Assembly (NCBI RefSeq): GCF_009741735.1
Contig: NZ_WHOH01000003.1
Coordinates: 806,001-870,000, forward strand
Source: Lentibacillus sp. JNUCC-1
GTDB lineage: Bacteria; Bacillota; Bacilli; Bacillales; Amphibacillaceae
Length of the DNA: 64,000 nt
Direction: 5' to 3'
Positions 1 to 64,000 of this stretch are shown in pieces (position 1 is the stretch's first letter; the number at the start of each line of letters is the position of its first letter). The position numbers were made by a program, and so were the translations under genes. The notes below the pieces were generated by a model that was given only the letters and a program-made list of their open reading frames with translations, was not told the DNA's origin and ran no database searches.

Positions 1-876
1 CCATTTATTATTGTTGGTTTAGCCACGTCTTTGTATCAAATCGTTGATATGTTTACGTTTGAACGTGCAATGACAGACATAGGCGCAAGTGAAAGTGTTT
101 GGCAAACCGCTTATTCAGCATTTAACTTTTACGGACATAAACTAGTCGTTATACCTGGAACCATTGCAACAGGCTTATCTTTGGCAATGTTACCTGCCTT
201 GACGAAATCATTTACTGAAAACAACCGAAAACAGGTCTTTCAGCAAATCAATCAGTCTCTGCAGATCATATTTGTTCTTGTTATTCCGGCCGCAGTTGGT
301 CTGACGGTGTTATCAGATGTTGCCTATGGTGCGTTATATGGGATGACAAATCTTGACATCACCGGTAATATTCTGGCATGGTATGCCCCTGTTGCCTTGT
401 TTTTCTCATTATTTACAGTGACAGCATCTATTTTACAAGGCATTAACCAGCAACGCTTCACGGTTGTGAGCCTGGGTGCAGGGTTACTATTGAAAATACT
501 GTTCAACGTATTCTTGATTCATACTTTTGGGGCAAAAGGTGCTGTTTTCGGAACAGCAATTGCCGCAATCACAGCGGTTATGTTAAATCTTTGGCGCATA
601 AAAACTGCTATTGGGTTCCCGTTCAAACCCCTCATCAAACGTGCTGCACTTGTGTTGATTTTTTCAACAGTAATGACGGTCGTTATATTTATCCTAAAAT
701 GGTTGGTAGGTATGTTCGTTGATTATGAAGCCTCAAGAAGCGGTGCTGTAATTATGCTGGTCATCGGGGTAGCAATTGGCGGCGGAATTTATTTATGGCT
801 TGGTTATGCATCTACATTGCTTGAACGGACACTTGGCAATCGTATTAAAGTGCTGGATCGTATTTTCAAACGATAG
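1..876 (+). CDS. murJ: MurJ/YtgP-type lipid II flippase, C-terminal part
   Basis: The frame is open from the first base, so the gene starts outside the window; about 291 C-terminal residues are visible. The protein is a run of hydrophobic membrane segments with short charged loops and a basic C-terminus, typical of the MOP-superfamily polysaccharide exporters. MurJ (YtgP in B. subtilis, about 540 aa) flips lipid II across the membrane for peptidoglycan synthesis. Assignment rests on this hydrophobic pattern and on the following gene ytzG, which lies near ytgP in B. subtilis. Other MOP transporters such as SpoVB-like proteins are the main alternative. Confidence 0.75.
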   Translation, partial: PFIIVGLATSLYQIVDMFTFERAMTDIGASESVWQTAYSAFNFYGHKLVVIPGTIATGLSLAMLPALTKSFTENNRKQVFQQINQSLQIIFVLVIPAAVGLTVLSDVAYGALYGMTNLDITGNILAWYAPVALFFSLFTVTASILQGINQQRFTVVSLGAGLLLKILFNVFLIHTFGAKGAVFGTAIAAITAVMLNLWRIKTAIGFPFKPLIKRAALVLIFSTVMTVVIFILKWLVGMFVDYEASRSGAVIMLVIGVAIGGGIYLWLGYASTLLERTLGNRIKVLDRIFKR

Positions 877-888
877 GAGGGTGTTTGT

Positions 889-1623
889 ATGCGACTTGAT
901 AAACTCTTGGCCAATACAGGCTATGGCAGCAGAAAAGACGTCAAAGCACTCTTAAAGAAATCCATGGTGATGGTGAATGACACTCGGGTAAAGAATGGCA
1001 GCATTCATGTAGACCCTGAGCAGGATTTTATTCTGGTGGAAGGCGAACCGGTTGTTTACGAAAAGTATATTTATCTCATGATGAATAAGCCAAAAGATGT
1101 GATCAGTGCGACAGATGATCTTCGGGATCGAACAGTCATTGATTTACTGCCTCCTGAATATCACCTGTATAAACCATTTCCGGTTGGGAGACTTGATAAA
1201 GATACTGAGGGATTGCTTCTAATTACGAATGATGGTCAATTGGCACACCAATTAACAACACCTAAAAATGACGTCCCCAAAACGTATTATGCCATTGTTG
1301 AAGGACGCGTAACAGAACAGGATGCCCATGCATTTAGTAAGGGTGTCACATTGGACGATGGCTATGAAACAAAGCCCGGGAAACTTGTTGTGTTAAGCAG
1401 AGGTGATATTTCCCATATCGAACTGACGATTACTGAAGGAAAGTTTCATCAGGTAAAGCGAATGTTCGAAGCAGTTGGAAAGAAAGTTGCGTATCTTAAG
1501 CGGTTGAGCATGGCTGATTTGCATCTGGACGAAGCACTCGAACCCGGTGAATATCGCCGTTTGACAGAGCATGAGTTGAAAGAGGATTTAACGATTGTAA
1601 AACCATCTCATGAATCTTCATGA
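889..1623 (+). CDS. ytzG: RsuA-family rRNA pseudouridine synthase YtzG
   Basis: 244 aa, the usual length. An N-terminal S4 RNA-binding domain (about residues 1-60) precedes the catalytic domain. The catalytic motif GRLDKDTEG lies at residues 100-108, with D103 as the expected nucleophile. The family isomerises uridine to pseudouridine in 16S rRNA (RsuA type), acting on ribosomal precursors. A strong GGAGGG site precedes the ATG. The end overlaps the next gene by 14 bp, suggesting co-transcription. Confidence 0.9.
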   Translation: MRLDKLLANTGYGSRKDVKALLKKSMVMVNDTRVKNGSIHVDPEQDFILVEGEPVVYEKYIYLMMNKPKDVISATDDLRDRTVIDLLPPEYHLYKPFPVGRLDKDTEGLLLITNDGQLAHQLTTPKNDVPKTYYAIVEGRVTEQDAHAFSKGVTLDDGYETKPGKLVVLSRGDISHIELTITEGKFHQVKRMFEAVGKKVAYLKRLSMADLHLDEALEPGEYRRLTEHELKEDLTIVKPSHESS

Positions 1624-2236
1624 AAGCAGGGTGAACAGTTTGGGATCTGATTCTCATTATTTTATTGGCATCGGGCTAACACCAGAAGCCAGAGAAAAAG
1701 TTGCTTCCATACAAGAAGAAGTGACTCCTTATTTCTCTTATAAAACATGGACACATAAAGAGGATTTCCATATTACGCTGAAATTCCTGGGTGCAGTCAA
1801 AGCGGAGAAACTGGACCTCATTGATCGTGAGTTTAAACATATGGATCTAGGGAAGTCATTTTTTATAAAGCTGGGAACTCTTGGATACTTTGGATCACCA
1901 GAACATCCGCGTGTCTTATGGGTAGGTGTAGAAAAGAATTCAATGCTTGTGCATCTTCAGGAGAAGGTTTCAGATGCGCTTCATGCTCAAGGGTTTGAAA
2001 AAGAAAACCGCCCATATCGTCCTCATATTACTCTTGGGAAAAAGTGGGACCCCAGTACCGGTCCCGTGCTCTGCCAAAACACTTTAAAGCAGTTTCAAGC
2101 ACACTTTAAGCATGATACACATATGTCAGTAGATCATATCTGTTTATACCAAATCACACCCCAATCCAATCCTAAATATACGTGTGTAAAAACATATGAA
2201 TTGAAAGGGGGCGTTAATGATGGCTCAGCTCGTTAA
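1610..2236 (+). CDS. thpR: RNA 2',3'-cyclic phosphodiesterase (2'-5' RNA ligase family, YtlP)
   Basis: 208 aa with the two HxTx motifs that define the 2H phosphoesterases: HITLKFLG in the N-terminal half and HITLGKK in the C-terminal half. ThpR opens 2',3'-cyclic phosphates at RNA ends; ligase activity in the family is weak. The first ATG (1610) lies inside ytzG without a good Shine-Dalgarno. In-frame GTG at 1631 and TTG at 1640 (after a weak AGGGTG) are plausible starts, because conserved sequence begins only at SHYFIGIG. It overlaps ytlQ at its end, so ytzG-thpR-ytlQ look translationally coupled. Confidence 0.88.
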   Translation: MNLHESRVNSLGSDSHYFIGIGLTPEAREKVASIQEEVTPYFSYKTWTHKEDFHITLKFLGAVKAEKLDLIDREFKHMDLGKSFFIKLGTLGYFGSPEHPRVLWVGVEKNSMLVHLQEKVSDALHAQGFEKENRPYRPHITLGKKWDPSTGPVLCQNTLKQFQAHFKHDTHMSVDHICLYQITPQSNPKYTCVKTYELKGGVNDGSAR

Positions 2237-3140
2237 ATTAAAAGATTATATTTCACGTTATGAATGGAACGTATATCGGTATCCAAGTCAATATATCCGA
2301 TTAAAGCAAGATAATTGGAAGAAGATGAAACATTCCTGGGATGCTGCAGCGTCTAATCAGAAAGAGCCAGATTCAGCAGCCCCCTCTGCCAGCCGTTTAA
2401 GTAAATGGCTCCCTTTCATGAAAAAAAACACAGATCAGAAAGCTGAAGAAATTAAATCTGAGCAAGACATACCTAATACAGAACAAGAATTGAAACAGCT
2501 CTTTCTCGATCAATTGCTTCCCTTTCAATTTAAGTGGGCGACTTCCACAGTGACAGATGTTTCGTTTGTCGATCCTGTCATTTATGATGATCAGGTACTT
2601 ACTTATTTTTTGCAGCGTTTTCCGGATACGTATCTGCTGATGTATTATCCAATATTTCATATCAAGCAAGCGCCAATGGAAGGAGATATCATTTTAGTCA
2701 GCCCACTTGAGATTGAGATTATCCACTTTATAAAAGGACAATCAGGTGATGTCATTCGTGCACAAGAAGGAAGAACATGGACAGTAGAACATAACGGGCA
2801 GGAACGGACGATGCTAAACCCGGAAATTGCTTTGAAACGCTCAGAATCGATTGTTAAGCGCCTTTTAGCCGAAAGCGATATTCAGATGACAGTTAAACGT
2901 ACTGTGTTAACACACGATGCGACTATTTTAACCTCACATCAGTTATACCAGACACGAGTTGTGGATGCACATTCGCACAATGATTGGTTACAGGAGAAAA
3001 GGACACACAATTCACCATTAAAAAATGTTCAATTGAAAGCGACTGGTGTGCTGCTCAAGCATTGCCTGACATCTGCTGTAAAACGTCCTGAATGGGAAAA
3101 AGATGGAACAGAATTTTCCATGAAATACGAGGAACATTAA
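2217..3140 (+). CDS. ytlQ: YtlQ-like conserved protein (possible NERD-related)
   Basis: 307 aa soluble protein, function unknown. It opens with a conserved basic and aromatic stretch (KLKDYISRYEWNVYRYPSQY), followed by a low-complexity linker (about residues 45-85) and a globular alpha/beta region. The tail contains DAHSHNDWL. A strong GGGGGCG site precedes tandem ATGs at 2217 and 2220. Position after thpR and before a lipid kinase matches B. subtilis ytlP-ytlQ-ytlR. The NERD relationship is from memory of the family and not visible as a clear motif. Confidence 0.75.
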   Translation: MMAQLVKLKDYISRYEWNVYRYPSQYIRLKQDNWKKMKHSWDAAASNQKEPDSAAPSASRLSKWLPFMKKNTDQKAEEIKSEQDIPNTEQELKQLFLDQLLPFQFKWATSTVTDVSFVDPVIYDDQVLTYFLQRFPDTYLLMYYPIFHIKQAPMEGDIILVSPLEIEIIHFIKGQSGDVIRAQEGRTWTVEHNGQERTMLNPEIALKRSESIVKRLLAESDIQMTVKRTVLTHDATILTSHQLYQTRVVDAHSHNDWLQEKRTHNSPLKNVQLKATGVLLKHCLTSAVKRPEWEKDGTEFSMKYEEH

Positions 3141-4093
3141 ATGTATGCACTAATTGTGAATCCAAAGGCTGGCTTTGGACGAGCCAAGCGCGTATTTAAG
3201 AAAATCAAAAAGAGTCCCTTATACAACAAATATGACTGTCAATGCTTCTTTACTGAGAACACAGGTCATGCAGAAACAATTGCATATAGGATCTCAAAAC
3301 AAACGCCCTCGGTAAAATGCATCATTGTTGTGGGGGAGACGGTACGCTTCACGAGGTCATTAACGGGGTAGGTAACAATAACATTTCTGTCGCTTTTATA
3401 CCAGGCGGTTCCGGCAATGATTTTGCAAGAGGCGTTCAAATTAAAGGAAACGAGAAAAGGATGTTTGAACATATTATTCAATATGGTGTTACCATACCAT
3501 ATTGGTGTGGTACATACGCTGCCGAAGAGACCGGTTCACGTCAATTTGTAAACAGCATAGGATTCGGTTTCGATGCTGAAATTGCCAAGTATGCCAATAC
3601 ATCCAAGCATAAAAATTGGTTGAGATTTTTTAGATTGGACTCATTTCGTTATGTTTTTGCACTTATACATATTTTATTTCACTTTAAGCCTTTCAATGCG
3701 ACTCTGACATTGGACGGACGACGGCAGGACATTCAATCTTGCTGGATGGTTACCGTTGCGAACCATCCTTATTATGGCGGGGGAATGAAAATTATTCCAC
3801 ATGCCAAGATCGAGCCTGAAATATTCCCTGTACTTGTGATACATGGTATTTCGAAGTGGAAAATTCTGGCTTTATTTGTGACGGTATTTACTGGCAAACA
3901 TTTATCCTTTAAGGAAGTGGATTGCCATATGGCTTCAAAAGTAGAATTTCATTCAGAATCTAAAGTTCAATATCAGGTTGATGGACAGACAGATTCATGT
4001 ATGTATGGCGTGGTGGAAAAAAACAGCGACGCCACACATATAGTGGGGGACTTTGATGGGCATATGCTTGAAAAGAGCAGTTATTTTCGGTAA
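3141..4093 (+). pseudogene. ytlR: Diacylglycerol-kinase-like lipid kinase YtlR, frameshifted as read
   Basis: The first frame (from 3141, NPKAGFGRAKRVFKK) covers the N-terminus of a DAGK catalytic domain and runs off at 3371. The downstream frame continues as GGDGTLHEVINGV, then IPGGSGNDFARG, to 4093. Both are hallmark nucleotide-binding motifs of the DgkB/YegS lipid kinases. The break falls inside the GGDG motif at a G5 tract (3332-3336); one more G restores VVGGDGTLHEV. No other damage is visible over about 318 codons. Either a sequencing error or a very recent mutation; an intact protein would phosphorylate a membrane lipid. It starts one base after the ytlQ stop. Confidence 0.85.
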
Positions 4094-4132
4094 TCTTAGT
4101 CCATGCTGCTTATTTTTTAATAGATTTGGGGA

Positions 4133-4954
4133 ATGCACGTGAACTGGCTTAATAAAGCAATCGGAAAAGAATGGAATATTACGCCTGCAGGTGGGTTAAC
4201 GGGGGATGCGTATATCGCAGAGCGGCATAATCAGCGTATCTTTCTGAAACGAAATTCATCACCTTTTCTTGCTGTGTTATCAGCGGAAGGCATTGTACCT
4301 AAACTTATGTGGACAAAGCGCTTGGAAAATGGAGATGTATTAACTGCGCAAGAATGGCTTGAAGCTAGAGAACTCAAAGCTGAAGAAATGCAGCATCCAC
4401 ACGTAGCCAATCTATTAAATCAAATTCATCAATCCTCTGAATTGCTTCATATGCTCTTGCGCATGGGAAAAACAGCAGTCACCTCTGATGAGACGTATCA
4501 GCGCATTGTAGGATGGTCTCAGGAAAATGGACTGCTTAAGAATTACGATGAGGTCACACACGCCATTCGTGTACTGGATGAATTGTTGCCTGCTACCCGT
4601 GGCCAAGAGCCAGTGGTGTGCCATTGTGACTTGAATCATAATAATCTGTTGCTCACTCAAACCGGTGAATTATATCTGATTGACTGGGATAATGCGATGA
4701 TCGCCGATCCGGCTATGGATATCGGGCTTGTATTAAAATGGTATGTTCCAGTCCAGTACTGGGGCGAATGGCTGCAGCAATATGGCATGCAACAAGACAC
4801 ACAATTGATGAAGCGCATGTACTGGTATTTATTGGCTGATGCCCTGCATTATATGAACTGGCATACAATCAGAAATGAACCTCACAAAGTTGAGGAGCGT
4901 TTGGACACGCTTAAAGAGCTGCTCAGAACATATAAGTCCAAGTGTTATGAATAA
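4133..4954 (+). CDS. ytmP: APH/choline-kinase-fold phosphotransferase YtmP
   Basis: 273 aa, one kinase-like domain. The catalytic loop HCDLNHNN and the metal-binding IDWDNA segment in the C-terminal third are those of aminoglycoside phosphotransferase and choline or thiamine kinase folds. The N-terminal lobe has a nucleotide-binding lysine region (IFLKRN). The substrate is unknown. It is followed by ytzH in convergent orientation (10-bp overlap) and by trmB, as in B. subtilis ytmP-ytzH-ytmQ. Confidence 0.85.
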   Translation: MHVNWLNKAIGKEWNITPAGGLTGDAYIAERHNQRIFLKRNSSPFLAVLSAEGIVPKLMWTKRLENGDVLTAQEWLEARELKAEEMQHPHVANLLNQIHQSSELLHMLLRMGKTAVTSDETYQRIVGWSQENGLLKNYDEVTHAIRVLDELLPATRGQEPVVCHCDLNHNNLLLTQTGELYLIDWDNAMIADPAMDIGLVLKWYVPVQYWGEWLQQYGMQQDTQLMKRMYWYLLADALHYMNWHTIRNEPHKVEERLDTLKELLRTYKSKCYE

Positions 4955-5232
4955 CCGGTGTTGTTAATAGCAGAAATCCAGTTTTGTAAGTTCGTCTGGT
5001 TGGTAGTGATGTGCTCACTGACGTTTTGCACAGAAGCCCCTTCAACACTGTAATGGTATATTTCAGGGAGTAGTTTGTTGAGCTGTGCGTCAGTCAGCTG
5101 TTCATTGGCAATCATTGATTTAACCAGTCGTTTAATTTGCTGGTATTCTGAGACTTCACCTTCGACCGATTCATGCTGCTCACTGAGCAGATCATTTAAT
5201 AATATAAGTTGATCTGAATAAGATAAAGACAT
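4945..5232 (-). CDS. ytzH: YtzH-like small conserved protein
   Basis: 95 aa, close to B. subtilis YtzH in size. The start is set by AGGTGAG a few bases before the ATG at 5232; a longer reading upstream would overlap the trmB leader and has no such site. Mostly helical and acidic, no signal peptide or membrane segment, no catalytic motif seen. Function unknown. Its 3' end overlaps the end of ytmP on the opposite strand. Confidence 0.75.
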   Translation of the reverse strand: MSLSYSDQLILLNDLLSEQHESVEGEVSEYQQIKRLVKSMIANEQLTDAQLNKLLPEIYHYSVEGASVQNVSEHITTNQTNLQNWISAINNTGYS

Positions 5233-5326
5233 CAATCTCACCTCGTTGACAGTATTCACCGATTGGGGCTGAACTATGTAATATGAGGTGAATTTTGTTA
5301 TAACATAAATTGAAAGAGGGATAGAA

Positions 5327-5980
5327 ATGCGGCAACGCCATAAACCCTGGGCAGACGATTTTTTAAAGGAACATGACACGATTGTTTTACCCAATGCCAT
5401 AGAGCATAAAGGAAAGTGGGCATCTCATTTTGGGAATAATCGCCCAATACATTTGGAAATCGGCACTGGAAAGGGTCAATTCATTAGTGGCATGGCTAAG
5501 CAACATCCGGATATTAACTTTATTGGCATTGAATTAGCGAAGAGCGTTATCGTTAACGCTGCAGAAAAAGTGATTGAGGCTGATCAGAAAAATGTGGTTT
5601 TGCTCAATGAAAATGCTGAGAAATTAACTGAGTTGTTCGGGGAATCAGAGATTGATACCATTTATTTAAACTTTTCCGATCCTTGGCCAAAAAACCGTCA
5701 TGAAAAACGCAGGTTGACATTTCAAGCATTTCTCCAGCGGTACGAGCAGTGTCTGGTTCCGAATGGTGAAATCATTCTAAAAACAGATAATGGACCCTTT
5801 TTCGAGTACTCGCTTGTCAGCTTTTCACAGTTTGGGCTTGTGCTTGAAGAAGTAAATGTTGATTTGCATAAAGCTGAAGATGAATGGAATATCATGACAG
5901 AATACGAAGAGAAATTCTCAGCAAAAGGTCAGCCGATTTACCGCTGTCGTGCACATTTTAACAATATTAGTAAAGGTTAG
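5327..5980 (+). CDS. trmB: tRNA (guanine-N7-)-methyltransferase
   Basis: 217 aa, the normal length. It has the SAM-binding motif EIGTGKGQF (about residues 44-52) and the TrmB signature DPWPKNRHEKRRL in the second half. TrmB makes m7G46 in the variable loop of many tRNAs using S-adenosylmethionine. An AAGAGGG site precedes the ATG. The gene stands alone on the plus strand between ytzH and ytnP, as in B. subtilis (ytmQ). Confidence 0.95.
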   Translation: MRQRHKPWADDFLKEHDTIVLPNAIEHKGKWASHFGNNRPIHLEIGTGKGQFISGMAKQHPDINFIGIELAKSVIVNAAEKVIEADQKNVVLLNENAEKLTELFGESEIDTIYLNFSDPWPKNRHEKRRLTFQAFLQRYEQCLVPNGEIILKTDNGPFFEYSLVSFSQFGLVLEEVNVDLHKAEDEWNIMTEYEEKFSAKGQPIYRCRAHFNNISKG

Positions 5981-6040
5981 TGTTTTGGTTGCTGGATAGC
6001 TTGAAGCCAGCTAAACTTGTATTATACAAGGAGGGGTTAT

Positions 6041-6898
6041 ATGGAAACATTGCAAATTGGCAGGGCGAAATTGACTTGGTTAAGCGGCGGTGTGAATTTT
6101 CTCGATGGAGGCGCCATGTTTGGAGTCGTACCAAAAGCGCTTTGGTCAAAAAAATATCCTGTTAACGATAAGAATCAAATCGAACTCCGTACAGACCCGA
6201 TATTACTTCAGGTGGATGGACAAAACTTTTTAATTGACTCTGGGATGGGAAATGGCAAACTAACAGCGAAACAAATACGCAATTTCGGTGTTAAAGAAGA
6301 ATCATATCTTGAATCCTCTTTAGGAGAGTTGGGGCTTTCTGTAAAAGATATTGATGCTATTTTAATGACGCATTTGCATTTTGACCATGCGTGTGGACTG
6401 ACTAAACCTACTGAAAACGGATATGAACCTGTATTTCCCGGCACTCCGATCTATGCATCCAGTACCGAATGGCACGAGATGAAAAATCCAAATATCCGTT
6501 CTGTAAATACATATTGGGAAATGAACTGGAAGCCTATAGCTGAATATGTGGAGACGTATGAACGAGAATTTGAAGTTGTGCCTGGGTTGAAAATGATTCA
6601 CACAGGGGGCCACAGTGATGGACACGGAATTATCATATTTGAAGACGGGGATGATTGTTTTATTCATATGGCTGACATAATGCCTACACAGGCTCATCAA
6701 AATAAATTATGGGCTTTAGCTTATGATGATTATCCGGTTACATCTGTTCACGAAAAAGAAAAGTGGATGGCACTTGGCTATGAAAAACAGGCATGGTATA
6801 CTTTTTATCATGATGCCTATTACAGGGCTGTGAAGGTTGATACAAACGGAGACAGAATAGATGTAGTCGAACGTAAAAGGTATTCGTATGAATCATAG
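6041..6898 (+). CDS. ytnP: Metallo-beta-lactamase-fold lactonase YtnP
   Basis: 285 aa. The zinc-binding motif THLHFDHACG and a later histidine in HTGGHSDGH define a class of MBL-fold hydrolases that includes N-acyl-homoserine lactonases. B. subtilis YtnP is reported to quench quorum signals. Start chosen at 6041 because AAGGAGGGG precedes it; an upstream ATG at 6017 has no such site. No signal peptide. Ends at a bidirectional terminator shared with ytzB. Confidence 0.88.
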   Translation: METLQIGRAKLTWLSGGVNFLDGGAMFGVVPKALWSKKYPVNDKNQIELRTDPILLQVDGQNFLIDSGMGNGKLTAKQIRNFGVKEESYLESSLGELGLSVKDIDAILMTHLHFDHACGLTKPTENGYEPVFPGTPIYASSTEWHEMKNPNIRSVNTYWEMNWKPIAEYVETYEREFEVVPGLKMIHTGGHSDGHGIIIFEDGDDCFIHMADIMPTQAHQNKLWALAYDDYPVTSVHEKEKWMALGYEKQAWYTFYHDAYYRAVKVDTNGDRIDVVERKRYSYES

Positions 6899-6937
6899 AA
6901 AAAAGCAGTGCCAGTTCTTCTGGCACTGCTTTTTTCT
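6896..6937. terminator. Bidirectional rho-independent terminator (ytnP / ytzB)
   Basis: A 10-bp GC-rich stem (GCAGTGCCAG, 6905-6914, with its complement at 6920-6929) around a 5-nt loop, flanked by A5 on the left and T6 on the right, so it can act on both strands. It sits between the convergent genes ytnP and ytzB. Confidence 0.85.
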
Positions 6938-7247
6938 ATGCCTGTGAGGCGTTTATGACTGCTCCGGTATCTTGGTCAACATGAAATTCAAACTGTTTGT
7001 TCTCGCCGTCGATGTTACGGGTCACACCGCCACGATAGGCTGTGTACAACAGTCCGTTTTTTTCAACTTCTTCAGGTTTCATGTAAATCCATGAGCCGCT
7101 AATCGGACCTGTGCGCTTAAATGCTTCTTTTGCGTTGTTAAGTGCTTTTTCTGGTGTGACAGTCTGGTAGTCATTTTGGATTTGTCTGGCTGCATAACCA
7201 GCGGCCACACCGAGGCCTGCTGCTAAAATAATTTTCTTTTTACTCAT
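6936..7247 (-). CDS. ytzB: PepSY-domain membrane-anchored protein YtzB-like
   Basis: 103 aa. A short hydrophobic N-terminus (KIILAAGLGVAAGYAARQ) is followed by a PepSY-like region (VTPEKALNNAKEAF through DQDTGAVINAS). PepSY domains are small extracytoplasmic modules thought to inhibit or regulate proteases. ATG at 7247 was chosen because AGAGGTG lies 6 nt upstream; a GTG at 7256 overlaps that site. The last codons touch the shared terminator. Confidence 0.75.
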   Translation of the reverse strand: MSKKKIILAAGLGVAAGYAARQIQNDYQTVTPEKALNNAKEAFKRTGPISGSWIYMKPEEVEKNGLLYTAYRGGVTRNIDGENKQFEFHVDQDTGAVINASQA

Positions 7248-7410
7248 TGTTTTCACCTCTAAACCCTTTTCAGATATAATGATTGACCTTCCTCTTAGTA
7301 TACCAAATGAAATGAAAATGGAAAACGATAAGGCTAAGACGGCAAACAGTGGAAAAACCTGAAGCTATTCCGTTATACTAGTAAAGAAATCTAGAAATGG
7401 GGGAACAGTC

Positions 7411-8484
7411 ATGAATCAGGAAACGTTATCGTTATTCAAAACATTGACAGAACTTCAAGGAGCACCAGGTCATGAACATCAAGTACGGGCGTTTATGAAG
7501 CAGGAGCTTGCCCGTTATGCTGATGAAACAATCCAGGATAATCTTGGTGGTGTGTTCGGGGTTAAGAACGGAGAGGGAAAAGGCCCTAAAGTTATGGTGG
7601 CTGGCCACATGGATGAAGTTGGCTTTATGATTACGCAAATCACCAAAAATGGTATGCTCAGATTTCAAACGCTCGGCGGCTGGTGGAATCAGGTTATGTT
7701 GGCGCAGAGGGTGCAAATTATGACAGACCAAGGTCTGGTGATGGGTGTGATCGGCTCTATTCCCCCGCATAACCTTACTCCTGAACAACGCAAAAAGCCG
7801 ATGGAAGTCAGCAATATGCTTATTGACATCGGAGCAGATGACCTCGAAGATGCAGAAAGAATCGGGATTAAGCCTGGACAGGCAGCCGTGCCAGTTTGTC
7901 CATTTACACCAATGGCCAACGACAAAAAAATTATGGGCAAAGCTTGGGACAACAGATATGGATGTGGTCTTTCAATTGAATTGTTGAAAGAAGTCCAGAA
8001 TGAAACATTGCCGAACAGATTATATTCAGGTGCAACGGTTCAAGAAGAAGTTGGTTTGCGTGGTGCACAAGTGGCGGCAAACATGATTGAACCTGATATC
8101 TTCTATGCACTCGATGCATCACCGGCGAATGATATGTCTGGAGATGAGAATGCGTTTGGTCAACTTGGTAAAGGTGCACTGCTTCGTATATTTGACCGTA
8201 CAATGATCACACATCGGGGTATGCGGGAATTTGTTCTAGATACTGCTGAGACCCATGATATACCTTACCAGTATTTCATATCTCAAGGTGGTACAGATGC
8301 AGGACGCGTACATACTTCAGGTGACGGTGTACCATCTGCTGTAATCGGTTTATGTTCACGATACATTCATACAGCTGCATCAATGATTCATGTGGATGAT
8401 TATGCTGCTGCTAAAGAGCTCCTAGTAAAACTTGTTAAAGCAACAGATCAACAAACAGTTGATACGATACGCAGTAATGGATAA
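7411..8484 (+). CDS. ytoP: M42-family metallo-aminopeptidase YtoP
   Basis: 357 aa cytosolic aminopeptidase of the glutamyl/PepA-like M42 family. Visible metal and catalytic elements are [10 protein letters not shown] (His and Asp ligands), [18 protein letters not shown] (the EE pair) and a late [12 protein letters not shown]. Such enzymes form dodecameric tetrahedral shells that degrade short peptides. A GGGGGAA site precedes the ATG. Followed closely by the DUF84 gene, so probably co-transcribed. Confidence 0.9.
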
Positions 8485-8513
8485 TTAAGTTTCAATATGT
8501 GGAGGACAGGTAA

Positions 8514-9014
8514 ATGAAAATCATAGCAGGCACACAGAATTTAGCCAAACTCACAGCAATACAAACCGTATTTTCAGACGTGAAGATCGACGGCGTTTCT
8601 GTTCCTTCAAATGTATCAGCTCAGCCTGTTTCAGATGAAGAAACCCTCCAAGGGGCCGTTAACCGAGCGACCCAATGCACCGAGAAAGAGGCCAATGTGT
8701 ATGGCATTGGTCTTGAGGGCGGGGTGATGCAGATATGCGGCAAATTATATCTGTGCAATTGGGGTGCTCTGAAGACGCCATCTGGTCAATTATATACAGC
8801 ATCGGGTGCCCGAATCAGATTGCCTGAATCGTTTAACATCCTGCTTGAGGGAAAAGTTGAACTAGGTGATCTGATGGATGATTATGCAAATAAGTCGAAT
8901 ATCCGTCAGCACGAGGGGGCTATTGGGATCTTTACAAATGGTCAAGTGTCCCGAAGTGATATGTTTATACATGTTGTGACGTTATTAAAAGGGCAATTGA
9001 CTTTTTATGAATAA
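8514..9014 (+). CDS. DUF84-family (YjjX-like) non-canonical NTP phosphatase
   Basis: 166 aa. The N-terminal AGTQNLAKLTAIQTVF pattern, EETLQGAVNRA and GIGLEGGV are characteristic of the DUF84/YjjX inosine-xanthosine triphosphatases, which hydrolyse ITP and XTP to protect nucleic acids. GGAGGACAGGTAA precedes the ATG. It lies 29 bp after ytoP and ends at a strong terminator. Substrate specificity is inferred from the family only. Confidence 0.85.
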   Translation: MKIIAGTQNLAKLTAIQTVFSDVKIDGVSVPSNVSAQPVSDEETLQGAVNRATQCTEKEANVYGIGLEGGVMQICGKLYLCNWGALKTPSGQLYTASGARIRLPESFNILLEGKVELGDLMDDYANKSNIRQHEGAIGIFTNGQVSRSDMFIHVVTLLKGQLTFYE

Positions 9015-9019
9015 TAAAT

Positions 9020-9053
9020 AAAACACAGCGGCTTGATTTTGCCGCTGTGTTTT
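9020..9053. terminator. Bidirectional terminator between DUF84 gene and ytoQ
   Basis: A 13-bp perfect stem (AAAACACAGCGGC, 9020-9032, and its complement 9041-9053) around an 8-nt loop. The A-run on one side and T-run on the other allow use on both strands. Confidence 0.85.
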
Positions 9054-9055
9054 AC

Positions 9056-9496
9056 TTATTCATAAATATAAGCCAAGACATCGAGTGCCTGATCTATCGT
9101 TTCTACAGTCACATTTGCTTTGTTGGATAGTTCTTTTAATGGATGGATTAGTGACTCTGGTCTGACTATAATAGTAGGCTTGCCAAGTGTGATCGCAGCA
9201 CTGGCGTCCATTGCAGTATTCCATTGCTTGTATTGTTCGCCAAAAAGTGCAATGACAGCATCGGATTTTTGCATAAGCACTTCGGTACGGAAATTATTGA
9301 CACTTGAGGCCGCATCATCACGGAAGACCTTACCTGGCTGCTTTCCAATAATGTCCTCGCCAATATCATCGGATCTGTCATGGTTGGTTTGTGGTCCTAC
9401 GAACGTGAGAGGCAGGTCTTTTTCTTTTGCTTTGCTTTTTAAGTCTTCGCGCCAGTCATCATGAATCTGACCAGCTAAGTAAACGGTTAATTCCAT
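9056..9496 (-). CDS. ytoQ: YtoQ-family protein
   Basis: 146 aa, matching the family length. The N-terminus ELTVYLAGQIHDDWR and the conserved FVGPQTNHDRSDDIGEDI are the recognisable family sequences. The fold resembles nucleoside 2-deoxyribosyltransferase-like proteins (YLAG start, later DAVIALFGE and KPTIIV), but activity is unknown. The ATG at 9496 has GGAGG 5 nt upstream; an upstream in-frame ATG lies before that site and was not used. Confidence 0.88.
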   Translation of the reverse strand: MELTVYLAGQIHDDWREDLKSKAKEKDLPLTFVGPQTNHDRSDDIGEDIIGKQPGKVFRDDAASSVNNFRTEVLMQKSDAVIALFGEQYKQWNTAMDASAAITLGKPTIIVRPESLIHPLKELSNKANVTVETIDQALDVLAYIYE

Positions 9497-9643
9497 GAAA
9501 TCCCTCCATCTGTTCATTATACTTTCATTCTACTGGATGAGGCTTCTGAAGCCAAATATTGCGCTTTCGTCATGTCAAATCAAATAAAAAATGATAGTAT
9601 GGTAAAAGAGGGTATAATGATCGATATTGAGAGGATGAGGGGT

Positions 9644-10165
9644 TTGAAGCGGTCAACAGTCTTAATTGCTTCGAGTATGCTCGTATGCATGTTGGTGTTA
9701 GGAGGATGTGCGAAAACCGAAAAGGAGATCCTGACAGAGGCAGAAGAAAATGCACAACAGGCATTTCAAGCGGGCCAGGGGCCAAATCCGAACTATCAAG
9801 GCGAGACTTTCAGTTTCTTTGTACCTGCAGAGCTTGAGGTGATGGACGCTGATGCTCATAATGTCGTTTTAGAAGATGATGAACATACATATATTGTGTT
9901 TTATAACAGTCTTGAAAATAAAAAAAGCACTTTAAACTATGATGCAGCACAAAACCCTGGATCGTTGCTTTACCAATCATTTGAGGCCAAAGATCGTTTC
10001 GGTTATATTCGCATTCTGCCAGATGATGAAGAACAATTTGAAATACAAGTTGGAATAGGCGGCGCCAAAATCACAACAATTACCGATCTACAAGCATTGG
10101 ATGACCAAGCCGCCGAACTCATGAAAATGGCACGCAGTATTGTTGAAGAAGAACCGGCAAATTGA
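9644..10165 (+). CDS. Predicted lipoprotein of unknown function
   Basis: From the TTG at 9644 the protein is 173 aa with a basic start (KRST), a hydrophobic core and the lipobox LGGC, so it should be lipidated on a cysteine about 22 residues in and sit on the outer face of the membrane. The mature part is acidic, with no recognised motif. The start is uncertain: ATGs at 9617 (AGAGGG 4 nt upstream) and 9635 are in frame but would give an unusually acidic leader. Not assigned to a family. Upstream of ytpQ. Confidence 0.7.
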   Translation: MKRSTVLIASSMLVCMLVLGGCAKTEKEILTEAEENAQQAFQAGQGPNPNYQGETFSFFVPAELEVMDADAHNVVLEDDEHTYIVFYNSLENKKSTLNYDAAQNPGSLLYQSFEAKDRFGYIRILPDDEEQFEIQVGIGGAKITTITDLQALDDQAAELMKMARSIVEEEPAN

Positions 10166-10300
10166 CAAAAACATAATATCACAATGATCTCAAACAACAC
10201 AGTTGAAACAAGACCGGAACGTGCTATTATGATGAAAGAGCATTTTTGCACAGCGCAATTCCCGCGAACTGCTAACGAGGCCAAAAGGAGGTCCTATATT

Positions 10301-11104
10301 ATGACAATGACGAGTATTAAGCTTAAAAAAATATTGGATGAGCGGTTGTTGAGTGATGATTATCGTTCATCCTTTAATAGGGATAAGGATACGTACAGGA
10401 TTGAATGGCAAGACACTAATGAGGGAATCACCATTACTTTGCCGAATGTTATTGCCAAGTACAATTCAAAAGGAGACGAGGCAATAGACGAACTTGTCGA
10501 CCATATCCAAGAAGCTCTTAAAATTATGAATGAAGAGCATGAGCTGACAGGGATGGAAAAACAAATCTATCCTGTGGTTCGAGCTACTTCATTTCCGGAT
10601 ACAACCAACGCAGGAGTGAAGCTTGCAACCCGCGAGCATACTGCAGAAACACGTGTTTTTTTCGCTGTGGATCTTGGGAAGTCATACCGTCTTATTGATG
10701 AAGACATGCTTGAGAAGGAAGGTTGGTCACTCGAGCGGCTCGAGCAAATGGCGCGCTTCAATGTGCGATCACTTAAGGTGAGCCCCAAGCACGATCGTGT
10801 CGCTGATAACGACTTTTATTTCGTGGCAACTCAAGACGGGTATGATGCGAGCAGAATATTGAATGATGCTTTCCTTGAAGAGATGAAAGCCAATACAATA
10901 GGCGAAATGGCAGTTGCTGTACCGCATCAGGATGTGCTGATTATCGCTGATATTCAGAATAACACCGGATATGATATACTGGGTCAGATGACAATGAAGT
11001 TTTTTGCTGAGGGTCGTGTCCCAATTACGTCATTACCCTTTATTTATGACGACAGCAAACTGGAACCGATTTTTATACTTGCTAAAAACAAACCAAAAAA
11101 ATAG
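10301..11104 (+). CDS. ytpQ: DUF1444 protein YtpQ
   Basis: 267 aa, the length of B. subtilis YtpQ. Start fixed by AAGGAGG 10 nt before ATG 10301. Soluble, mixed charge, no signal peptide. Conserved blocks include FNRDKDTYRIEW near the N-terminus and ARFNVRSL in the middle. Function unknown. It abuts ytpR (12 bp), as in B. subtilis ytpP-ytpQ-ytpR. Confidence 0.85.
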   Translation: MTMTSIKLKKILDERLLSDDYRSSFNRDKDTYRIEWQDTNEGITITLPNVIAKYNSKGDEAIDELVDHIQEALKIMNEEHELTGMEKQIYPVVRATSFPDTTNAGVKLATREHTAETRVFFAVDLGKSYRLIDEDMLEKEGWSLERLEQMARFNVRSLKVSPKHDRVADNDFYFVATQDGYDASRILNDAFLEEMKANTIGEMAVAVPHQDVLIIADIQNNTGYDILGQMTMKFFAEGRVPITSLPFIYDDSKLEPIFILAKNKPKK

Positions 11105-11116
11105 AGGATGATCAGA

Positions 11117-11718
11117 ATGAAAGTTTATTATAATCCTGAAGGTATTGGAAATGTATTAATTATCCCAATCGAAGAAGGAGACCGATATGATGTCGTTCAT
11201 GAAACGATCGGCGATATCACACGGATTTCAAACCATAAAGGCACGGTTCTGGGCTACAATATTTTCAACGCTTCAAAACATTTTCATCTGGAGACAACAG
11301 GGGGGTTTTGCTTACAGAAGCATTTCTACAGAAGATTAAAGAATTGTTTCAGCAGAACGGCTTACAAGATGCTTTGGATATCGACTTAACCTCAAAATTT
11401 GCAGTCGGATATGTTCAGAGTAAAGACCCACATGAAAATGCTGACAAATTAAGTGTTTGTCAAGTGGATGTTGGAAGCGAAACTTTACAAATAGTTTGTG
11501 GAGCACCAAATGTTGAAGCAGGGCAAAAGGTTGTCGTTGCTAAACCAGGAGCGGTTATGCCAAGCGGCATGAAGATTAAGGCCGCTGAATTAAGAGGCGT
11601 CCCTTCCTCAGGGATGATTTGTTCTGCAAAAGAACTTGATTTGCCTAATTCTCCTCAGGAAAAAGGCATTCTTGTCCTTGACGAATCTTATCAAACTGGG
11701 TCACCTTTTAACATTTGA
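11117..11718 (+). pseudogene. ytpR: tRNA-binding-domain protein YtpR, frameshifted as read
   Basis: The first frame gives the YtpR N-terminal domain (VYYNPEGIGNVLIIP) and fails after a G6 tract at 11300-11305. The second frame continues as [14 protein letters not shown] and then a complete EMAP/Arc1-type tRNA-binding OB fold ([37 protein letters not shown]). One extra G in the tract joins the halves as TTGGVLLTE, giving about 200 aa. No other lesion. ATG 11117 is preferred over 11108 because the Shine-Dalgarno overlaps the latter. Probably a sequencing artefact. Confidence 0.85.
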
Positions 11719-11758
11719 AACTGTAAAATTGGATCACAAAAATTAAGGAGTCGTCCGC

Positions 11759-12886
11759 ATGAAAGAGATTGAGCAAAAACTAAGCGGTGAAATTGAGCGA
11801 TTGACGAATCGAACGTTCAAATTTGATGAACGCATTAAGGAAGGCTGGTTTTCGGCTGTATACTTCTTGAAAACGAAAGAAATGGCAGAGAAAAAACTTC
11901 CTGACAACTATATTACAATGCAATTTTTTCAAAAAACCCATGAAGCAGTTTTATGTGGAACCGATGAGGCAATTGCGCTTGTCCATGCGTTTGCGGACGA
12001 ACCTCATACACTTGAGATCCATTCACTTAAAGACGGGGATAAAATTAAGCCATTCGAATCTGTTCTAACGATATCCGGCGCCTATCAGCAATTTGGTTTT
12101 TTGGAAGGCATTATAGACGGAATACTTGCAAGAAGAACATCGGTAGCCACAAATGTATATAATGTCGTGAAAGCAGCCCGAACATCAGGGCAGCAGAAGC
12201 CAATTATTTTTATGGGAGACCGCGATGATCACTATACCCAGCAAGCGGGGGACGGCTATGCAGCATTTATCGGCGGATCCACTGCCCAGGCGACACACGC
12301 CATGAATGAATGGTGGGGCAAACAAGGGATGGGCACAATGCCACATGCTATGATCCAGATGTTTCGGGGAGATGTTGTTGCTGCCTCTCAAGCCTACCTC
12401 GAAATGTACCCCGAAGATGAGTTGGTAACACTTGTTGATTATAACAACGATGTTATTACGGATTCACTGAAGGTTGCCAGGGCTTGTGGAAATAGTCTTC
12501 GAGGGGTCCGGGTGGATACGTCGAGAACACTCGTTGATAAATATTTTTTGCGGAACCATCATTTGATGGGTACATTTGACCCAAGAGGTGTTAATCCTGA
12601 ATTGATATTTGCGCTAAGAAAAGCGTTGGATGATGAAGGATTTGAACACGTGAAAATAGTTGTAAGCGGCGGTTTTAATGAAGAAAGGATCCGCTACTTT
12701 GAACAGCGTGGGGTTCCAGTTGATATGTATGGAGCGGGAGGAAGTCTTCTGAAAATCAATATAGGCTTTACAGGAGACAATGTACTGTTAAATGGCATAC
12801 CTGAAGCTAAAAAAGGTCGTCGGTACAGACCAAATCCGCGATTAGAAGTTGTTCAATACAGTGAACAAACTGTTGATTATACTTGA
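11759..12886 (+). CDS. Nicotinate phosphoribosyltransferase (short, archaeal-like class)
   Basis: 375 aa. The enzyme joins nicotinate to PRPP to give nicotinate mononucleotide in NAD salvage. Visible family features are TNRTFKFDERI at the N-terminus, IFMGDRDDH, AFIGGSTAQATH, VRVDTSRT and the phosphate-binding VSGGFNEERIR with MYGAGGS. AAGGAG precedes the ATG. B. subtilis has the DNA translocase gene sftA between ytpR and murC; here this enzyme occupies that slot. Confidence 0.88.
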   Translation: MKEIEQKLSGEIERLTNRTFKFDERIKEGWFSAVYFLKTKEMAEKKLPDNYITMQFFQKTHEAVLCGTDEAIALVHAFADEPHTLEIHSLKDGDKIKPFESVLTISGAYQQFGFLEGIIDGILARRTSVATNVYNVVKAARTSGQQKPIIFMGDRDDHYTQQAGDGYAAFIGGSTAQATHAMNEWWGKQGMGTMPHAMIQMFRGDVVAASQAYLEMYPEDELVTLVDYNNDVITDSLKVARACGNSLRGVRVDTSRTLVDKYFLRNHHLMGTFDPRGVNPELIFALRKALDDEGFEHVKIVVSGGFNEERIRYFEQRGVPVDMYGAGGSLLKINIGFTGDNVLLNGIPEAKKGRRYRPNPRLEVVQYSEQTVDYT

Positions 12887-12992
12887 TCATTTTATTTATA
12901 GGTGGTTTTTGCTATAATAATGATCATATTCATTTGCGGGACCTGAAAAAAACAGAAAATGTATTCCCGCATTGATCTGGAGGTACTTTTTT

Positions 12993-14303
12993 ATGACTAC
13001 TTACCATTTTATTGGTATAAAAGGCACAGGTATGAGTGCACTGGCCCATATCCTGCATGACTCAGGGGAGCTTGTGCAGGGATCTGATATTAACAAGCAC
13101 TTTTTTACGCAAACACTTTTAGAAGAAAAACAAATCCCGATTTTATCTTTTGATAAAGAAAATATAAAAGAAGGCATGACTGTAATCGCCGGAAACGCTT
13201 TTAACGAGTCACACCCTGAGGTAAAGGAAGCCAAACGACTTGGTTTGAAATTTTATTGGTATCATGAATTTCTTGGCGAGTGGCTCAAACAGTTTACAAG
13301 CATAGCGGTTACAGGAGCACATGGAAAAACCTCGACAACCGGACTTCTTTCACATGTCCTGGGTGAAACATATCCGATTTCCAGTCTTATTGGAGACGGG
13401 ACGGGAAAAGGACATGTCGACAGTAAGTACTTTGTATTTGAAGCTTGCGAATACCGACGCCATTTCCTTGCCTATGAGCCTGATTATGCGGTCATGACCA
13501 ACATAGATTTTGACCACCCTGATTATTTCAAAGATATTGAAGATGTATTTGATGCTTTCCAGTCCATGGCAGACCTGGTGAAAAAAGGCATTGTCGCTTG
13601 TGGAGACGATGAAAACCTGCAGCGGCTTAAAACAAAAGTTCCTGTCATGTATTATGGGTTTGCAGATACGAATGACTTCCAGGCGAAAAATATCCATGCA
13701 TCCTCAGAAGGCACTGTCTTTGATGTATTTGTGCGCAATGAATTCTATGATCAGTTCATGATCCCAATGTATGGTGACCACCATGTTTTAAATGCACTCG
13801 CAGTGATTGCAATCTGTCACTATGAAGGCATGAAATCATCTGACATAAAAAAACTCAGCACTTTTAAAGGCGTTAAACGGCGGTTCAGTGAGAAGCGATT
13901 TCGAGATCAAATTTTAATTGATGACTACGCCCACCATCCTAAAGAAATTTCTGCGACCATAGAATCCGCCAGAAAAAAATATCCGGAAAAGCCTGTAGTA
14001 GCTATATTTCAACCACATACCTTTACGCGAACAAAAACGTTTTTGCAGGACTTTGCTGAGAGCTTGGATGAAGCTGATGACGTATACCTCTGTGATATAT
14101 TCAGTTCTGCCCGAGAAGACATCGGTGAGCTGTCCATTCGTGATCTGCAAGAGCTGATACCTGAAAGCACACTCCTGAATCTGGAAGATGTCAGCGTGCT
14201 CCAGGAACAATCTAATGCAGTTCTCGTATTTATGGGAGCGGGAGATATTCAAAAGTTTGAGGCTGCTTATATTGATTCCACGGAAGACCGGACAGCTTTA
14301 TAG
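12993..14303 (+). CDS. murC: UDP-N-acetylmuramate-L-alanine ligase
   Basis: 436 aa. MurC adds L-alanine to UDP-MurNAc in cytosolic peptidoglycan synthesis. N-terminal [13 protein letters not shown] binds the UDP part, [13 protein letters not shown] is the ATP P-loop, and [10 protein letters not shown] begins the C-terminal domain. Start 12993 follows GGAGGT; the ATG at 12972 lies upstream of that site. A TATAAT-like box at about 12913 and an inverted repeat (TGCGGGA 12935-12941, TCCCGCA 12965-12971) lie in the leader. Confidence 0.93.
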
Positions 14304-14412
14304 TGGAAGCATCTGTTTTCAGACACATCATTTTAATCGAAATTTAACAAGCCTTAGTATATAGTGATGTTATTGGGTTATATAAAAAGGACAAACTAAC
14401 CCCATGAAACAC

Positions 14413-14437
14413 GTTTCACCACGTGTCATACGGGTAA
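14413..14437 (+). promoter_or_regulatory. SigmaB-type promoter upstream of ytxGH
   Basis: GTTTCA (14413-14418), 13-nt spacer, GGGTAA (14432-14437). This is close to the general-stress consensus GTTTAA-N12-15-GGGTAT. The B. subtilis ytxGHJ operon is known to be sigmaB-dependent, and ytxG starts 82 bp downstream. Confidence 0.6.
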
Positions 14438-14518
14438 ATATGTTAGTAGGCATGTTTGTTCGAATAAGACAATTCCTTTACACCAGACAATCATTGAAGT
14501 AAGGAGATGTTGAAGCGC

Positions 14519-14920
14519 ATGGAGAACTTATTGTATATTTCTGCCTTAATTGCAGCAGTTGCATTCGTTGTGCTGGTCGTGTACCTTGTGATGACACTTA
14601 AAGCGACCCAGCGGACACTGAATAATGTTGCAGACACCATGGAAGGGTTGGAAAAGCAAATGCAAGGAATCACATCGGAAACGACTGAGCTCCTTGTTAA
14701 GACAAATCGGCTCGCTGATGACATAACTGTTAAAACTGAAAAACTCAACACGCTTTTTGACGGCGTCAAAGGAATTGGGGATTCTGTCAGGGAATTTAAT
14801 CAAACCTTAAGTGAATTGTCTTCAAATCTTTCAACAACTGCAACTAAAAATCAAGAAAAGGTTTCACAAGCACTTAAATGGGGAACGGCAGCAGTAGACA
14901 TGTTTAAAAACAGGAAATAG
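14519..14920 (+). CDS. ytxG: DUF948 general-stress membrane protein YtxG
   Basis: 133 aa: one N-terminal membrane helix (about residues 4-27) followed by a long heptad-rich helix ([16 protein letters not shown] onward). ATG 14519 is 12 nt after AAGGAG; in-frame ATG 14507 and TTG 14510 sit too close to that site. The family is stress-induced with unknown function. First gene after a sigmaB-like promoter and directly upstream of ytxH. Confidence 0.82.
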
Positions 14921-14949
14921 TAAGTCTAAATTATACAGGAGGGAATTAC

Positions 14950-15426
14950 ATGGAAGATAATAACAACAGCAATAACAACAGCAACATCAACACAAAGGAT
15001 TTTATGATCGGTACATTAATCGGTGGAGCTGTCGGAGCCGCAGCAGCTTTATTGCTTGCCCCAAAATCGGGACGTGAACTTCGCCAGGACATTAACGATG
15101 GTGCATCACAATTAAGAGATCGGGCGGATGAATGGAAAGATGTTGCATATGAAAAAGGCTCTGAATGGAAAGATAAGGCCTATGTAAAAGGTACAGAGCT
15201 TAAAGATAGAGCATATGAAAAGGGAACTGATCTCAAAAATAAAGCAACCGAAACTACTTCTCAGGTATCACAAAACTTGTCTCAAAAGACAAAAGAAGTA
15301 ACTGGAAAAGTTCAGGAAAAGATGGCCGAAAAGCGGGAAAAAGAAGACGAAGCGCTTGCAGCTGTGGAAGAAACAGCTTCAAACATTGAAGAAACCGCCA
15401 AAGAGGCCGAAAAAAAGAACCAATAA
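14950..15426 (+). CDS. ytxH: YtxH-type general-stress protein with 11-residue repeats
   Basis: 158 aa. An Asn/Ser-rich start is followed by a Gly/Ala membrane or hairpin segment ([19 protein letters not shown]) and the family KSGRELR motif. The C-terminal half contains about four near-repeats of the type [11 protein letters not shown], which predict an amphipathic, LEA-like helix. RBS AGGAGGG. Followed by a terminator. The third gene of the B. subtilis operon, ytxJ, is absent here. Confidence 0.85.
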
Positions 15427-15436
15427 AATAATTTTA

Positions 15437-15478
15437 AAAAAGCTGAACGTGTTTTCGAACAGACGCGTTCAGCTTTTC
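15437..15478. terminator. Terminator between ytxH and the FtsA-like gene
   Basis: Stem AGCTGAACG (15441-15449) and complement (15466-15474), with A-run before and T4 after. Serves ytxH and, in reverse, the convergent minus-strand gene. Confidence 0.75.
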
Positions 15479-15485
15479 ATATTGT

Positions 15486-17626
15486 TCAAAGCTGTTTCCA
15501 AACAATAGCTAATTGGTCCCCATGATCAATTGGGTCAGTGAAACCAGCAGGGGCATCGTTTTTGTATAAGATGAAATGTCCCTGTTTATTTGTGAGATCG
15601 AGTTCGACATAGTTAAAAACATCTTGAAAGATAAATCCCTCTGACTGTTTTTCAGTCACCTCAATCTCATCTCCGGGATGTAACGAACTAGTCATCTCCA
15701 GACTACGATCATTTCGCATAGCTTTAATATGTGCTTTGCTTAAATTGAGTGTTTCCTGGTTAAATTCAACCGTAATTTCTTCTTTGATTGGATAACCCAA
15801 ATCCGTAAGCACTTTTTCCAGTGTTGGTGTTGCAGTTCTATTCAGCTTAAGCGAATCACCAGGCTGAAGTGGGGCATTTATGTCTGTGACCTTCCCATTT
15901 AGCAAAACCTGGGTGCTTCCTGCGTGCATGAGATAAGGCTCCTGATTCACATAAATAAAATCATGTTGGGTTTCGCCGAGTTTCTCTGTTGTACATTCAA
16001 TAAGAAACGTTCTGATTGTGTCGATGAAGTGCATGTCTATTTTATCCTTGTCTTGGATAAGGTAATCCTCAGTTACTCTATTCCCATTGACATAATAAAT
16101 CGGTTTGATGTGATAGCGCTCGTTATTGTAAATGATTGTAGACATAGGAGCTTCTTCGATTAAATCATCAATTGTCACAACTGAAGACGCTCCGTTATTG
16201 CCTCTTTCAATGATTATATGGTCGCCATGAGTCACTGAAGTGTCGACTGTAGCAATCTTACTGTTAAGGTAAAGGGTTGGCTGTTCGCCGAATTCACCTG
16301 GAAGTGTGATTTCTTTCCCATTCAATATAACGATTTTGGCCAATCCGGGTCTCCCGTAAAAAGCCTGTATATCTAGACCTGCATGTACTAGGCAGTCCCC
16401 AACTGATAGCGATGCCATTTCAAACAAACGGATTTGTTCCCCATTAACTGTGACAGATACATAATGGATTGGATTCGACTTGGCAGATATGCCGATACCA
16501 ATTGGTGTCACCAAGTCAGGTCCGGATGGCATTGCTGGTTCTATTGTTAGATTTTGAATGGCATCAAGTCCTCTGACAGCAACTCGATTAGATGGAAGCT
16601 TGAGTTTGTCTGCTAGATTTTGAGCTATGTGAGGAGTGAGACTGCCGCCCCTACAAGCATAACTGCTTTGGGCAACTTTCCGTTCAAATTGATTATTTCC
16701 CCGGAAATAGCATCAGCAAGCTTATTGATGCTCGGTTGAATACGTTCAACGAGCATGGCTTTTGTAACAGTGGTTTCAAATCCAAGAATATCTGTTACGG
16801 TCGCTTCACCTTCATTAGCAATCATGCGTTTGGTCTTTTCAGCAATAGGGAAATCCAATAGGAATTCATCACTGATGGCTTCGGTTATTTCATCTCCGGC
16901 AATCGGTACCATTCCATAGGCAGTAATAGCTCCCGAATCGGTAATGGCGATATCACTTGTTCCAGCTCCAATATCTACTAGGACCACATTAAGTCTGCGC
17001 ATGGAAACAGGAATTAGAACATTGATGGCTGCAATCGGTTCAAGGGTCAGGTTCTCCAGCTCCAGATTACTTCGCTCGAGGGCTGCAAACAAGGATTCCA
17101 CCACCACTCGAGGTAGAAATGTAGCAATAATTTCAACAGATGCAAGGTACCCCCGTTGGTCGATTAAAGAACCAATCGGCTCTTCATCTAATTTATATGT
17201 TAAAACAGAATATCCCACACAGTAATACTGTTGGCTGAAGCCCCTTTTTCCCTTTTGGTTCTCAGTAAGCTGATTTTGGGCTTTATGGACAGCACTCAAT
17301 TCTAAATGTCTGATGGTATCAGAATTTGAAATGACATCTTCATTCAGTTCAAAGGCTGCGGATGCGCGCTGTGTTATAAGAGAGCGCCCTGCTGCAGCTG
17401 CTGAGACCCGTGGCAAGGGCCCATGTTTTTTATCAAGGTTTTCTTTAACCTCTTTCATTACAGCAGCAACCTCCATGACATGATGAATCTGACCATCTAA
17501 CATGGAACGGGTATGATGTTCTATCGTGCAATAATCCAGCACAGTATATGTATCATTACTTTTTTCAAGCAGGAGACCGGTGACTGAGCGGGTTCCAATA
17601 TCAAGTGCAAAAATGCGTTCTGCCAT
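15486..17626 (-). pseudogene. Large FtsA/PilM-like actin-fold protein, frameshifted as read
   Basis: The N-terminal part (from 17626, IFALDIGTRSVTGLLLE) is an FtsA-like ATPase: VLVDIGAGTSDIA is the phosphate-2 loop and KAVMLVG begins the adenosine motif. That frame stops at 16625 directly after the motif. The other frame continues GSLTPHIAQNLADKL, then MPSGPDLVTP, to 15486. The break is at four Cs on the plus strand (16648-16651); one more restores VMLVGGGSLTP and a protein of about 713 aa. The C-terminal 350 aa hold repeated beta-rich ubiquitin-like modules with VNGEQI, LNGKV, VNGNRV. Role in division, pilus or wall is unknown. Confidence 0.78.
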
Positions 17627-17750
17627 CTGTGAGAATTCCCTTCGTCAAGATTTGTCAAAAACAGCCAATAAATCTAGGTTATTGATGACAAGGACTTTAA
17701 TATTAGCTATAATTGGTTCAGAAGCTTGAACTTTATATTGTGAACCTTGT

Positions 17751-17781
17751 AACTTGGTTATTTGCCAAGTTTTTATTTTAA
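17751..17781 (+). terminator. Hairpin with T-tract upstream of aroA
   Basis: AACTTGG (17751-17757), a 7-nt loop, CCAAGTT (17765-17771), then a T-rich run. It lies in the 268-bp divergent spacer before aroA, so it is either an attenuator in a long aroA leader or a leftover terminator. A TATACT box further downstream (about 17811) could drive aroA without reading through it. Confidence 0.5.
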
Positions 17782-17894
17782 ATTAGGTTTAAAATACAAT
17801 TTCAAAGTGACTATACTAAAAACATCAGCTTCCATTTAAAAATGTACCATATTTCCCATGAATAATAAACTTGTTCAGGAGGCGAACAGACACA

Positions 17895-18971
17895 TTGAGC
17901 AGTAACGAACTGGAAGAGATGCGTCAAAAAATGGACGATGTGAACAATGAACTGCTGCGATTAATCAACAAGCGCGGTAAAATTGTCCAACAGATAGGCG
18001 AACTCAAGCAAAAACAAAGTATGCACCGTTTTGATCCTGTCCGTGAACGGGATATGTTAAATGATATAACCAGATATAATCAAGGTCCGTATGAAAATGC
18101 TTCGATAGAACATATTTTCAAAGAGATATTTAAAGCGAGCCTGGAATTACTGGAAGATGATCATCAAAAAGCACTTCTCGTTTCACGAAAGAAACAGCAG
18201 GAAGATACGATTATCCAAATAAAAAACACACTTATCGGTAATGGAAATATACAGTACATCATGGGTCCCTGTTCGATTGAGAGTTATGAGCAGGCTGCTG
18301 CAGTTGCCAGTGCTGTTAAGAAAAAAGGGGTTAAACTTCTGCGGGGCGGTGCATATAAACCACGAACGTCCCCTTATGACTTTCAAGGATTGGGCGTTGA
18401 GGGGCTTAAAATTCTCAAACAAGTGGCTGAAGAAAACGATCTTTTGACAGTAAGTGAAATCGTAACCCCAAATGATATCGAAACAGCGCTTGATTATGTG
18501 GATATCATACAAATTGGCGCTCGCAATATGCAAAATTTTGAACTTTTAAAAGCTGCGGGAGATGTTCAAAAGCCTGTTCTCCTGAAGAGAGGGCTGGCGG
18601 CTACAATATCAGAATTTATGAATGCTGCTGAATATATAATGTCACGGGGAAATAGTGATATTATTCTATGTGAACGGGGTATACGCACATATGAAACAGC
18701 TACACGTAACACATTGGACATTACAGCTGTCCCAGTACTAAAGAAAGAAACCCATTTACCTGTTATGGTGGATGTGACACATTCCACAGGGCGAAGAGAT
18801 TTATTGTTACCGGCAGCAAGGGCTTCGCTTGCGATAGGAGCTGATGGCGTCATGGCTGAAGTTCACCCTGATCCAGCTGTCGCCTTATCCGATTCAGCAC
18901 AACAAATGAATCTTGCAGACTTTGATATGTTTATGGACGAGTTGAAAGAGCTTGCCAATCGCCTAAAGTAA
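17895..18971 (+). CDS. aroA: Bifunctional DAHP synthase / chorismate mutase
   Basis: 358 aa, identical in length to B. subtilis AroA. An N-terminal chorismate mutase domain (about residues 1-85, ERDMLNDI) is fused to a class I-beta DAHP synthase ([40 protein letters not shown]). It condenses PEP and erythrose-4-phosphate at the head of the shikimate pathway; the mutase domain mediates feedback by chorismate and prephenate. TTG start at 17895, 12 nt after AGGAGG, matches the family N-terminus. Confidence 0.92.
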
Positions 18972-19050
18972 TAAAAATTGAACAGGATTATATGAGGTAT
19001 GTTTCTGAGATTCTAGTCGATAATGATAACGATTCAAGGAGGAGTTAGAC

Positions 19051-20048
19051 ATGACAATAACAATTTATGATGTCGCACGAGAAGCAAATGTATCTATGGC
19101 AACGGTGTCAAGGGTGGTTAACGGAAATCCGAATGTTAAACCGACGACACGGAAAAAGGTGCTCGCAACAATTGAAAGATTGGGGTACAGACCGAATGCC
19201 GTAGCACGCGGACTTGCCAGCAAAAAAACAACTACAGTAGGAGCGATTATTCCTGATATTTCAAGTATCTTCTTTGCCGAGCTTGCAAGGGGATAGAGGA
19301 TATTGCTACGATGTATAAATATAACGTCATTTTAAGTAACTCAGATCAAAATAAAAACAAGGAAATTAATCTTATTAATACGATGCTTGAGAAGCAAGTG
19401 GACGGTATTTTATTTATGGGGGGAACGATTACAGAAGAACACGTGACACAATTTTCAAGTGCAAATGTGCCGATCGTGCTGGCAGCGACTCATGATGCCT
19501 CAGATACACTCCCATCTGTAAATATTGACTATGAAGAAGCAGCATATGAAGCTGTGAAAATGTTAATCGATAAAGGACATACTCAGCCTGCAATGATCGC
19601 AGGAGATGATGAGACGGTTATTAATACTTTGAAACAGGAAGGCTATAAGCGTGCGCTGCAATCCAGTGGTGCAAGTGAGAAAGAAGAATTCCTCGTTACT
19701 GGTGATTATTCATATGATGCTGGTATGGCTGCGGTTGGTCAGTTATTGGATTTGGATGATAAACCATCTGCAGTATTTGTCGCGTCTGATGAGATGGCTC
19801 TCGGTGTCATTCATGGTGCTCAGGATAAGGGTTATAGTGTTCCAGAGGACCTGGAAGTGATCGGGTTTAACAATACCAGGTTATCAATGATGGTTCGTCC
19901 AACATTAACAACAGTCGTTCAGCCCATGTATGACATTGGGGCTGTCGCTATGCGATTGCTGACGAAATATATGAATAAAGAAGAAGTAACAGAGAAAAAA
20001 GTGATTCTTCCTCATCGAATTGTAGAAAGGAACTCAACAAATTCATAA
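19051..20048 (+). pseudogene. ccpA: Catabolite control protein A, frameshifted as read
   Basis: LacI/GalR regulator of carbon catabolite repression. The N-terminal helix-turn-helix ([20 protein letters not shown]) and hinge are intact. The frame ends at 19296 after FFAELARG. The downstream frame resumes [20 protein letters not shown] and completes the effector domain at 20048. One extra G in the G4 tract (19289-19292) restores ARGIEDIA and a full protein of about 332 aa. CcpA loss would be pleiotropic, so an artefact is likely. A degenerate cre-like TGATAACGATTCA precedes the RBS, suggesting autoregulation. Confidence 0.9.
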
Positions 20049-20096
20049 TAAAGCCGATATAAAGAGAAAGTCATCTACGTATCGGGGAGCGAGACT

Positions 20097-20921
20097 ATGA
20101 GGAAAAGAGATATTTTAACGCCAATTGGCATTACGCTTGGTTTTATTATGATAATGCTTGCTATTCTTTCAAAAGGGGGCGGGGAAGGTATCCGTTCCTT
20201 TTTGGACGTTGCATCTATCTTTGTAGTGATTGGCGGTCTGGGCGCATCCATGTTGATCAGCTTTAAGATGGACCAAATCAAGTTGACCAATTCAGTGATA
20301 AAAGAAGCTTTTCATCAGAATGAACAGCGTCTGCCTGAACTGATTCATTTATTTGTGAGATTGTCTGAGCGTGCCAGACGCGAAGGTCTATTAGCACTGG
20401 AAAATGAACTTGAAGAAGTGGAAGATCCTTTTATTAAAAAGGGCGTTCTTCTCGCAGTTGATGGAATCGAACCGGATATTATCACTGATATTATGAATGC
20501 AGAAATTACTGCAATGGAGGAAAGACATTATAAAGGCCGTTCTATTATTGAAAAAGCGGGGGAATACGCACCTGCCTGGGGGATGATTGGAACCCTTGTA
20601 GGGCTTGTGCTCATGCTGAATAGTCTACAGGATCCCACAACCCTTGGCCCAAACATGGCCGTAGCTTTATTGACAACACTTTATGGAACGGTTCTGTCCA
20701 ATCTGATTTTCATTCCTATGGCTGGGAAACTGGAAAGTAAAACAGAAGAAGAACTCTTTATAAAACAAGTCATTATTGAAGGCGTGATTGGTGTTCAATC
20801 CGGACAAAATCCGCGTATACTGGAGGAAAAACTAAGTGCATTTCTGCCAACTCATGGCAAAGTAAAAGAGGAAGCAGACGAAGAAGCGGATTTTGCGGGA
20901 GAGAAGATCCATGAAGCGTAG
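20097..20921 (+). CDS. motP: Flagellar motor stator protein MotP (sodium type)
   Basis: 274 aa MotA/PomA-family membrane protein with four predicted helices (LTPIGITLGFIM, VASIFVVIGGL, YAPAWGMIGTLVGLV, MAVALLTTLYGTV). The large cytoplasmic loop after helix 2 carries ERARREG and contacts the rotor. MotPS of Bacillus uses sodium, and its position directly after ccpA is conserved. Its end overlaps motS by 11 bp. Confidence 0.9.
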   Translation: MRKRDILTPIGITLGFIMIMLAILSKGGGEGIRSFLDVASIFVVIGGLGASMLISFKMDQIKLTNSVIKEAFHQNEQRLPELIHLFVRLSERARREGLLALENELEEVEDPFIKKGVLLAVDGIEPDIITDIMNAEITAMEERHYKGRSIIEKAGEYAPAWGMIGTLVGLVLMLNSLQDPTTLGPNMAVALLTTLYGTVLSNLIFIPMAGKLESKTEEELFIKQVIIEGVIGVQSGQNPRILEEKLSAFLPTHGKVKEEADEEADFAGEKIHEA

Positions 20922-21699
20922 AAATCTAAAGAAACGTAACGATAAAGGTGCGCCTAAATGGATGGTTACATATTCTGACATGGTTACGCTGATTCTGGTA
21001 TTCTTCATTTTGCTGTTTTCAATGTCGCAAATTGATCTTGTGAAGTTTGAAGCGATCTCAGAGTCTTTTAAAAACAGAATGGTGCTGGATTTTTTCCCTT
21101 CGGCCGTCCCTTTGGATCATCCAACTGAAAGTCCATCACATCTGGAAAAAGGTAAAACTTTAAACGAATTCAAAGATCCTTCAGACGCTAAAAAATTTTT
21201 TGAAGAAGATCATAAGACAGAAGAAGACAAGTTGAATGCTTTGATGGAAGAGGTGGAAGAATACCTCGATGCAAACGAATTAAATAATGTCATATCCGCT
21301 AATAGAACTGAACGCGGTGTTGTGCTTGTTTTACAGGAAATGATATTATTTGACCCTGGGGAAGCTATTGTTTTGCCAAGCGGGGAACCGTTTTTAAATA
21401 AAATTGGTGTTCTCCTCAACAAAGTGCCGAATGTTGTGAAGGTGGAAGGTCATACTGACACACGTCCGATGTCAAGTTTTCGATACCCATCAAACTGGGA
21501 ACTATCAGGAGCGAGAGCAAGTAGTGTGATTAGATATCTTGTAAATGAATTTCAATTTGATCCAGCACGTTTTTCCCTCGCTGGCTATGGAGAAACCAGA
21601 CCACTTGTACCTAACGACACAGAAGAAAATATGAAGCAAAACCGCCGCGTAGAAATTGTCATAATGGATGCCGACACACCTGAGCTAAGCGACAATTAA
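20911..21699 (+). CDS. motS: Flagellar motor stator protein MotS
   Basis: 262 aa. A basic N-terminus, then WMVTYSDMVTLILVFFILLF, a single helix whose Asp is the predicted ion-binding residue. The C-terminal OmpA/MotB domain (VEGHTDTRP, NWELSGARASSV, GYGETRP) anchors the stator to peptidoglycan. ATG 20911 follows GGGAGAG; the stop of motP lies just inside, so translation is probably coupled. The next 870 bp hold a repeat element and no gene. Confidence 0.9.
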   Translation: MKRRNLKKRNDKGAPKWMVTYSDMVTLILVFFILLFSMSQIDLVKFEAISESFKNRMVLDFFPSAVPLDHPTESPSHLEKGKTLNEFKDPSDAKKFFEEDHKTEEDKLNALMEEVEEYLDANELNNVISANRTERGVVLVLQEMILFDPGEAIVLPSGEPFLNKIGVLLNKVPNVVKVEGHTDTRPMSSFRYPSNWELSGARASSVIRYLVNEFQFDPARFSLAGYGETRPLVPNDTEENMKQNRRVEIVIMDADTPELSDN

Positions 21700-21740
21700 T
21701 AAAAAAAGTTTAGAATACAAAAATCTGCAATGACGTAGTT

Positions 21741-22284
21741 GACACAAACTGCGAACTAATGAAAACTTGAATAACTGCTTCTGGCAACCGCTCGGGGAAA
21801 ACACTCCGCGTCCAGTGGGCGCTGCTGAGCCTCCTCGGTCTATCGACCTCCGGGGTCTCACCGAGGCTTTTCCTCCCACAGGAGTCTCCGTGTTTTCCCC
21901 GAGCTTGGAGAGGTGTGTTTACCTTCTTTCTTGATTTTATAAAGTGAGGGATTGAAAGTTAAATGGACTGAGCATCAATCTGAAATCACCTCAAAGTTGA
22001 GTTAGCATTAGCTGCTCAAGAAAAGTTTACGTTCACTCTTAATTTCTTGAGCAAAACATCCAAGCACCTAATTAACATGAAGTGATTGGAGCGGAGGGAA
22101 GTCGACTCCTGCGGGAACAGCACGAGTCCGAAGACCCCACAGCGAGCGGTCTTTGCGAGCGAGGAGGCTGAGGCCGTGCCCGCGGAAAGCGACTTCCCGC
22201 AGCGGAAATCACGGTGCTCGTTTAAACATATGGAGTGCTTGGTGGCAGTCATTAGATCTGTCTAGTTAGTTCGCAGTTTACTTA
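21741..22284. repeat. 544-bp GC-rich composite repeat with 14-bp terminal inverted repeats (copy 1, intact)
   Basis: Bounded by AAACTGCGAACTAA (21746-21759) and its exact complement (22266-22279). Inside are two palindromic modules. Module A has perfect 15-bp arms GCTCGGGGAAAACAC (21790-21804) and the complement (21890-21904). Module B has GGGAAGTCG (22096-22104) and CGACTTCCC (22190-22198). No coding capacity is evident. A second inverted copy lies at 54690-56900. The layout is MITE-like; no transposase is present. It lies between motS and the terminator that probably belongs to it. Confidence 0.85.
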
Positions 22285-22318
22285 TATTGCGTAAAGGTGT
22301 TAGGATTTGGAATTGAGT

Positions 22319-22347
22319 GAGACCGGTCGGTTTGACCGGTTTTTTTG
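22319..22347 (+). terminator. Terminator, probably originally that of motPS
   Basis: Stem ACCGGTC / GACCGGT around a short GGTTT loop followed by T7. It lies 620 bp after motS, with only the repeat between, so the repeat seems to have separated motS from its terminator. Confidence 0.7.
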
Positions 22348-22570
22348 ATTTGGAATAATGTCGATTTCAAATTTATTGTTTGCCAAAGTTCCCTATTATT
22401 CCCCCTTAAATCGAATGATTACACATTTGAAACACAAATGTAATATAACTGTGTCTAAATTTGCTGCCGAAAGATGTTATACTAGTTTCATAGCTAACAA
22501 ACAAAACATCATGTCTGTGGGGACATGATATAACGATATACATAAACTTTAGCAAAATGGGGGATTACAA

Positions 22571-24076
22571 TTGCGAAAAGCTACTCAGTGCATAATGATC
22601 GCTGCATTAATAGTCGGGTTAAACGTCTTACAGCTTGAGCATGCCAACGCTGAAAGTATCAGTAGTGTCGATAGTGAAATTAAAAATCTAGAAAAGAAAG
22701 AGCAGAAATTAAAAGAAGAACGCCAAGATGTAGACGGTGAAAAAAGCAAGAACGATAGCAAGATGGATAAAAATCTTAACAAACAGGGCGAGGTCAAAAG
22801 CGAACTTGAACAAATTAATAATGAGCTCGACACAACACAAAAAGAGATAGAACAAAAAGAAAATGAAATCTCCAACATTAATGCTCAAATCAATGAGTTG
22901 GAACAGCGGATTTCAAGCCTACATAAAGAAACTGTTCAACTGGAAGACGAAATCAAGCAGTTAAAAGATGAAATTAAGCAACTCAAAAAACAAATTAAAA
23001 AGCGGGAAGAACTTCTTAAAGATCGTGTCCGTTCAATTCAGGAAAACGGTGGATCTCTAAAATATCTCCAAGTTATTCTTGGAGCAAAGAGCTTCGGTGA
23101 TTTCATCAGCCGTACAACAGCCGTAAATACTATCATGGATCAGGACAAATCGATCATGGAAGAATTATCAGCTGATCGCGAAGCTTTAAAGGAAAAAAAG
23201 GCCGAAGTTGAAACCAAGAAAACAGAGATAGAAGAGAAAAAAGCTGAAGCAGAAGAGCACAAAGCTGAAGTCGAAAGCCAGAAGGCAAATCTAGAAAGTG
23301 AAAAAGGTGAACTTGTTTCACTTAAAACAAAGTTAGACGAACAGATGGCAAGTAAAAATAAGCTGTTGGGCAGTCTGGAAGAAGAACAAGAACACTTAGA
23401 AGAATATCAAGTAACTCTTGCTGAAGAACAGCAAATGATTTCAGAACAGGCGTCAGCCCTTAAGAAAGCAAAACAAGTTGCACAAGATAAAAAATCTGAA
23501 TTACAAAGACTTGCTAAAGAACGTGAGGAAAGAAAGAGAGAAGAAGCAAGGAAAAAAGAGCAAGCATCTAACAGTAATTCAGGAAGCTCACCTAGCGACA
23601 ACGCTAATAACGGGGGAAATACCGGAAACGTAAGCCCAGCTCCTAGTGGCAGTAACTTTATTTGGCCAGCTGCTGGAAGTCGCAGTTCAAACTTTGGGTG
23701 GAGAACCCATCCTATATATAATATTCCTCGTTTCCATGCAGGTGTGGATATGTCTGCGCCGGCGGGGACACCAATTTATTCATCTGGAAAAGGCGTTGGT
23801 GTTGTTTCAACCGCGCGATACCATTCTTCATATGGGAACCATGTAATGATTGTCAATCAGATTGATGGCGTCACATATACAACGAATTATGCCCATATGA
23901 GCAAAATTGCTGTAAGTCCAGGTCAGACTGTAGAACAGGGTCAGTTGATTGGTTATGTCGGCACCACTGGAAGTTCCACAGGTAATCACTTGCACTTTGA
24001 AATACACAAAGGTGGATATAATGGTGTGAATCCTAAAACAACAAACGCAGTCAATCCTGCTCATTACTTAAGATAG
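22571..24076 (+). CDS. Secreted coiled-coil murein hydrolase with M23 (LytM) domain
   Basis: 501 aa from TTG 22571 (GGGGGAT upstream). A signal peptide ends near HANA (residue 28). Residues about 30-320 are an almost continuous coiled coil rich in E, K and Q. A Ser/Asn/Gly linker leads to a C-terminal M23 zinc endopeptidase: HAGVDMSAPAGTPIYSS and GNHLHFEIHKGG supply the ligands. The layout resembles EnvC and the FtsEX-controlled hydrolase CwlO, though CwlO ends in NlpC/P60. TGTAAT-N5-TGTGTC at 22439-22455 is a partial WalR box. Confidence 0.88.
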   Translation: MRKATQCIMIAALIVGLNVLQLEHANAESISSVDSEIKNLEKKEQKLKEERQDVDGEKSKNDSKMDKNLNKQGEVKSELEQINNELDTTQKEIEQKENEISNINAQINELEQRISSLHKETVQLEDEIKQLKDEIKQLKKQIKKREELLKDRVRSIQENGGSLKYLQVILGAKSFGDFISRTTAVNTIMDQDKSIMEELSADREALKEKKAEVETKKTEIEEKKAEAEEHKAEVESQKANLESEKGELVSLKTKLDEQMASKNKLLGSLEEEQEHLEEYQVTLAEEQQMISEQASALKKAKQVAQDKKSELQRLAKEREERKREEARKKEQASNSNSGSSPSDNANNGGNTGNVSPAPSGSNFIWPAAGSRSSNFGWRTHPIYNIPRFHAGVDMSAPAGTPIYSSGKGVGVVSTARYHSSYGNHVMIVNQIDGVTYTTNYAHMSKIAVSPGQTVEQGQLIGYVGTTGSSTGNHLHFEIHKGGYNGVNPKTTNAVNPAHYLR

Positions 24077-24088
24077 ATCTTAAATTTT

Positions 24089-24131
24089 AAAAAGCGACAT
24101 TGTCCATACAAGCAATGTCGCTTTTTTTTTT
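24089..24131 (+). terminator. Terminator of the M23 hydrolase gene
   Basis: Stem AAAAGCGACATTG and complement around a 10-nt loop, followed by a run of about ten T. Confidence 0.85.
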
Positions 24132-24153
24132 ATACGGTGTTATTTAAACAACT

Positions 24154-24194
24154 AAAAAAAGCCGGGCTGACGGAAATCAGCCTGGCTTTTTTCT
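24154..24194. terminator. Bidirectional terminator ending the minus-strand acu/Mur-ligase run
   Basis: Stem with AAAAAAGCC on the left and GGCTTTTTT on the right (one mismatch inside), 6-nt loop. The right arm overlaps the last codons of the 74-aa minus-strand gene, whose stop lies at 24177-24179. Confidence 0.8.
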
Positions 24195-24401
24195 TTTAAT
24201 GGGGAAGGAAGTTCGTTCTCCTAAAGATATTGTATACCATTGTTTGTCTGAGTGAATGGCATCTTGTATAGGTGTGCATTTTATCTTTGGAAATCTTTTT
24301 CTAATATAATGGATCTCTTCTTCTGAAAGTCGTAATTCTCTTCTAGGCGCACCATTATAAAAGGAATCAAATAAAAAGTCGTTTAAACTATGTTTATCCA
24401 C
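24177..24401 (-). CDS. Small protein of unknown function, last gene of the Mur-ligase cassette
   Basis: 74 aa from a GTG start with GGAGGTG 8 nt upstream. Hydrophilic, with an N-terminal acidic helix (SLNDFLFDSFYNG), a REL-RLSEEEIHYIRKRFPKI segment and a very basic C-terminus (PIKRKKPG). No membrane segment, no metal motif, family not recognised. Only 25 bp separate it from the racemase gene, so it should be co-transcribed. The final codons form the terminator stem. Confidence 0.65.
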   Translation of the reverse strand: MDKHSLNDFLFDSFYNGAPRRELRLSEEEIHYIRKRFPKIKCTPIQDAIHSDKQWYTISLGERTSFPIKRKKPG

Positions 24402-24426
24402 TGTTCAAGCACCTCCACTTTATCAT

Positions 24427-25161
24427 TCAACTGTTTATAATAAAATGGGTATTGACAGGCTGTGTGAGCTGTTTGCCAGACTGAATGATTGATTGTTCTA
24501 CAAGGATATTCATGGGATCAATGCAATATGCCTGTGAAGAGGTTTTTAACGATACAGTGGATAGTTCAGTACATCCTAGGATGATGCTTGTGCATTTTTC
24601 CTTGCTAACCAGGTATTGAATAATCTCATCCAATTCCTCTCCTTCGTATGTCGCGTCAGCTTTTATATTGTAGATTAAGTTCATGACGTGTTTTTGCAGG
24701 TTAGTGTCAGGTACAAATGGGAACAAATTGTGCGCCTTGCATTGATTTTCATAAACACCACTTGCAATCGTGCCGTCAGTAGCCAGAATAGCCACTTTGC
24801 TGCCCGAGCCAAACATTCTTTGAATATATTGAGTTGTTTCCTGTACCATATGGATGATGTTGATATCAGTCATAGCTTGCAATTCTTCATAGTAATAATG
24901 TGAGGTGTTGCACGGGATGGCGATATTATCTACACCAGCGCTTTCCAAGTAGTGGATATCCGGCTGAATAGCTTGCAAGAATAATTCCCCAGTCTGGTTT
25001 AGGATACATTTGGTTCTATCAGGTAAAGTAGCATGGTTTAAAATGACCATATCTATGTGATCCTGATCTTTTGTAGCTTCAGTATAATTAATAATTTTGT
25101 CCATAAAAGAAGCTGTTGCTTTGGGGCCCATACCCCCAATAATTCCTAGTTTCTTGTTCAT
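24427..25161 (-). CDS. Aspartate/glutamate racemase family protein
   Basis: 244 aa, usual length. N-terminal GIIGGMGPKATASF is the family start. The two catalytic cysteines lie in IPCNTSHYYY and LGCTELS. These PLP-independent racemases interconvert L- and D-aspartate or glutamate. MurI-type glutamate racemases have a different N-terminus (DSG), so aspartate is the likelier substrate. Located 17 bp after a Mur ligase, so it may supply a D-amino acid for that pathway. Confidence 0.85.
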   Translation of the reverse strand: MNKKLGIIGGMGPKATASFMDKIINYTEATKDQDHIDMVILNHATLPDRTKCILNQTGELFLQAIQPDIHYLESAGVDNIAIPCNTSHYYYEELQAMTDINIIHMVQETTQYIQRMFGSGSKVAILATDGTIASGVYENQCKAHNLFPFVPDTNLQKHVMNLIYNIKADATYEGEELDEIIQYLVSKEKCTSIILGCTELSTVSLKTSSQAYCIDPMNILVEQSIIQSGKQLTQPVNTHFIINS

Positions 25162-25178
25162 TTTTGCACCACCAAAAT

Positions 25179-26660
25179 CTAATATGTCGGTTGATTAAAT
25201 TCTTTTGTCTTGATTGAATCCAATACAATTTCTTTCTCATTAAATGGTATTTCTTTATTCCCTAATATTTGTGTCGTTTCATGACCTTTGCCAGCAAGTA
25301 GGATAGTATCGTCATCATTGCTGATTTGGATTGCATGACGGATTGCTGTTTCTCTATCCTTGATGCCAGTATAGGGGGTTGAGAGTTCTTTTAAAACGTC
25401 ACATGTTTCTTTCATAATCATATCTTGGTTATGTTCTCTGGGGTTGTCAAGTGTAACGATTGAATAATCGGTATGTTCAGCGGCTGTTCTCCCCATGGCT
25501 ATACGCTTCTTGCGCCCATTTTCACTGTCATCCGCATAGACACCGAAAACGAGTATAAGTCGACCTCTGACGTGTGGTTTGATCGTAATAAGAGATTGTT
25601 TTAAAGCATCTTCAGTATGGGCGAAGTCGACAATGACTCGATAATTTTCATGTTGATAAATCGTTTCAAATCGTCCTTTAATGCCGGAAACATGATCAAG
25701 ACCACTTCTGATTGTTTCAAGTGAAATTCCATTTGCGAATGCACATGCAATAGCGGCAAGGCTGTTGTATACGTATATTTCACCAGGCAAATGAATCGTC
25801 ACTCTGATCTGGCCAATAGGGGTTATAACGGTATATTTAGTATGGTTAAGGTTATATGTTATATCTGTTGCTTGGATGTGTGCTTTTTGATGAATACCGT
25901 ACGTGATTAACTTATCTTTTTTAATCTGCTTGGTTAACTTGCGGCCATATGGGTCGTCGGTATTAATGATGCTAAACCCGGATGTCTGTTCAAACAGCTT
26001 GGCTTTAGCCTGGAAATAGGCTTCCATGGTTCCATGCAGTTCCAAGTGATCAGGTGTTAGATTGGTGAAAATAGCTGTATTAAAAGTTATGCCTGCTACT
26101 CTTGATAGATCGAGTGCATGAGAGGAGACCTCCATGATGCAGCTTGAAGTCTCTAATCTGACCATTTTTTGCAGTAAAGCCTGCAGATCAGGTGATTCTG
26201 GTGTTGTCCGATCGGAATTATAATGCTTTTTATTGATGATTGTACCCATAGTTCCAATCACACCAGTATTAATTTGATTGGCTTCAAGTATCGCTTTTAT
26301 AAAATGTGTAACGGACGTCTTGCCGTTTGTTCCGGTTACACCTATCATATTTAAGTTTTTCGCAGGATCCTCAAAAAAATGAACGGCAGCCATAGCCATT
26401 GCTTTACGGGAATCAGGCACTTTGATGATGGCAGTATTTGTTCCAAGAGTGACATCTTTTTCAACAATAATTGCAACAGCGCCTTGTTCGACCGCACTTT
26501 GGATGAAACGATGCCCGTCAACAGAAAATCCATCTATGGCGATGAATAGGCTGCCGGGTTTAACCTTACGTGAATCGAACGTGACTGATGAAATGTTACA
26601 ATCCAAATTCCCTGTGTGATTGAGTATTGTTAATTGATTTACGATAGAAGATAAATGCAT
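25179..26660 (-). CDS. MurE-like UDP-MurNAc-tripeptide ligase (extra copy in accessory cassette)
   Basis: 493 aa Mur ligase. The ATP loop TGTNGKTS is at residues 109-116, the middle domain has EVSSHALDLSRV and the carbamylated-lysine region QAKAKLF. The C-terminal domain has DNPR at residues 405-408, the motif that recognises meso-diaminopimelate in MurE enzymes. The preceding loop (GVYADDSENGRKK) departs from the usual GCGGDRD. The standard murE belongs in the dcw cluster, so this copy with an ATP-grasp enzyme and racemase is probably specialised. RBS AAAGGATG. Confidence 0.85.
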   Translation of the reverse strand: MHLSSIVNQLTILNHTGNLDCNISSVTFDSRKVKPGSLFIAIDGFSVDGHRFIQSAVEQGAVAIIVEKDVTLGTNTAIIKVPDSRKAMAMAAVHFFEDPAKNLNMIGVTGTNGKTSVTHFIKAILEANQINTGVIGTMGTIINKKHYNSDRTTPESPDLQALLQKMVRLETSSCIMEVSSHALDLSRVAGITFNTAIFTNLTPDHLELHGTMEAYFQAKAKLFEQTSGFSIINTDDPYGRKLTKQIKKDKLITYGIHQKAHIQATDITYNLNHTKYTVITPIGQIRVTIHLPGEIYVYNSLAAIACAFANGISLETIRSGLDHVSGIKGRFETIYQHENYRVIVDFAHTEDALKQSLITIKPHVRGRLILVFGVYADDSENGRKKRIAMGRTAAEHTDYSIVTLDNPREHNQDMIMKETCDVLKELSTPYTGIKDRETAIRHAIQISNDDDTILLAGKGHETTQILGNKEIPFNEKEIVLDSIKTKEFNQPTY

Positions 26661-26684
26661 GGCTTTTCATCCTTTTATGGTGTT

Positions 26685-27872
26685 TTATGAGCGACGTGTG
26701 ACGCGTTTCAACGCTTTCCTAACCAGTTGTCTAGAGTAGACCCATGCAGGTTTTGGATCATGTCGATTCCAAACTGCACCTGTTTTAGGACGAAAGAAAC
26801 TTTTGCTCACTTCTTTTACAGATAGTTGTCCTGTCTTGATGTATTCTTTTATGGCCAGCAAGTCTTCCTGTGCATACCAGAAAGCGCGATTGGTTGTTTG
26901 TGTAACAGCTTTAGGCTCTAAAGGCTCTCCAATAAGTTCTCTATACATAATATAAGGGAAGTTTAAACCAATATCATAAAGCATGTGATTGAAATTCGTA
27001 ATACGTGCATTGATTTCAATGAGATAGAACTCGCCGGTTGTTTCATCTTTTTTAAATTCAATTTCAGCAAATCCTTTGTAGCCAATGTTTTCGAGAAAAT
27101 GAGCTCCGAGGTCATAAAGCTCAGGAATATGCTTTTGAACTGTAAAGACCGAAGCGCCAAAGTTAATAGGGTATTGTCTGAACTTCTGACATGTAGTCCA
27201 ATGCGTAATTTTTGAATTGTGATTTAAGTAAGCGTCGAAGGTGTGCATGTGATCATCAGCACCAGGTATAATACGCTGAATAATAACTTCCAACTCAGCG
27301 TCTTTAGCTTTTTTAATCGCGTCGTTTAACTCTTCCATATCGTATACTTTAAACAGTTTCTGTCGAAAAACACTTACAAATGTAGGGGAATCAACAGGTT
27401 TAACAAGACATGGAAATTGAATCGTTTGCTCGACTTTTTCAGTGAAGGATTCATCGTTCAAATAAACTGTTTCAGGAACACGTACACCTTCTTCCACAGC
27501 CAGTTGATGAAGTTTTTCTTTGTCCATAACTTTTGTATATAATCCTTGATCCATATTCGGCAATAAGTAATGTTGTTTTAATGTATCCAAATGTGCATCA
27601 ATAACTTCGAGATATGAGTCATGACAAGGGATAAGTACAGGTTTATGTTCTTGTTGTGTGGCATATGCGATTAACGTATTAATAAAATGTTCAGTGTCTT
27701 TTTTGTAATGCGGTAGGATCAATTGTTCAGAACAATACTTAGAGGTTGCTCCATATGTACCTGCATCTGAATAGTCAGCTGCAACGGTATGAATGCCTTC
27801 AGATCCGAGGCAGCGAATGGTACTTAAACCAATATAATAGTTTGTGCCAAGCACAACTGCTTTATGTTGCAT
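26685..27872 (-). CDS. ATP-grasp carboxylate-amine ligase (possible D-aspartate ligase type)
   Basis: 395 aa. The N-terminal region (VVLGTNYYIGLSTIRCLGSEG) is the nucleotide-fold pre-ATP-grasp domain. The centre has PCLVKPVDS and EVIIQRIIPGADDH, and the C-terminal EIEFKKDETTGEFYLIEINAR supplies the metal-binding Glu and Asn. Such enzymes join an acyl phosphate to an amine. D-aspartate ligases that add a side-chain D-Asp to peptidoglycan precursors have this architecture. The neighbouring racemase and Mur ligases fit that role; it is inference. RBS AAGGAGAG. Confidence 0.8.
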   Translation of the reverse strand: MQHKAVVLGTNYYIGLSTIRCLGSEGIHTVAADYSDAGTYGATSKYCSEQLILPHYKKDTEHFINTLIAYATQQEHKPVLIPCHDSYLEVIDAHLDTLKQHYLLPNMDQGLYTKVMDKEKLHQLAVEEGVRVPETVYLNDESFTEKVEQTIQFPCLVKPVDSPTFVSVFRQKLFKVYDMEELNDAIKKAKDAELEVIIQRIIPGADDHMHTFDAYLNHNSKITHWTTCQKFRQYPINFGASVFTVQKHIPELYDLGAHFLENIGYKGFAEIEFKKDETTGEFYLIEINARITNFNHMLYDIGLNFPYIMYRELIGEPLEPKAVTQTTNRAFWYAQEDLLAIKEYIKTGQLSVKEVSKSFFRPKTGAVWNRHDPKPAWVYSRQLVRKALKRVTRRS

Positions 27873-27910
27873 AATTATCTCTCTCCTTAGCGAAATATCA
27901 GATGATTTTC

Positions 27911-29401
27911 TTAAATAACAGATGTGTTTTTCTCACGTAAAGCGATTTCCGCACCGTTATCCATGCCTTGACAACCTGCGAGTAAAATAAGATCTTCTTT
28001 GCTGGTACTCATTAATGCTGCCTTAATGGCGTCTGTGAGTTCGTCGTAAAGTGACACAGAAATACGAGCTTCTGTCATGACATCCATAAATGCGTCTTCC
28101 TCTGCTTTGGTCACCACATCCCGTTTCGTTACGTTTGAGATGCTTTTAGTTGCAATAATATGAGTGAGATTCAACTCTTTGGCCCAAATTGCTATTTTCT
28201 CCGCATTTTCTCGGTTGACGACAGGACCGCGTTGACCTCTGATCGCATAAACCATATGAAGATTATTAAAGTCCATCTGAGTGAGTGTCCCCATCGTGAT
28301 ATCGATATTACCTGGATTGGCGAAGTGATCATCGACAATTTTGCAATCACCTTCATAAATGAATTGGAACCGGCGATCCACACCTTTGAAGTTTTTTAAA
28401 GCAGATTGAATCACTGAAACGGGTACTTCTGAAAGTAGAGCTGCAGTAATTGCAACCATGGAATTATAAACAGAGTGAATGCCTGGTACGGTCATATCAA
28501 CTTGGAAAGTCATTGGCTCCCAAGTAAAGGTTTCATTAACCTTTAAGGGCCGGCACAGTTTAACTGTAAAAGACGGTCGGCCGGTTGAAAGATCAAGGTT
28601 TTTGCAAACCAGATCGCCTTCATCATTATTGACACTGAACGTGACCACTTTTGCTTTGGTTTGATCGGCGAGTGAAGCTGAAATCTCATCATCCATATTT
28701 AAAATGGCGAAACTGTCTGGTTTGGCATTTTTAATTAATTTACTTTTGGCAGCGACATAGTTTTCAACAGAACCATGCGTGTCAATATGTTCTCGGCCGA
28801 TATTATTAAAAGTAACAATGTTGTAGTCAATAAAGTCATTACGGTGCATTTCTTGAGCAGCTGAAGAGACCTCCATGGTCACGTGAGAAACTTGGCTCTC
28901 AGTCATACGCTTTAAGAAATACTGTGCTTCCAGTGACTCTGGCGTGGTTAGTTCAGCAGGGTAGGAATGTTTTCCGATTTTAACATTAACCGTTCCAATA
29001 AGGCCTGTTTCAAATTGATTGGCTTCAAGAATCTCATTGATCATATATGTTGTTGATGTTTTACCGTTTGTTGCGGTTACACCGATTACGTTTAATTCCT
29101 TGGAGGGTTCATCATAAAAAAGCGAACTGACCTTAGCAAGTGCTATTCGACTATTTTCCACCTGATATTGAGGAATATCAACATCAGACTGAATCTCCTC
29201 GACAATAGCAGCTTTACATCCGCGTGAGACGGCATCCTTTAAATACTTATGGCCGTCAGTTTGGTGCCCTCGTATGCACACAAAAAGATGACCCTCTTCT
29301 ACTCTTTGGGCATGGTATGAGATGCCTGAAATATGACCATCCGCTTTAAGATGCTGTTGCTTTAAGTTTAATGTTTTTAATAAAGTATCTAATTGATCCA
29401 T
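27911..29401 (-). CDS. Second, divergent Mur ligase family protein
   Basis: 496 aa. The first two thirds are clearly MurE-like: SYHAQRVEEGHLFVCIRG, ATNGKTSTTYM (ATP loop), LTTPESLEAQYFL, EVSSAAQEMHR, AAKSKLI. The C-terminal domain is unlike MurE: the DNPR motif is missing, VDYAHTP is replaced by VDDHFANPGN, and the final LLAGKGHE is LLAGCQGMD. It therefore probably adds something other than diaminopimelate, or uses a different acceptor. 31 bp after acuC, AAAGGAG upstream of its ATG. Confidence 0.8.
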   Translation of the reverse strand: MDQLDTLLKTLNLKQQHLKADGHISGISYHAQRVEEGHLFVCIRGHQTDGHKYLKDAVSRGCKAAIVEEIQSDVDIPQYQVENSRIALAKVSSLFYDEPSKELNVIGVTATNGKTSTTYMINEILEANQFETGLIGTVNVKIGKHSYPAELTTPESLEAQYFLKRMTESQVSHVTMEVSSAAQEMHRNDFIDYNIVTFNNIGREHIDTHGSVENYVAAKSKLIKNAKPDSFAILNMDDEISASLADQTKAKVVTFSVNNDEGDLVCKNLDLSTGRPSFTVKLCRPLKVNETFTWEPMTFQVDMTVPGIHSVYNSMVAITAALLSEVPVSVIQSALKNFKGVDRRFQFIYEGDCKIVDDHFANPGNIDITMGTLTQMDFNNLHMVYAIRGQRGPVVNRENAEKIAIWAKELNLTHIIATKSISNVTKRDVVTKAEEDAFMDVMTEARISVSLYDELTDAIKAALMSTSKEDLILLAGCQGMDNGAEIALREKNTSVI

Positions 29402-29432
29402 TAGTGACGACTCCTTTCAAACGCACTTGGCT

Positions 29433-30599
29433 CTATTTACAAGTTTTACTATGAGGTGCATATTTTAATACTTGCTGTAAAGCTAGATCGTTTTTTTCAG
29501 CAATATCCGGAGCGCGGGGAATGTCTGGAACGATATTTGGTGAATCATGCCATGTGAGTGGCAATTCAACTGGAGATTTTTTATTCCAGTTACGGCACCA
29601 ACTATCGGGGAGCAATCCAGTTTGTACTTGTCCGGTTTTCATAACACTCCAGATCTGAGCCCAGGCTCGCGGTACCGCTCGCCACATATCGTAGCCGCCA
29701 CCACCTGTCGCAATCCACCGCCCATCACAATATTCGTGGGCGAGTTTATGGGCTAGAAGCGGGATGGCTTCGAATGTCTCCATAGTTGAACACAAATGCG
29801 TCAAAGGATCATACATGTGGGCATCTGCTCCATTTTGAGTCACAATTACATCTGGTTTGAAAAACTCAATGACATGTCTGAGTGCTGTTTCATAGATATG
29901 AATAAACGACGCATCCTCTGTGAAAGCATCGATCGGTACATTAAAGGTGTAGCCATGACCAGATTTAATTCCACGTTCATTAACATTCCCTGTTCCAGGA
30001 AATAGATAACGTCCGGTTTCATGTATTGATAATGTGCAGACGTCTGAATCCTCATAGAATGCCCACTGAACACCGTCACCATGGTGAGCATCTGTATCCA
30101 CATATAACACTTTCATACCATAGTTTTTTCTTATATATTCGATCGCAATAGCTCCGTCATTATAAATACAGAAGCCAGATGCTTTTCGCTTGAATCCATG
30201 GTGCAGTCCGCCGCCTAAATTGAGAGCATGATCTGCTTGTCCATTCAACACAGCATCTACGGCAGTAAGCGTACCCCCGACCAGATAACTGGAGGCTTCA
30301 TGCATATGGTCAAATACAGGGGTATCATCTGTATCAAGTCCGAAATGCATTGCTTCATTAGGAGAAAGAAGACCGGCACCTGCTTTTTTAACAGCTTCTA
30401 TATAACGTCTGTCATGAAAAAGGGCAAGCTCATCTTCGGTTGCCTTTCTCGGTGCAATAATATCCGTTTCATCAAGTAAACTGGATGTTTCAAGCAGTTC
30501 TTTTGTGAGCAGAACACGCTTTTGATTAAATGGATGATCATTATGAAAATGATACTGAAGCATGTCGGCAGAATAAATAAATTTACTCGAACACCTCAT
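29433..30599 (-). CDS. acuC: Acetoin utilization deacetylase AcuC
   Basis: 388 aa class I/II histone-deacetylase-fold enzyme. DTDAHHGDGVQWAFY holds the catalytic His pair and zinc Asp; NLGGGLHHGFKRKASGFCIYND and TQNGADAHMYDPLTH are further conserved blocks. In B. subtilis AcuC deacetylates and so reactivates acetyl-CoA synthetase AcsA. Overlaps the acuB stop by 4 bp. Confidence 0.93.
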   Translation of the reverse strand: MRCSSKFIYSADMLQYHFHNDHPFNQKRVLLTKELLETSSLLDETDIIAPRKATEDELALFHDRRYIEAVKKAGAGLLSPNEAMHFGLDTDDTPVFDHMHEASSYLVGGTLTAVDAVLNGQADHALNLGGGLHHGFKRKASGFCIYNDGAIAIEYIRKNYGMKVLYVDTDAHHGDGVQWAFYEDSDVCTLSIHETGRYLFPGTGNVNERGIKSGHGYTFNVPIDAFTEDASFIHIYETALRHVIEFFKPDVIVTQNGADAHMYDPLTHLCSTMETFEAIPLLAHKLAHEYCDGRWIATGGGGYDMWRAVPRAWAQIWSVMKTGQVQTGLLPDSWCRNWNKKSPVELPLTWHDSPNIVPDIPRAPDIAEKNDLALQQVLKYAPHSKTCK

Positions 30600-31246
30600 A
30601 GTAGGTTCCCCATCTGTTCATTCGGCCATAACAGCTCATACCCAGCCTCTCGTAAGTCTTCTATAATGGGCAGCGGGTTCATTGTTTGCACACGGAAGAC
30701 TAGAGTCTTGTAGTTAGGATCTGTCTTATACGGGTAAACTAGAAGCGAAACAATGTTTACTTTATGATGCCCGAAAACAGAGGTTACTTCTGGTAAAATA
30801 CCAGGCTTATGAGGGACTTTCACTTCAATATGTGAACTCTGCACATGGGTGCCGGTTAATTGTATAAGCGTGTAAAGCATATCTTTTTCTGTAATCATGC
30901 CAACAAGTTTGCTGTTTTGAACAACAGGGACACAGGCAAATTCCTGATCGTGAAAAATCCTCGCAATTTCTTCAACAAAATCAAGAGGGTGGACGGTCAC
31001 CACCGGATGACTCATGATGGTACTGATCGCCTTTTGCATCGCATTAGAATCTTGTTCCTTGTCAAATATAGAGGGGCTTGCGTCTCTGACATCGCGATCT
31101 GAAACGATGCCAATGACATGTTCATTTTCATCAATAATAGGGATGTGTCGAATGCGGTGAGTTTGTAAAAGACTCAAGGCTTTTTCTATTGTGGCTTCAG
31201 GCGGTAGTGTGACAACATTTGTTTTCATAATGGTTTCTACTAACAA
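30596..31246 (-). CDS. acuB: Acetoin utilization protein AcuB (CBS-ACT)
   Basis: 216 aa. Two CBS domains (IMKTNVVTLPPEATIEKAL and IMSHPVVTVHPLDFVEEIA, residues about 1-130) are followed by an ACT domain (SHIEVKVPHKPGILPEVTSVF). CBS pairs bind adenine nucleotides, so a sensory role in the acetyl-CoA synthetase acetylation switch is plausible. Directly abuts acuA upstream and overlaps acuC downstream. Confidence 0.93.
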   Translation of the reverse strand: MLVETIMKTNVVTLPPEATIEKALSLLQTHRIRHIPIIDENEHVIGIVSDRDVRDASPSIFDKEQDSNAMQKAISTIMSHPVVTVHPLDFVEEIARIFHDQEFACVPVVQNSKLVGMITEKDMLYTLIQLTGTHVQSSHIEVKVPHKPGILPEVTSVFGHHKVNIVSLLVYPYKTDPNYKTLVFRVQTMNPLPIIEDLREAGYELLWPNEQMGNLL

Positions 31247-31900
31247 TTAAAGCCCCTCCCTCATATTTCTGTATTCGTGACGTTTTAGAAAACGTAATTG
31301 ATCAAATTTCTGAAGGGCAGCTTCATCGACATTATCTCCAATTCGCACCATCAAACAGTTAGCAGGATGTGATATGATCTCCGGATCGTCTGTTGGAGCG
31401 GGTTTTAAACCACCCTTGGCCATCATCTTTTCCATCATTTTTCGGTAGTCCCAGATACTAAGTCTGGAACCGTCTAAATCCCAGTGCCAGTAATATTCTG
31501 TAGAGATCACAATGTAGTTCTCCATGTAATCATCTAACATTGCAACCTCAAGCAATCCCGAAGCTACTTTCGCACCTCGGTAGGCGGGGATTACTTCCAC
31601 GGCGCCAAGAACGATTAATTCTTCCATGTTAAATTCGGACCAGCGTTCAAGTGGATCAGGATGTAAAAAGGTCACATAGCCAACAATGGTATGTTCGGTT
31701 CGTGCGATGATAATACGACCTTCAGGGAAGTCAGCAATACCTTTTAGTGCATCAAATTGTTTGGCTGCAGGTCGAAATGCTGTCAGGTGCTCATGAAACC
31801 CATATTGACTCATAACTTCTTTTGAAACCGGACCTTCAATGATGATCGTTTCATTTTCTGTTTTTCTTTCGATGGCATAATGTGTTTTTATATGATCCAT
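31247..31900 (-). CDS. acuA: Acetyltransferase AcuA (GNAT)
   Basis: 217 aa. GNAT core: VGYVTFLHPDPLERW, VLGAVEVIPAYRGAKVASGLLE (acetyl-CoA binding Q/R-x-x-G-x-A type loop). AcuA acetylates and inactivates AcsA in B. subtilis. GGTGGTG precedes the ATG. A TATAAT box about 35 bp upstream could start the whole minus-strand run. No acsA is visible next to it; a PBP gene lies there instead. Confidence 0.92.
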   Translation of the reverse strand: MDHIKTHYAIERKTENETIIIEGPVSKEVMSQYGFHEHLTAFRPAAKQFDALKGIADFPEGRIIIARTEHTIVGYVTFLHPDPLERWSEFNMEELIVLGAVEVIPAYRGAKVASGLLEVAMLDDYMENYIVISTEYYWHWDLDGSRLSIWDYRKMMEKMMAKGGLKPAPTDDPEIISHPANCLMVRIGDNVDEAALQKFDQLRFLKRHEYRNMREGL

Positions 31901-31978
31901 TTCGTCACCACCTAGATCATGATATTGTATCCATTATACAGGAATAAGGTAAGAACGTTTAGCCATAAGCTAAAAATG

Positions 31979-32012
31979 ATAAAACAACTGCCCCAAAAAG
32001 GGCAGTTGTTTG
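31979..32012 (-). terminator. Terminator of the class A PBP gene
   Basis: Stem AACAACTGCCC and complement with a short loop; on the minus strand it is followed by a T-rich stretch. It sits immediately after the PBP stop. Confidence 0.75.
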
Positions 32013-32022
32013 ACGCTGCAGA

Positions 32023-35000
32023 TTAAGATTTTTCTTTTTTGTTTTTATTACCATTGTTTTGGTCGCTTTTAGAGCCGTTGTTGCCTCCATTGCCAGAGCC
32101 ACCATTGTCGTCTCCGCCGCCGGAGCCACCATTGCCGTCTCCATTACCGGAGTCGTTTCCGCCGCCGGAGCCACCATTGTCGTCTCCATTACCAGAGCCG
32201 TTTCCGTCACCGGAGCCACCATTGTTGCCTCCATTACCAGACCCGTTTCCGTTGCCAGATCCACCATTGTTCGTTCCGCCGTTGTTATGATTGTTACCAT
32301 CTTTGTTCTTATCTTTATTTTTGTCTTTGTTTTGATCCGGCTTTTCTTTTTTATCGTCTTTGGTTTCCGTTAAAGACCCCACTTTGACCGTATTGGATGG
32401 ATCAGAGACATTTCCGAAGTAGTCTACAGCAACAACTCGGTAAATCCCTTTTTGTCCAGAAATTGAGTAGGCTGTATCTGTTGATTGACCAATTTTAGTA
32501 AAAGAACCGCCTGGCTGACTGGCTCTGTAAATATAGTAGCCAATGATATTATTACTCATCGGTTTTTTCCATACCAGCTTTCCCCCTGTGGATTTAAGTC
32601 CGGGTGGGGCTGAAGGCGCTTTTCCGTCGTTTTTTAACTGGTTGCTAAAATTTGTGTTTGGAATTCCGATCTTCTTCCAAGCTTCCGGATTTAATTTGGA
32701 GTAGATGTCGGTTAAGTCGTCAAGTTTGTCGTAGCCTTTCCGCTTCAAAAATTCTGGGTTAAACATCACACCGTCTCCTTTAACAAACGATTGTGGTGTA
32801 TTCGGACCTGCAATTACTGCCCGACCATCAACCATAACATAAGAACCTGTGACTAAACTGTCATCTTCTTCTTTTGGTGCATATTTCGCGTTGAACAGAT
32901 CCGTTTTCACAAGGCCAACCTTTTGACATAAATCAGAAGGGAGCATGCCTGATACCGCGCAGTAACTTCTCTCAACAATGCCGTCCGGACGCTGGAATCT
33001 TTCATCTGGTAAGACGAGTTCAGGAGCCACATCGGCAGCTGCATTGACTAAGGTTGCCCATAGTAATCCGCTTCGTTTGTAATATGGCATGTAACCTTGA
33101 AAATCAAGGCTCTTTTGATATTGATAGCCCATCCAAGTGCCAAACGTAATGTTCGGATTCCCTCCTACAAACCAAACATCGGAAGTATCTTGAGATGTGC
33201 CGGATTTTCCAAACCAGTCGATGTTTTTATTGTTGAGATAAGACTGGGCGTACACACCTGTACCGTCATTCATAACGTCACGCAGCATATCCATGAGTAA
33301 ATAATTGGTCTGAGGAGAAAATACGTCATTCTGCTTCACTTCGTGTTCGTAAATGACATCCCCTTCTTTGGTTGTGATCTTATCAATCATATAAGTGTCT
33401 TTAAACTTACCATTGTTGGAAATGGTACTAAACGCATTCACATTATCCTCTACTGTAACCCCATGACTAGTTGCCCCAATTGCAAGGGAAAGATGCGAGT
33501 ACTCATCTTCTCCTAACGTATTAATACCCATTGGTTTTAAATATTGGTCAACGATGTTCTCATCGTTGATTTTACCGTAAGTTTTAATAGCAGGTATATT
33601 GATTGAGTTGGCCAAGGCATGGCGTGCTGAAACCATACCGGAAAAGGATTTTGTTACGTTTTGTGGAGTATATCCTTCGCGACCTGGAAACGTTGTTTTT
33701 GCATCCAAAATAGGGGACCCTGGTTGAACTTCCCCTTTTTCCATAGCGGGCCCGTATACGAGTAATGGCTTCATCGTACTGCCATTGGACCTCACTCTTG
33801 TTGTGAAGTTGACTTGATTTTCTTGGTCATAGCCGCGTCCTCCCACAAAAGCAATCGTTCTGCCTGTACTGTTGTCAATCATGTATGCGCCCACTTCGAC
33901 ACGTTGTTTAATCTTGAATGTTTCATCTCCAAGCTTAATCTTACCTTCCCAGTCAGGACCGTAGTGTTCAAAGTTTTGGGCGGCTTTTTGCAATGCGTCA
34001 TATATCCCCTTATTAATGGTAGAGTGGATTTGATAGCCATTGCGTCGCAGATTTCGTTCTGCCATAATATCGTATTTTTCATTTAGATCTTCATCATTGC
34101 TCAGATCATCCAATGTATAGCCATCTTTGTCTGCTAGGACTTCCTTTATAATATCTTGTGCTCTGTCTTGTAATTCAAATGTCAAATACGGATATTTTTC
34201 CAGGGCAGCGGTTTGTTTGCTGGTGAAATCTTGAGTCAGGTCATAGGCCAATGCGTCTTTATATTCTTTTTCGCTGATGTATTCTTCCTCATACATGCGC
34301 TGCAACACAGCTTCCATACGTCTTAACCCAGGTTCGAGCGCTTCTTTACTTTTTAAACCGCCATGGTTTTTAAAAGGTGTGTAGGCATAAGGGTTTTTTG
34401 GAAGACCAGCCAAAAAGGCAGCCTGTGGCAGGGTCAGGTCTTTTGCATCTACACCAAAGACCCCTTTTGCAGCTGTTTGCACCCCGGCAATGTTCTGTCC
34501 CGAAGCCTCACGCCCATATGGTACAACATTAAGATAAGCTTCCAGAATTTCATCTTTATCAAAGAAATTTTCCAGTCGCATGGCGAGGAGAATCTCTTTT
34601 GCTTTTCTCTCGAATGAAACTTCATTTGTTAGTATTTGATTTTTGATGAGCTGTTGTGTGAGTGTACTGCCCCCCGATTTGGATGATGAATTGGTGGCTT
34701 CCTGAACGAGAGCGCGTAAAATAGCCTTTGGAACAATGCCATTATGTGTTCTGAAATACTCGTCTTCCGTAGCAATAACGGCATTAATCAACTTGTCTGA
34801 TACCTGGTCAAGCTTAATCTCATCGCGGTGTAAGTCTGAATTGACATCACCAAAATAAATATTATTGTCAAAGTATAAGGTCGATGTTTCTTCGTAATCG
34901 TAAATCGCTTGTTCCATATCAGAAGCGGCTCTGACGGGTTCATCCTTAACGAGAGAGGCAAAATAGCCAACACCGATACCGCCGGCGAAAAAGATCCCGA

Positions 35001-35139
35001 TGAAACCAACAATCAGGAAAAATAAGACTACGTTCCACGCAATATCGTACGTGATACGGGAATACCGCTGTATTTTTCCTGTATGCCATATCGTCAGCCA
35101 TTTTTCTTTATATTTATGATATAATTGTTTTAAATCCAC
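32023..35139 (-). CDS. Class A penicillin-binding protein (PBP1A family) with FN3 domain and Gly/Asn-rich tail
   Basis: 1038 aa from the GTG at 35139, which has AGGAGG 7 nt upstream; ATG 35163 lies before that site. Cytoplasmic basic start, one membrane helix, then a GT51 transglycosylase domain (TEDEYFRTHNGI, GGSTLTQQLIKN). The transpeptidase domain has STMK as the SxxK serine and KSGTS. A fibronectin type III-like module (KSTGGKLVWKKPMSNNIIGYYIYRAS) and about 85 residues of G/N/D/S repeats close the protein. It polymerises and cross-links peptidoglycan. Confidence 0.92.
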   Translation of the reverse strand: MDLKQLYHKYKEKWLTIWHTGKIQRYSRITYDIAWNVVLFFLIVGFIGIFFAGGIGVGYFASLVKDEPVRAASDMEQAIYDYEETSTLYFDNNIYFGDVNSDLHRDEIKLDQVSDKLINAVIATEDEYFRTHNGIVPKAILRALVQEATNSSSKSGGSTLTQQLIKNQILTNEVSFERKAKEILLAMRLENFFDKDEILEAYLNVVPYGREASGQNIAGVQTAAKGVFGVDAKDLTLPQAAFLAGLPKNPYAYTPFKNHGGLKSKEALEPGLRRMEAVLQRMYEEEYISEKEYKDALAYDLTQDFTSKQTAALEKYPYLTFELQDRAQDIIKEVLADKDGYTLDDLSNDEDLNEKYDIMAERNLRRNGYQIHSTINKGIYDALQKAAQNFEHYGPDWEGKIKLGDETFKIKQRVEVGAYMIDNSTGRTIAFVGGRGYDQENQVNFTTRVRSNGSTMKPLLVYGPAMEKGEVQPGSPILDAKTTFPGREGYTPQNVTKSFSGMVSARHALANSINIPAIKTYGKINDENIVDQYLKPMGINTLGEDEYSHLSLAIGATSHGVTVEDNVNAFSTISNNGKFKDTYMIDKITTKEGDVIYEHEVKQNDVFSPQTNYLLMDMLRDVMNDGTGVYAQSYLNNKNIDWFGKSGTSQDTSDVWFVGGNPNITFGTWMGYQYQKSLDFQGYMPYYKRSGLLWATLVNAAADVAPELVLPDERFQRPDGIVERSYCAVSGMLPSDLCQKVGLVKTDLFNAKYAPKEEDDSLVTGSYVMVDGRAVIAGPNTPQSFVKGDGVMFNPEFLKRKGYDKLDDLTDIYSKLNPEAWKKIGIPNTNFSNQLKNDGKAPSAPPGLKSTGGKLVWKKPMSNNIIGYYIYRASQPGGSFTKIGQSTDTAYSISGQKGIYRVVAVDYFGNVSDPSNTVKVGSLTETKDDKKEKPDQNKDKNKDKNKDGNNHNNGGTNNGGSGNGNGSGNGGNNGGSGDGNGSGNGDDNGGSGGGNDSGNGDGNGGSGGGDDNGGSGNGGNNGSKSDQNNGNKNKKEKS

Positions 35140-35225
35140 GATAATACCTCCTAAAAGCTTCATTCGTATTATAGCATAATTTCATTCGTGGACACAGAAT
35201 ATTTTTGTTGATTGGAGTGTGGAAC

Positions 35226-36503
35226 ATGGACATATTAGAGGATCTTGAACAAAGAGGCTTAATTAATCAAACAACAGACCGTGAAGGGTTGGAGAAAAAA
35301 CTCGCTAAAGAAGAAGTTACATTGTATTGTGGGTTCGATCCTACAGGTGACAGTTTACATATCGGGCATTTGGTGCCTCTCACGATGCTGAAACGTTTTC
35401 AAAAAGCAGGACATAAACCAATTGCTTTGGTCGGCGGTGGCACAGGTATGATAGGAGATCCTAGCGGTCGCTCCAGCGAACGCTCGTTGAATACGACAGA
35501 GGTTGTTAAAGGCTATAGTGAAAAAATCAGGCAACAGATTCATAACATTTTAGGCGTGGATGATCCTGTCGAAGAAAACCCAGTTGTCGTGCGCAACAAT
35601 CATGATTGGTTGTCTCAAATGACGGTAATTGATTTCCTGCGTGATGCCGGAAAACACTTTGGTGTGAATTACATGCTCGGGAAGGAATCTGTTTCAGCAC
35701 GGATCGATCAGGGCATCTCATACACAGAGTTCAGTTATATGATCTTACAATCACTCGATTACCTGAAACTGTATGAAGAAGAGAATTGTACTTTACAAAT
35801 CGGTGGCAGCGATCAATGGGGTAATATTACAGCAGGTATGGAACTGATTCGCAGGTCTAGAGAGGATCAAGCAGAGGAAATCAATGTATATGGTTTAACA
35901 GTCCCCCTCATAACCAAGGCAGATGGTACCAAATTTGGCAAAACTGCTGGCGGAGCCATTTGGCTTGATGGTGAAAAAACCACACCTTATGAATTTTATC
36001 AGTTTTGGATTAATACAGACGACAGGGATGTCATTAAGTTTCTGCATTACTTTACATTCCTGACAGCTGAAGAGATAGAGGAGCTTGTGTGGGAAGTCAC
36101 TAATCAACCAGGCAAACGTGTGGCTCAAAAGCGGCTTGCTGAAGAAATGACTCGGAGTATCCATGGGGATGCAGCGCTTGAACAAGCCCAAAAAATTACC
36201 GGTGCCTTGTTTAGCGGGGAATTATCCAATTTGACAGCCGATGAGATCAAACAAGGTTTTAAGGATGTGCCTGCAAGTGATATGACTAAAGCGGACATGC
36301 CGTTGGTTGACTTGCTTGTAGATGCAAACATTTCATCTTCAAAACGTCAGGCGCGGGAAGATATCAATAACGGCGCCATCTACATTAATGGGCAGCGGAA
36401 TCAGGAAGTTGCCTATGTTGTCACAGAACAGGATCGTATAGAAGATCAGTTTATGATCGTGAGACGCGGCAAGAAAAAATACTTTATGATTAGATTCATA
36501 TAA
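35226..36503 (+). CDS. tyrS: Tyrosyl-tRNA synthetase
   Basis: 425 aa class I synthetase. HIGH-type motif HIGHLVPLT, tyrosine pocket around GGSDQWGN, KMSKS variant KFGKT, and a C-terminal S4 domain (RQAREDINNGAIYING). Start 35226 follows GGAGTG; ATG 35205 is upstream of it. The leader is too short for a T-box riboswitch, unlike many Firmicute tyrS genes. Confidence 0.95.
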   Translation: MDILEDLEQRGLINQTTDREGLEKKLAKEEVTLYCGFDPTGDSLHIGHLVPLTMLKRFQKAGHKPIALVGGGTGMIGDPSGRSSERSLNTTEVVKGYSEKIRQQIHNILGVDDPVEENPVVVRNNHDWLSQMTVIDFLRDAGKHFGVNYMLGKESVSARIDQGISYTEFSYMILQSLDYLKLYEEENCTLQIGGSDQWGNITAGMELIRRSREDQAEEINVYGLTVPLITKADGTKFGKTAGGAIWLDGEKTTPYEFYQFWINTDDRDVIKFLHYFTFLTAEEIEELVWEVTNQPGKRVAQKRLAEEMTRSIHGDAALEQAQKITGALFSGELSNLTADEIKQGFKDVPASDMTKADMPLVDLLVDANISSSKRQAREDINNGAIYINGQRNQEVAYVVTEQDRIEDQFMIVRRGKKKYFMIRFI

Positions 36504-36510
36504 AATAATG

Positions 36511-36545
36511 CCCTTGAATCCAACAGATTCAAGGGCTAAACTTTT
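36511..36545 (+). terminator. Terminator-like hairpin after tyrS
   Basis: CCCTTGAATC (36511-36520) and complement (36526-36535), 5-nt loop, then CTAAACTTTTT. The T-tract is offset, so it may be a weak first terminator. Confidence 0.55.
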
Positions 36546-36558
36546 TAAAGTCTGGTAC

Positions 36559-36600
36559 ACAAAACCCCAATTCCATATCAAAAGGAATTGGGGTTTTGTT
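36559..36600. terminator. Strong bidirectional terminator between tyrS and rpsD
   Basis: 14-bp stem AAAACCCCAATTCC (36561-36574) and complement (36584-36597), 9-nt loop, with A-run and T-run on either side. Serves both convergent genes. Confidence 0.88.
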
Positions 36601-36610
36601 AACACCTTTA

Positions 36611-37213
36611 TTAACGTGAGTAGAATTCAACGATAAGAGCTTCGTTGATTTCTGCAGGAAGTTCTGCACGCTCAGGATAGCGATTGTACGTTCCTTCAAG
36701 GTTATTTTCGTCGAAAGTCAAGTATTCTGGAACAAAGTTATTAACTTCGATGGCTTCTTTGATTGTGTCAAGGTTTTGTGAACGTTCACGCAATCCGATA
36801 GCCTGACCAGGTTTCACACGGTATGATGGAATGTCCACACGCTTTCCATCAACAGTTACATGACCATGGTTAACGAGCTGACGAGCTTGTTTACGTGTAC
36901 GGGCAAGACCTAAACGGTATACAAGGTTATCAAGACGTGACTCAAGAAGAATCATGAAGTTCTCACCATGAACACCTTGCATTTTGCCTGCACTGTCAAA
37001 CAAGTTGCGGAATTGACGTTCGTTCAGACCGTACATGAAACGCAATTTTTGCTTTTCTTGAAGCTGAAGACCGTATTCCGAGATTTTTCTGCGCGTGTTA
37101 GCGCCATGTTGACCAGGCGGGTAAGGACGACGATCAATTTCTTTACCGGTGCCTGTTAATGATATGCCGAGACGGCGGGACTTTTTCCAAACTGATCCTG
37201 TAAAACGAGACAT
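36611..37213 (-). CDS. rpsD: 30S ribosomal protein S4
   Basis: 200 aa, the Firmicute length without the zinc-binding cysteines. [15 protein letters not shown] start, [17 protein letters not shown] and an S4 domain ([31 protein letters not shown]). S4 initiates 30S assembly. AAAGGAGG upstream of the ATG. In Bacillus it is a single-gene unit under autoregulation. Confidence 0.96.
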
Positions 37214-37395
37214 TGGATTTGTCCTCCTTTATTGTTTTATTCGCATAAAATAAAACCGCATGTGCCTTACACTGTGCATTTTGTTTTCATGTACCATCGC
37301 TCCAGCAGCAAAGAGTTACACGATACACCTCTTAAAGACGGAGGAACAAAATGACCTCAGACGCAGGTACATTCAAGCTACTGTTTATTTTACAC
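37214..37395 (-). promoter_or_regulatory. rpsD leader, candidate S4 autoregulatory RNA
   Basis: From the promoter at 37403-37431 the transcript has an untranslated leader of about 180 nt before rpsD. B. subtilis rpsD is known to be repressed by S4 through its leader. The sequence contains several short complementary segments, but I cannot confirm the fold. I see no convincing gene in this 350-bp spacer on either strand. Confidence 0.5.
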
Positions 37396-37402
37396 AACGT
37401 CT

Positions 37403-37431
37403 AGTATATAATTTTGAACAAGTTAAGTCAA
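37403..37431 (-). promoter_or_regulatory. SigmaA promoter of rpsD
   Basis: On the minus strand TTGACT (37431-37426), exactly 17 nt, then TATACT (37408-37403). Near-consensus spacing and hexamers. Confidence 0.85.
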
Positions 37432-37567
37432 GGAAGAAATACATATGTATAAAAAAATAACGAAGCAGGGTTAAATCTCACACTTTATGGGTATATGTGC
37501 TAAAATGACCATATAACCATTAATCTTTTAGTTCAAAAGACCTAAAGGCGAGAGAGAGGGTGAGTTG

Positions 37568-39412
37568 ATGACGCAGTTGATGAATTTTCGCATGAAAATC
37601 AAAGCATTGTATTTTGAAATTTCCAGTATGGCGCAGGACAGTTTGACTCAGACAGCGTATGAGAAATGGGTAACAGAACTCAAACATATAACAGAAAGTG
37701 AAAAAGTAGTTGTGTATACATACGATCCATGGGAGAAATGTTATAAAAAACAGACAATAGATGATGAAAATGGCTCTATGATGTTGTATGAGATACGTGC
37801 GATAAAGGGAGAAACTTTTTCAACTGCTTTTAAAGCAGCTCACCCCGGAAACGATTTTTGTGTTATAGAGAAGTCTAACCTTTCGGATGGGATAATGCTG
37901 GTGCTTTCAAAGGAAGGCACAGCATTTAAACAAGCATCTTGGGATACGCTTGTAACTGAAACACTCTGTTTAATTCAACTACTCTTAAAGCATAATCAAA
38001 AAGAGCGTAATCACGAGCGGATGAACTTTTCATTTCAATTATCAACCAGTCTAAATGGACTAAGGACTAAAAAGAATATTTTGGCTGAATTAAAACATGC
38101 TCTTCAAAAACGTTATCATACATTTGATTATGAATTATTACTGTCTCAAGATTATGATACTGATGATACGTTTCCTGTGCAGTTAATTCCTTATACAGAC
38201 CAGGAAACGAGACGCATGAGTACAGAAGCTTTCATGACGGGTGAAATGCAGTCAGAATACCAGGAAGAGTCTGGACGCCCTTGCCTTTATGTCCCGCTGA
38301 CTGGTGAGCAGGGCGTTTATGGAGTGTTGAAAATATTGGGTGAGAAAGGTAAAAACATTCCAGAAGAGGAGTGTCATTTTATCGCAAAAGCTTTAAATGT
38401 TGCAGGAAAAGCAATGGAAGGTGCGGCGTTATATGAACGGACCAACCGTCTTGTGAATGACCTGAAGTGGATGAATCAGGTTACCCATGAGCTGAACGCC
38501 GGTCTTGATTTAAAAGAAATTGTGTCGCTGATGCATGATCGTACAATGGAGGTTTCCGGTGCGTCTGAGGTTGGCGTTGTGTTTATTAACGAATGGCATG
38601 ACCAGTTCCATGAGATTCAATCAATAAGCACGCCATATTTCCACACTCAACAAGGGCGATCGTTCACGAGCTATATTATAAAGCAAATCAGAGAAAAACA
38701 GGAAAGCGTATTTGCGGGAAACCTTCCAGACCAAACAGAGGTGACCCATTACTGTTCAGTGATGGCTGTGCCGATGATGCACAATGGGGCGGTGGAGGGT
38801 GCTGTTATTGCGGTTCATGAAGAAGCTTATTCTTTCTCCCTTGATACGTTGAAGCTCTTTCAATCGTTTATTCAACATTCAAGTCTGGCCTTTTCCAATG
38901 CATTGTTAAAAGCTGAGCTTGAAACAGCTGTGATTACGGATTATTTGACACAGTTGTATACACGGAGTCATGTGGATGAGAAGGTTATAGAACATATGCT
39001 GACCGGGAACGGAGGGGCACTTATTTTTTTTGATATTGATGATTTTAAAACGATTAATGATACATATGGGCATCACATAGGTGATGAAGTAATCATTCAA
39101 ATTGCCCGGATTGTGGAGTCTACCATACCAAAGGATTCTATGGCTTGCCGTTGGGGTGGAGAGGAAATCGCCATATATATACCTGAAGCCGATATTTCTG
39201 ATGGCCTTATAGTAGCCAGAGATATCAGAGAGAATATAGCCCATGAAACAGAGCCAGCCGTAACAGTTTCCTGCGGGGTGGCCTCCTGGGAAAAAGATCA
39301 AACAGATTCGGCCAGAGATCTATTCGGAAGGGCTGATCAGGCGCTGTATGAGGCAAAAGAAACCGGCAAAAACAGAATTGTGCTGGAACATAATAAGCAT
39401 TTGAACTGCTGA
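37568..39412 (+). CDS. dgcP: GAF-GGDEF diguanylate cyclase DgcP (YtrP)
   Basis: 614 aa. An N-terminal sensory half with two or three GAF-like regions (about residues 20-150, 160-290 and 310-440) precedes a GGDEF domain (about 450-610). The active site reads RWGGEEIAIY, with FDIDDFKTINDTYGHHIGD before it; GGEE is a functional variant. It should make c-di-GMP from GTP. No membrane segment. Position between rpsD and ytsP matches B. subtilis ytrP. Start 37568 lies just after GAGAGGGTGAG. Confidence 0.9.
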   Translation: MTQLMNFRMKIKALYFEISSMAQDSLTQTAYEKWVTELKHITESEKVVVYTYDPWEKCYKKQTIDDENGSMMLYEIRAIKGETFSTAFKAAHPGNDFCVIEKSNLSDGIMLVLSKEGTAFKQASWDTLVTETLCLIQLLLKHNQKERNHERMNFSFQLSTSLNGLRTKKNILAELKHALQKRYHTFDYELLLSQDYDTDDTFPVQLIPYTDQETRRMSTEAFMTGEMQSEYQEESGRPCLYVPLTGEQGVYGVLKILGEKGKNIPEEECHFIAKALNVAGKAMEGAALYERTNRLVNDLKWMNQVTHELNAGLDLKEIVSLMHDRTMEVSGASEVGVVFINEWHDQFHEIQSISTPYFHTQQGRSFTSYIIKQIREKQESVFAGNLPDQTEVTHYCSVMAVPMMHNGAVEGAVIAVHEEAYSFSLDTLKLFQSFIQHSSLAFSNALLKAELETAVITDYLTQLYTRSHVDEKVIEHMLTGNGGALIFFDIDDFKTINDTYGHHIGDEVIIQIARIVESTIPKDSMACRWGGEEIAIYIPEADISDGLIVARDIRENIAHETEPAVTVSCGVASWEKDQTDSARDLFGRADQALYEAKETGKNRIVLEHNKHLNC

Positions 39413-39430
39413 AGTTCGTTTTGAATGACA

Positions 39431-39458
39431 ACAAGCCCTGAATTAATTCAGGGCTTGT
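39431..39458. terminator. 28-bp perfect palindrome at the dgcP/ytsP junction
   Basis: ACAAGCCCTGAATT followed directly by its complement. It contains the ytsP stop codon (39443). T-tracts are weak on both sides, so it is a probable but not ideal terminator for the convergent pair. Confidence 0.55.
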
Positions 39459-39925
39459 TCCAATTGATGCACAAATGCTTCCATATAACGCTGGTCAATC
39501 TCATCGAATCGTTCGGTGTGAGGACTGTCAATGTCCAGTACCCCATAAACGGTATCGTTTTTAATAATAGGCACAACCAGTTCGGATTGTGAAGCACTGT
39601 CACATGCGATATGCCCGGGAAACTTGGAGACATCAGCAATGCGCTGTGTTGTTTTTGTGGAGACTGCAGTACCGCATACGCCTTTTCCATAGGGAATGCG
39701 AATGCATGCAGGGAGCCCCTGAAAAGGTCCAAGCACCAGTTCATTTTCCCGCCAAATATAAAAACCGACCCAGTTAATTTCGGATAAAAACTGGTTTAGC
39801 AATGCAGCTGCATTTGACAGGATGGCCACGTGATCAGATTCACCTTCATTTAAAGCGTTAAGCTGTTTCAATAGCAGTTCATAATCTTTCTCTTGACTAC
39901 CCGTGTATTTTTCTGTTTTAAACAT
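39443..39925 (-). CDS. ytsP: GAF-domain free methionine-(R)-sulfoxide reductase YtsP
   Basis: 160 aa single GAF domain. Three cysteines in the family positions are visible: LPACIRIPYGKGVCGTA and HIACDSASQSELVVPI. fRMsr enzymes reduce free methionine-R-sulfoxide using these cysteines. INWVGFYIW is the conserved N-terminal pocket. RBS GGAGG before the ATG at 39925. Converges with dgcP. Confidence 0.9.
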   Translation of the reverse strand: MFKTEKYTGSQEKDYELLLKQLNALNEGESDHVAILSNAAALLNQFLSEINWVGFYIWRENELVLGPFQGLPACIRIPYGKGVCGTAVSTKTTQRIADVSKFPGHIACDSASQSELVVPIIKNDTVYGVLDIDSPHTERFDEIDQRYMEAFVHQLEQALN

Positions 39926-40060
39926 ATGACATCCTCCAATTTAAATTATTGTTCAATATTTCAATCATTGCTATAATCACCTTCAGGCAGGAATACACAT
40001 GAAAAGCGTCGTATATAGATTATAGGCCATTTTTATTAAGAGAAAGGGGGCGTAAAGATC

Positions 40061-40678
40061 GTGAAACCTAATTCCTCAAAGCGCAAGGTGTTAGAAGCAG
40101 CCTCGCGTTTGTTCTATCAGAAGGGATTCACCGGAACATCTGTCAGAGATATTGCTGAACAAGCAGATGTGAATGTTTCCTTAATCAGCTATTATTTTAA
40201 AAATAAACAAGGATTGCTCGAATATGCTGTAACGCATTATTATGAAGCATACTTAGAAACGATTAAACATACGCTTGAAAACATGAAAGAGCAAAGCCCA
40301 GTCGTTAAACTGAACGAAATAATAAATGTCATTATACACTACAAGCAAACACATCATCAATTGTCTTGTCTCATACACCGTGAATTGTCACTTGACTCGG
40401 TATTTGTTAGAGAAGTAAGTGTGACATATCTTGCGAAAGAAAATTATTACATACGCAATGCTTTTTATGATATTCTGCCGGACCACTTAAGAAACAAATA
40501 TGAACGGGAGTTTCTTTATTTACAGTTGAAAGGAATGATTGCTGCCCCGTTTGTTCTGCAAAACGAAAGACGTGATAAGGCCCTTGATCAATATTCTAAT
40601 GAATTGTTCGCTAATCAATATTCACGCACAATCCACAGATGGATTACACATCTGGCAGCTGAAACAAAAAAGAAATAA
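40061..40678 (+). CDS. refZ: TetR-family regulator RefZ (YttP)
   Basis: 205 aa, GTG start after GAAAGGGGG. N-terminal HTH (RDIAEQADVNVSLISYYFKNKQGLLEYA). In B. subtilis RefZ is made early in sporulation, binds motifs near the origin and affects FtsZ placement. Assignment rests on the HTH sequence and on its location immediately before ezrA. Confidence 0.85.
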   Translation: MKPNSSKRKVLEAASRLFYQKGFTGTSVRDIAEQADVNVSLISYYFKNKQGLLEYAVTHYYEAYLETIKHTLENMKEQSPVVKLNEIINVIIHYKQTHHQLSCLIHRELSLDSVFVREVSVTYLAKENYYIRNAFYDILPDHLRNKYEREFLYLQLKGMIAAPFVLQNERRDKALDQYSNELFANQYSRTIHRWITHLAAETKKK

Positions 40679-40890
40679 ATACATAATCAACAAAGAGATT
40701 TTGTCCAAAAGAGAGCGATTTTCAATCAAAATTCGACACTATTGGTAAAAAAATATGTCAAAAGCACAATTTAATTGCTTTTTCTTGTTCCAAAATCTCA
40801 GTAACATGGTATCATTGTAATTAATAAAACTATTGTTCCGGTTTGTATTGGAGCAACCTCTTTAATTAGGAACATGGCTGGAGGTTTGGC

Positions 40891-42594
40891 ATGATGGAAT
40901 TCTATATCGGTATTATACTGCTTATTATTGCGCTGATTATATTTGGATTAATCATGCGGAAACGAATTTATGATACGGTGGACCGGCTTGAAGCCTGGAA
41001 ACTTGAAATGATGAACCGCAACATTGCCTATGAATTGGGTCAGATCAAACGCTTAAACCTTTCGGGCGACACGCAAGAAAGGTTTGAATCGTGGAAGACG
41101 CGCTGGGAAAGCATCGTTACCAGTGATTTGCCCAATGTTGAGGAATATTTATTTGACGCTGAAGAGGCGGCTGATAAATTTCGTTTTCCCACCGCAAAGA
41201 AAAACCTTCGAAAAATTGAACAAACACTTGAAACAGCTGAGAATGACATAGAAAAAATATTAACGGAGCTTGATGAACTCCTTGAGACGGAAAAAGTAAG
41301 TCGAGAAGATATTGAACAATTGGAACCAGATATTCAGGACTTACGGCAAACCATTCTAAATAATCGGTATCAGTTTGGAAAAGCAGATGTCAGATTTGAG
41401 GTCTGGATTGACGAATTGCGGGAACGCTTGAAGGACTATCATGAACTTGTCGAAGAAGGCAACTACTTCGAAGCTCAGGAACACGTGGAAACACTAAAAG
41501 CAGATGTCAGCGAGCTGCAGGAAACGCTCAAAACGTTCCCAGGGATTTATCGCAGAACAAAACGTGAATTACCATCAGAGCTTGATGATTTATATTCTGG
41601 TCTTAAAGAGATGAAGGAAGGCGGCTACCGGATCGAGCATCTTGGTTTTGAAAAAGAAATTCAAACACATCACCGTCAACTTCTCGATGCTCTCGACCAG
41701 CTGGAGAAAGGACAGATCCAAGAAGTCGTTCCTGTACTTGATGAAATAGAAAAGCGGATCAAGGAAATGTATGACCTTCTGGAAAAAGAAGCTGTCGCCC
41801 GTAACTTTGTGGAATCCAAAACGCCCGGGTATGAACGCTTGCTTGAGTCATTAGATCAAGACTTCAGAAAAACTCAAGAAGAAGTGGCAACACTTAAGGA
41901 AGCCTACCATTTTGATGATCGAGATATGGAAAGATACTTAAGCCTTGAGAAATCCATCAATCAAATGAATCATCACATGCAAGCATTTAAAGCAGACAAA
42001 GAGTCGGAAGCACATGCTTCATTGAGGGAACAACTTGAAGAAGGTATGGCTCATATTGAAAAGTTGCAACAAGACCATAAGAACTTCAAAGAAACCATTC
42101 GTACCCTCAGAAAAGATGAGATCGAAGCAAAAGCGAACATTAAAGAAATGAAAGAAAAAGTGCATATGCTCCATCGCAAGTTAATCAAGAGTAACATTCC
42201 GGGTGTGCCCGGATTTATCTGGAACATGATGGAAGAAGCAATGGATAAAAATGATCATGTTCTCAAGGTATTGGAGAAACATCCGCTGGACATGGCAGAA
42301 GTTCACCAAATCCTTTACGATGCAAAACAAAAAGTTGACCAGACTGAAGAACAAACGACTTTAGTACTTGAACAAGCTTATTTGACAGAACGTGTCATCC
42401 AGTATGCCAACCGCTACCGCAGCCAATACCCATTACTCGCAACGAAATTGACAGAGTCAGAGCGGCTGTTTCGTTCTTTTGAATACGAATTGGCGCTTGA
42501 AAAGGCTGCAACCGCACTTGAAGAAGTGGAACCGGGAGCACTAGGCCGTATTGAAGCCAATATTGACGAAAAAGATCTCGTGTACGAATCATAA
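40891..42594 (+). CDS. ezrA: Septation ring formation regulator EzrA
   Basis: 567 aa: one N-terminal transmembrane helix (FYIGIILLIIALIIFGLIM) and then more than 500 residues of acidic coiled coil with spectrin-like repeats, the EzrA arrangement. It restrains FtsZ ring assembly at the poles and links FtsZ to wall synthesis. GGAGGTTTGGC precedes ATGATG. Followed by a hairpin and nifZ. Confidence 0.95.
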   Translation: MMEFYIGIILLIIALIIFGLIMRKRIYDTVDRLEAWKLEMMNRNIAYELGQIKRLNLSGDTQERFESWKTRWESIVTSDLPNVEEYLFDAEEAADKFRFPTAKKNLRKIEQTLETAENDIEKILTELDELLETEKVSREDIEQLEPDIQDLRQTILNNRYQFGKADVRFEVWIDELRERLKDYHELVEEGNYFEAQEHVETLKADVSELQETLKTFPGIYRRTKRELPSELDDLYSGLKEMKEGGYRIEHLGFEKEIQTHHRQLLDALDQLEKGQIQEVVPVLDEIEKRIKEMYDLLEKEAVARNFVESKTPGYERLLESLDQDFRKTQEEVATLKEAYHFDDRDMERYLSLEKSINQMNHHMQAFKADKESEAHASLREQLEEGMAHIEKLQQDHKNFKETIRTLRKDEIEAKANIKEMKEKVHMLHRKLIKSNIPGVPGFIWNMMEEAMDKNDHVLKVLEKHPLDMAEVHQILYDAKQKVDQTEEQTTLVLEQAYLTERVIQYANRYRSQYPLLATKLTESERLFRSFEYELALEKAATALEEVEPGALGRIEANIDEKDLVYES

Positions 42595-42617
42595 AGGTCC
42601 CGTCCATGAATACAAAA

Positions 42618-42656
42618 GAGACTGTCTTTCGGATGTTAAGCCGGAGTCAGTCTCGT
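42618..42656 (+). terminator. Hairpin after ezrA
   Basis: GAGACTG with complement CAGTCTC, inner CGG/CCG pairing, followed by GTTTCA. The short T-run makes it a moderate terminator candidate. Confidence 0.5.
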
Positions 42657-42702
42657 TTCATGTTTGGTGATTTAAAAGAGTTTTTGGAAAGGAATATAAA
42701 TC

Positions 42703-43842
42703 ATGATTTATTTAGACAACAGTGCAACAACAAAACCACATCCCTCTGTGATAAAAAGCTTTGAGCAATCTGCATCTGAATACTTTGCAAATCCATCAAG
42801 CATTCATGCGTTTGGAGGTACCGCCGAAAAGTTATTGCAGCAGGCCAGACAGCAAATCGCCGATCTGATTGGAGTGAAACCCACAGAAATTGTATTTACA
42901 TCTGGAGGCACTGAAGCGAATAATACTGCTATTAAGGGAATCGCTTTGAAACATCAGTCACGAGGGCGCCATATTATAACAACTTCAGTAGAACACCCTT
43001 CAGTTCGGGAAGCTTGTCAGGCATTGGAAGAACTGGGATTCGAGGTGACTTATCTGCCGGTTGACCATAACGGGGTTGTCAGTGCAGATTTGGTTCAAGA
43101 AGCTATACGTAAGGAGACGATTTTAATAAGTGTTATGCACGTGAACAACGAAACAGGGGCTATTCAACCCGTGGAAGAGATCCGCGAAATCGTTAAACAA
43201 CATCCGAAGATATTTTTCCATGTCGATGATGTTCAGGGGTTTGGCAAGGTACCGCTTAATTTATCGAAAGAAGGCATTGATCTTGCTGCCGTTTCCGGAC
43301 ATAAAATACATGGATTAAAAGGGACTGGTTTACTCTATGTCAGAGAAGGCACAACTTTATTCCCATTGCTTCATGGCGGCTCTCAAGAACATGCCAAGCG
43401 AGCAGGGACCGAGAATGTCCCGGGGGTTGTTTCGCTAGCCAAAGCAGTCCGACTTGTAACAGAAATGCGCGGAAACCATCTTAAAGACTTGTATGAAATT
43501 CACGAATTTCTTTATGAGAGCCTGAAGCAGATGCCTGAAATCAAAATAAATACCCCTGAGCATTCTGCGCCACATATCATAAATATCTCCACCCCGTGGG
43601 CAAAGCCAGAGGTGCTTGTGCATGTGCTTGATGAACGCGGTATTTATATTTCTACAAAATCAGCATGCAGCTCCAAAGAGGGAGAAGCGAGTCCTGTGCT
43701 GCTTGCTTGTGGGCATGACACCAGACGTGCACAGTCATCTGTAAGGATTAGTTTGACATACGAAACAACCAAAGAGGAAGTAAGAATGTTTTTAAAAGCA
43801 TTGCAAGAAGCCCTCAATCAATTAAAGAAAGTGATGAAATAA
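42703..43842 (+). CDS. nifZ: Cysteine desulfurase NifZ (IscS-like)
   Basis: 379 aa PLP enzyme. IYLDNSATTKPHPSV start, FTSGGTEANNTAIKG, VSGHKIHGLKGTG (PLP lysine) and the catalytic cysteine in STKSACSSKEGE. It takes sulfur from cysteine and hands it to ThiI, whose gene follows after 3 bp, for tRNA 4-thiouridine (and possibly thiamine) synthesis. Same pair as in B. subtilis. Confidence 0.93.
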   Translation: MIYLDNSATTKPHPSVIKSFEQSASEYFANPSSIHAFGGTAEKLLQQARQQIADLIGVKPTEIVFTSGGTEANNTAIKGIALKHQSRGRHIITTSVEHPSVREACQALEELGFEVTYLPVDHNGVVSADLVQEAIRKETILISVMHVNNETGAIQPVEEIREIVKQHPKIFFHVDDVQGFGKVPLNLSKEGIDLAAVSGHKIHGLKGTGLLYVREGTTLFPLLHGGSQEHAKRAGTENVPGVVSLAKAVRLVTEMRGNHLKDLYEIHEFLYESLKQMPEIKINTPEHSAPHIINISTPWAKPEVLVHVLDERGIYISTKSACSSKEGEASPVLLACGHDTRRAQSSVRISLTYETTKEEVRMFLKALQEALNQLKKVMK

Positions 43843-43845
43843 CTT

Positions 43846-45048
43846 ATGAAATATAATCATATTATGGTGCGTTACAGTGAAATTGCCTTAAAAGGCGGCA
43901 ACAGAAAGATGTTTATTCTCAAACTTCAAGATAACATCCGTGATCGCTTAAAAAGCTTTCCGGGTATTAAAGTACAGCGAACACAAGGCAGACTGTTTAT
44001 TTTTTTGAATGGTCATGACCCTGAACCGATTATGAATAAATGCCAGACCATTTTTGGTATTCACAGCATGAGCCCTGCGGTCAAACTCGAGAGCAACCTG
44101 GAAACAATTAAGCAGACCGCACTTGAGGCACTTGTGTCCGCTTCAGAGGTGGAAACGTTCAAAGTTGTGGTGAAACGGATTGATAAGACTTTTCCGCACC
44201 GGTCACAAGAGATGAACCAAATTCTTGGCGGCTATCTCTTGAAACAGACTGAAGGTTACACGGTCGATGTTCATAGGCCCGACCTGGAAATCAGAGTTGA
44301 GATCCGCAATGAGGCCACTTATATGACGTCATATGTCGTCCAAGGTGCTAAAGGACTTCCAGCAGGGACATCCGGAAAGTCTTTGCTGCTTCTCTCAGGG
44401 GGCATCGATAGCCCGGTTGCAGGCTATTTAGCTATGAAGCGTGGTGTTCAGCTTGAGGCTATTCATTTCCACTCTCCGCCATTCACCAGTGACAGAGCCA
44501 AACAGAAGGTGTTTGATTTGGCTGATGTATTGTCAGAGTATGGTACCAAGGTCAAAATACATGTCGTACCTTTCACCAAGATTCAACAAACCATTTTCAG
44601 GGAAATGCCTGAAAACTATGCCATGACGATCATGCGCCGCATTATGCTTAGAATTAGTGAACAAGTATGCAGAAATCAAGATATTCTTTCTATGATCACT
44701 GGTGAAAGTCTCGGGCAGGTAGCAAGCCAGACAATGCATAGCATGAATACCATTAATGAAGTAACCAACTACCCAATCCTTAGGCCATTGGTTGCGATGG
44801 ACAAACATGACATTATAGAAATTTCCAGGACAATAGGGACGTATGATATTTCAATTCGTCCATACGAGGATTGCTGTACCGTATTTGTTCCTAAATCCCC
44901 TAAGACGCGCCCAAGAAGAGACAAAACGCTCCAGTTTGAATCACAATATGACTTCTCATCTTTAATTGATGAAGCTGTTGAAGGGATCGAAACGGTCATT
45001 CGAACAGGACGTGATTCCAATACTGATGAATTCACAGATCTTTTTTAA
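43846..45048 (+). CDS. thiI: tRNA 4-thiouridine synthase ThiI
   Basis: 400 aa: N-terminal ferredoxin-like and THUMP domains (residues about 1-165), then an adenylating PP-loop domain with LLLSGGIDSPVAGYLAMKRG. Catalytic cysteine region YEDCCTVFVPKSPKTRP near residue 345. No C-terminal rhodanese domain, as in other Bacillus ThiI. Start ATG 43846, 3 bp after nifZ. Confidence 0.94.
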   Translation: MKYNHIMVRYSEIALKGGNRKMFILKLQDNIRDRLKSFPGIKVQRTQGRLFIFLNGHDPEPIMNKCQTIFGIHSMSPAVKLESNLETIKQTALEALVSASEVETFKVVVKRIDKTFPHRSQEMNQILGGYLLKQTEGYTVDVHRPDLEIRVEIRNEATYMTSYVVQGAKGLPAGTSGKSLLLLSGGIDSPVAGYLAMKRGVQLEAIHFHSPPFTSDRAKQKVFDLADVLSEYGTKVKIHVVPFTKIQQTIFREMPENYAMTIMRRIMLRISEQVCRNQDILSMITGESLGQVASQTMHSMNTINEVTNYPILRPLVAMDKHDIIEISRTIGTYDISIRPYEDCCTVFVPKSPKTRPRRDKTLQFESQYDFSSLIDEAVEGIETVIRTGRDSNTDEFTDLF

Positions 45049-45110
45049 CCTATAAACCTTGTCAGTTCAGGCATAAAAGTAAAGTAGCAACAACTTCCAA
45101 CTAAAAATCT

Positions 45111-45140
45111 GCATGAAAGGTCTCATTTCCACACACTCTA
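45111..45140 (+). promoter_or_regulatory. Candidate sigmaG promoter of sspA
   Basis: GCATG (45111-45115) resembles the sigmaG -35, and CACTCTA (45134-45140) loosely fits its CATACTA -10 with an 18-nt gap. sspA is forespore-expressed from sigmaG in B. subtilis. The -10 match is only partial. Confidence 0.4.
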
Positions 45141-45165
45141 TGTGTACCAAAGGAGGTGAGACATC

Positions 45166-45366
45166 ATGGCAAAAAGCAACAACTCAAATCAACTTGTTGT
45201 GCCTGGCGCTCAACAAGCTTTGGATCAAATGAAAACTGAAATTGCTCAGGAGTTTGGCGTACAGCTTGGCCCTGACAACACATCACGTGCAAACGGTTCT
45301 GTAGGCGGCGAAATTACAAAGCGTCTCGTCCAGACAGCACAGCAACAAATGGGTGGATACCAATAA
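45166..45366 (+). CDS. sspA: Small acid-soluble spore protein, alpha/beta type
   Basis: 66 aa. It has the conserved SASP blocks: [18 protein letters not shown] with the GPR cleavage region TEIAQEFG, and [12 protein letters not shown]. It coats and protects spore DNA in the forespore. RBS AAAGGAGGTGAG. The position after thiI is that of B. subtilis sspA. Ends at its own terminator. Confidence 0.95.
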
Positions 45367-45381
45367 TTGAATAAAATGGCT

Positions 45382-45413
45382 AAAGGAGCTCTCGTTCACG
45401 AGAGCTCCTTTTA
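45382..45413 (+). terminator. Terminator of sspA
   Basis: 13-bp stem AAAGGAGCTCTCG and complement around a TTCA loop, followed by TTTT. Also usable for the convergent nadF. Confidence 0.85.
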
Positions 45414-45420
45414 AATGGGA

Positions 45421-46227
45421 TTATTCGTCTAAAAATGTTCTTTTCACTCTGTCCCAGAATGAATTATCTTTTAACTTAATTGTTTTAATAACTTTGTTCC
45501 CCAAAGAAACTTTCATACTTCTGATATTCTGAATAGAGTAAGCTTCGTTATCCAAGCCGACCACTGGGTAATCATTGCCGTCCTGAACCACATGAATATC
45601 CAGGGTCCGGTTTTGATTCAAAATGAATGAAGATCCAAGTGTCCGGTATGTGTTGTTGTTAAGCGATGCGAGTTCAGTCACTTGAAAACAAGGGGTTTTG
45701 GGGTCGATTACTGCCCCGCCGGCAGATTTGCTGTACCCGGTGCTGCCGGTAGGAGTTGATACAATCAACCCATCTCCTCTGAACGTTTCAAAATAGTGGT
45801 TGTCAATATAAACATCCATTACAATTGTTTTGATAATCGTGGAACGGACACTTGCTTCATTTAAACACTGAAATGTACTCTCTCCATTGACACATACATC
45901 AATGACTGGGAAGCGCCTTACTTCTTTTTCTGCATGGTTGATCATATCGATCATTTCATCGAAGTGATCAATGTTAAAATCACAATATAAACCGGCTTCA
46001 TCTGAACGGGTTAACCCTGTATATAAGCAATCCTGTCTGAATCCGGTTGCACGAACTGCCCTGAGAAATGCCCCATCACCTCCGACACTCACAATGATAT
46101 TGGCATCTTTAGACTCATCCACCACCGTAAACCCGTTGTCTTCTGCCAGCTTGTACAATGGCTGCAACTGCTTTTCCAACTCTTTATCTCTGGCATAGTA
46201 AAAGTAAATAGATGTCCGATCATCCAT
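45421..46227 (-). CDS. nadF: NAD kinase (NadF/PpnK2 type)
   Basis: 268 aa. SVGGDGAFLRAVR is the NAD-kinase GGDG motif and STPTGSTGYSKSAGG the second conserved block. It makes NADP from NAD. ATG 46227 sits 10 nt after GGAGG; a TTG at 46236 touches that site. Position between sspA and ytfI matches B. subtilis ytdI. Confidence 0.92.
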   Translation of the reverse strand: MDDRTSIYFYYARDKELEKQLQPLYKLAEDNGFTVVDESKDANIIVSVGGDGAFLRAVRATGFRQDCLYTGLTRSDEAGLYCDFNIDHFDEMIDMINHAEKEVRRFPVIDVCVNGESTFQCLNEASVRSTIIKTIVMDVYIDNHYFETFRGDGLIVSTPTGSTGYSKSAGGAVIDPKTPCFQVTELASLNNNTYRTLGSSFILNQNRTLDIHVVQDGNDYPVVGLDNEAYSIQNIRSMKVSLGNKVIKTIKLKDNSFWDRVKRTFLDE

Positions 46228-46369
46228 GTTATTCAAGCCTCCAATTATCTGTATAGACTATTATTATTTTATCACTTACCATTTAAAAAACCCATTAGAA
46301 AGAAAATCGAATAAAACTTACTGACCGGTACAAACTAAACAAAGGATATGTAGGCTGGGAGAATTGTTT

Positions 46370-46897
46370 ATGATTTGGTTGATGATAAGTACAGCAGGTG
46401 TAGTGGTACTCGTGTTGCTCGCTTCAAGACTTTTTATCAGTCTAAAGATTGTTTATGAAGCTGCCGAACAATATATATCACTCAGATTCAGCTTGCTCAG
46501 TGTTACATTTTATAAATTTCACATCCCTTTAGAGCAAATAGATCAAATGCAGTCATTCCCACGTACAAATGGATTGTTAAAAGATCTGTTTACTTTAAAA
46601 AACGCAGGCAGGGAAATATTTAAAAGAATCAGGTGTGACCGTTTAAAGTGGCATACGAATATCGGTTTATCTGAAGCGGATCTCACTGCTATTGCAGCAG
46701 GTGGTTTATGGTCTGTTAAATCTACTTTAATTGCTGTGCTTATGAAGCATATGCAGACTCGGAAGAAACCTGAAATATACATTACACCAAATTTTAAAAC
46801 CACTGACTTTTCTTCTTCCTTAGAGGGCAAATTCAGCATTACAATTGGTCAAATGATATATATGGCCTTTACAGCCTTACACATACAGCGCCATTAA
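46370..46897 (+). CDS. ytfI: DUF2953 protein YtfI
   Basis: 175 aa with an N-terminal hydrophobic helix (WLMISTAGVVVLVLLA) and an amphipathic soluble domain. DUF2953 proteins of spore formers are of unknown function. ATG 46370 is 9 nt after GGGAG. Upstream of ytfJ with 32 bp between, as in B. subtilis. Confidence 0.85.
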   Translation: MIWLMISTAGVVVLVLLASRLFISLKIVYEAAEQYISLRFSLLSVTFYKFHIPLEQIDQMQSFPRTNGLLKDLFTLKNAGREIFKRIRCDRLKWHTNIGLSEADLTAIAAGGLWSVKSTLIAVLMKHMQTRKKPEIYITPNFKTTDFSSSLEGKFSITIGQMIYMAFTALHIQRH

Positions 46898-46929
46898 CTT
46901 TTATCAGATTGAAACAGGAGGTTTTACAC

Positions 46930-47385
46930 ATGGATACACACCCCATCCAGAGCTTAATGACGACAGCAATGGAGAATTTAAAAGAGATGGTTGAAGTTAA
47001 CACCATCATAGGAGACCCAATAGAGTCTTCTGATGGCAGCATGATCATTCCAATATCTAAAGCGGGGTTTGGTTTTGCCGCAGGTGGCAGTGACTATTTA
47101 CCTCAAGGCTCCGAAACTTCAGGTGGCGGGGAATTAGCTTTCGGCGGAGGAAGTGGTGGAGGTGTATCGATTACACCAATTGCGTTTCTTGTTATAAAGA
47201 ATAAAGACGTTCAAATGATTCACATCGATCAGCAAACCCATATTTATGAAAAACTCCTTGAACTCGCACCACAAGCAGCAGATAAAATTGAAAAAATGAT
47301 CCAGAACTTCAGTAAATCTTCTTCTAACCAAGAATCTTCTTCGTCTAACCAAGATGAAAAAAAACAGCAGCACTATGACATATAA
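46930..47385 (+). CDS. ytfJ: Sporulation protein YtfJ/GerW
   Basis: 151 aa. The family core is intact: HPIQSLMTTAMENLKEMVEVNTIIGDP, IIPISKAGFGFAAGGSDY and a Gly-rich segment (GGGELAFGGGSGGG). The C-terminal tail is Ser/Asn/Gln-rich. In Bacillus it is made in the forespore and needed for normal germination with some nutrients. AGGAGG precedes the ATG at 46930. Confidence 0.9.
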   Translation: MDTHPIQSLMTTAMENLKEMVEVNTIIGDPIESSDGSMIIPISKAGFGFAAGGSDYLPQGSETSGGGELAFGGGSGGGVSITPIAFLVIKNKDVQMIHIDQQTHIYEKLLELAPQAADKIEKMIQNFSKSSSNQESSSSNQDEKKQQHYDI

Positions 47386-47475
47386 CATTGTTTGATCTTG
47401 CAAATAGAAGGGAACAGCATAATTGTAATGAGAAATCCTTTTCTCTATCAGACTTACACAGGAGGAATGATCCGA

Positions 47476-47976
47476 TTGGCTAACGTAACTTTTAACAATG
47501 ATCCGGTAACACTAGCGGGCAAAGAGGTGAAAGTCGGGGACACGGCTCCTGATTTCAAGGTCGTATCCAATGATCTACAAGACGTGACACTCAGCGATTA
47601 TAAAGGGAAGATCAAATTGATTGCAGCCGTTCCCTCTGTCGATACTGGCGTATGTGCAACTGAGACAAAACGGTTTAATGAAGAAGCAGAGAAGCTTGAC
47701 AACGTACAAGTTCTTACGATCAGTATGGACTTACCATTTGCCCAAGGCAGATGGAAATCCTCAAACGATATTAAAAATCTTGAATTATTATCTGACCACA
47801 GAGATGCTGATTTTGGAGAAAAATACGGAGCCTTAATCACAGAACTCAGATTGTTGGCTCGTGCTGTATTTGTGGTGGATTCAAAAGATAAAGTCACATA
47901 CGTGCAGTATGTGGACGAGGTAACCGATTATCCTGATTACGAAGCTGCTCTGGAAGCTGCTAAATCGTCACAATAA
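47476..47976 (+). CDS. tpx: Thiol peroxidase Tpx lacking the resolving cysteine
   Basis: 166 aa from TTG 47476 (AGGAGG 10 nt upstream), matching the family N-terminus MANVTF. Peroxiredoxin fold: GDTAPDFKVV, and the peroxidatic cysteine C60 in PSVDTGVCATET. The resolving cysteine of typical Tpx (C94 in LPFAQ-RxC) is lysine here (FAQGRWK, K94), and C60 is the only cysteine. If real, it must work as a one-cysteine peroxiredoxin reduced by another thiol. Confidence 0.9.
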   Translation: MANVTFNNDPVTLAGKEVKVGDTAPDFKVVSNDLQDVTLSDYKGKIKLIAAVPSVDTGVCATETKRFNEEAEKLDNVQVLTISMDLPFAQGRWKSSNDIKNLELLSDHRDADFGEKYGALITELRLLARAVFVVDSKDKVTYVQYVDEVTDYPDYEAALEAAKSSQ

Positions 47977-47985
47977 CGTCAAATT

Positions 47986-48014
47986 AGCCCCTGCCTTAAA
48001 TGGCTGGGGCTTTA
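47986..48014 (+). terminator. Terminator of tpx
   Basis: AGCCCCTGCC and GGCTGGGGCT pair with one mismatch around a 6-7 nt loop, followed by TTTATA. Confidence 0.6.
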
Positions 48015-48126
48015 TACTTAAATAACAGTCACTGTTTTGAGAGCTCTCAATGCGCTAAAATTTTGTACAACAGAAGTGAACCTTGCTACAATAAGATATA
48101 AATAACTGTTGTACGGAGGAAATAGC

Positions 48127-49116
48127 GTGAAAAAAACGAATGTCGAATTTTTGTATGAATGGTTGGATGAAACAACTGAAATGCTACATATGAACGAACC
48201 TTATCTGGACAGGTTAATGCTGACCATGGAGACACTTCATTTAGATGAGCCCGCTCCTGGAATTCCAGATAAAGCCAAAACACACATGCAAAAAATGCTA
48301 GATGGTGTAGACCTTAAACAATTGAAAAGCGAAGACATCAGAAATGCGATTCAACTTGCGGTAATCAAGGGGATGAAGGACTCAACACAGCAACAGCATT
48401 TAATCACCCCGGAAACAATCGCCTTGATTATTGCGTATCTTGCCGCGAAATTTAATCAAGATCGCACACCAACTGTCCTCTTTGACCCTGTAAGCGGGAG
48501 TGCCAATTTGTTGACAGCAGTTCTTGAGCAAATGCCAGAACAAACAGCTGCATATGCGGCAGAAGTGGATCCTACTTTAGTGCAACTTGCTGTATTAAAT
48601 GCAAACCTGCAAAAGAAAGAAATCGAATTCTTTCATCAGGACAGCTTACAGCCAATGCTTTTAGACCCGGTTGATATGGTGGTGGCAGACTTGCCAGTAG
48701 GGTATTACCCGGATGATGTCCAGGCGGCGTCTTTTGAATTGAACAGTGAAGAAGGGCATGCGTATGCCCATCACCTCATGATTGAACAAAGCTTGCGTTA
48801 TACAAAAGCAGGCGGCTATTTAATCTTTATAGTGCCCGCCTTTTTATTTGAGAGCGATCAGGCAGGCAAACTTCGGGACTTTATCAGGACACACGCCCAT
48901 ATCGTGGGTATGCTCAGTTTGCCGGAAAGTGCTTTTAAAGACAAGCGACATCAAAAAAGCATATTGATCTTGCAGAAAAAAGGCGAAACAACACATGCAC
49001 CTAAACAACCTTTGCTGGTACAATTCCCTTCATTCAAAGATCATAATGCTGTGGCGAGTGTTATGGTCCAAATGAATAACTGGTTTAAAACCTATCAGAG
49101 TAAAAAACAGGAGTGA
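48127..49116 (+). CDS. ytxK: Class I SAM-dependent methyltransferase YtxK
   Basis: 329 aa from GTG 48127 (GGAGGA 7 nt upstream). An N-terminal helical region precedes an adenine-specific methylase-like domain: FDPVSGSANLLTAV (SAM binding) and VADLPVGYYPDD at the NPPY position. The substrate is unknown. The promoter TTGTAC-N18-TACAAT lies upstream, flanked by inverted GTACAACAG (48065-48073) and CTGTTGTAC (48106-48114). 6 bp before ackA, as in B. subtilis. Confidence 0.9.
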   Translation: MKKTNVEFLYEWLDETTEMLHMNEPYLDRLMLTMETLHLDEPAPGIPDKAKTHMQKMLDGVDLKQLKSEDIRNAIQLAVIKGMKDSTQQQHLITPETIALIIAYLAAKFNQDRTPTVLFDPVSGSANLLTAVLEQMPEQTAAYAAEVDPTLVQLAVLNANLQKKEIEFFHQDSLQPMLLDPVDMVVADLPVGYYPDDVQAASFELNSEEGHAYAHHLMIEQSLRYTKAGGYLIFIVPAFLFESDQAGKLRDFIRTHAHIVGMLSLPESAFKDKRHQKSILILQKKGETTHAPKQPLLVQFPSFKDHNAVASVMVQMNNWFKTYQSKKQE

Positions 49117-49122
49117 ACGCAA

Positions 49123-50310
49123 GTGAGTTATATATTAGCAATAAATGCAGGCAGTTCATCACTTAAATTTCAGCTGATCAACATGCCTGAAGAAACCGTA
49201 CTCACAAAAGGCCTTGTAGAACGAATCGGCCTTGAGGAATCCATTTTCACGATAGAAACATCTGATCAGGAAAACAAGCTCGAAACAACCATACCAGATC
49301 ATGAAGCTGCAGTGAGACATGTGCTTGATGGGTTGCTGTCTTCCGGTGTGATTAGCGATTTCTCTGATATTCATGGTGTTGGGCACAGGATTGTTCATGG
49401 CGGTGAACATTTTACTGATGCTGTTTTAATTACCGATGATGTTATCAGGAAAATAGAAGATATATCAGATTTGGCTCCACTGCACAATCCCGCCAATTTA
49501 ACAGGCATCCATGCATTTAAAAAGATATTGCCGGAAGTCCCGATGGTGGCGGTGTTTGATACGGCTTTTCACCAGACAATGCCACAGCAATCTTATTTAT
49601 ACAGCTTACCTTATGAGTATTATGAAAAGTATGGTATTCGGAAATATGGTTTTCATGGCACCTCACATAAATATGTTGCACATCGGGCTTCAGAAATGTT
49701 GGGCATACCAATTGAGCATTTACGTCTCATTTCATGCCACTTAGGTAATGGAGCAAGTGTTGCAGCAATTGAATATGGACGCTCAATTGATACTTCGATG
49801 GGCTTCACACCTCTCGCGGGTGTCACGATGGGCACGCGTTCCGGGAATATTGATCCCGCTCTGATTCCGTATATTATGGAGAAAACAGGTAAAACAGCTG
49901 AAGAAGTCATCCATGTATTAAATAAAGAAAGCGGAATATTGGCCTTATCAGGCTTTTCCAGTGACTTTCGTGATATTGAGGAGCAAGTGGATGTTAACAA
50001 AAGAGCAGAACTTGCTTTGAATGTATTTGCCGGTAAAATTCACAAATATATCGGTTCTTATGCGGCCAGAATGAGTGGTGTTGATGCGATTATATTCACC
50101 GCTGGCGTTGGGGAAAACAGTCATGTTGTTCGTGAAAAAATCCTCACGGGCCTGGAATTCATGGGAGTGTACTGGGATTCTAAGTCTAACAATGTGAGAG
50201 GTAAAGAAGCATATTTGAACTTTTCTTATTCCCCGGTCAAAGTTATGGTGATCCCGACGAATGAAGAAGTCATGATTGCAAGGGAAACATTGAACTTGAT
50301 TGAGGAATAG
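49123..50310 (+). CDS. ackA: Acetate kinase
   Basis: 395 aa. [15 protein letters not shown] (phosphate 1), [40 protein letters not shown]. It converts acetyl phosphate and ADP to acetate and ATP in overflow metabolism. GTG start 9 nt after AGGAG. In B. subtilis ackA is activated by CcpA; I see no clear cre near here. Confidence 0.96.
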
Positions 50311-50322
50311 GAGGCAATTTAC

Positions 50323-50838
50323 ATGTCTGTGATTGAGCATAAAAAAAACAGCCGAGTTGTCAGCTGTATGATCATTACAGTGAGTGATTCAAGGACATTG
50401 TATACGGACAAAAGCGGACAATTGATGGAGCAATTATTAATTGATGCCAACCATAAGATTGCAGGGAGAAACGTTGTGCATGATGATATTGCTTCGATTC
50501 GAAATGCTGTTGTTTCTGCAACGCTGATGTCTGACGTCGATGCTGTTTTAATAAATGGGGGCACAGGGATGGCTGGCCGCGATGTGACGATAGAAGCTGT
50601 TGAGCCAATGCTTGAGAAGGAAATGCCCGGTTTTGGGGAGATTTTCCGGATGCTCAGCTATCAGAAGGATATTGGCTCAGCGGCGATTTTATCAAGAGCC
50701 ATTGCAGGAATACGAGGCTTCACACCAATCTTTGCCGTCCCAGGTTCATCCGGAGCAGTCAAACTCGCCATGAATGAACTCATCATTCCAGAACTAACCC
50801 ACATCGTTAACGAAGCTACCAAAGACCACAAAGCATAA
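50323..50838 (+). CDS. moaB: Molybdenum cofactor biosynthesis protein MoaB
   Basis: 171 aa MoaB/Mog fold: ITVSDSRTLYTDKSG, LINGGTGMAGRDVTIEAVEP and PGSSGAVKLAMNELI. The family adenylates molybdopterin for molybdenum insertion. 12 bp after ackA with GGAGG upstream, so co-transcribed. A remnant of the palindromic repeat begins at its stop codon. Confidence 0.93.
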   Translation: MSVIEHKKNSRVVSCMIITVSDSRTLYTDKSGQLMEQLLIDANHKIAGRNVVHDDIASIRNAVVSATLMSDVDAVLINGGTGMAGRDVTIEAVEPMLEKEMPGFGEIFRMLSYQKDIGSAAILSRAIAGIRGFTPIFAVPGSSGAVKLAMNELIIPELTHIVNEATKDHKA

Positions 50839-50895
50839 CTAGACCTTATTATGACCCACATCATTCGTTTTGCTTAGTTAGTTCGCAGTTGAGAC
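50836..50895. repeat. Short remnant of the TIR-bounded repeat
   Basis: TTAGTTCGCAGTT (50878-50890) matches 13 of the 14 bases of the terminal repeat seen at 22266-22279. The stretch before it (AACTAGACC, TTATGACC) resembles the inner side of the opposite end, so this looks like an internally deleted copy of about 60 bp. No palindromic modules remain. Confidence 0.5.
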
Positions 50896-51032
50896 TTTTT
50901 AAACGAGAAAACACATTACAGCGTACTTAATATGAAGGAGCAATGGGTTGCCCTAACCTTGGAGTTTGTTCAAAATAGAAATAGGCTGAGAGCGCTTAGT
51001 CGTGAAGATTCAAATATGTTTCAAATGAAAAC

Positions 51033-51078
51033 TAAAACAAGAGGTGGACCGGTGGGGTCTGCCTCTTGTTTGTTTTTG
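51033..51078. terminator. Terminator downstream of uspA
   Basis: AAACAAGAGG with complement CCTCTTGTTT and inner GGACC/GGTCT pairing; T-rich on both strands. Serves the minus-strand uspA and stops anything entering from the left. Confidence 0.75.
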
Positions 51079-51093
51079 AAAGTTTTCATCTGT

Positions 51094-51531
51094 TTAGCGT
51101 ACGACGAGGACGTCGCATGTGGCGTAGCGGGCGATGCTTTCGGAGACGCTGCCGATCAGGAAACGTTCCATGGCGTTCATCCCGGTAGCCCCGCAAACAA
51201 TTAGGTCTGCATCAAAATCTTTTGCAATGTTTTTGGGAATTTTTACTTTTGGAGAGCCGTATTCAACCACACGAACAAGATCATCGACTCCGGATTGTTT
51301 CGCAAGCTCAACATACTCATCAAGCAATTCTTTTGCATATTCTTCTGCACGCTCAGTTAACGTTCTATCATACACCTCAATGGTAGCGAATGCCCTGGAA
51401 TCAACAACATGGGCAAGGATAAGCCTTGCATTATTATTGCGCTTAGCGATTTCCAAAGATTTCTTAAATGCTTTCTCCGAGGCTTCGGATCCATCCACTG
51501 CGACAACGATTCGTTCATATTTAAATTCCAT
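51094..51531 (-). CDS. Universal stress protein (UspA family)
   Basis: 145 aa. VVAVDGSEASEKAFKKSL start, LAHVVD, and the ATP-binding GATGMNAMERFLIGSVSESIARY (G-2x-G-9x-GS form), so it is of the ATP-binding class. Start 51531 follows AAGGGATGTGG. Role probably in stress survival; the exact partner is unknown. Confidence 0.92.
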   Translation of the reverse strand: MEFKYERIVVAVDGSEASEKAFKKSLEIAKRNNNARLILAHVVDSRAFATIEVYDRTLTERAEEYAKELLDEYVELAKQSGVDDLVRVVEYGSPKVKIPKNIAKDFDADLIVCGATGMNAMERFLIGSVSESIARYATCDVLVVR

Positions 51532-51660
51532 GATGCCACATCCCTTCAAAAGAATTTCTTTCCTCACTTTCATTATAACGCTTTCAGTCCTAATTTGGAA
51601 AAGAAAGTCTAACAACTTTATGAGCATTTTGGACAAAGTAACATTATGGAGGTGATAGAA

Positions 51661-51822
51661 GTGGGCAAAAAGAAACCAAGTGAAAAAAACAATTTATTTG
51701 ATGATAAAGATGGAACAGCAGCTGTGCAAAATCAGCTGAACGAAAGCTATCAAAAAGGTGTTATTGAAGATCAACTTGATAACAACAAAGGTATTCACAC
51801 CTTTAACAACCAGAAAAAATAA
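51661..51822 (+). CDS. Small hydrophilic protein of unknown function
   Basis: 53 aa, GTG start with GGAGGTG upstream. Starts GKKKPSEKNNLFDDKDG and ends GIHTFNNQKK; rich in N, Q, K and D, no cysteine, no membrane segment. Its size and composition are reminiscent of small spore proteins, but I do not recognise the family. The strong ribosome-binding site and the perfect terminator directly after the stop support a real gene. Confidence 0.65.
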   Translation: MGKKKPSEKNNLFDDKDGTAAVQNQLNESYQKGVIEDQLDNNKGIHTFNNQKK

Positions 51823-51854
51823 CAAAAAAAAGGGGGAATCCCCCTTTTTGTTTA
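51823..51854. terminator. Bidirectional terminator
   Basis: A-run, GGGGG, AATC loop, CCCCC, TTTTT: nearly perfect palindrome directly after the 53-aa gene and overlapping the end of the convergent M24 peptidase. Confidence 0.88.
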
Positions 51855-52949
51855 AGATACGATTTGTAAGGTTTTAGGATACTGTGTTAAGACTTCAGCA
51901 CCTTTGGATGTCATGAAAATCATATCTTCAATCCTCACCCCTGCAACCTCAGGGACATATATTCCTGGCTCAATTGTAAAGCACATTCCTTTTCGCAGTG
52001 GCGTTTTGTTTTCCCCGTGCATAGAAGGTGCTTCATGTGTTTCAATGCCGAGTCCATGTCCGATTCGATGAGGAAAATACATACCATATCCTGCTTCTGT
52101 TATATAGTCTCTGGCAGCTTGGTCGATCTCTCCTGCCGATGTGTTGAGTTCAGATTTAAGCAAGGCATTTTTTTGTGCGTTCAGAACTGTGTCATAAATG
52201 GTTTTCTGCTCTTCGTTAATTTCTTTAAAAGCGACGGTTCTCGAGATATCAGAACAATAGCCATTGTGGATGACACCAAGATCAAATAAAACCATATCAC
52301 CTGACTTAAGAGTATTGCTGCCCGGCGTTCCATGAGGGGAGGCTGCTTTGGGCCCAAAGAGGACCATGGTAGAGAATGACATAGCTTCAACCCCGCGTTG
52401 TTTCAGACCGTATTCAATAGCTGCGATGACCTCAAGTTCCGAAATGCCTTCTTTCAGTGCTGCAACTCCCAATTCCACGCCATAATCTGCTAACTCAGCG
52501 GCTTTTTTTAGATGTTCATATTCTTCAGCACTTTTAATACCACGAAGATTAGCAAGTTCATCTTGTACATCCACTGCTTCACACTGTGGCATAATGCGCG
52601 TAACTTCATTGAATCGTTCCATCGTGATATGATTGAATTCAAGGCCGATTTGTTTTGGCACGCCTTCATGACTTTGTAAATGGGCCATTAGCATATCCCA
52701 AGGATTCTCGTGGTCCTGGTATGCGATGATATCGTGTTCCCATCCTGCATCCTGCGCATCTTGTTGTTCCATACTGGGAACGATCAAAATGGGCTGATGA
52801 AGATGATCAGCATAAACGGCAATCAAACGTTCATGTGGATCTGAGTTGTAACGACTGAAATAAAACACATTGGCTTGTGATGTGATTAAAACACTGTCAG
52901 TACGTTGTTTTGATAAACTTTCCAAAAGAGTCGTCATTCGTTCTGTCAT
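51852..52949 (-). CDS. M24-family Xaa-Pro dipeptidase/aminopeptidase
   Basis: 365 aa. An N-terminal creatinase-like domain is followed by a pita-bread metallopeptidase domain: LFDLGVIHNGYCSDISRT (two Asp ligands), HRIGHGLGIETHEAP (His), FTIEPGIYVP and RIEDM (two Glu). It cleaves peptides with proline at the second position. RBS AGAGGTG before the ATG at 52949. No signal peptide, so cytosolic. Confidence 0.92.
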   Translation of the reverse strand: MTERMTTLLESLSKQRTDSVLITSQANVFYFSRYNSDPHERLIAVYADHLHQPILIVPSMEQQDAQDAGWEHDIIAYQDHENPWDMLMAHLQSHEGVPKQIGLEFNHITMERFNEVTRIMPQCEAVDVQDELANLRGIKSAEEYEHLKKAAELADYGVELGVAALKEGISELEVIAAIEYGLKQRGVEAMSFSTMVLFGPKAASPHGTPGSNTLKSGDMVLFDLGVIHNGYCSDISRTVAFKEINEEQKTIYDTVLNAQKNALLKSELNTSAGEIDQAARDYITEAGYGMYFPHRIGHGLGIETHEAPSMHGENKTPLRKGMCFTIEPGIYVPEVAGVRIEDMIFMTSKGAEVLTQYPKTLQIVS

Positions 52950-53015
52950 ATTGCTGGCACCTCTTTATTTCATGATTGGTCCCATTATAACAAATTCAGG
53001 TAGAAAAAATGTAAT

Positions 53016-53041
53016 TGAAACCTTCTCCGACTTCAATCGTA
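53016..53041 (+). promoter_or_regulatory. SigmaW-type ECF promoter of pspA
   Basis: TGAAAC (53016-53021), exactly 16 nt, CGTA (53038-53041): a perfect match to the B. subtilis sigmaW consensus. The pspA homologue of B. subtilis is a sigmaW target. The start codon lies 57 bp downstream. Confidence 0.8.
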
Positions 53042-53097
53042 TGACTATTAACCGGTCATAGAGGGAATCATCCAAATATAACAAGGAGGTCATACAC

Positions 53098-53778
53098 ATG
53101 TTTAAGTTTTTTAAACGCATGAAGACCGTTGTTGGCTCTGAGATGAATGCCATGCTTGATAAAGCAGAAGATCCTGTTAAAATGCTGGATCAATTTTTAA
53201 GGGATATGGCTGCGGAGATCAGCGAAGCAGAAAAAGCAGTCGCGAAACAGATTGCTCATGAAAAAATGGTAAGACGAAAAGCGGATGACGCAGAGGCCAT
53301 GATTGATAAACGGCAAAAACAAGCAGAACAAGCGGTCGATGCCGGAGATGATGATCTTGCTCGCCGGGCACTTGAGGATAAGAAAGAACACAAACAGCAA
53401 GCTGATCAGCTGAATGAAACATGGTTGAATGCCAAAGAGGACACAGAGGCGTTAAAATCACAGCTGAACGAAATGAAAAAAGAATATGAGCAGATGAGAC
53501 TGAAGAAAGACACACTCAAAGCACGGGCTCAAACTGCACAAACTAAAACCAAAATGAACCGTACAATGTCATCAATTGGCAGCGACGAATCCAAACTTGG
53601 GTTTGAGCGCATGGAAGAGAAAGTCCTGCAATATGAAGCAGAGGCTGAAACAAGTGAAGATTTGAAAGTGGAAAAACGTGCAAGTCTGGATGATGAATTT
53701 GCCCGGTTTGATGACACAGTGGAAGAAGAACTGGAAACATTAAAGAATCAGATGAAGCAAAATAAAAAAGCAGAATAG
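53098..53778 (+). CDS. pspA: Phage-shock protein A / IM30 family protein
   Basis: 226 aa, almost entirely helical and charged: FKFFKRMKTVVGSEMNAMLDKAEDPVKMLDQ is the amphipathic N-terminal membrane-binding start, followed by long heptads. PspA/IM30/Vipp1 proteins form rings or scaffolds on stressed membranes. AAGGAGG upstream. Preceded by a sigmaW-type promoter, so it should be induced by envelope stress. LiaH is the close alternative, but no lia genes are next to it. Confidence 0.92.
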   Translation: MFKFFKRMKTVVGSEMNAMLDKAEDPVKMLDQFLRDMAAEISEAEKAVAKQIAHEKMVRRKADDAEAMIDKRQKQAEQAVDAGDDDLARRALEDKKEHKQQADQLNETWLNAKEDTEALKSQLNEMKKEYEQMRLKKDTLKARAQTAQTKTKMNRTMSSIGSDESKLGFERMEEKVLQYEAEAETSEDLKVEKRASLDDEFARFDDTVEEELETLKNQMKQNKKAE

Positions 53779-53795
53779 ATGATTAACGAGAATCT

Positions 53796-53830
53796 AAAGG
53801 ACAGTCTTTTTGGACAAAGGCTGTCCTTTT
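53796..53830 (+). terminator. Terminator of pspA
   Basis: AAAGGACAG (53796-53804) pairs with CTGTCCTTT (53821-53829); T-run follows. Confidence 0.75.
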
Positions 53831-53896
53831 GGTATCATGGAATGGTAGAGGTATTACCTCATATCATGGATCACTCAGAAAGGGAGATGGTGTATA

Positions 53897-54577
53897 ATGA
53901 AACTTTCTTATCATGGTCACTCAGTTGTTAAAGTCGAAACAAACAATCATGTAATTTTGATTGATCCGTTTATCACAGGAAACGAGCTATGTGATTTAGA
54001 TCCTGAAACCGTAAAGGCGGATGTGATTTTATTGACACATGGCCACAATGATCATGTTGGGGATACTGAAACCATTGCCAAAAACAATGATGCCTTAGTG
54101 GTAGCCACTAATGAATTGGCTGTATACTTGGGCAAAAAAGGTTTAAACACACATGGTATGAATATAGGCGGAGCACGGGATTTTGATTTCGGACGTGTGA
54201 AGCTTACAAAAGCATTCCACAGTTCTTCTTATGAAGAGGAAGATGGAACGACAGTTTATACAGGAATGCCTACAGGGATATTGCTGACAGTTGAAGGCAA
54301 AACAATATATCATGTTGGTGATACCAATTTGTTCTCCGATATGAAACTGATCGGTGACATGAATGATATTGAGGTTGCCTTTGTACCTATTGGAGACAAC
54401 TTTACCATGGGTCCGGACGAAGCTCTTGTGGCAACAGACTGGATTAAGGCAAACACGGTGGTACCTGTACACTTCAATACATTCCCTGTAATTGAACAAG
54501 ATCCAGAAGCGTTTGCTCGAAAAGTTAAAACTGGAAAAGGGAAAGTTATGAAAGTCGGAGAAGTTATGGAACTATAA
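53897..54577 (+). CDS. ytkL: UPF0173 metal-dependent hydrolase YtkL
   Basis: 226 aa MBL-fold protein of the UlaG-like subgroup. [12 protein letters not shown] start, [16 protein letters not shown] as the HxHxDH metal motif, [14 protein letters not shown] as a later ligand region. The substrate is unknown. GAAAGGGAGATGG upstream. Followed by a long terminator and then the repeat/IS region. Confidence 0.9.
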
Positions 54578-54588
54578 ACTGCTTAACC

Positions 54589-54632
54589 ATGACGTCCAGG
54601 CAGTAACCACACCTGCCCTGGACGTCATTTTA
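54589..54632 (+). terminator. Terminator of ytkL
   Basis: GACGTCCAGGCAG and CTGCCCTGGACGTC pair almost perfectly, followed by ATTTTAC. It isolates ytkL from the repeat. Confidence 0.8.
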
Positions 54633-54961
54633 CTCGACGAAAATTAGTGGTTAAATGAAAATGAAATAGATAAAAAATAAAGACAAATTTAAGTAAACTG
54701 CGAACTAATTAGACCACTTTAGTTTTATGAGAGGGTCGCGATTTGCGCTGCGGGAAGTCGCTTTAACTTTATCACAGCTCAAGTGCGACATCTGTTCAAG
54801 AAAAACACTTTCACAGTGTCTTCTAGCCGCGGGCACGGCCTCAGCCTCCTTGCCCCGGCAAGGGGTATGTCGACGTTGCCCGCAAAGGGCGGTTTTAGTC
54901 GACCCTCCCTAATGTAACGCCGTGGGGTCTTCGGACTCGTGCTGTTCCCGCAGTCAACCAT

Positions 54962-55175
54962 GTATCGCAAAAAACGCTATACACCACAAGGGGATGAAAA
55001 TAGATGTAGGGTGGCGATACTAGTGCTACGGCTGGATGAGGAAGGTCGATACTCCTTGGTGCCTTAGAGCCCTACCCGCAGTCTGACTCCTTCGACCACG
55101 GCGCATCACTTATTGTTGCTCCCTTTCGGGAAGCACTCATGGTAGATTAACCCTATTCTGGTTGTTGCGCCAGCC
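54962..55175 (+). ncRNA. Predicted IS110 bridge RNA
   Basis: Stems visible: GTATCGC (54962-54968) with GCGATAC (55014-55020); GGTCGA (55044-55049) with TCGACC (55092-55097), enclosing the presumed target-binding loop; GGCGCA (55100-55105) with TGCGCC (55166-55171), enclosing the presumed donor-binding loop. In the first loop CCCGCAG (55075-55081) equals the target left of and including the core, and GACTCCT (55085-55091) is the exact complement of AGGAGTC to its right. In the second, TCATGGTAG (55137-55145) equals the element's right end plus core, and TGGTTG (55159-55164) complements CAACCA of its left end. Exact ends are estimated. Confidence 0.7.
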
Positions 55176-55211
55176 TTAAAATATTTGATGCCGTAGAAAG
55201 GATGCTTTTCA

Positions 55212-56435
55212 ATGGATATACTCATTGAAAGAGCATGCGGTTTGGATGTCCACAAAGACAACATTACTGCATGCATTATCACACCAAAAGGAAAGGAGAT
55301 TGAAACATTTTCAACCAAAACTGTTTATCTGATCGGATTAGTGGATTGGATCAAGGAACACAAATGCACACATGTTGCGATGGAAAGCACGAGTGTCTAC
55401 TGGAAACCAATTGTTAATTTGTTAGAAGCAGAAGATATTGAATTCTTAGTAGTGAATGCGCAACATATTAAAGCTGTTCCAGGAAGAAAAACAGATGTCA
55501 AAGATGCTGAATGGATTGCTAAGCTTCTTCGTCATGGTTTACTAAAGGCTAGCTTCATTCCAGATCGGAAACAAAGGGAACTACGTGAACTTGTTCGGTA
55601 TCGTAGAAGCATCATCGAAGAACGTGCGAGACAACTCAATCGAATTCAGAAAGTCCTAGAAGGCGCTAACATCAAACTAGGTTCTGTTGTTTCTAACATT
55701 ACAGGCGTCTCTTCTCTAGATATGCTTCGGTCTATAGCTAATGGCGTTGAAGACCTTGATGTTTTAGCCAATTATGCAAGAGGCGTAATGAAACAGAAAA
55801 AAGAACAACTAAAACTTGCTCTACAAGGTTATATACAAGATCATCAGCGGTTCATGATAAAGACTATTATAGACCACTATGATTACCTTACTAAAACAAT
55901 AGATATGCTTGATGAAGAGATAGCTCAAAGAATGAGTGAATATCAGGAAGATATTGAGCGACTGGATTCAATCCCAGGAATAGCAACAAGAATGGCTGAA
56001 CAAATACTTGCAGAGCTTGGAACAAATATTAAAAAACAATTTCCTACTGCACCGCAAATGTGTTCATGGGCGGGGTTAGTTCCCGGTAATAATGAAAGTG
56101 CTGGGAAACGTAAATCATCTAGAACTAGGAATGGAAATAAATATTTGAAATCTGCATTAATTGAAGCAGCTCATTCACTTCGGGGTTCCAAGACCTATCT
56201 CGGAGCACTCTATCGTCGTACGGCTGCCCGTAAGGGTAGAAAACGAGCAGCAATTGTAGTTGCTCATGCCATTTTACGAATAGCCTACTATCTACTAACT
56301 CGTAAAGAGATGTATGTAGATTTAGGCGAAGATCACTTCGACAAGCAAAGAAAACAATCTATTGTTAACCATTCACTGCGCCGCCTAGAAAGTTTAGGAT
56401 ATACAGTTGATATTAAGGAACAAGAAGTATCTTAA
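55212..56435 (+). CDS. IS110-family transposase/recombinase
   Basis: 407 aa. The N-terminal RuvC-like DEDD domain has CGLDVHKD (D12), AMESTSVYWKP (E58) and GRKTDVKDAEW (D95, D98). A coiled-coil region (about 195-250) joins the C-terminal Tnp_IS116/IS110/IS902 domain, IPGIATRMAEQILAELG and CSWAGLVPGNNESAGKRKS; the serine near residue 296 is the expected nucleophile. Recombination in this family is directed by a bridge RNA. GAAAGGATG precedes the ATG. Intact, so the element may be active. Confidence 0.93.
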   Translation: MDILIERACGLDVHKDNITACIITPKGKEIETFSTKTVYLIGLVDWIKEHKCTHVAMESTSVYWKPIVNLLEAEDIEFLVVNAQHIKAVPGRKTDVKDAEWIAKLLRHGLLKASFIPDRKQRELRELVRYRRSIIEERARQLNRIQKVLEGANIKLGSVVSNITGVSSLDMLRSIANGVEDLDVLANYARGVMKQKKEQLKLALQGYIQDHQRFMIKTIIDHYDYLTKTIDMLDEEIAQRMSEYQEDIERLDSIPGIATRMAEQILAELGTNIKKQFPTAPQMCSWAGLVPGNNESAGKRKSSRTRNGNKYLKSALIEAAHSLRGSKTYLGALYRRTAARKGRKRAAIVVAHAILRIAYYLLTRKEMYVDLGEDHFDKQRKQSIVNHSLRRLESLGYTVDIKEQEVS

Positions 56436-56954
56436 CATCTTACTGATTCTATACCCATTAGACATTGGCGCTCTCCTACTTTTTTTTAAAAAAGAATGAG
56501 CTGCGTCTACTTTAGTATTGCCATTTTTAAGTATTATAGTATTTTAATTTTCATGGTAGGAGTCGACTTCCCTCCGCTCCAATCACTTAATGTTTTTCAG
56601 TGGCTTGGACGGTTCTGCCTGAAACCAAGTATGAATGATTTCAGTTTACAGGCTATTATCAATATCTATACGCAATTCAAACTTTCATCTGTTCTGCCCA
56701 CGAAAGCGGGAAGAAAGGTGAACACTTCTCACCCAGCTCGGGGAAAACACGGAGACTCCTGTGGGAGGAGAAGCCTCGGTGAGACCCCGGAGGTCGATAG
56801 ACCGAGGAGGCTCAGCAGCGCCCACTGGACGCGGAGTGTTTTCCCCGAGCGGTTGCCAGAAGCAGTCATTTCAAGTTTTCTTTGGTTCGCAGTTTGTGTC
56901 TATTGTTCGGTAATGTTATTTTTATGGAAAATGTTGATGATGGGGAGGGTTTTT

Positions 56955-57709
56955 GTGGGTCTTGTATTGAGTGGTCTGTTTTTTGTTTTAGGGCTTATTT
57001 TTGGATCTTTTTTTAATGTGGTTGGTTTGAGAGTGCCTGAGGGCCGATCTTTTGTGAATGGGCGTTCTGCGTGTCCGAATTGCAATAATACCCTGGGAGG
57101 GAAAGAGCTTATTCCTGTGGTATCTTATATATTCCAGCGCGGTAAATGTCGTCATTGCAAAACGAAAATCTCATTACTTTATCCGGTTGTTGAACTCGCC
57201 ACTGGCTTTTTATTTGCTTATAGTGCGTATATGATTGGTCTGCAGTTTGAATTGATCACAGCCTTGCTGTTGGTTTCTATGCTTATGATTATACTTGTGA
57301 GTGATCTGATTTATATGATCATTCCTAACAAGGTCCTGTTGTTCTTTTTTCCTCTGATGATCATAATGCGCATAGCGGTTCCGCTAGATCCATGGTGGTC
57401 TCCGATTGCTGGGGGATTGGTGGTGTCCTTCTACTCGCATTGATCATCCTCATTAGTAAAGGTGGTATGGGTGCAGGGGATATGAAATTATTTGGCATTC
57501 TGGGTATTGTGCTCGGGTTTAAAAAGATGCTCCTGGCATTTTTGCTATCAACAGTGGTTGGCGCAATTATCGGGGTTATTTTACTAATGACAGAAGTCAT
57601 TAAACGTCAGCAGCATGTGCCATTTGGACCGTATATTGTACTTGGAGCACTGATTACATACTTTTATGGTGATTTTTTGGCCGATTGGTATATCGACTTG
57701 TTATTTTAA
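56955..57709 (+). pseudogene. comC: Prepilin peptidase ComC, frameshifted as read
   Basis: GTG start at 56955 after GGGGAGGG. The N-terminal domain has the zinc pairs CPNC and CRHC around GGKELIPVVSYIFQRGK, then membrane helices with VSDLIYMIIPNK (catalytic Asp). The frame stops at 57443. The other frame gives GGVLLLALIILISKGGMGAGDMKLFG, with the second catalytic Asp, to 57709. One extra G in the G5 tract 57411-57415 restores AGGIGGVLLLAL and about 250 aa. It processes competence-pilus prepilins. Its promoter region now adjoins the repeat. Confidence 0.85.
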
Positions 57710-57775
57710 GTACCCTTGTTTAAAGACATGAAGAGGTATCAATCAACATATGCTGTAGCAAAGGGGGAATGGTTT

Positions 57776-58003
57776 ATGCGCCATTATTCAATTTTAAAAC
57801 TGATGTTGGCAGCTTTGTTTCTATACTTTGCTTGGCCCGTTATACCTGAGGCAGTTACACATCTTGAAAAAATGTTCTGGTTAAGCTGGCTTGCTTTTTT
57901 CTTTTTGGTGGCGGGAGCCAATTTAGCTACACTGCTAGGCATGACACGGCCACCCATTATAGAACAGCGCAGTGAGCCTGAGCGCCGGATGCTTAATGAT
58001 TGA
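57776..58003 (+). CDS. Small membrane protein of unknown function
   Basis: 75 aa from ATG 57776 with AGGGGG 8 nt upstream. Two predicted membrane helices (LKLMLAALFLYFAWPVI and LSWLAFFFLVAGANLATLL) and a charged C-terminal tail with RSEPERRMLND. Family not recognised. Between comC and ytoI on the same strand; 66 bp and 72 bp gaps. Confidence 0.7.
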   Translation: MRHYSILKLMLAALFLYFAWPVIPEAVTHLEKMFWLSWLAFFFLVAGANLATLLGMTRPPIIEQRSEPERRMLND

Positions 58004-58075
58004 GCGTACAACCGACAAACTGTTATAATGAAATAAGTGAAACAGAGTAAAACAGTTGAAGGTCGGTGAAAGATA

Positions 58076-59386
58076 ATGACAAAGCACGAGCAGATATTGG
58101 AGTACATCAATAATCTATCTATCGGCCATAAGATCTCGGTGCGCCTTATAGCCAGGCAACTAAGTGTCAGTGAAGGAACCGCCTATCGGGCAATTAAAGA
58201 AGCTGAAAACCAAGGTATGGTCAGTACGATTGAGCGTGTGGGGACCATCCGGATAGAACAGAAGAAAAAAGAGAACATCGAGCACCTCACATTTGCGGAA
58301 GTTATTAATATTGTGGATGGACAAGTGCTGGGCGGTGCCACTGGTCTTCATAAAACCTTAAATAAATTCTTGATTGGCGCCATGCAAGTAAAGGCTATTG
58401 AAAGGTATATTCAAGCAGATTCGCTTCTGATTGTCGGAGATCGGAGTGAAGCTCAGGAGCTGGCTTTGGAAGAAGGCGCCGCAGTGTTAATCACCGGCGG
58501 CTTCGACACAAGCCCTTATATTAAACAATTGGCAGATGAAAAATCGCTCCCCGTCATGTCCACCAGCTATGATACTTTTACGGTTGCAGCGATGATTAAC
58601 AGGGCCATATACGACCAGCTGATCAAAAAAGAAATTGTCTTAGTTCGGGATATATACACCCCTGCGGATAATGCTTATTCACTGCAAATAGATCATAGCG
58701 TATCAGATTGGTACAAGCTGAATGAGACAACGCATCATACCCGTTATCCAGTTGTTGATAAAAGTGGTCGTGTAAAGGGAATGGTGACATCCAAAGACAT
58801 TATCGGCCGGGACAACGAAACAAAACTCGATAAAATCATGAGCAAAAATCCGATTATGATCCATCCTGACACTTCCCTTGCCTATGCAGCTCATATAATG
58901 GTCTGGGAAGGGATCGAAATTGTACCTGTCGTAGATAAAGGCCACATCTTAAAAGGTGTTGTATCACGGCAAGATGTTTTGAAGGCATTGCAGCAGATCC
59001 AGCGTCAGCCACAGGTCGGTGAAAAAATAGAAGATATTGTAGCTGCTCAAATGGAAATGGGGCAGAATGAGCAAGGAGATCTGGTTTTCCATTCGACAGT
59101 CATTCCGCAAATGACCAATCATCTTGGCACACTTGCTTATGGGGTTTTTACTTCGATGATGAATCAGGCATGCCGGAATTTGCTTGAGCATACACAAGAT
59201 GCGGATATAGCGATTGAGAATATGTCAGTTTACTTTATTAAACCGGTGGCCATTGACAGTCATTTGGTTATTAAACCTTCCATTATGGAAATAGGGCGCA
59301 TGTATGCCAAGATGGACGTGGAAATGTATCACCTTGACCAACTGGTTGGAAAAGGCATGTTGATGGGGCAAGTTATTTCAAGGTAG
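58076..59386 (+). CDS. ytoI: YtoI: HTH-DRTGG-CBS-hotdog regulatory protein
   Basis: 436 aa. An N-terminal winged-helix-like region (ISVRLIARQLSVSEGTAYRAIKEAE) is followed by a DRTGG domain (about 70-180), a CBS pair (IMSKNPIMIHPDTSLAYAAHIM and the preceding HTRYPVVDKSGRVKGMVTSKDI) and a C-terminal hotdog/thioesterase domain (HLGTLAYGVFTSMMNQACRNL). Adenine-nucleotide sensing is likely. Function not established. AAGGTCGGTGAAAG upstream. Confidence 0.9.
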   Translation: MTKHEQILEYINNLSIGHKISVRLIARQLSVSEGTAYRAIKEAENQGMVSTIERVGTIRIEQKKKENIEHLTFAEVINIVDGQVLGGATGLHKTLNKFLIGAMQVKAIERYIQADSLLIVGDRSEAQELALEEGAAVLITGGFDTSPYIKQLADEKSLPVMSTSYDTFTVAAMINRAIYDQLIKKEIVLVRDIYTPADNAYSLQIDHSVSDWYKLNETTHHTRYPVVDKSGRVKGMVTSKDIIGRDNETKLDKIMSKNPIMIHPDTSLAYAAHIMVWEGIEIVPVVDKGHILKGVVSRQDVLKALQQIQRQPQVGEKIEDIVAAQMEMGQNEQGDLVFHSTVIPQMTNHLGTLAYGVFTSMMNQACRNLLEHTQDADIAIENMSVYFIKPVAIDSHLVIKPSIMEIGRMYAKMDVEMYHLDQLVGKGMLMGQVISR

Positions 59387-59407
59387 TTCAGCAAGTTTAA
59401 GCAAAAA

Positions 59408-59434
59408 ATAAGCTGCCCTGAGCAGGCAGCTTAT
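59408..59434 (-). terminator. Terminator of ytpI
   Basis: ATAAGCTGCC and GGCAGCTTAT around a 7-nt loop; on the minus strand it runs into ATTTTTTGC. Overlaps the ytpI stop. Confidence 0.75.
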
Positions 59435-59724
59435 CCATGATTGAGTTTCTTCCATTCATTTCGATAATGTTTTGATTCCTTGAATCCTCTTAATAATTGC
59501 ATCATGCCCAATATAAGAAACACAATGGCAACAAATAAAGTGACTCTGTCTTGAAACAGCAAATAAGAGTTAATGCCGAAGAAAGCCACAAAAACACCAA
59601 GACAGATACGGGATTTCGCGTTAAAGTAAGCTTGTGTCAGACGATCCTTTGACCTTAGAATCGCAACCTTGTAATATACATATAGTACGGCGGAAAGTAT
59701 AATAACAATGGGAAATATAATCAT
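59431..59724 (-). CDS. ytpI: YtpI-like small membrane protein
   Basis: 97 aa. Three hydrophobic segments (IIFPIVIILSAVLYVYYKVAI, CLGVFVAFFGINSYLLF, LFVAIVFLILGMMQLL) and a charged C-terminus. Start 59724 is 9 nt after AGGAG; an ATG at 59730 is only 3 nt from it. Function unknown. Divergent from nrnA, as in B. subtilis. Confidence 0.82.
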   Translation of the reverse strand: MIIFPIVIILSAVLYVYYKVAILRSKDRLTQAYFNAKSRICLGVFVAFFGINSYLLFQDRVTLFVAIVFLILGMMQLLRGFKESKHYRNEWKKLNHG

Positions 59725-59830
59725 AAACATCTTCTCCTGTGCTGAATATATACGCATTAACAAGTCTACCTTGTTTTGCGCACGAAGGAAAGAAAAAACG
59801 TTCAACAGTCTATCATAAGGAGTTCCGCAG

Positions 59831-60778
59831 ATGCCAATCACATCGATAATTCAAGAAATTAAAACGTATCATACAATTATTATTCATCGCCATGTGCGTC
59901 CAGATCCTGACGCCATTGGTTCTCAGGCTGCGCTTCGAGAAGTTATTAAAGCCTCATTTCCAGAAAAGCATGTTTATCTTACTGGCGAAGATACTGACTC
60001 ATTAACATTTTTATCTGAGATGGACAATGTTAAAGATTCATTATACAAGGGAGCACTTGTGATCGTTTGTGATACCGCAAACACCGCGCGAATATCTGAC
60101 GATCGATACGAAAGTGGCGATAAGCTTATTAAGATTGACCACCATCCCAACGTAGATGAATACGGGGATATCGCCTGGGTTGATCCTTCTGCAAGTTCAA
60201 CCTCAGAGATGATTTATGAACTTTATTTGACAGGGGAAAAAGAAGGTCTCCGTTTTACAAAAGAGGCTGCCCGGCTTATATATGCGGGGATCGTTGGAGA
60301 TACAGGCCGCTTTTTGTTTCCGAGTACGACTACCAAAACATTTCGTTATGCTGCCGAGCTTGTCAGTTGGGATTTTGATCGAACAGGTTTATATGATGAG
60401 CTGTACCGCATGAATGAACACATTTCGAGATTGCGCGGGTATATTTTACAGCAGTATCAAGTGCGACCCTCAGGCATGAGTTCGATTAAGTTAACAAGAC
60501 AAACACTTGAAAAGTTTGGTGTCGATCCTGTAGATACGGGTCAATTTGTCGGTGTACTGGGAGATATTGAAGGGATCAAGGCATGGGTCTTTTTCATCGA
60601 AGAAGACGATCTAATACGTGTTCGGCTCCGTTCAAAGGGCCCTGTTGTTAATGAAATTGCTGCTAAATATAATGGCGGGGGCCACCCTCTTGCGGCGGGA
60701 GCCTCTGTAAATACCTGGGACGAAACAGAAGCGGTAATTGCTGATCTAGACGCAGCCTGTCGCAAATTTAAACCATAA
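59831..60778 (+). CDS. nrnA: Bifunctional oligoribonuclease / PAP phosphatase NrnA
   Basis: 315 aa DHH-DHHA1 protein. IIHRHVRPDPDAIGSQ, VICDTANTARIS, IKIDHHPN (the DHH motif) and the C-terminal GGGHPLAAGA that binds RNA. It degrades nanoRNAs and removes the 3' phosphate from pAp. AAGGAGTTCCGCAG before the ATG. Followed by a long hairpin. Confidence 0.95.
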   Translation: MPITSIIQEIKTYHTIIIHRHVRPDPDAIGSQAALREVIKASFPEKHVYLTGEDTDSLTFLSEMDNVKDSLYKGALVIVCDTANTARISDDRYESGDKLIKIDHHPNVDEYGDIAWVDPSASSTSEMIYELYLTGEKEGLRFTKEAARLIYAGIVGDTGRFLFPSTTTKTFRYAAELVSWDFDRTGLYDELYRMNEHISRLRGYILQQYQVRPSGMSSIKLTRQTLEKFGVDPVDTGQFVGVLGDIEGIKAWVFFIEEDDLIRVRLRSKGPVVNEIAAKYNGGGHPLAAGASVNTWDETEAVIADLDAACRKFKP

Positions 60779-60781
60779 TAA

Positions 60782-60821
60782 AAGGCGCTGATGTCAATTG
60801 TTCTAAGTTGACATCAGCGCT
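60782..60821. terminator. Hairpin after nrnA
   Basis: GGCGCTGATGTCAA and TTGACATCAGCGC form a 13-bp stem around a 10-nt loop. The T-run (CCTTTTATT) is on the minus-strand exit, so it best terminates the small minus-strand gene; on the plus strand it is a 3' stabilising hairpin. Confidence 0.7.
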
Positions 60822-60826
60822 GATGA

Positions 60827-60976
60827 TTAATGAGTGGATTGATCTTCCTGAAGGGGTATAAACCAACAGCCTGATGGTGTATAGTCGTAACAGACATGTA
60901 ATTGGTGTTTGGCAATTCCTCTTTTGATGAGGCGGATCAATTCTTGCGATTCTGCATTGATTGGGGTGTTGAGCAT
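60827..60976 (-). CDS. Possible small protein, family unknown
   Basis: 49 aa: MLNTPINAESQELIRLIKRG through LHVCYDYTPSGCWFIPLQED. The composition is protein-like and the stop sits just before a hairpin with a minus-strand T-run. Against it, no Shine-Dalgarno precedes the ATG and a stop lies two codons upstream, so this may be a remnant. Not assigned to any family. Confidence 0.4.
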   Translation of the reverse strand: MLNTPINAESQELIRLIKRGIAKHQLHVCYDYTPSGCWFIPLQEDQSTH

Positions 60977-61137
60977 TGATTATAAATGAACGCTCGATTC
61001 GTGATGGAAAGATTAAACAGCTGGCACATGGTGAGATTGCGTTAAAAGAGAATGTAAATTAAAGTATATGTCATTGTATGAAATCTTATAGGCGTTAGAT
61101 ACTCTTTTTGGTGTTTTTTAAGAAATTGCCATAAATT

Positions 61138-61641
61138 TCATTGATGCATTTTGATTTTAAGCAGGAGAGATAACTTTTGAGATAAAATGATCCGATCCAC
61201 TTCAAAAAAATAGTCGACATCATCAACATGATAAGTTTTATTTTCAATGGTTGATACGACAAGATTGGCATTTTCCCCCACGGTTTCCAGGTTATGGCCA
61301 ATGAGATGATCAATTTCTGCTTTAACCAATTCTTCCAGTTGATAGGTTGTCAGTCGGTCAAGCCGAAGCTGTTGACTGTTGGAAAATTTCACAGAGATGG
61401 TTTGTACTTCGAGATGTTGCTTGTTCTCTTCTTCCTTATCTTCTTGATCTTGTTTCAAAGATTTGTTCTTTGCATTAAGATCCGTAATCTGTGCTTTCAG
61501 GCGCAAGTTCTCTTCCATCAGATCCTCATACATTGTTCCATACATGAACATAACAATTCCGTATGCGATAATGCCACCAAATACAACACCGATAAAGGCG
61601 TGCTGCCAGTGGATTTTTTTCAGTTGCGGGGGGACATACAT
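61138..61641 (-). CDS. ytrI: Sporulation membrane protein YtrI
   Basis: 167 aa. One N-terminal membrane helix (HAFIGVVFGGIIAYGIVMFM), a coiled coil (EDLMEENLRLKAQITDLNAKNK), then a soluble domain. B. subtilis ytrI is expressed in the mother cell and needed for efficient sporulation. Its ATG overlaps the ytrH stop by one base, so translation is coupled. Confidence 0.88.
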   Translation of the reverse strand: MYVPPQLKKIHWQHAFIGVVFGGIIAYGIVMFMYGTMYEDLMEENLRLKAQITDLNAKNKSLKQDQEDKEEENKQHLEVQTISVKFSNSQQLRLDRLTTYQLEELVKAEIDHLIGHNLETVGENANLVVSTIENKTYHVDDVDYFFEVDRIILSQKLSLLLKIKMHQ

Positions 61642-61973
61642 TAGGATAAGTCCTCCTGTATCAGAGATTCAATAATGACTATGGCAGTCTTAACCCCGCC
61701 CATTGCGGACAGGATAAACAACGCTTGTTTTAAAAGATCGAATGTGGAACCGTCCAAAAAACCTTTTTCGAATTTCTCAATTGTATCGAAAGTACCTCCG
61801 ATCGCTGCGACAATTGCCCAAATCCGCAAGCTTTTAGCGATGCGCCCCATAGCTGATAGTGGCGCATCTCCAGTTGCAAAGGAACCCATGCTGCCAATAA
61901 TTGTGCCGCCAATAACAACACCAAAAGCTATGAAATAACAATGGATAAAAGTGGTAAAAAAACGTTCTTCCAT
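61641..61973 (-). CDS. ytrH: Sporulation membrane protein YtrH
   Basis: 110 aa with hydrophobic segments FIHCYFIAFGVVIGGTIIGSMG, LRIWAIVAAIGGTFD and LKQALFILSAMGGVKTAIVII. AGGAGGCAG before the ATG. In B. subtilis ytrHI is a sigmaE operon in the same place, divergent from dnaE. Confidence 0.9.
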   Translation of the reverse strand: MEERFFTTFIHCYFIAFGVVIGGTIIGSMGSFATGDAPLSAMGRIAKSLRIWAIVAAIGGTFDTIEKFEKGFLDGSTFDLLKQALFILSAMGGVKTAIVIIESLIQEDLS

Positions 61974-62101
61974 GGCAGCTGCCTCCTGTTAAGTGGTTAT
62001 CACTAAATAATATGACGCCAGAGGACAAGATATGAGCAAGGCGTGCAAGAGTGTTCTTGTTTCGTTATAATATAGATTAAGATAAAAAGGTGGGGATCAT
62101 T

Positions 62102-64000
62102 ATGGGGTTTACACACCTGCAAACGATGAGCGGCTATAGTATGCTGAAAAGCACAATGACTGTTGAACGACTTGTGAAGGCTGCCGAACAACAGGGATTT
62201 TCCAGCTTAGCTTTGACAGATGAACACGTTCTCCATGGTGCTGTCTCATTCTATCAAGCTTGCGTTTCCCGCGGCATCAAACCCGTGCTTGGCATGACTG
62301 TACAAGTTGAAGATGAGAACGATGAGTATGCGACATGTATTTTGTTGGCTAAGAATAACGAAGGGTACCAGTCCCTTGTTCAACTCAGTACATATATACA
62401 AAAACAACGAGACCAGGTTATAACAAAAGAGAACCTGTCTTCATTTACAAAGGATTTAGTCTTAGTGCTCCCAGCCAGCCATTCTGCTATGAAAGAGCTG
62501 TTGTTACACACTGATTTTGCAGAATTGGACACGTATATAGAAACATGGCAGCGTATGCTTCCTGAGGGTGATTTTTATGTAGGAGTGGAGGATCACGGGA
62601 CAGACTATGAGCGGAAACTACATTCGCCTCTTAAAGCCTATACCGCTTCTTCAGGTATCAAGGCGGTTGCTATTAATGACGTGCGGTATATAAGAGAAAA
62701 AGACGTCGTCGCTTATGACTGTTTGTCGGCTATAAGAGAGGGGAAACGCTGGGAGGCGAGTAGGGACCACACTTCGATTAAACAACGTCATCTGAGATCT
62801 TCTGCTGAAATGTCAACATTATTTGATCACTGGCCTGAAGCAATCGAAGTGACTGCTGAGATTACAGCCAAATGTGAAGTTGCATTTTCTTTCGATCAGT
62901 TTCGTATGCCAGCTTTTCCAGTCCCTGAAAATAAGCCTGCCGCTACATATTTAGAGAATCTTTGTGAGACCCTTTTGCCGGGACGCTATGATGAGATTAC
63001 TGACAACGTCCGTAACCGGTTGGCTCATGAACTGACAATCATACAGAAAATGGGTTTTAGTGACTATTTCCTGATTGTCCATGACTTCATCGATTATGCT
63101 AAAAGAAAAGGGATTATGGTTGGTCCGGGGCGGGGGTCTGCAGCAGGATCACTTGTCGCTTATGTACTTGGCATAACAGATGTGGATCCTGTGCGATATA
63201 ACCTTTTATTTGAACGGTTTTTAAATCCGGAGCGAGTCTCCATGCCAGATATCGACATAGACTTTTCTGACACGAGACGTGACGAGGTAATTGACTATGT
63301 GAGAGAGAAATATGGCACAGAACATGTTGCCCAGATCATCACATTCGGGACATTTGCCCCGCGGTCTCTTCTGAGGGAATTGATTAAGACGATAGGCATT
63401 GACCAGCAGGATGCGCATTTTATCATGAAACACATTCCACATCAGGCTTCGAAGTCGATTGTGGAACACGTTAAGGCGTCTGAAGAACTGATGTCTTACA
63501 TTCAAACATCCCCCCAACTTAAAACGATGTTTGGTATCGCCAGGGTGCTTGAGGGTCTGCCCAGACATATATCCACCCATGCGGCAGGTGTTGTAATCAG
63601 TGAAAAACCACTTGTCACCCATGTACCGCTCATTCCGGGAGGGGAACAGATACAGCTCACCCAATATGCGATGAACGACCTTGAAGCGTTGGGTCTATTG
63701 AAAATGGATTTCCTGGGTCTGCGAAATCTGACTTTAATGGAACGCATCGTCGAAACGGTCGTGTATAGGACTGGGCAAGAGATTCAACTGCAACATTTGC
63801 CTGACGATGATCCCCGAACGTATCGGCTGCTTCAATCAGGTAGAACAAATGGGGTTTTTCAACTTGAGTCACAAGGAATGCAGAACGTCCTTAAACAATT
63901 AAAGCCAACACGTTTTGAAGACATTGTTGCGGTAAATGCGTTATATCGGCCGGGTCCGATGGAACAAATCCCAACTTATATCCGACGCAAACACGGTGCA
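62102..64000 (+). CDS. dnaE: DNA polymerase III alpha subunit DnaE, N-terminal part
   Basis: 633 codons open to the window edge. PHP domain at the start (FTHLQTMSGYSMLKS, LALTDEHVLHGAVSFY). The C-family polymerase catalytic core has GPGRGSAAGSLVAYVLGIT and MPDIDIDFSD, with the acidic residues present, and later HAAGVVIS and LYRPGPMEQIP. DnaE in Bacillus extends RNA primers at the fork before PolC. TATAAT at about 62066 and GGTGGGG before the ATG. The full protein is normally about 1,100 aa. Confidence 0.96.
   Translation, partial: MGFTHLQTMSGYSMLKSTMTVERLVKAAEQQGFSSLALTDEHVLHGAVSFYQACVSRGIKPVLGMTVQVEDENDEYATCILLAKNNEGYQSLVQLSTYIQKQRDQVITKENLSSFTKDLVLVLPASHSAMKELLLHTDFAELDTYIETWQRMLPEGDFYVGVEDHGTDYERKLHSPLKAYTASSGIKAVAINDVRYIREKDVVAYDCLSAIREGKRWEASRDHTSIKQRHLRSSAEMSTLFDHWPEAIEVTAEITAKCEVAFSFDQFRMPAFPVPENKPAATYLENLCETLLPGRYDEITDNVRNRLAHELTIIQKMGFSDYFLIVHDFIDYAKRKGIMVGPGRGSAAGSLVAYVLGITDVDPVRYNLLFERFLNPERVSMPDIDIDFSDTRRDEVIDYVREKYGTEHVAQIITFGTFAPRSLLRELIKTIGIDQQDAHFIMKHIPHQASKSIVEHVKASEELMSYIQTSPQLKTMFGIARVLEGLPRHISTHAAGVVISEKPLVTHVPLIPGGEQIQLTQYAMNDLEALGLLKMDFLGLRNLTLMERIVETVVYRTGQEIQLQHLPDDDPRTYRLLQSGRTNGVFQLESQGMQNVLKQLKPTRFEDIVAVNALYRPGPMEQIPTYIRRKHGA

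Follow-up and report, generated by a model that had tools for sequence, protein, structure and literature searches.

The IS110-family element at 54954-56559 probably carries a bridge-type RNA in its 5′ leader, and the miniatures related to it are best explained, from the available sequences, as self-aiming non-autonomous elements moved in trans. The miniature class is a larger result than the original observation. The core of the first-pass annotation, that the leader of an IS110 element encodes a bridge-type RNA guiding it to its target and to its own right end, holds at the level of sequence; as a whole the annotation is partly supported, being sound in its essentials and half correct in its details.

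In the proposed mechanism, the target loop of an RNA from the 5′ leader would pair with the genomic target, right guide first and left guide second, and the second loop would pair with the right end of the element itself. Recombination by the transposase would then insert the circular form at the AG core of CCCGC-AG-GAGTC. A miniature's own RNA would pick the target and recognize its own end, with the chemistry done by transposase supplied in trans. We infer transcription, RNA–protein binding, circle formation and movement in trans by analogy with IS621, ISEc11 and ISEc21.

The element and its insertion site

The genome of Lentibacillus sp. JNUCC-1 comprises 3.69 Mb in three contigs. The window, that is, the whole stretch of 64 000 nucleotides analysed, corresponds to G000:C3:806001-870000. 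The element and its target are defined by the following features.

54947-54953, + strand: left target CCCGC with core AG, in the flank; pairs with the left target guide
54954-56559, + strand: IS110-family element, from left end TCAACC to right end CATGGT with core AG, as defined by six full and seven miniature copies and by unoccupied sites
55212-56435, + strand: transposase of 407 aa, matching PF01548, PF02371 and NF033542
56552-56559, + strand: right end CATGGT with core AG (CATGGTAG), terminating the element at 56559
56560-56564, + strand: right target GAGTC, in the flank; seen at 13 of the 13 copies in the same genome
22104-22115, − strand: unoccupied CCCGCAGGAGTC in the window, the same dispersed repeat, empty

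The core AG is found at both junctions, at 54952-54953 before the left end and as the final two bases of the right end. These boundaries, TCAACC...CATGGT with AG on either side, had been read from the window alone and are confirmed by the 13 copies of the same genome and by the unoccupied sites. The intact module noticed earlier at 22081-22120 contains the empty repeat at 22104-22115, on the minus strand. A tandem pair of elements (L060/L062) has a single common core, which is compatible with a circular intermediate.

The transposase matches DEDD_Tnp_IS110 (PF01548, E 2.7e-39), Transposase_20 (PF02371, E 8.2e-20) and the NCBI model of IS110 RNA-guided transposases (NF033542, 284 bits against a cut-off of 140), and its sequence also matches the solved structures of IS621 (E 6.4e-17) and ISCro4. 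The element thus has these features of the IS110 family: the DEDD (RuvC-like) and Transposase_20 domains, site-specific insertion and a short core at both junctions. Its target, CCCGC-AG-GAGTC, is part of a dispersed repeat, as is the target of IS621. A search of Rfam matched no bridge RNA family, and the sole match was to a Bacillaceae-1 RNA adjoining the insertion, at 32.6 bits (cut-off 35).

Copies in the same genome

A DNA search of the genome gave six full copies of 1604-1606 bp and seven miniatures, six of 397 bp and one of 396 bp. The first-pass annotation worked from one window, where the miniatures are invisible. They keep both ends and a bridge-RNA leader that is 96-97% identical, and have no transposase gene. 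The seven share an identical internal deletion, with only 6 variable columns in an alignment of 401.

The left half of the target is CCCGCAG at 11 of the 13 copies, CCCACAG at one (L013, giving a G-T wobble with the guide) and CCCGGAG at one (L002). The suggested check of whether other copies share the site therefore gives CCC[G/A]C-AG-GAGTC at 12 of 13 and CCCGG-AG-GAGTC at the remaining one. Departures from the usual repeat are seen at L013, on either side, and at L010, in the right flank past GAGTC. The outer flanks, taken 400-900 bp outside the 13 copies, have no mutual similarity at E 1e-5, and the copies are therefore separate insertions. There are 180 further exact unoccupied CCCRCAGGAGTC sites in the genome, and none of the reversed-pattern control; the short site specified by the guides occurs about 190 times.

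An unchanged leader at unrelated sites had been named as the observation that would count against guided insertion. What we find is 13 copies at the guide site, and changed leaders in relatives inserted elsewhere. The full and miniature elements of this genome carry the same guides, so this genome cannot show whose RNA aims a miniature.

Target guides follow the insertion sites

The segments considered as target guides are the following.

55051-55056, + strand: ACTCCT, the right target guide (complement of AG-GAGT), which changes in step with the right target in relatives
55075-55081, + strand: left target guide CCCGCAG; co-varies with the left target across relatives
55085-55091, + strand: GACTCCT, the right target guide of the first-pass annotation; judged to be scaffold, without specificity outside GAGTC targets

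Relatives were sampled from the best 80 of 507 named loci, from 8 of 159 genomes of the family and 52 of 397 genomes of the order (loci for part of these), and from three viral contigs, one of them close. A total of 114 distinct leaders were extracted, of which 97, miniatures included, had both junctions long enough for scoring. The score was the number of matching bases from the core outward, taken for own and for shuffled targets over 64 distinct guide-target combinations. The 5′-side segment for the right target was allowed two registers, and the GACTCCT string any offset.

Table 1. Guide scores for own against shuffled targets, with the number of 10 000 shuffles scoring as high in brackets. 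The shuffles ignore kinship.
All combinations (n = 64): left guide 7.70 against 4.66 (0); 5′-side right guide 4.91 against 3.38 (0); GACTCCT string 3.90 against 3.44 (0)
GAGTC targets removed (n = 55): left guide 7.91 against 5.34 (0); 5′-side right guide 4.45 against 3.71 (0); GACTCCT string 3.35 against 3.37 (7992)
One entry per guide pair (n = 34): left guide 7.81 against 4.07 (0); 5′-side right guide 5.15 against 3.22 (0); GACTCCT string 4.03 against 3.44 (1)
One entry per guide pair, no GAGTC (n = 28): GACTCCT string 3.34 against 3.34

The left target guide had been placed correctly, as its covariation with the targets indicates. For the right target, the first-pass annotation had followed the order of IS621 and chosen GACTCCT on the 3′ side of the left guide. 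In the element of the window this string matches AG-GAGTC over 7 nt, one more than the 5′ candidate, and it exceeds the shuffles as long as GAGTC targets are included. However, it lies in a segment (TCTGACTCC, around 55085-55091) that is nearly invariant in A1, although right targets among the relatives are TTTAAG, TTGAA or TAAGA. Once the GAGTC targets are removed, it has no specificity (3.35 against 3.37), whereas the 5′ segment keeps its own (4.45 against 3.71, 0/10000). We reject GACTCCT at 55085-55091 as the right target guide on this result, and a guide order like that of IS621 is very unlikely here. The co-varying guide is ACTCCT at 55051-55056.

Changes in the right target are accompanied by changes in this 5′-side guide: CGAGACTCCT stands with AG-GAGTCTCG (L174), CTTACT with AG-TAAG (L171-L173), AAGCT with AG-CTT (L140, L141) and TGTACT with AG-TACA (L176). 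Between clades the right target guide shifts by one base in register. There are exceptions. The left guide scores at most 3 in L183, L139, L002 and the tandem copy L062, and the right guide at most 2 in 7 of the 97 (L099, L105, L181, L145, L168, the L101 miniature and the tandem copy L060). An alternative right end is possible for L105. At loci L192-L198, where the protein is 55-60% identical, a left-guide match is seen by eye at the same place, unscored.

Related elements have related targets, and kinship inflates shuffle tests; both count in favour of target choice by the protein, with guide-target matches that reflect shared ancestry. We regard this reading as extremely improbable. Elements with near-identical leaders, whose proteins are 79-81% identical to the query, nevertheless occupy other sites and carry changed guides (CCGTTAG, CCTATAG, CCTTTAG), and both guides track non-homologous flanks. 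Experiments have shown targeting by the guides in IS621 (PMC11208160), and likewise in ISEc11 and ISEc21 (PMC11187229).

Donor guides

On the donor side, two segments had been annotated.

55138-55145, + strand: left donor guide CATGGTAG, same sense as the right end; 7-nt agreement at 85 of 86 loci (RE-3 against 55143, z 7.1)
55159-55164, + strand: TGGTTG, annotated as right donor guide; unsupported

The right ends used here were located by a general motif, independently of the guide. Among the 93 loci tabulated, 86 have both guide and right end, and the two are identical over 7 nt in 85. The agreement extends over four sequence variants, ATGGTAG (68), ATGGGAG (12), ATAGTAG (3) and AGGGTAG (2), and the left donor guide proposed earlier is supported by it.

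The TGGTTG string exists, and its score is no better than that of shuffles (3.03 against 3.12, 9750 of 10 000 as high), which leaves it unsupported as the right donor guide. A contiguous guide was sought on either side of the donor loop, with scores of 2.91 against 2.90 shuffled on the 5′ side and 3.03 against 3.12 on the 3′ side; none of the donor-loop segments tested tracks the left end. Covariation with the DNA thus supports three of the four guides of the IS621 type, the right donor guide not being found with contiguous matching. In the available part of PMC11208158 the right donor guide of IS621 is described as discontinuous, and one may therefore exist here unseen.

Fold of the predicted RNA

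The predicted RNA has the following parts.

55027-55176, + strand: bridge-RNA region modelled (covariance model R1, two-loop structure; predicted RNA)
55030-55175, + strand: closing stem GGCT (55030-55033) / AGCC (55172-55175); 100% of cells paired in 23 relatives, almost invariant
55044-55097, + strand: target-binding loop, stem GGTCGA (55044-55049) / TCGACC (55092-55097); helix 2, 87.7% of cells paired
55100-55171, + strand: donor-binding loop, stem GGCGCA (55100-55105) / TGCGCC (55166-55171); helix 4, 100% of cells paired

The target and donor stems are those already recognized in the window, and their pairing is conserved in the 23 relatives. One pair of the donor stem is C-G in the element of the window where most relatives have U-A, and the innermost pair of the GGTCGA/TCGACC stem is unpaired in 14 of 23 relatives. 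The structure tested was drawn by hand and consists of a closing stem, a target stem with an inner hairpin and a donor stem with an inner hairpin. Over the 23 RNAs, 97.0% of its cells are paired, compared with 95.4% in shuffles. Five pairs are changed on both sides against 1.6 in shuffles, and there are eight such cells against 1.7; each of these three values is reached in at most 1 of 500 shuffles. Compensatory changes are thus present in the two-loop fold. When the structure is slid by 1-3 columns, pairing drops to 29-42%, a control biased towards the fold because the structure was drawn from the same sequences.

RNAalifold recovered part of the two-loop structure only, and minimum-energy folding of the single sequence does not distinguish it from shuffles (z 0.17 over 152 nt and 0.92 over the entire leader). 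Model R1 matches G000:C3:861027-861176 with E 2.7e-38, a sequence that was in the model.

Miniatures in other genomes

Searches with R1 found 13 RNAs in the genome of origin, 42 in 11 of the 159 family genomes, and matches in 52 of the 397 order genomes, where at most 7 candidates were scored per genome. There are 150 distinct RNA matches in loci: 116 full elements, 19 miniatures (15 of them outside the genome of origin), 9 with neither transposase nor right end, and 6 with a partial transposase. The L101 miniature, closely followed by a full element, was classed as full among the 116; adding it gives 16 outside the genome of origin. Twenty order-level regions without a listed transposase were fetched, among them L264, which is a full element. 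Seven further order-level matches without a listed transposase, at loci already in hand, include no intact miniature. The weaker matches of the order-level search were set aside.

The 16 intact miniatures outside the genome of origin are 369-383 bp long and occur in 11 genomes. There are three in each of G090 and G426, two in G362, and one in each of G012, G063, G066, G306, G381, G384, G504 and Neobacillus soli, the genome of which may coincide with another of the set. A fourth candidate in G426, L272, has a right end; its left end was not located. The longest open frame between miniature ends is 76 aa where measured, and for L271, L273 and L274, the search for a transposase match between the ends, the sole coding test applied to them, gave none. 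Some damaged miniatures also exist, and G337 holds degenerate ones together with more distant transposases.

MITEs and other non-autonomous IS derivatives are short, keep both ends, have no transposase gene and are expected to move in trans. The present miniatures resemble them in having both ends, no transposase gene and several copies (7 in the genome of origin, 16 elsewhere). They differ in lacking long terminal inverted repeats and in carrying a guide RNA of their own; unlike MITEs, they could therefore aim themselves. In ordinary MITEs, transposase and ends are parasitized separately; whether the same can happen in nature to a bridge RNA and its recombinase becomes testable with these elements. 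In the open literature examined, no naturally occurring miniature of the IS110 family is described as carrying a guide RNA of its own; preprints and most subscription papers are outside this scope, and a prior description is possible.

Miniatures appear to be aimed by their own RNA

In 12 of the 16 miniatures, the left guide is identical to the element's own left target over 7 nt (mean of shuffles 6.9, 0.07% as high). The others are L265 (one G-T wobble), L266, L271 and L274. In G063 and G066, the miniature lies at CCTTTAG and has the guide CCTTTAG, and the guides found in resident full elements are CCGTTAG or CAGTTAG. In G381, the miniature lies at CATTTAG with the guide CATTTAG; the resident guide found is CAGTTAG. 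The right end of the miniature, CATGGGAG, is identical to its own donor guide over 8 nt in G063, G066, G381 and N. soli, and in G090 the agreement extends over 7 nt. The residents found in these five genomes carry the donor guide CATGGTAG, which fits the miniature end less well. It is possible that these genomes contain a further, more distant resident whose guide fits.

A transposase search at E ≤ 1e-20 in 10 of the miniature genomes gave matches in G063, G066, G090 and G381, and none in the other six (G012, G306, G362, G384, G426, G504). The miniatures of these six are therefore either stranded or using a more distant enzyme.

History of the miniatures

In a tree of 117 bridge RNAs, whose alignment included the guide columns, 14 miniature RNAs of other genomes are on one side of a branch and 89 RNAs of full elements on the other (ultrafast bootstrap 100, SH-aLRT 95). 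The miniature branch spans the families f1, f19, f22 and f29 as well as Neobacillus, and has no full-length member. In the first bridge-RNA tree, three degenerate miniatures are also inside this branch, and the miniatures of the genome of origin are elsewhere, nearest to the full element of that genome. Miniatures have therefore arisen at least twice.

On balance we favour the view that the miniatures form a long-lived class of mobile elements, each consisting solely of two ends and a guide RNA, which would choose their targets, retarget by mutation of the guides, borrow a recombinase and have spread over several Bacillales families apart from the sampled full-length elements, in a subgroup with the RNA position of IS110 and the guide order of IS1111. 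Our confidence in this view is slightly lowered because 4 of the 16 miss an exact left target and 6 of the 10 genomes are without a related transposase. This last observation would also suit dead relics, which lost the gene after insertion of a full element or were spread as a broken copy by another route, as would the several damaged miniatures and the fact that no movement has been observed. Relics of this kind seem unlikely. The seven miniatures of the genome of origin are near-identical (396-397 bp, same deletion) within unrelated outer flanks, and independent deletions would differ; the 16 others are of 369-383 bp, and their RNAs form one branch over several families.

Persistence without a related transposase, and across several families, might also point to adoption by the host, which would retain the miniature RNA as a small RNA with a function outside transposition. 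The match between donor guide and right end is kept in miniatures and would be needless for such a role, and copies in genomes without a related transposase also decay, so that host adoption is most unlikely. If bridge RNA and recombinase can indeed be parasitized separately in nature, a guide RNA and two ends would suffice to define a mobile element, guide-target pairs would evolve independently of the gene for the protein, and the natural 369-397-bp elements would offer a compact scaffold for bridge recombination.

Comparison with known systems

The guides and the predicted fold are located in the 5′ leader, upstream of the transposase gene, as in the IS110 group. The order of the complements in that group, bottom strand and then top strand, is reversed here: from 5′ to 3′, the right target guide precedes the left one, and the order of IS621 assumed in the first-pass annotation does not apply. 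The top-strand complement is thus 5′ of the bottom-strand complement, as in IS1111. In IS1111 the non-coding region is downstream, whereas the guides, fold and donor guide are upstream here. As for subterminal inverted repeats of the IS1111 type (about 7-17 bp), inspection by eye shows no more than CCATG close to the left end and CATGG at the right. RNA position and target-guide order are therefore less strictly coupled than the two published groups had suggested, and the present IS110 subgroup now has a corrected guide map.

The element resembles IS621 in its upstream non-coding end, two-loop RNA, same-sense left guides, antisense right target guide, two-base core and homologous transposase, as far as the available parts of PMC11208160 and PMC11208158 describe them. 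It differs from IS621 in its core (AG instead of CT), in the length of the protein (407 aa instead of 328 aa), in the swapped target guides, the order in IS621 being the opposite one (PMC11208160), in the right donor guide, which was not found, and in the miniatures with their own RNA. Read from the opposite strand AG is CT, and the whole arrangement might conceivably be a mirror image of IS621. The figures of PMC11208160 cover six further elements, and an IS110 member with the present guide order may already be in print.

In the accessible text of PMC11187229, the IS1111 elements tested have a guide order reversed relative to IS110, and their non-coding region is usually downstream of the gene. 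ISEc11, an IS1111-type element with a seekRNA, shares with the present element the top-strand complement 5′ of the bottom-strand complement (PMC11187229). The present element differs from IS1111 in its upstream region, in a protein longer than the 330-350 aa stated for that group (PMC11187229) and in the lack, by eye, of a subterminal inverted repeat of IS1111 length. For both ISEc11 and ISEc21 the non-coding region acts in trans (PMC11187229). ISEc21, of the IS110 type, is similar to the present element in its upstream region, in a guide RNA usable in trans and in a mini-IS moved by transposase and RNA (PMC11187229). Its guide order is the opposite one, and its mini-IS was engineered, whereas the present miniatures are natural and have their own RNA.

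ISPpu9 is a different element in a different host, and miniatures are unmentioned in the opening of the abstract (PMC8450116). Like the present element, it is inserted in a multi-copy extragenic repeat, the REP sequences of Pseudomonas putida, and has an RNA encoded upstream of the gene (PMC8450116).

The target repeat and its possible association with Bacillaceae-1 RNA

Three unoccupied copies of the target of the IS110-family element, and a match to the Bacillaceae-1 RNA family (RF01690) that adjoins the insertion site, were located in the window:

21875-21886, + strand, unoccupied CCC[G/A]CAGGAGTC site (sequence match)
22104-22115, - strand, unoccupied CCC[G/A]CAGGAGTC site (sequence match)
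56754-56765, - strand, unoccupied CCC[G/A]CAGGAGTC site (sequence match)
54852-54914, - strand, Bacillaceae-1 RNA match (score slightly below the cut-off)

Among the genome matches listed, many unoccupied sites form inverted pairs with a spacing of about 120 or 270 bp, and the target repeat therefore carries two target sites that face each other. RF01690 matches the Lentibacillus genome in 110 places at E ≤ 0.001, 25 of which do not reach the cut-off score, and the target repeat and the Bacillaceae-1 RNA seem to move together.

Correspondence between guides, flanks and ends

Among the 13 copies of the element in this genome, L002 (left target CCCGGAG) is the only one that differs from the guide without wobble; either its target mutated after insertion or the mismatch was tolerated. 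A related bridge RNA in another genome (L222/L075, genome G054) has the unusual left guide ATTGTAG, which is matched by the left flank, ATTGTAG; neither an intact transposase nor a right end was found at this locus. In Neobacillus soli, a miniature devoid of the transposase gene is followed a short way downstream by a full element (L101:2072 and L101:2745). The donor guides of the two differ (CATGGGAG and CATGGTAG), and the right end of each matches its own donor guide.

Tandem and damaged copies

Genome G118 carries two full copies in direct tandem (L060 and L062) that have a single AG core in common, as expected if a circle had inserted into the end of a resident element. This genome is probably that of Radiobacillus kanasensis, given the same coordinates on a plasmid of 66.6 kb. 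Several damaged bridge-RNA miniatures are present in genome G337 (L275, L276 and L282), one of them truncated within the donor loop.

Two overlapping open frames occupy positions 56496-57709 of the window, the first starting within the right end of the element; together they presumably resemble a prepilin peptidase split over two frames.
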